Part shown: piece by piece, positions 1 to 11,526 of the stretch | How the letters are laid out: the number at the start of each line of letters is the position of its first letter | How positions within the stretch are numbered: the stretch's first letter is position 1 | Assembly: GCA_026398835.1 (NCBI GenBank) | Contig: JAPLSD010000745.1 | Coordinates: 1-11,526 of the forward strand | Length of the DNA stretch: 11,526 bases | Direction: 5' to 3' | Source of the DNA: Pseudomonas sp. | Lineage (GTDB): Bacteria; Pseudomonadota; Gammaproteobacteria; Pseudomonadales; Pseudomonadaceae | Translations under genes and position numbers: made by a program | Notes under the pieces: model-generated | Seen by the model: the letters and a program-made list of their open reading frames with translations, nothing else | Databases searched by the model: none | Told to the model about the DNA's origin: nothing

Positions 1-1353
1 GGCCTGCGTTACCTCGAACATTATGAATTTCGTCTGGTGCGCGAAGCTCTGGCCGAGCGCGAAGTGCTGCTGGCCAAAGCACCACACATCGTCAAACCGA
101 TGCGCTTCGTGCTGCCACACCGCCCTCACCTGCGTCCGGCCTGGATGATTCGTGCCGGCCTGTTCCTTTATGACCACTTGGGCAAGCGGGAAAAACTCGC
201 GGGCTCCAAAAGCCTGAAGTTCGGTGCCGACAGTCCACTCAAAGCAGAAATCAGCAAAGGCTTCGAATATTCCGATTGCTGGGTCGATGACGCCCGCCTG
301 GTCGTCCTGAACGCCATGGCCGCCCGCGAAAAAGGCGCTCACGTTCATACCCAGACCCGCTGCGTCAGCGCCCGTCGCAGCAAAGGGATGTGGCACCTGC
401 ACCTGGAACGCGCCGATGGCAGCCTCTTCTCGATCCGCGCCAAGGCGCTGGTGAACGCCGCCGGCCCGTGGGTCGCCAAGTTCATTCGCGATGACCTGAA
501 GATGGAATCGCCGTATGGCATCCGCCTGATCCAGGGCAGCCACCTGATCGTGCCGAAACTCTACGACGCGCCGAATGCCTTCATTCTGCAGAACGAAGAC
601 CAGCGCATCGTGTTCGCTATTCCGTACCTGAACCACTTCACCCTGATCGGTACCACCGACCGCGAATACACCGGCGACCCGGCCAACGTAACGATTACCG
701 AGGGCGAAACCGATTACCTGCTCAACGTGGTCAACGCGCACTTCAAGAAGCAACTGACCCGCGATGACATCCTGCACAGCTATTCCGGTGTTCGTCCGCT
801 GTGCAACGACGAATCCGACAACCCATCGGCCGTGACCCGCGATTACACCCTGGCGTTGTCCGGCAACGCTGAAGAAGCGCCGCTGCTGTCGGTGTTCGGT
901 GGCAAGCTGACGACTTATCGCAAACTGGCCGAATCGGCGTTGGCTCAACTGGCGCCGTACTTCAAAGACCTCAAGCCAAGCTGGACCGCTCAGTCGACAC
1001 TGCCAGGCGGCGAAGACATGACCACCCCACAGGCGTTGAGCTCAAAGATCCGCGATAAATTCGACTGGGTGTCGAGCGAAATCGCTCGCCGCTGGGCCAC
1101 CACCTATGGCAGCCGCGTCTGGCGCTTGCTGGAAGGTGTGCAGAGCCTGAGCGACATGGGCGAACACATGGGTGGCGGTCTCTACACTCGCGAAGTCGAT
1201 TATCTGTGCAGTGAAGAATGGGCCGTGAGCGCTCACGACATTCTGTGGCGCCGCAGCAAACTGGGACTGTTCACCACCCCGGCAGAGCAGCAGCAATTGC
1301 AGCAGTATCTGGACAAGGTCGAACAGAACCGCAGAAAGATCGAAGCTGCCTGA
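1..1353 (+). CDS. glpD: Aerobic glycerol-3-phosphate dehydrogenase GlpD, 5' end cut by window
   Basis: FAD-dependent inner-membrane enzyme that oxidises sn-glycerol 3-phosphate to dihydroxyacetone phosphate and passes electrons to quinone. The frame is open from base 1 and gives 450 residues before TGA at 1351-1353. Known GlpD proteins have about 500-510 residues, so roughly 60 N-terminal residues, including the FAD-binding GxGxxG, lie upstream of the window. A GTG at 37 is internal, not the start. Visible family marks are the substrate-domain stretch GIRLIQGSHLIVPK, the TTDREYTGDP segment, SGVRPL, and FGGKLTTYRKLAESAL around residues 299-314 of the fragment, followed by the C-terminal helical DAO_C domain. 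The next gene lies 363 bp on, past a strong terminator, so glpD is a separate transcription unit. In P. putida, as I recall, glpD also lies beside the aat/aau genes. Confidence 0.96.
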   Translation, partial: GLRYLEHYEFRLVREALAEREVLLAKAPHIVKPMRFVLPHRPHLRPAWMIRAGLFLYDHLGKREKLAGSKSLKFGADSPLKAEISKGFEYSDCWVDDARLVVLNAMAAREKGAHVHTQTRCVSARRSKGMWHLHLERADGSLFSIRAKALVNAAGPWVAKFIRDDLKMESPYGIRLIQGSHLIVPKLYDAPNAFILQNEDQRIVFAIPYLNHFTLIGTTDREYTGDPANVTITEGETDYLLNVVNAHFKKQLTRDDILHSYSGVRPLCNDESDNPSAVTRDYTLALSGNAEEAPLLSVFGGKLTTYRKLAESALAQLAPYFKDLKPSWTAQSTLPGGEDMTTPQALSSKIRDKFDWVSSEIARRWATTYGSRVWRLLEGVQSLSDMGEHMGGGLYTREVDYLCSEEWAVSAHDILWRRSKLGLFTTPAEQQQLQQYLDKVEQNRRKIEAA

Positions 1354-1371
1354 TCGTTTTTCCGGTCATGG

Positions 1372-1409
1372 AAACGCCCCTGAGCCGAAAACCTCAGGGG
1401 CGTTTTCGT
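1372..1409 (+). terminator. Intrinsic terminator of glpD
   Basis: A perfect 13-bp GC-rich stem (AAACGCCCCTGAG at 1372-1384 with its complement at 1393-1405) closes an 8-base loop and runs into TTTTCGTTTG. It starts 19 bases after the glpD stop. The A tract on the left arm could also give some termination in the other direction. Confidence 0.9.
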
Positions 1410-1463
1410 TTGTGCAAGAGCCTGGCCCGGCTCCCACAGAGGACAAGGAATGCCAATCAGTCA

Positions 1464-1477
1464 TTCGGTTTTCCGAA
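1464..1477 (+). promoter_or_regulatory. AauR-type upstream activator site 1 (perfect palindrome)
   Basis: The sequence TTCGGTTTTCCGAA is a perfect 5-4-5 inverted repeat. It matches TTCGG-N4-CCGAA, the motif I recall being reported for AauR in P. putida. Its centre is about 140 bp upstream of the transcription start predicted from the sigma-54 promoter at 1585-1600, a usual distance for an enhancer-binding protein. The cognate regulator, aauR, is encoded downstream in the same window. Confidence 0.8.
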
Positions 1478-1494
1478 CGCGCCTTACAGACTGA

Positions 1495-1508
1495 TTCGGT
1501 TTACCGGA
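1495..1508 (+). promoter_or_regulatory. AauR-type upstream activator site 2 (imperfect)
   Basis: TTCGGTTTACCGGA repeats the palindrome of site 1 with one mismatch in the second half (CCGGA for CCGAA). It starts 31 bp after site 1, about three helical turns, so both sites face the same side of the DNA. This suits cooperative binding of regulator dimers before hexamer assembly. Weaker binding than at site 1 is an inference from the mismatch. Confidence 0.68.
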
Positions 1509-1554
1509 TATTCCATCCGCGAAATTGTCGCCATAAATATTTAATACCCTTTTA

Positions 1555-1567
1555 AATCAATTACTTG
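1555..1567 (+). promoter_or_regulatory. Probable IHF site between enhancer and promoter
   Basis: AATCAATTACTTG fits the IHF consensus WATCAA-N4-TTR at every defined position and has an A/T-rich tract just upstream (about 1531-1557), as strong IHF sites often do. It lies between the activator sites and the sigma-54 promoter, where an IHF bend would bring AauR to the polymerase. Confidence 0.65.
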
Positions 1568-1584
1568 ACCTGACTCACCTGGCC

Positions 1585-1600
1585 TGGCACGAGTCATGCT
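1585..1600 (+). promoter_or_regulatory. Sigma-54 (-24/-12) promoter of the aat operon
   Basis: TGGCACG-AGTC-ATGCT fits the RpoN consensus TGGCACG-N4-TTGCW with one mismatch in the -12 element. GG (1586-1587) and GC (1598-1599) are separated by the obligatory 10 bases. The predicted start is near 1611, giving a leader of about 106 bases before aatJ. Regulation of this transporter by sigma-54 together with AauR is established in P. putida, which supports the call. Confidence 0.87.
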
Positions 1601-1704
1601 CTACACTCTTGGACGAATGCCTGATGTGCCAACACTTCAGAAGCCCTCAAGGTATTCGCAGTACATAAGGGCTAATGAACTGGCTCCATAAAAAAAACAA
1701 TGTC

Positions 1705-1710
1705 GAGGAA
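1705..1710 (+). promoter_or_regulatory. Ribosome binding site that fixes the aatJ start
   Basis: GAGGAA sits six bases before ATG 1717. The in-frame upstream ATG at 1675 has no comparable site and would place a charged 14-residue extension before the signal peptide. Confidence 0.8.
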
Positions 1711-1716
1711 AATTTG

Positions 1717-2631
1717 ATGCGTATCGTTCCCAATCTTCTGGGCGCAGCAATCGCTGTTGCTCTGATTAGCACTCCAGTTTTCGCAGCCGAACTCACCGGC
1801 ACACTGAAGAAAATCAAAGAGTCCGGCACCATCACCCTCGGACATCGCGACGCGTCCATTCCGTTTTCCTACATCGCAGACGCTTCCGGCAAACCGGTCG
1901 GCTACTCACACGATATTCAACTGAAAATCGTCGAAGCCATCAAAAAAGACCTGGACATGCCGACCCTCAACGTCAAGTACAACCTGGTCACTTCGCAAAC
2001 CCGTATCCCGCTGGTGCAGAACGGCACCGTGGACGTGGAATGCGGCTCCACCACCAACAACGTCGAGCGTCAGCAGCAAGTTGACTTCTCCGTCGGCATC
2101 TTCGAAATCGGCACCAAGCTGCTGACCAAAAAAGACTCCGTGTACAAAGACTTCGCTGACCTCAAAGGCAAAAACGTCGTCACCACCGCCGGCACCACGT
2201 CCGAGCGCATCCTGAAGTCGATGAACGCCGACAAGCAGATGGGCATGAACGTCATCTCCGCCAAAGACCACGGCGAGTCCTTCCAGATGCTGGAAAGCGG
2301 CCGTGCCGTTGCCTTCATGATGGACGACGCGCTGCTCGCCGGTGAAATGGCCAAGGCCAAGAAGCCGACTGACTGGGCCGTGACCGGCACTCCACAGTCG
2401 TTTGAAATCTACGGCTGCATGGTCCGCAAGGGCGACGAGCCGTTCAAGAAAGCCGTCGACGACGCCATCATCGCGACCTACAAGTCCGGCGAAATCAACA
2501 AGATCTACGAAAAGTGGTTCATGCAGCCAATCCCGCCAAAGGGCCTGAACCTGATGTTCCCGATGAGCGAAGAGCTCAAGGCATTGATCGCCAACCCGAC
2601 AGACAAAGCGGCTGACGAAAAGAAATCCTGA
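1717..2631 (+). CDS. aatJ: Periplasmic glutamate/aspartate-binding protein of ABC importer
   Basis: Solute-binding component of the acidic amino acid importer (family 3, SBP_bac_3; GltI/AatJ type), 304 residues. It captures glutamate/aspartate in the periplasm and delivers them to the AatQM permease. Residues 1-23 form a clear Sec signal peptide: Arg near the start, a hydrophobic core, and VFA before AE, the likely cleavage site. The mature start, GTLKKIKESGTITLGHRDASIPFSY, is typical of the family, as are the VECGSTTNN segment and the C-terminal MFPMSEELKALI. ATG 1717 is chosen for its ribosome site and signal peptide. It is the first gene after the sigma-54 promoter. The 193-bp gap to aatQ holds a strong hairpin, which may give more binding protein than permease. 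Substrate is inferred from family and operon; glutamine or asparagine may also bind. Confidence 0.93.
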   Translation: MRIVPNLLGAAIAVALISTPVFAAELTGTLKKIKESGTITLGHRDASIPFSYIADASGKPVGYSHDIQLKIVEAIKKDLDMPTLNVKYNLVTSQTRIPLVQNGTVDVECGSTTNNVERQQQVDFSVGIFEIGTKLLTKKDSVYKDFADLKGKNVVTTAGTTSERILKSMNADKQMGMNVISAKDHGESFQMLESGRAVAFMMDDALLAGEMAKAKKPTDWAVTGTPQSFEIYGCMVRKGDEPFKKAVDDAIIATYKSGEINKIYEKWFMQPIPPKGLNLMFPMSEELKALIANPTDKAADEKKS

Positions 2632-2649
2632 TTTCTGACTAACCTTACA

Positions 2650-2677
2650 TCCTGAAAGGGCGAACGCTCTTTCAGGA
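2650..2677 (+). repeat. Intercistronic hairpin between aatJ and aatQ
   Basis: A 12-bp stem (TCCTGAAAGGGC at 2650-2661 against GCTCTTTCAGGA at 2666-2677, one G-U pair) closes a GAAC tetraloop, 18 bases after the aatJ stop. No T run follows, so full termination is unlikely. A role in protecting the aatJ message 3' end, or in partial read-through, is inferred. Confidence 0.72.
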
Positions 2678-2744
2678 GTCTGTCACTACCTGCTGGCATT
2701 TTTGGAAACACTCGAACCGGTGGTTGTCGAGCCGATCGCGTGTG

Positions 2745-2763
2745 CCTGACCGTCAACGTCAGG
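2745..2763 (+). repeat. Small hairpin upstream of aatQ
   Basis: CCTGAC (2745-2750) and GTCAGG (2758-2763) can form a 6-bp stem with a 7-base loop, about 60 bases before the aatQ start. It lacks a T run. It could be a minor processing structure or chance. Confidence 0.35.
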
Positions 2764-2824
2764 TGGGAACGGATTTCCTCCAAGCGGGTGCTTGTACATC
2801 GATCGATCTGAGGGGGAGACCCTA

Positions 2825-3571
2825 ATGAATTACAACTGGGACTGGGGCGTGTTCTTCAAGTCCACCGGCGTGGGCAGCGAGACTTATCTCGACTGGTTCA
2901 TCGCAGGTTTGGGCTGGACCATCGCTATCGCCGTGGTGGCCTGGATTGTCGCCTTGCTGCTGGGCTCGGTGCTCGGCGTCATGCGGACCGTACCGAATCG
3001 TCTAGTATCGGGTATCGCCACCGTCTACGTGGAAATCTTCCGTAACGTGCCGCTGCTGGTTCAGCTGTTCATCTGGTACTTCCTGGTGCCGGACATGCTG
3101 CCGGAGAACCTGCAGGAGTGGTACAAGCAGGACCTCAACCCGACCACCTCGGCCTATCTGAGCGTTGTCGTGTGTCTGGGCCTGTTCACCGCCGCACGGG
3201 TCTGTGAACAAGTGCGTACCGGCATCCAGGCGCTGCCTCGCGGCCAGGAATCTGCCGCTCGCGCCATGGGCTTCAAGCTGCCGCAGGTTTACTGGAACGT
3301 GCTGCTGCCCCAGGCCTACCGGATCATCATTCCGCCGCTCACCTCGGAATTTCTCAACGTCTTCAAGAACTCCTCCGTGGCCTCGCTGATCGGCCTGATG
3401 GAGCTGCTCGCGCAGACTAAACAGACCGCCGAGTTCTCCGCCAACCTGTTCGAGGCCTTCACCCTGGCCACCTTGATCTACTTCACCCTGAACATGAGCC
3501 TGATGCTGCTGATGCGTATGGTAGAGAAGAAAGTCTCAGTGCCCGGCCTGATCTCCGTGGGGGGTAAATAA
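2825..3571 (+). CDS. aatQ: Acidic amino acid ABC transporter permease AatQ (GltJ type)
   Basis: One of two inner-membrane permeases of the glutamate/aspartate importer, 248 residues, the usual size for HisMQ-type permeases (BPD_transp_1). A hydrophobic segment near residues 25-52 begins the transmembrane core. The cytoplasmic EAA loop that docks on the ATPase is visible as GQESAARAMGF at about 140-150, after EQVRTGIQALPR. ATG 2825 is preceded by an AGGGGGAG ribosome site (2811-2818). A longer reading from GTG 2792 would lack this support. The stop TAA (3569-3571) overlaps the aatM start by one base (TAATG), so the two permeases are translationally coupled and should be made in equal amounts. 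Confidence 0.93.
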   Translation: MNYNWDWGVFFKSTGVGSETYLDWFIAGLGWTIAIAVVAWIVALLLGSVLGVMRTVPNRLVSGIATVYVEIFRNVPLLVQLFIWYFLVPDMLPENLQEWYKQDLNPTTSAYLSVVVCLGLFTAARVCEQVRTGIQALPRGQESAARAMGFKLPQVYWNVLLPQAYRIIIPPLTSEFLNVFKNSSVASLIGLMELLAQTKQTAEFSANLFEAFTLATLIYFTLNMSLMLLMRMVEKKVSVPGLISVGGK

Positions 3572-4242
3572 TGGACTTCGATTTCAGTGGAATCGTCCAG
3601 GCCACACCGGGCCTGTGGAACGGCATGATGATGACCCTCAAGCTGATGGCCCTGGGCGTCTCCGGCGGGATCATCCTCGGCACGATCCTGGCGCTGATGC
3701 GCCTGTCCCACAATAAGCTGCTGTCGAACATTGCCGGCGCCTACGTTAACTACTTCCGCTCGATCCCGCTGCTGCTGGTCATCACCTGGTTCTACCTGGC
3801 GGTGCCGTTCGTACTGCGCTGGATCACCGGCGAAGACACCCCGATCGGCGCGTTCGCCTCGTGCATCGTGGCCTTCATGATGTTCGAAGCGGCCTACTTC
3901 TGCGAAATCGTCCGGGCTGGCGTGCAGTCGATCCCCAAAGGCCAGATGGGTGCTGCCCAGGCGTTGGGTATGAGTTACGCCCAGATGATGCGGTTGATCA
4001 TCCTGCCGCAAGCGTTCCGCAAGATGACCCCGCTGCTGCTGCAACAGAGCATTATCCTGTTTCAGGACACCTCGCTGGTCTACGCGGTCGGTCTCGTGGA
4101 TTTCCTCAATGCTTCGCGCGCCAGTGGCGACATCATCGGCCGCTCCAATGAGTTCCTGGTCTTCGCAGGTCTGGTGTATTTTATAATCAGCTTTGCCGCC
4201 TCGCAGCTGGTCAAGCGTCTACAAAAAAGGTTTGCCGTATGA
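3571..4242 (+). CDS. aatM: Acidic amino acid ABC transporter permease AatM (GltK type)
   Basis: Second permease of the importer, 223 residues, a partner of AatQ in the membrane heterodimer. Hydrophobic helices include residues about 20-44, 69-85 and 97-110. The ATPase-contacting EAA loop reads [11 protein letters not shown] at about 124-134, preceded by [13 protein letters not shown]. The segment [15 protein letters not shown] is typical of polar amino acid permeases. It starts at ATG 3571, inside the aatQ stop, and its own TGA (4240-4242) overlaps the aatP ATG by four bases (ATGA), so all three genes are coupled. No sequence abnormality was seen. Confidence 0.93.
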
Positions 4243-4973
4243 TCTCTATCAAGAACGTCAACAAGTGGTATGGCGACTTCCAGGTACTGACTGATTGCAG
4301 CACCGAGGTCAAAAAAGGCGAAGTGATCGTGGTGTGCGGGCCGTCTGGCTCCGGCAAATCCACCCTGATCAAATGCGTCAATGCCCTGGAACCGTTCCAG
4401 AAAGGCGACGTGGTGGTCGATGGCACCTCCATCGCTGACCCGAAGACCGACCTGCCGAAACTGCGCTCGCGGGTCGGCATGGTGTTCCAGCATTTCGAAC
4501 TGTTCCCGCACCTGAGCATCATCGATAACTTGACCATCGCACAAATCAAGGTGCTGGGCCGCAGCAAGGAAGAAGCCACCAAAAAAGCCCTGCAACTGCT
4601 TGAGCGGGTCGGTCTCTCCGCCCACGCCAGCAAGCACCCGGGCCAGCTTTCTGGTGGTCAGCAACAGCGTGTGGCGATTGCCCGTGCGCTGGCGATGGAC
4701 CCGATCGTCATGCTGTTCGACGAACCGACCTCGGCGCTCGACCCGGAAATGGTCAACGAAGTACTCGATGTGATGGTGCAACTGGCCCACGAAGGCATGA
4801 CCATGATGTGCGTGACCCACGAAATGGGCTTCGCCCGTAAAGTGGCGGACCGGGTGATCTTCATGGACCAGGGCAAGATCATCGAAGACTGCAAGAAAGA
4901 AGAGTTCTTCGGTGATATCAATGCCCGCTCCGACCGTGCCCAGCACTTCCTCGAGAAGATTTTGCAGCACTAA
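4239..4973 (+). CDS. aatP: Acidic amino acid ABC transporter ATP-binding protein AatP (GltL type)
   Basis: ATPase that powers the importer from the cytoplasmic face, 244 residues, the normal length for GltL/HisP/GlnQ proteins. All motifs are intact: aromatic Y11, Walker [10 protein letters not shown] at 34-42, Q-loop Gln84, signature [15 protein letters not shown] at 137-151, Walker B VMLFDE at 157-162, D-loop SALD at 165-168 and switch His194. The start overlaps the aatM stop by four bases. It is the last gene of the aat operon proper. The 208 bp that follow hold a REP doublet rather than a classical terminator, so limited read-through into aauS is possible. Confidence 0.95.
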
Positions 4974-5009
4974 GAACCGGCACCGCTCCCATAGCTAGCA
5001 AAGCGCTTT

Positions 5010-5023
5010 GTGGGAGCGGGCTT
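5010..5023 (+). repeat. Truncated REP copy
   Basis: GTGGGAGCGGGCTT equals the first 14 bases of the full REP starting at 5026 and lies immediately before it in the same orientation. It looks like the remnant of a third copy or of a slippage event at the edge of the doublet. Confidence 0.7.
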
Positions 5024-5025
5024 TG

Positions 5026-5113
5026 GTGGGAGCGGGCTTGCCCGCGAAAGCGATCTTCGCCCCGGCCTATGCATTGGCTGAGATGACGTCTTCGCGGGCA
5101 AGCCCGCTCCCAC
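5026..5113. repeat. Inverted pair of Pseudomonas REP elements (REPIN-like)
   Basis: A 23-base REP (GTGGGAGCGGGCTTGCCCGCGAA start, 5026-5048) recurs as a perfect reverse complement at 5091-5113, with a 42-base spacer. Each REP contains its own small palindrome (GCGGGCTTGCCCGC), and the pair can fold into a long hairpin. Inverted REP doublets (REPINs), mobilised by RAYT transposases acting in trans, are known in fluorescens-group Pseudomonas. No RAYT gene is in the window. Sitting between aatP and aauS, the pair could stabilise the aat message or block transcription. Confidence 0.9.
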
Positions 5114-5144
5114 AGGTTATGAGTACATCCCGAAAGTATTTCCC

Positions 5145-5166
5145 GGAGGAAATGCAATCTGGTTGA
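5145..5166 (+). other. Strong Shine-Dalgarno with a four-codon minimal ORF
   Basis: GGAGGA (5145-5150) is the best ribosome site before aauS, but the nearest start, ATG 5152, opens only four codons before TGA 5164. The aauS ATG lies 31 bases beyond the site, too far for direct use. Either the minimal ORF acts as a leader that passes ribosomes on, or the aauS start region is itself altered. Confidence 0.4.
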
Positions 5167-5181
5167 CCCAAGGCATCTGTG

Positions 5182-7057
5182 ATGAAATGCGACCCCACTC
5201 TCTATCGCGCCGCGCCGCCATCACTCGCCGTGAAACCCCGCCTGATTCGCCATCTGTTCCTGCCTCCACTGATCATCCTGTTGATGATCGGTTTGGGTTA
5301 TGTCGGCTTCTGGGTCAGCGAGCACTACGGGATTCGTACCCTCAGCGAGAACGGCGAACGTCAGTTGGAACTGCACGCCCGCGCCGTCGAAAGCGAGATC
5401 AGCAAATACACCTACCTGCCCAGCCTGCTGGAGCTCGAGTCCAGCGTCTCGAAGCTGCTGGCCGACCCGTCCCCGGAAAACCGGCAGACGGTCAATGATT
5501 ACCTCGAAGGCCTGAACCGGCGCAGCCGCAGTCGGGCCATCTACATTATGGATACCACCGGCCGGGTGATGGCCACCAGTAACTGGCGCGACTTCGACAG
5601 TTATTTGGGCGAAGACCTGTCCTTCCGTGCCTATTTCCAGAACGCCGTGCGTGGCCAGCCAGGGCGTTTCTATGGCATCGGCAGCACCAGCGGCGAACCC
5701 GGCTATTACCTGGCCCACGGCCTGGAAGAGCAAGGCAAGATCATCGGTGTCGCAGTGGTCAAAGTGCGCCTCGAAGCCATGGAAGATCGCTGGCAACGGG
5801 CACGTCTGGAAGCCTTTGTCAGTGACGAAAACGGCATCATCATCCTCTCCAGTGACCCCTCACGACGGCTAAAATCAGTCCGCCCGCTCAGTGATGAAAC
5901 CAAGGAGCGGCTGGCGCGCAGCCTGCAGTATTACTGGTTCCCGCTCAACGAACTGCAACCGCTGGCCCGCGAACATCTGGCCGAAGGCGTAGAGAAACTG
6001 ACCTTCCCGGCCAACACCGAACTGGTGTCGGATGAAAAGGAAATCAGTTACCTGTCGCAGACCCGGCCGCTGAGCGATACGCCGTGGAACTTCACCCTGC
6101 TGACGCCCCTGCAAGACCTGCGGCGCGAAGCCATCAATCAGGGGATTCTGGTGGCCGTGGCCTTCGCCTTGGTCGCGTTTTTGCTGATTGCCTGGAACGA
6201 ACGGCGCAAGGTCATCGCCACCCGCCTCGCCGCCCGCGAAGCCCTGCAAGAAGCCAACAACCAGTTGGAGCGCAAGATCGCCGAACGCACGGCCGACCGG
6301 CCAGATCCGCGAGCGACGGCAAGCCGAAGAAACCTTGCGCCGCGCCCAGGACGAATTGGTGCAGGCCGGCAAGCTGGCAGCCATCGGCCAAATGTCCACC
6401 AGCATTGCCCATGAACTGAACCAGCCGCTGGCGGCCCTGCGCACGCTGTCGGGCAATACCGTGCGCTTCCTGGAGCGCGGCGCGCTGGACACTGCCAGTG
6501 CCAACCTCAAAACCATCAACGAGCTGATCGACCGCATGGGTCGCATCACCGCGAGCTTGCGTTCCTTCGCCCGCCGCGGCGATGACCTGGGCCAGGCCAG
6601 CCTCGGCAAAGCCGTCGACGCCGCCTTGCAGTTACTCGGCAGCCGTCTGGAAAGCAGTGAACTGCAACTGCACCGCGATTTCAGTGACGTGCAGGTGCAG
6701 ATCGATCAAACCCGTCTGGAGCAGATTCTGGTCAACTTGATCGGCAATGCACTGGATGCCATGCAGGCGCAGCCGCAGCCCGAATTGTGGCTGGAAGGCG
6801 AAACCGTCGACGGCAAATACCGTCTGCGGGTGCGGGACAACGGCCACGGCATCGACGCCGAGACGCGCAAGCATTTGTTTGAACCCTTCTTCACCACCAA
6901 ACCCGGCGAACAGGGACTGGGCCTCGGCCTGACCTTGTCGGCGAGCCTGGCAGCCGCTACCGGCGGCAATCTGGGCGTCGAACACCCGGCCAGCGGTGGT
7001 ACCGCCTTCGTCCTCAGTTTACCGTTGGTAAGCCCCCTTCAAGCCGAGCCAATATGA
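5182..7057 (+). pseudogene. aauS: Frameshifted sensor histidine kinase AauS (acidic amino acid sensing)
   Basis: Membrane sensor kinase of the DctB/AauS type, partner of AauR. The first frame (from ATG 5182; GTG 5179 and GTG 5230 also possible) encodes a transmembrane segment near residues 25-45, a periplasmic sensor region of about 270 residues (probably double-Cache), a second transmembrane segment near 321-340 and a helix ending IAERTAD (D372 at 6295-6297). It then reads nonsense to a stop at 6412-6414. The rest of the kinase continues in another frame from about 6299 (GQIRERRQAEET). It carries the phospho-acceptor His in IAHELNQP (codon 6410-6412), N-box NLIGNALDAM, DNGHGID, FEPFFTTK and GLGLGLTLS, ending at TGA 7055-7057. 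No good start serves the second part. The join fits a 26-base deletion of about nine signalling-helix residues. Sensor and catalytic halves are thus separated, unless the break is a sequence error. Confidence 0.88.
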
Positions 7058-8379
7058 ACAACGACCTTACCGTGCTGATCGTCGAAGACGATCCCCATGT
7101 CCTGCTCGGCTGCCAGCAAGCCCTGACCCTGGAAGATATTCCCTGCATTGGCGTCGGCAGCGCCGAGGAAGCCCTGGCGCAAGTCGGCGACAATTTCGCC
7201 GGGATCGTCATCAGCGACATTCGCTTGCCAGGCATCGATGGCCTGGAATTGCTGACCCGCCTCAAGGCCCGCGATCGCAGTCTGCCGGTAGTGCTGATCA
7301 CCGGCCATGGCGACATCTCCATGGCGGTGGGCGCCATGCAAAAAGGCGCATATGACTTCATGGAGAAACCCTTCTCCCCCGAGCGTCTGGTGGACGTGGC
7401 CCGGCGTGCGCTGGAACAGCGCAGCCTGGCTCGGGAAGTCTGGTCACTGCGTCGACAACTGGCCGAGCGCGACTCGCTGGAAGGCCGGATCATCGGTCGC
7501 TCTCCGGCCATGCAGAACCTGCGCGAGCTGATCGCCAACGTCGCCGACACCTCGGCCAACGTGTTGATCGAAGGCGAGACCGGTACCGGCAAGGAACTGG
7601 TCGCGCGCTGCCTGCATGATTTTAGTCGCCGCCAGTCTCAGCAATTTGTCGCACTGAACTGCGGCGGTCTGCCGGAGAACCTGTTCGAAAGCGAAATCTT
7701 CGGCCATGAAGCCAACGCCTTCACGGGTGCCGGTAAACGACGGATCGGCAAGATCGAACACGCCCACGGTGGCACGCTGTTCCTCGATGAAGTGGAAAGC
7801 ATGCCGCTGAATCTGCAGATCAAACTGCTGCGGGTGTTGCAGGAGCGCACCCTGGAACGCCTCGGCTCGAACCAGAGCGTCGCCGTCGACTGCCGAGTGA
7901 TTGCGGCGACCAAGTCCGACCTGGATGAGTTGAGCAAGGCCAGTCAGTTCCGCAGCGACCTGTATTACCGCCTGAACGTGGTGACCCTGGAACTGCCGCC
8001 GCTGCGCGAACGCCGCGAAGACATCCTGCAATTGTTCGAACACTTCCTGCAGCAGTCGTCCCTGCGCTTTGACCGCACGCTGCCTGCACTGGACAACCAG
8101 ACCCTGTCGAACCTGATGAGCCATGACTGGCCAGGTAATGTGCGCGAGTTGCGCAACGTCGCCGAACGTTTCGCCCTTGGCCTGCCGGCCTTCAAAAAGT
8201 CCGGTAATAACGCCAGCCAAGGCTTGGGGTTTGCCGAGGCGGTCGAAGCTTTCGAGCGCAACCTGCTCAACGACGCCTTGCAGCGCAGCGGCGGCAACCT
8301 GACTCAGGCCAGCCTGGAATTGGGAATGGCCAAGACCACGCTGTTCGACAAGGTCAAGAAATACGGACTGAGCCACTAA
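7054..8379 (+). CDS. aauR: Sigma-54-dependent response regulator AauR
   Basis: NtrC/DctD-type activator, 441 residues, that turns on the aat operon through RNA polymerase-sigma-54. The receiver domain (about 1-125) has the acidic pocket E11-D12-D13, phospho-acceptor Asp55 in SDIRLPG, Thr83 and Lys105. The AAA+ domain has Walker A GETGTGKE at 174-181 and Walker B GGTLFLDE at 239-246. The sigma-54 contact loop reads N221-AFTGA, where GAFTGA is the norm. The C-terminal Fis-type helix-turn-helix (about 406-441, GGNLTQASLELGMAKTTLFDKV) binds DNA. The ATG overlaps the aauS stop by four bases (ATGA), so translation is coupled to the kinase's second frame. Ribosomes in the first aauS frame stop at 6414, about 640 bases upstream, so the frameshift may also lower AauR supply. 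Expected targets are the palindromes at 1464-1508. Confidence 0.93.
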   Translation: MNNDLTVLIVEDDPHVLLGCQQALTLEDIPCIGVGSAEEALAQVGDNFAGIVISDIRLPGIDGLELLTRLKARDRSLPVVLITGHGDISMAVGAMQKGAYDFMEKPFSPERLVDVARRALEQRSLAREVWSLRRQLAERDSLEGRIIGRSPAMQNLRELIANVADTSANVLIEGETGTGKELVARCLHDFSRRQSQQFVALNCGGLPENLFESEIFGHEANAFTGAGKRRIGKIEHAHGGTLFLDEVESMPLNLQIKLLRVLQERTLERLGSNQSVAVDCRVIAATKSDLDELSKASQFRSDLYYRLNVVTLELPPLRERREDILQLFEHFLQQSSLRFDRTLPALDNQTLSNLMSHDWPGNVRELRNVAERFALGLPAFKKSGNNASQGLGFAEAVEAFERNLLNDALQRSGGNLTQASLELGMAKTTLFDKVKKYGLSH

Positions 8380-8400
8380 CCCTCTGCCTGCGAGAAGCTT

Positions 8401-8739
8401 GTGGATTTATTGTTGAAAGCTGCACTGGGCGCCGCCGTGGTGCTCATTCTGGCCGCCCTGGCGAAAACCAAAAACTATTACATCGCCGGGCTGGTACCGC
8501 TGTTTCCGACCTTCGCGCTGATCGCCCACTACATCGTCGGCAAGGGCCGCTCGCTGGATGACCTGAAGACCACCATCGTGTTTGGCATGTGGTCGATCAT
8601 TCCCTACTTCATTTATCTGGCGACCTTGTATGTGATGGTCGATCGTTTGCGTCTGGAGTTGTCGTTGGCGGTTGCAGCTGTGGCGTGGTTGATGGCGGCG
8701 ACGGTGTTGGTTGGTGTTTGGGTTCGTCTTCACGCCTGA
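8401..8739 (+). CDS. glpM: GlpM-family inner-membrane protein
   Basis: Small hydrophobic protein of 112 residues with about four membrane helices (near 3-21, 27-47, 59-79 and 85-109). The stretch YIAGLVPLFPTFALIAHY at 27-44 is what I recognise from the GlpM family (E. coli YdgC; P. aeruginosa GlpM, linked to alginate production from glycerol). The molecular function is not known. The start is GTG 8401 with a weak GAGAAG site (8391-8396) upstream; it is the only sensible start before the first helix. It begins 21 bases after the aauR stop with no terminator between, so it probably rides on the aauSR transcript. A candidate terminator follows. The symbol reflects family membership, not proven equivalence to the P. 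aeruginosa gene beside glpD. Confidence 0.8.
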   Translation: MDLLLKAALGAAVVLILAALAKTKNYYIAGLVPLFPTFALIAHYIVGKGRSLDDLKTTIVFGMWSIIPYFIYLATLYVMVDRLRLELSLAVAAVAWLMAATVLVGVWVRLHA

Positions 8740-8740
8740 C

Positions 8741-8768
8741 TTGGCCGGCGCAATGATCGGCCGGTTTT
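8741..8768 (+). terminator. Probable terminator after glpM
   Basis: GGCCG (8743-8747) pairs with CGGCC (8758-8762), extended by two G-U pairs at the base, and TTTT (8765-8768) follows directly. The stem is short with a 10-base loop, so strength is uncertain, but its place right after the glpM stop supports the call. Confidence 0.6.
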
Positions 8769-8821
8769 CATAACGACCTGCACGCTGGCCCGTCCCTTGC
8801 ATTTACCCTGAAAAGCCCGCT

Positions 8822-8849
8822 CGGCCTGCATTCATGATCGATGAAGCCG
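8822..8849 (+). repeat. Possible leader hairpin before the arginase-like gene
   Basis: TTCAT (8831-8835) pairs with ATGAA (8841-8845) around GATCG, and outer CGGC (8822-8825) with GCCG (8846-8849), leaving a 5-base bulge on the left arm. I see no convincing promoter in 8769-8885. The structure could be chance. Confidence 0.25.
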
Positions 8850-8885
8850 GTGTCTGAGGGGGTCTGCCTGGGGTGAATCCAAGCC

Positions 8886-9806
8886 TTGAATATTCTAGAT
8901 CTCGACCACAGCCTGACGGCTCAGGCGCCTATTGCTCGATTGCTGGAAAGTGGCCGCGCCAGGCGTCTGGACTTGCTCGACCTCGGGCCGAAACTGCGTT
9001 TGTGGTCCAGCGAAAAAAACTACCGGCGCTTCGCCGAACGCCTGCAGCAGAGGCCCAAACACAGCGGCCCGCAGCCGGAAATCTTCTTTGTCGGCTCAGG
9101 CGATTACCATCACCTGACCCCAGCCTTTCTCGCCGACCTGACGGAACCGGTCAGCCTGATCCACTTCGACAACCATCCTGACTGGGTGCACTTCGCGCCA
9201 CGTCGGCATTGCGGTTCGTGGGTCAATCGGGCGCTCAAGCTGCCGAACATCAAACGCATCGTCACCCTCGGGCCGTGCAGCGATGACCTGCATAACCCGC
9301 AACTGCGCGGCGGCAACCTCGGCGCGCTGAAGCGTGGCGACTTGCAGCTGTTCCCCTGGAAGCACCCGCCGTCCCAGGTCTGGGGCTTGATCGGCGATGG
9401 TGCCGGACATCAACAACTGGAAAACATGTTGCACTGGCGCAATCTGGCGGACCTCGACTGGCCAGTGTTTCTCAAGCAAATGATCGAGAGCCTGCCGACC
9501 GAAGCGGTATGGATCACCATCGACAAGGACGTGCTGGCCAGTGAAGACGCCGCGACCAACTGGGATCAGGGTGGCATGCGTCTGACGCACTTGCTGCAAG
9601 CCCTGCGTGCACTGGCCGCAAGCAAGCGGATCCTGGGCATCGATGTCTGCGGCGAATTCGCCCAACCGGCCTTCAGCAATGCGTTCAAGCGCTGGGAAGC
9701 CAAGTCCGACCAGCCGCCTCCCGAGCGCTGGAGCGAAGACGATCTACTGCGTAATGCAACAACCAATCAGGCACTGATCAGCCTGTTCGAGGAGTTATTC
9801 CCGTGA
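8886..9806 (+). CDS. Arginase-fold (ureohydrolase superfamily) putative metal hydrolase
   Basis: Protein of 306 residues whose exact family I do not recognise. It shows the metal-binding plan of arginase/agmatinase enzymes, which use two Mn (or Ni) ions to hydrolyse guanidino groups or related C-N bonds. GSGDYHHLT at 70-78 stands for the GGDHS motif, HFDNHPDWVH at 93-102 for DAHxD (D95, H97, D99), and ITIDKD at 210-215 for DxD (D213, D215), with GIDVCGEF at 251-258 near the usual Glu. All six metal-ligand positions appear filled. The flanking sequence differs from ordinary arginases, so the substrate cannot be named. The start is TTG 8886: an in-frame stop lies at 8874-8876, no ATG follows for more than 150 codons, and GGGGTGA (8870-8876) is 9 bases upstream. 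The stop overlaps the next gene by four bases, tying it to the transporter pair. Confidence 0.72.
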   Translation: MNILDLDHSLTAQAPIARLLESGRARRLDLLDLGPKLRLWSSEKNYRRFAERLQQRPKHSGPQPEIFFVGSGDYHHLTPAFLADLTEPVSLIHFDNHPDWVHFAPRRHCGSWVNRALKLPNIKRIVTLGPCSDDLHNPQLRGGNLGALKRGDLQLFPWKHPPSQVWGLIGDGAGHQQLENMLHWRNLADLDWPVFLKQMIESLPTEAVWITIDKDVLASEDAATNWDQGGMRLTHLLQALRALAASKRILGIDVCGEFAQPAFSNAFKRWEAKSDQPPPERWSEDDLLRNATTNQALISLFEELFP

Positions 9807-10177
9807 CCTTGACCGTGGTGTTACTGGTGGCGTTTTCGATTGTTCTGGACGTCATTGGTCAGCTCTGTTTCAAGCTGGGCCTGGACCGTTTACCGGAGCT
9901 CGAAGGCGGTTTTCGACTGAATGCATTCTGGGGCCAGGTGTTCAACGCGCCGTTGCTCTGGGCTGGAATCGGCGCCTACGCAATCGAGTTTTTTGTCTGG
10001 CTCGAAGCCCTGTCCCGCGCTCCGTTGAGCCTGTTGTTTCCATCCGCGGCGCTGGCTTACTGCGGTGTAGTGCTGGCCGGTAAAGTGGTGTTGGGTGAAA
10101 CCGTCAGCCGCCGACGCTGGCTCGGCACCCTGGTGATTACGGCGGGCGTGATGCTCGTGTGTGTCGCCAATGTCTGA
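9803..10177 (+). CDS. SMR/DMT-type four-helix transporter subunit, first of a pair
   Basis: Small membrane protein of 124 residues with four predicted helices (about 3-22, 48-70, 75-95 and 107-122). The first helix reads LDVIGQLCFKLG (15-26), matching the pattern around the essential Glu14 of EmrE, with Asp16 in the coupling position and Lys24 at the helix end. GQLC also recalls ArnE. Positive charges sit mainly in loops 1 and 3 (K24, R29, R38, R103-R105), which by the positive-inside rule puts both termini outside. GTG 9803 overlaps the TGA of the arginase-like gene by four bases, so translation is coupled. It is paralogous to the next gene and probably forms a heterodimer with it. The substrate is unknown; an amine, guanidino compound or lipid-linked sugar are all possible. 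Confidence 0.75.
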   Translation: MTLTVVLLVAFSIVLDVIGQLCFKLGLDRLPELEGGFRLNAFWGQVFNAPLLWAGIGAYAIEFFVWLEALSRAPLSLLFPSAALAYCGVVLAGKVVLGETVSRRRWLGTLVITAGVMLVCVANV

Positions 10178-10195
10178 AGCTCAATCGATGATGGA

Positions 10196-10200
10196 AAGGA
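10196..10200 (+). promoter_or_regulatory. Ribosome binding site choosing the second transporter start
   Basis: AAGGA lies eight bases before ATG 10209. The earlier in-frame starts (GTG 10161, ATG 10170, 10188 and 10191) have no such site and would add a polar extension before the first helix. Confidence 0.6.
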
Positions 10201-10208
10201 ACAGCACT

Positions 10209-10592
10209 ATGGGTTGGCTGCACGGACGTCTGGGCACTGTTGTGCTGTGGATGCTGCTGATCGGTTTTGAAAGTAGCGGTCAGATCGCTACTAAAGTCGG
10301 TGGCGATCAACTGGGGCAGATGGACTTTAACCTCCAATGGCTGGCGGCCGTGGCCGGTAATCCTGGGGTACTGACGGCCATCGCCTGCTACATCGGGGCG
10401 TTCTTCGTCTGGATGTTGATACTGCGACGCAGCAGCTTGTCGCTGGCATTTCCGCTGAGTTCGCTGGTGTTTGTCGGCGTGTTGCTCGGCTCGTGGCTTG
10501 GCCTCGGCGAGCAGATCAGCCTGCTGCACTGGCTGGGCGTGGCGGTGATCATGGGCGGGATTGCGTTACTGGCTGAAGGCGAAGAAACCTAG
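10209..10592 (+). CDS. SMR/DMT-type four-helix transporter subunit, second of a pair
   Basis: Small membrane protein of 127 residues from ATG 10209 (ATG 10170 would give 140). Four helices are predicted (about 10-28, 53-72, 76-97 and 108-122). FESSGQIATKVG at 20-31 aligns with LDVIGQLCFKLG of the preceding protein, Glu21 taking the coupling-acid position. The FFVW, LSL-FP and HWLG/RWLG segments also align, so the two arose by duplication. Positive charges fall at the N terminus (H5, R7) and in loop 2 (R73, R74), while loop 3 has none and the C terminus is acidic (EGEE). This predicts the N terminus inside, opposite to the partner. The gap to the previous stop is 31 bases. It is the last gene of the unit, ending just before a palindrome. 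Confidence 0.73.
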   Translation: MGWLHGRLGTVVLWMLLIGFESSGQIATKVGGDQLGQMDFNLQWLAAVAGNPGVLTAIACYIGAFFVWMLILRRSSLSLAFPLSSLVFVGVLLGSWLGLGEQISLLHWLGVAVIMGGIALLAEGEET

Positions 10593-10598
10593 AACAAA

Positions 10599-10629
10599 GA
10601 TCGTTCCCACGCTCCGCGTGGGAACGATC
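10599..10629. repeat. Perfect palindrome between convergent genes (second REP class)
   Basis: GATCGTTCCCACG (10599-10611) and its exact complement (10617-10629) flank CTCCG. It lies 6 bases past the second transporter gene and 9 bases past the 3' end of the desaturase gene on the other strand. The core CGTTCCCACGC-CCGCGTGGGAACG is, in my memory, a common dispersed repeat in Pseudomonas. No long T run follows on either side, so a role in ending both transcripts is inferred from position. Confidence 0.82.
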
Positions 10630-10638
10630 ATCACAGGT

Positions 10639-11505
10639 TCAGGCCTTGCGGTGAGTAGCCAAGAAGCCGAGAGCATGGGACACCGGAATCACCTTCACCC
10701 CCGCAGCGCGTTGCTGCTCGGCAATTTCGCGGTGGAACGCCTTGACCTGGGTCCAGTGCATTTTCGGCCGGTAATGGTGCTCGGCGTGATAGCCGTTGTT
10801 CATCCAGATCAGGTTGTAGAGCACGCTGTAGCTGCTCACTCCCCAGGCAATCGGCAAGTCCGGATTGCCACCCAAATGCTCGTAATACCCATTGAGCGAC
10901 GACAGCGCCTGGCCCAGATACCAGAACGGCAGCAACAGCAACACTGCATGCCAGTCGTAGAACGCCAGCGCCACATACGCCGCCCCCGTCACATAAATCT
11001 CGACCTTGACCCAACGCGCATCGTTAGGCCGCTTGCGCTGCATTTCCTCGTAGAACGGCTTGGGATCATCGCGGAAAAAGCTGAGAAAGGTGTACGACCA
11101 AGGGTTTTCGGGTTGCCCATCGTTGCCGCGCAGGTAGATCGATAGCGGATCGACGGTTTTTCCGTGCGCATCCGGCAGGTCTGAATTACCACGGTGATGG
11201 CGGTTGTGGATGTCGCGGTAGAGGGTCTGCGAGAAACCGATGGTGACCGACAACAACAGATCGAATGCCCGATTCATCCAGGCAATGGTGAAGTACGGGT
11301 TGTGGATCTGGTTGTGGGAAATGCTGTTGATGCTCCACGACAGGCTGACGGCATAGACCAGTGCCAGCGGCACAATGGCCCACCACGACAGGTCATGGAA
11401 GGCCAGCACCAACCACAGAACAAACGCCAGATGAGCCACACCCAGCGCAATCGGGACCAAATCCCACAGCGAATAGGCGAGGAGACGATACGCGGGACGA
11501 GCCAT
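10639..11505 (-). CDS. Membrane fatty acid desaturase family protein
   Basis: Integral-membrane di-iron protein of 288 residues that by family should introduce a double bond into an acyl chain. The three His boxes are complete: HNQIH at 64-68, HNRHH at 100-104 and HAEHH at 240-244. Hydrophobic spans lie near 17-36, 42-58, 80-92 and 172-198. The ATG at 11505-11503 has AGGAAG (11517-11512, minus strand) six bases upstream, so the start is well supported and its promoter lies mostly beyond the window. The protein is shorter than many acyl-lipid desaturases (over 300 residues), but the boxes show normal spacing. The family also contains hydroxylases and related oxidases, and I cannot say which acyl substrate is used. 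It converges on the transporter pair with a shared palindrome between. Confidence 0.87.
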   Translation of the reverse strand: MARPAYRLLAYSLWDLVPIALGVAHLAFVLWLVLAFHDLSWWAIVPLALVYAVSLSWSINSISHNQIHNPYFTIAWMNRAFDLLLSVTIGFSQTLYRDIHNRHHRGNSDLPDAHGKTVDPLSIYLRGNDGQPENPWSYTFLSFFRDDPKPFYEEMQRKRPNDARWVKVEIYVTGAAYVALAFYDWHAVLLLLPFWYLGQALSSLNGYYEHLGGNPDLPIAWGVSSYSVLYNLIWMNNGYHAEHHYRPKMHWTQVKAFHREIAEQQRAAGVKVIPVSHALGFLATHRKA

Positions 11506-11526
11506 GCAGAACTTCCTGAGAAATTG

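What the first reader, a model, noticed from the sequence alone, without database searches (positions are those of the whole stretch)
6290..6302. aauS is split by a frameshift that fits a 26-bp deletion in the signalling helix
Seen: the kinase reads well in one frame to IAERTAD (D372 ends at 6297) and resumes in another from GQIRERRQAEET at 6299. DctB-like kinases usually have about nine more residues here, as in ERTADLRxxNERLxx. Restoring a segment ending in ...CTGACC gives two GACC copies 26 bp apart; deletion between them gives the observed GCCGACCGGCCAG and the observed frame change. So this is probably a real slippage deletion, not a single-base read error. It separates the sensor from the His kinase and should uncouple acidic amino acid sensing from AauR.
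Basis: partly seen in the sequence, partly recalled or inferred. Interest (0 to 1): 0.72.

Follow-up and report, generated by a model that had tools for sequence, protein, structure and literature searches.

The report
Broken amino-acid sensor gene, 26-base deletion
In one fragmentary Pseudomonas genome the gene for a sensor of acidic amino acids lacks 26 bases in its middle, which cuts the sensing part off from the signalling part; it looks like an ordinary, recent gene loss in a well-known system.

Summary
aauS (5182-7057) reads in one frame to D372 (6297) and in another from 6299. All 134 relatives aligned carry exactly 26 more bases there, encoding nine nearly invariant residues just after the ERT signature of the signalling helix; 133 of 134 have no early stop.

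The exact 17-base junction was listed for no other genome of 398.

On this lineage the kinase half has 2 amino-acid against 27 silent changes, so the deletion is recent or not fixed. The genome is an 881-contig, 74%-complete draft, yet a frame detector finds no excess of frame breaks in a 488-kb sample. No reads were available.

Best reading: a recent loss-of-function deletion that parts sensor from kinase and probably also lowers AauR, whose start overlaps the aauS stop. Ordinary; low interest.

The parts
5182..6414 (+). sensor half of aauS: Cache sensor and membrane part, correct frame to D372 (6297), then 38 residues in the wrong frame
   Evidence: dCache_1 61.6 bits; solved DctB sensor domains match
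6297..6299 (+). deletion junction; relatives have 26 more bases between 6298 and 6299
   Evidence: 134 of 134 relatives
6299..7057 (+). kinase half of aauS in the other frame: HisKA and HATPase_c
   Evidence: as ORF 6188-7057; one search prints the translation with its phospho-acceptor region
6356..6361 (+). possible internal starts TTG 6356 and GTG 6359 for a free kinase half, behind AGGA at 6348-6351
   Evidence: sequence only
7054..8379 (+). aauR, sigma-54 response regulator; its ATG overlaps the aauS stop (ATGA 7054-7057)
   Evidence: Response_reg, Sigma54_activat, HTH_8; ATGA overlap in 118 of 118 relatives that reach the stop
1675..2631 (+). aatJ, glutamate/aspartate-binding protein (a second ATG in frame lies at 1717)
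   Evidence: NCBIfam NF008063, 405.7 bits, cut-off 375
2825..3571 (+). aatQ, permease
   Evidence: TIGR01726 above its cut-off; gene name by order, recalled
3571..4242 (+). aatM, permease
   Evidence: TIGR01726 above its cut-off; gene name by order, recalled
4239..4973 (+). aatP, ATP-binding protein
   Evidence: best NCBIfam match GlnQ, 315.6 bits, below its cut-off of 379; gene name by order, recalled

Best explanation
A recent 26-base deletion, not made by slippage on a direct repeat, has split aauS within its signalling helix. The cell would make a membrane-bound Cache sensor ending in 38 foreign residues, and little or no kinase tied to it. AauR is then not phosphorylated in answer to glutamate or aspartate, and is probably also translated less because ribosomes stop 640 bases before its coupled start. 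Shown: the split, its size, open frames in relatives, no repeats at the edges, constraint on both halves before the event. Inferred: that the deletion exists in the organism, loss of kinase output, lower AauR, weaker induction of aatJ-aatQMP.
For: 26 bases missing against 134 of 134 relatives, 133 of them without an early stop. Nine lost residues identical in 117 of 134 and one substitution away in 17. Changes on the window lineage: 5 amino-acid to 38 silent (sensor half) and 2 to 27 (kinase half), 11 differing codons in each half unpolarised; dN/dS against L035 0.073 and 0.040. Frame detector: 4 calls in 487,913 bases of 101 own contigs including this one, 4 in 400,000 bases of G351. Deleting the signalling helix region of yeast Sln1p abolished kinase activity (passage of PMC1592074). 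aauR or aauS mutants grow poorly on or do not use acidic amino acids in P. aeruginosa, P. putida and P. syringae (passages of PMC7962211, PMC10595159, PMC7386598).
Against: No reads were available. The genome is a fragmentary, incomplete draft, and whole-genome data of the same species were not found: the best listed sensor hit is 93% identical. The strong constraint on both halves is also what an artefact would show. An internal start could still yield kinase. The detector found only 18 of 60 simulated single-base losses, so the frame-break rates are lower bounds.
Confidence: 0.7

Rival explanations
1. The deletion is an artefact of the draft assembly, or a rare or chimeric variant that became the consensus; the organism has an unbroken aauS.
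For: 881 contigs, 73.9% complete, 3.1% contamination; constraint in both halves; no other genome of 398 lists the exact junction.
Against: No excess of frame breaks in a 488-kb sample of the same draft; the loss is 26 bases with no repeat at its edges that an assembler could collapse; the other genes named in the window have open frames.
Confidence: 0.22
2. The split leaves two working proteins: a sensor without output and a free kinase half, started at TTG 6356 or GTG 6359, that phosphorylates AauR without a signal.
For: AGGA stands 4 and 7 bases before these codons and the codon at 6356 is CTG in the five commonest relative variants; the kinase half keeps HisKA and HATPase_c and was constrained. 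A protein made of the kinase half only is predicted on another public contig, P0126.
Against: Weak start codons, no measured translation; deletion of the signalling helix cost Sln1p its activity (passage). One sigma-70-like site at 5816-5843 against 0.3 expected is no real promoter evidence. The TTG is a silent change that could be drift.
Confidence: 0.05
3. One reading: strand slippage between two GACC copies 26 bases apart.
For: Size and junction fit; GACC stands at the left edge in 114 of 134 relatives.
Against: Block ends in GACC in 0 of 134; last codon Lys in 134 of 134; zero microhomology in 134 of 134. No hairpin help: the 90-base region of L035 folds no better than 196 of 200 shuffles.
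Confidence: 0.02

Closest known systems
AauS-AauR two-component system with AatJQMP of Pseudomonas (P. putida, P. aeruginosa, P. syringae)
   Same: Gene order, Cache sensor, HisKA and HATPase_c, sigma-54 response regulator next door; public homologues are named AauS or DctB by their sources
   Different: Here aauS is split into two frames by a 26-base loss
DctB-type sensor kinases (solved sensor domains 2zbb, 3e4o)
   Same: Sensor half matches over residues 63-310, E 6.9e-29
   Different: Sensor and kinase are not in one frame here
Ordinary frame-breaking lesions of regulators (pseudogenes)
   Same: Single recent frame-breaking lesion in a conserved regulator
   Different: Nothing beyond place and size

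Membership tests
AauS (DctB-type sensor histidine kinase) | Periplasmic Cache sensor domain | tested here: met
   PF02743 61.6 bits, cut-off 45; DctB structures
AauS (DctB-type sensor histidine kinase) | HisKA and HATPase_c | tested here: met
   PF00512 31.9 bits (cut-off 26.9) and PF02518 82.3 bits (cut-off 26.4), in the other frame
AauS (DctB-type sensor histidine kinase) | Sensor and kinase in one polypeptide | tested here: not met
   Frame change at 6297/6299; 133 of 134 relatives have no early stop
AauS (DctB-type sensor histidine kinase) | Next to aatJQMP and aauR | tested here: met
AauS (DctB-type sensor histidine kinase) | Responds to glutamate and aspartate | not testable with these tools
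Slippage deletion between direct repeats | Direct repeat at both edges of the lost block in the intact form | tested here: not met
   0 of 134 relatives with the second GACC, microhomology zero in 134 of 134; the direct ancestor itself is not available

The most novel reading that the evidence does not exclude
The deletion turned one sensor kinase into two proteins: a silent membrane sensor and a soluble kinase started internally, giving constant, signal-independent AauR activity and acidic amino acid uptake.
Probability: 0.05. Interest if true: 0.4.

Novelty: new member of a known kind. Interest (0 to 1): 0.14.

Why it matters
If real, this organism would be a natural aauS mutant and a small case of a pseudomonad losing a conserved nutrient sensor. 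It teaches little that gene knock-outs have not shown. The useful lesson is one of method: the size of the deletion was predicted correctly from one sequence, its mechanism was not.

Tried and rejected
GACC slippage: not supported. Hairpin-aided deletion: the 90-base region of L035 folds no better than 196 of 200 shuffles. Single-base sequencing error: rejected, 26 bases against 134 of 134 relatives.

Generally indel-rich draft: not seen. The detector gave 4 calls in 487,913 bases of 101 own contigs (window included; 100 of the other 880 contigs were taken, two of them cut at 20 kb) and 4 in 400,000 bases of G351. Two of the three other own calls have only 35 bases of open old frame; the third (L188) overlaps several open frames and was not resolved. 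A first version of the detector reported no jump at all, not even this one, because of its penalties, and was replaced; the thresholds of the second were set by me without a separate training set.

Shared deletion in relatives: the exact 17-base junction is listed only for G000 of 398 genomes; 53 of 398 have a match with up to one mismatch, and these places were not examined one by one. Of 150 loci held, only L001, the window itself, has the 22-base junction. The aauS matches of the other genus genomes beyond the fetched loci were not read (one search lists only its best).

Same-species intact protein: best listed sensor-half hit 93% identical, 120 of 1396 hits listed, database clustered at 90%, so closer members may be hidden.

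Broken aauS elsewhere: L085 has two one-base gaps against L035, which looks like read error. L029 holds a run of unread bases with a repeated stretch, an assembly scar. Rows dropped before the count of 134 (of 141 loci other than the window): L029, L033 and L034 (alignment too short or not from base 1) and L002-L005 (other places of the same genome). The 134 hold 126 distinct sequences.

Internal promoter for the kinase half: one sigma-70-like site, one terminator-like site, neither clearly above shuffles.

Papers: passages only of PMC7962211, PMC7386598, PMC10595159 and PMC1592074; otherwise search listings. The search for aauS with frameshift listed 7 papers, none on this subject by title.

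Full report
The window is contig C857 of a draft Pseudomonas genome (3.83 Mb, 881 contigs, 73.9% complete, 3.1% contamination). It carries aatJ, aatQ, aatM, aatP, aauS and aauR in that order (the names of the permeases and the ATPase are by order and recalled). The sensor half matches dCache_1 and solved DctB sensor domains; the kinase half matches HisKA and HATPase_c; the next gene is a sigma-54 response regulator. Public homologues of the sensor are named AauS or DctB by their sources.

From the ATG at 5182 the gene reads to D372, whose codon ends at 6297; from 6299 the reading continues in another frame as GQIRERRQAEET. The sensor frame then runs into a stop at 6412-6414. A frame detector that uses codon usage only finds the jump at 6295, so the break does not rest on homology alone.

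Against 134 gene copies from relatives (126 distinct; 7 of 141 loci left out as named in Tried and rejected), the window lacks exactly 26 bases between 6298 and 6299 in every comparison. 133 of the 134 have no early stop; L085 is broken elsewhere. The nearest relative is P. fluorescens PS691 (L035, 92.0% identical outside gaps). The lost block encodes nine residues, the same nine in 117 of 134 and one substitution away in 17, next to ERT in 129 and DRT in 5. Passages of PMC1592074 describe the ERT signature of the signalling helix, its proposed role in preventing constitutive activation, and the loss of Sln1p kinase activity when the helix region is deleted.

The missing block would have to end in GACC; it does so in 0 of 134. 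It ends in a lysine codon in 134 of 134. Neither edge shows a base of microhomology in any of the 134. GACC stands at the left edge in 114 of 134, and anywhere in the block plus four bases in 11 of 134. The direct ancestor is not available, so it may have differed, but that would need a change at a residue that does not vary among the 134. The nearest relative's sequence has no strong hairpin here. The deletion is best called repeat-independent, cause unknown.

It is recent or not fixed. On the window's lineage, polarised by the other relatives, there are 5 amino-acid to 38 silent changes in the sensor half and 2 to 27 in the kinase half; 11 differing codons in each half could not be polarised. 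Pairwise dN/dS with L035 is 0.073 and 0.040. The exact junction is listed for no other genome of 398.

Artefact or real? There are no reads to inspect. The draft is fragmentary, but in 488 kb of its contigs the detector made 4 calls, this one included, against 4 in 400 kb of G351 (90% identical in aauS); it finds 18 of 60 simulated single-base losses, so these are lower bounds. The loss is not of the homopolymer kind and has no repeats that an assembler could collapse. Constraint on both halves fits a recent deletion and an artefact equally well. I put a real deletion at about three in four in all and an artefact or rare variant at 0.22; these odds are judgement.

Consequence. The sensor would end in 38 foreign residues without kinase. 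The aauS stop overlaps the aauR start as ATGA in the window and in 118 of 118 relatives that reach it, so with ribosomes stopping at 6414, 640 bases upstream, AauR may be made less; this is inference. Passages in PMC7962211, PMC7386598 and PMC10595159 report poor growth on, non-use of, or weak response to acidic amino acids in aauR or aauS mutants; the first tested aauR, not aauS, and found growth on these amino acids as nitrogen source unchanged. A free kinase half from TTG 6356 or GTG 6359, behind AGGA, is possible but has no support beyond sequence; proteins made of the kinase half alone are predicted on other public contigs, for example P0126, though many of those listed lie on short contigs and may just be cut.

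Verdict: a well-observed, probably real, ordinary loss-of-function lesion in a known system. The predicted size was exact; the predicted slippage was not borne out.

Noticed in passing
window 7054-7057: The aauS stop and the aauR start overlap as ATGA, in the window and in 118 of 118 relatives that reach it; suggests translational coupling.
   Followed up: partly
L085 1881-3783: Pseudomonas sp. TH31 has aauS interrupted by two one-base gaps against L035, probably sequencing errors.
   Followed up: partly
L029 about 1400-1575: aauS of an unnamed Pseudomonas (G007) holds a run of unread bases flanked by the same stretch twice, an assembly scar.
   Followed up: partly
protein P0126 (no window coordinates): A 240-residue protein of the AauS kinase half alone, 93% identical, on a 23-kb public contig, cluster of 14: perhaps another split aauS, broken close to the same place.
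   Followed up: partly
window 4974-5178: Between aatP and aauS lie inverted GTGGGAGCGGGCTTGCCCGCGA-like repeats (about 5025-5047 and 5093-5115, seen by eye), of the REP kind (name recalled).
   Followed up: no
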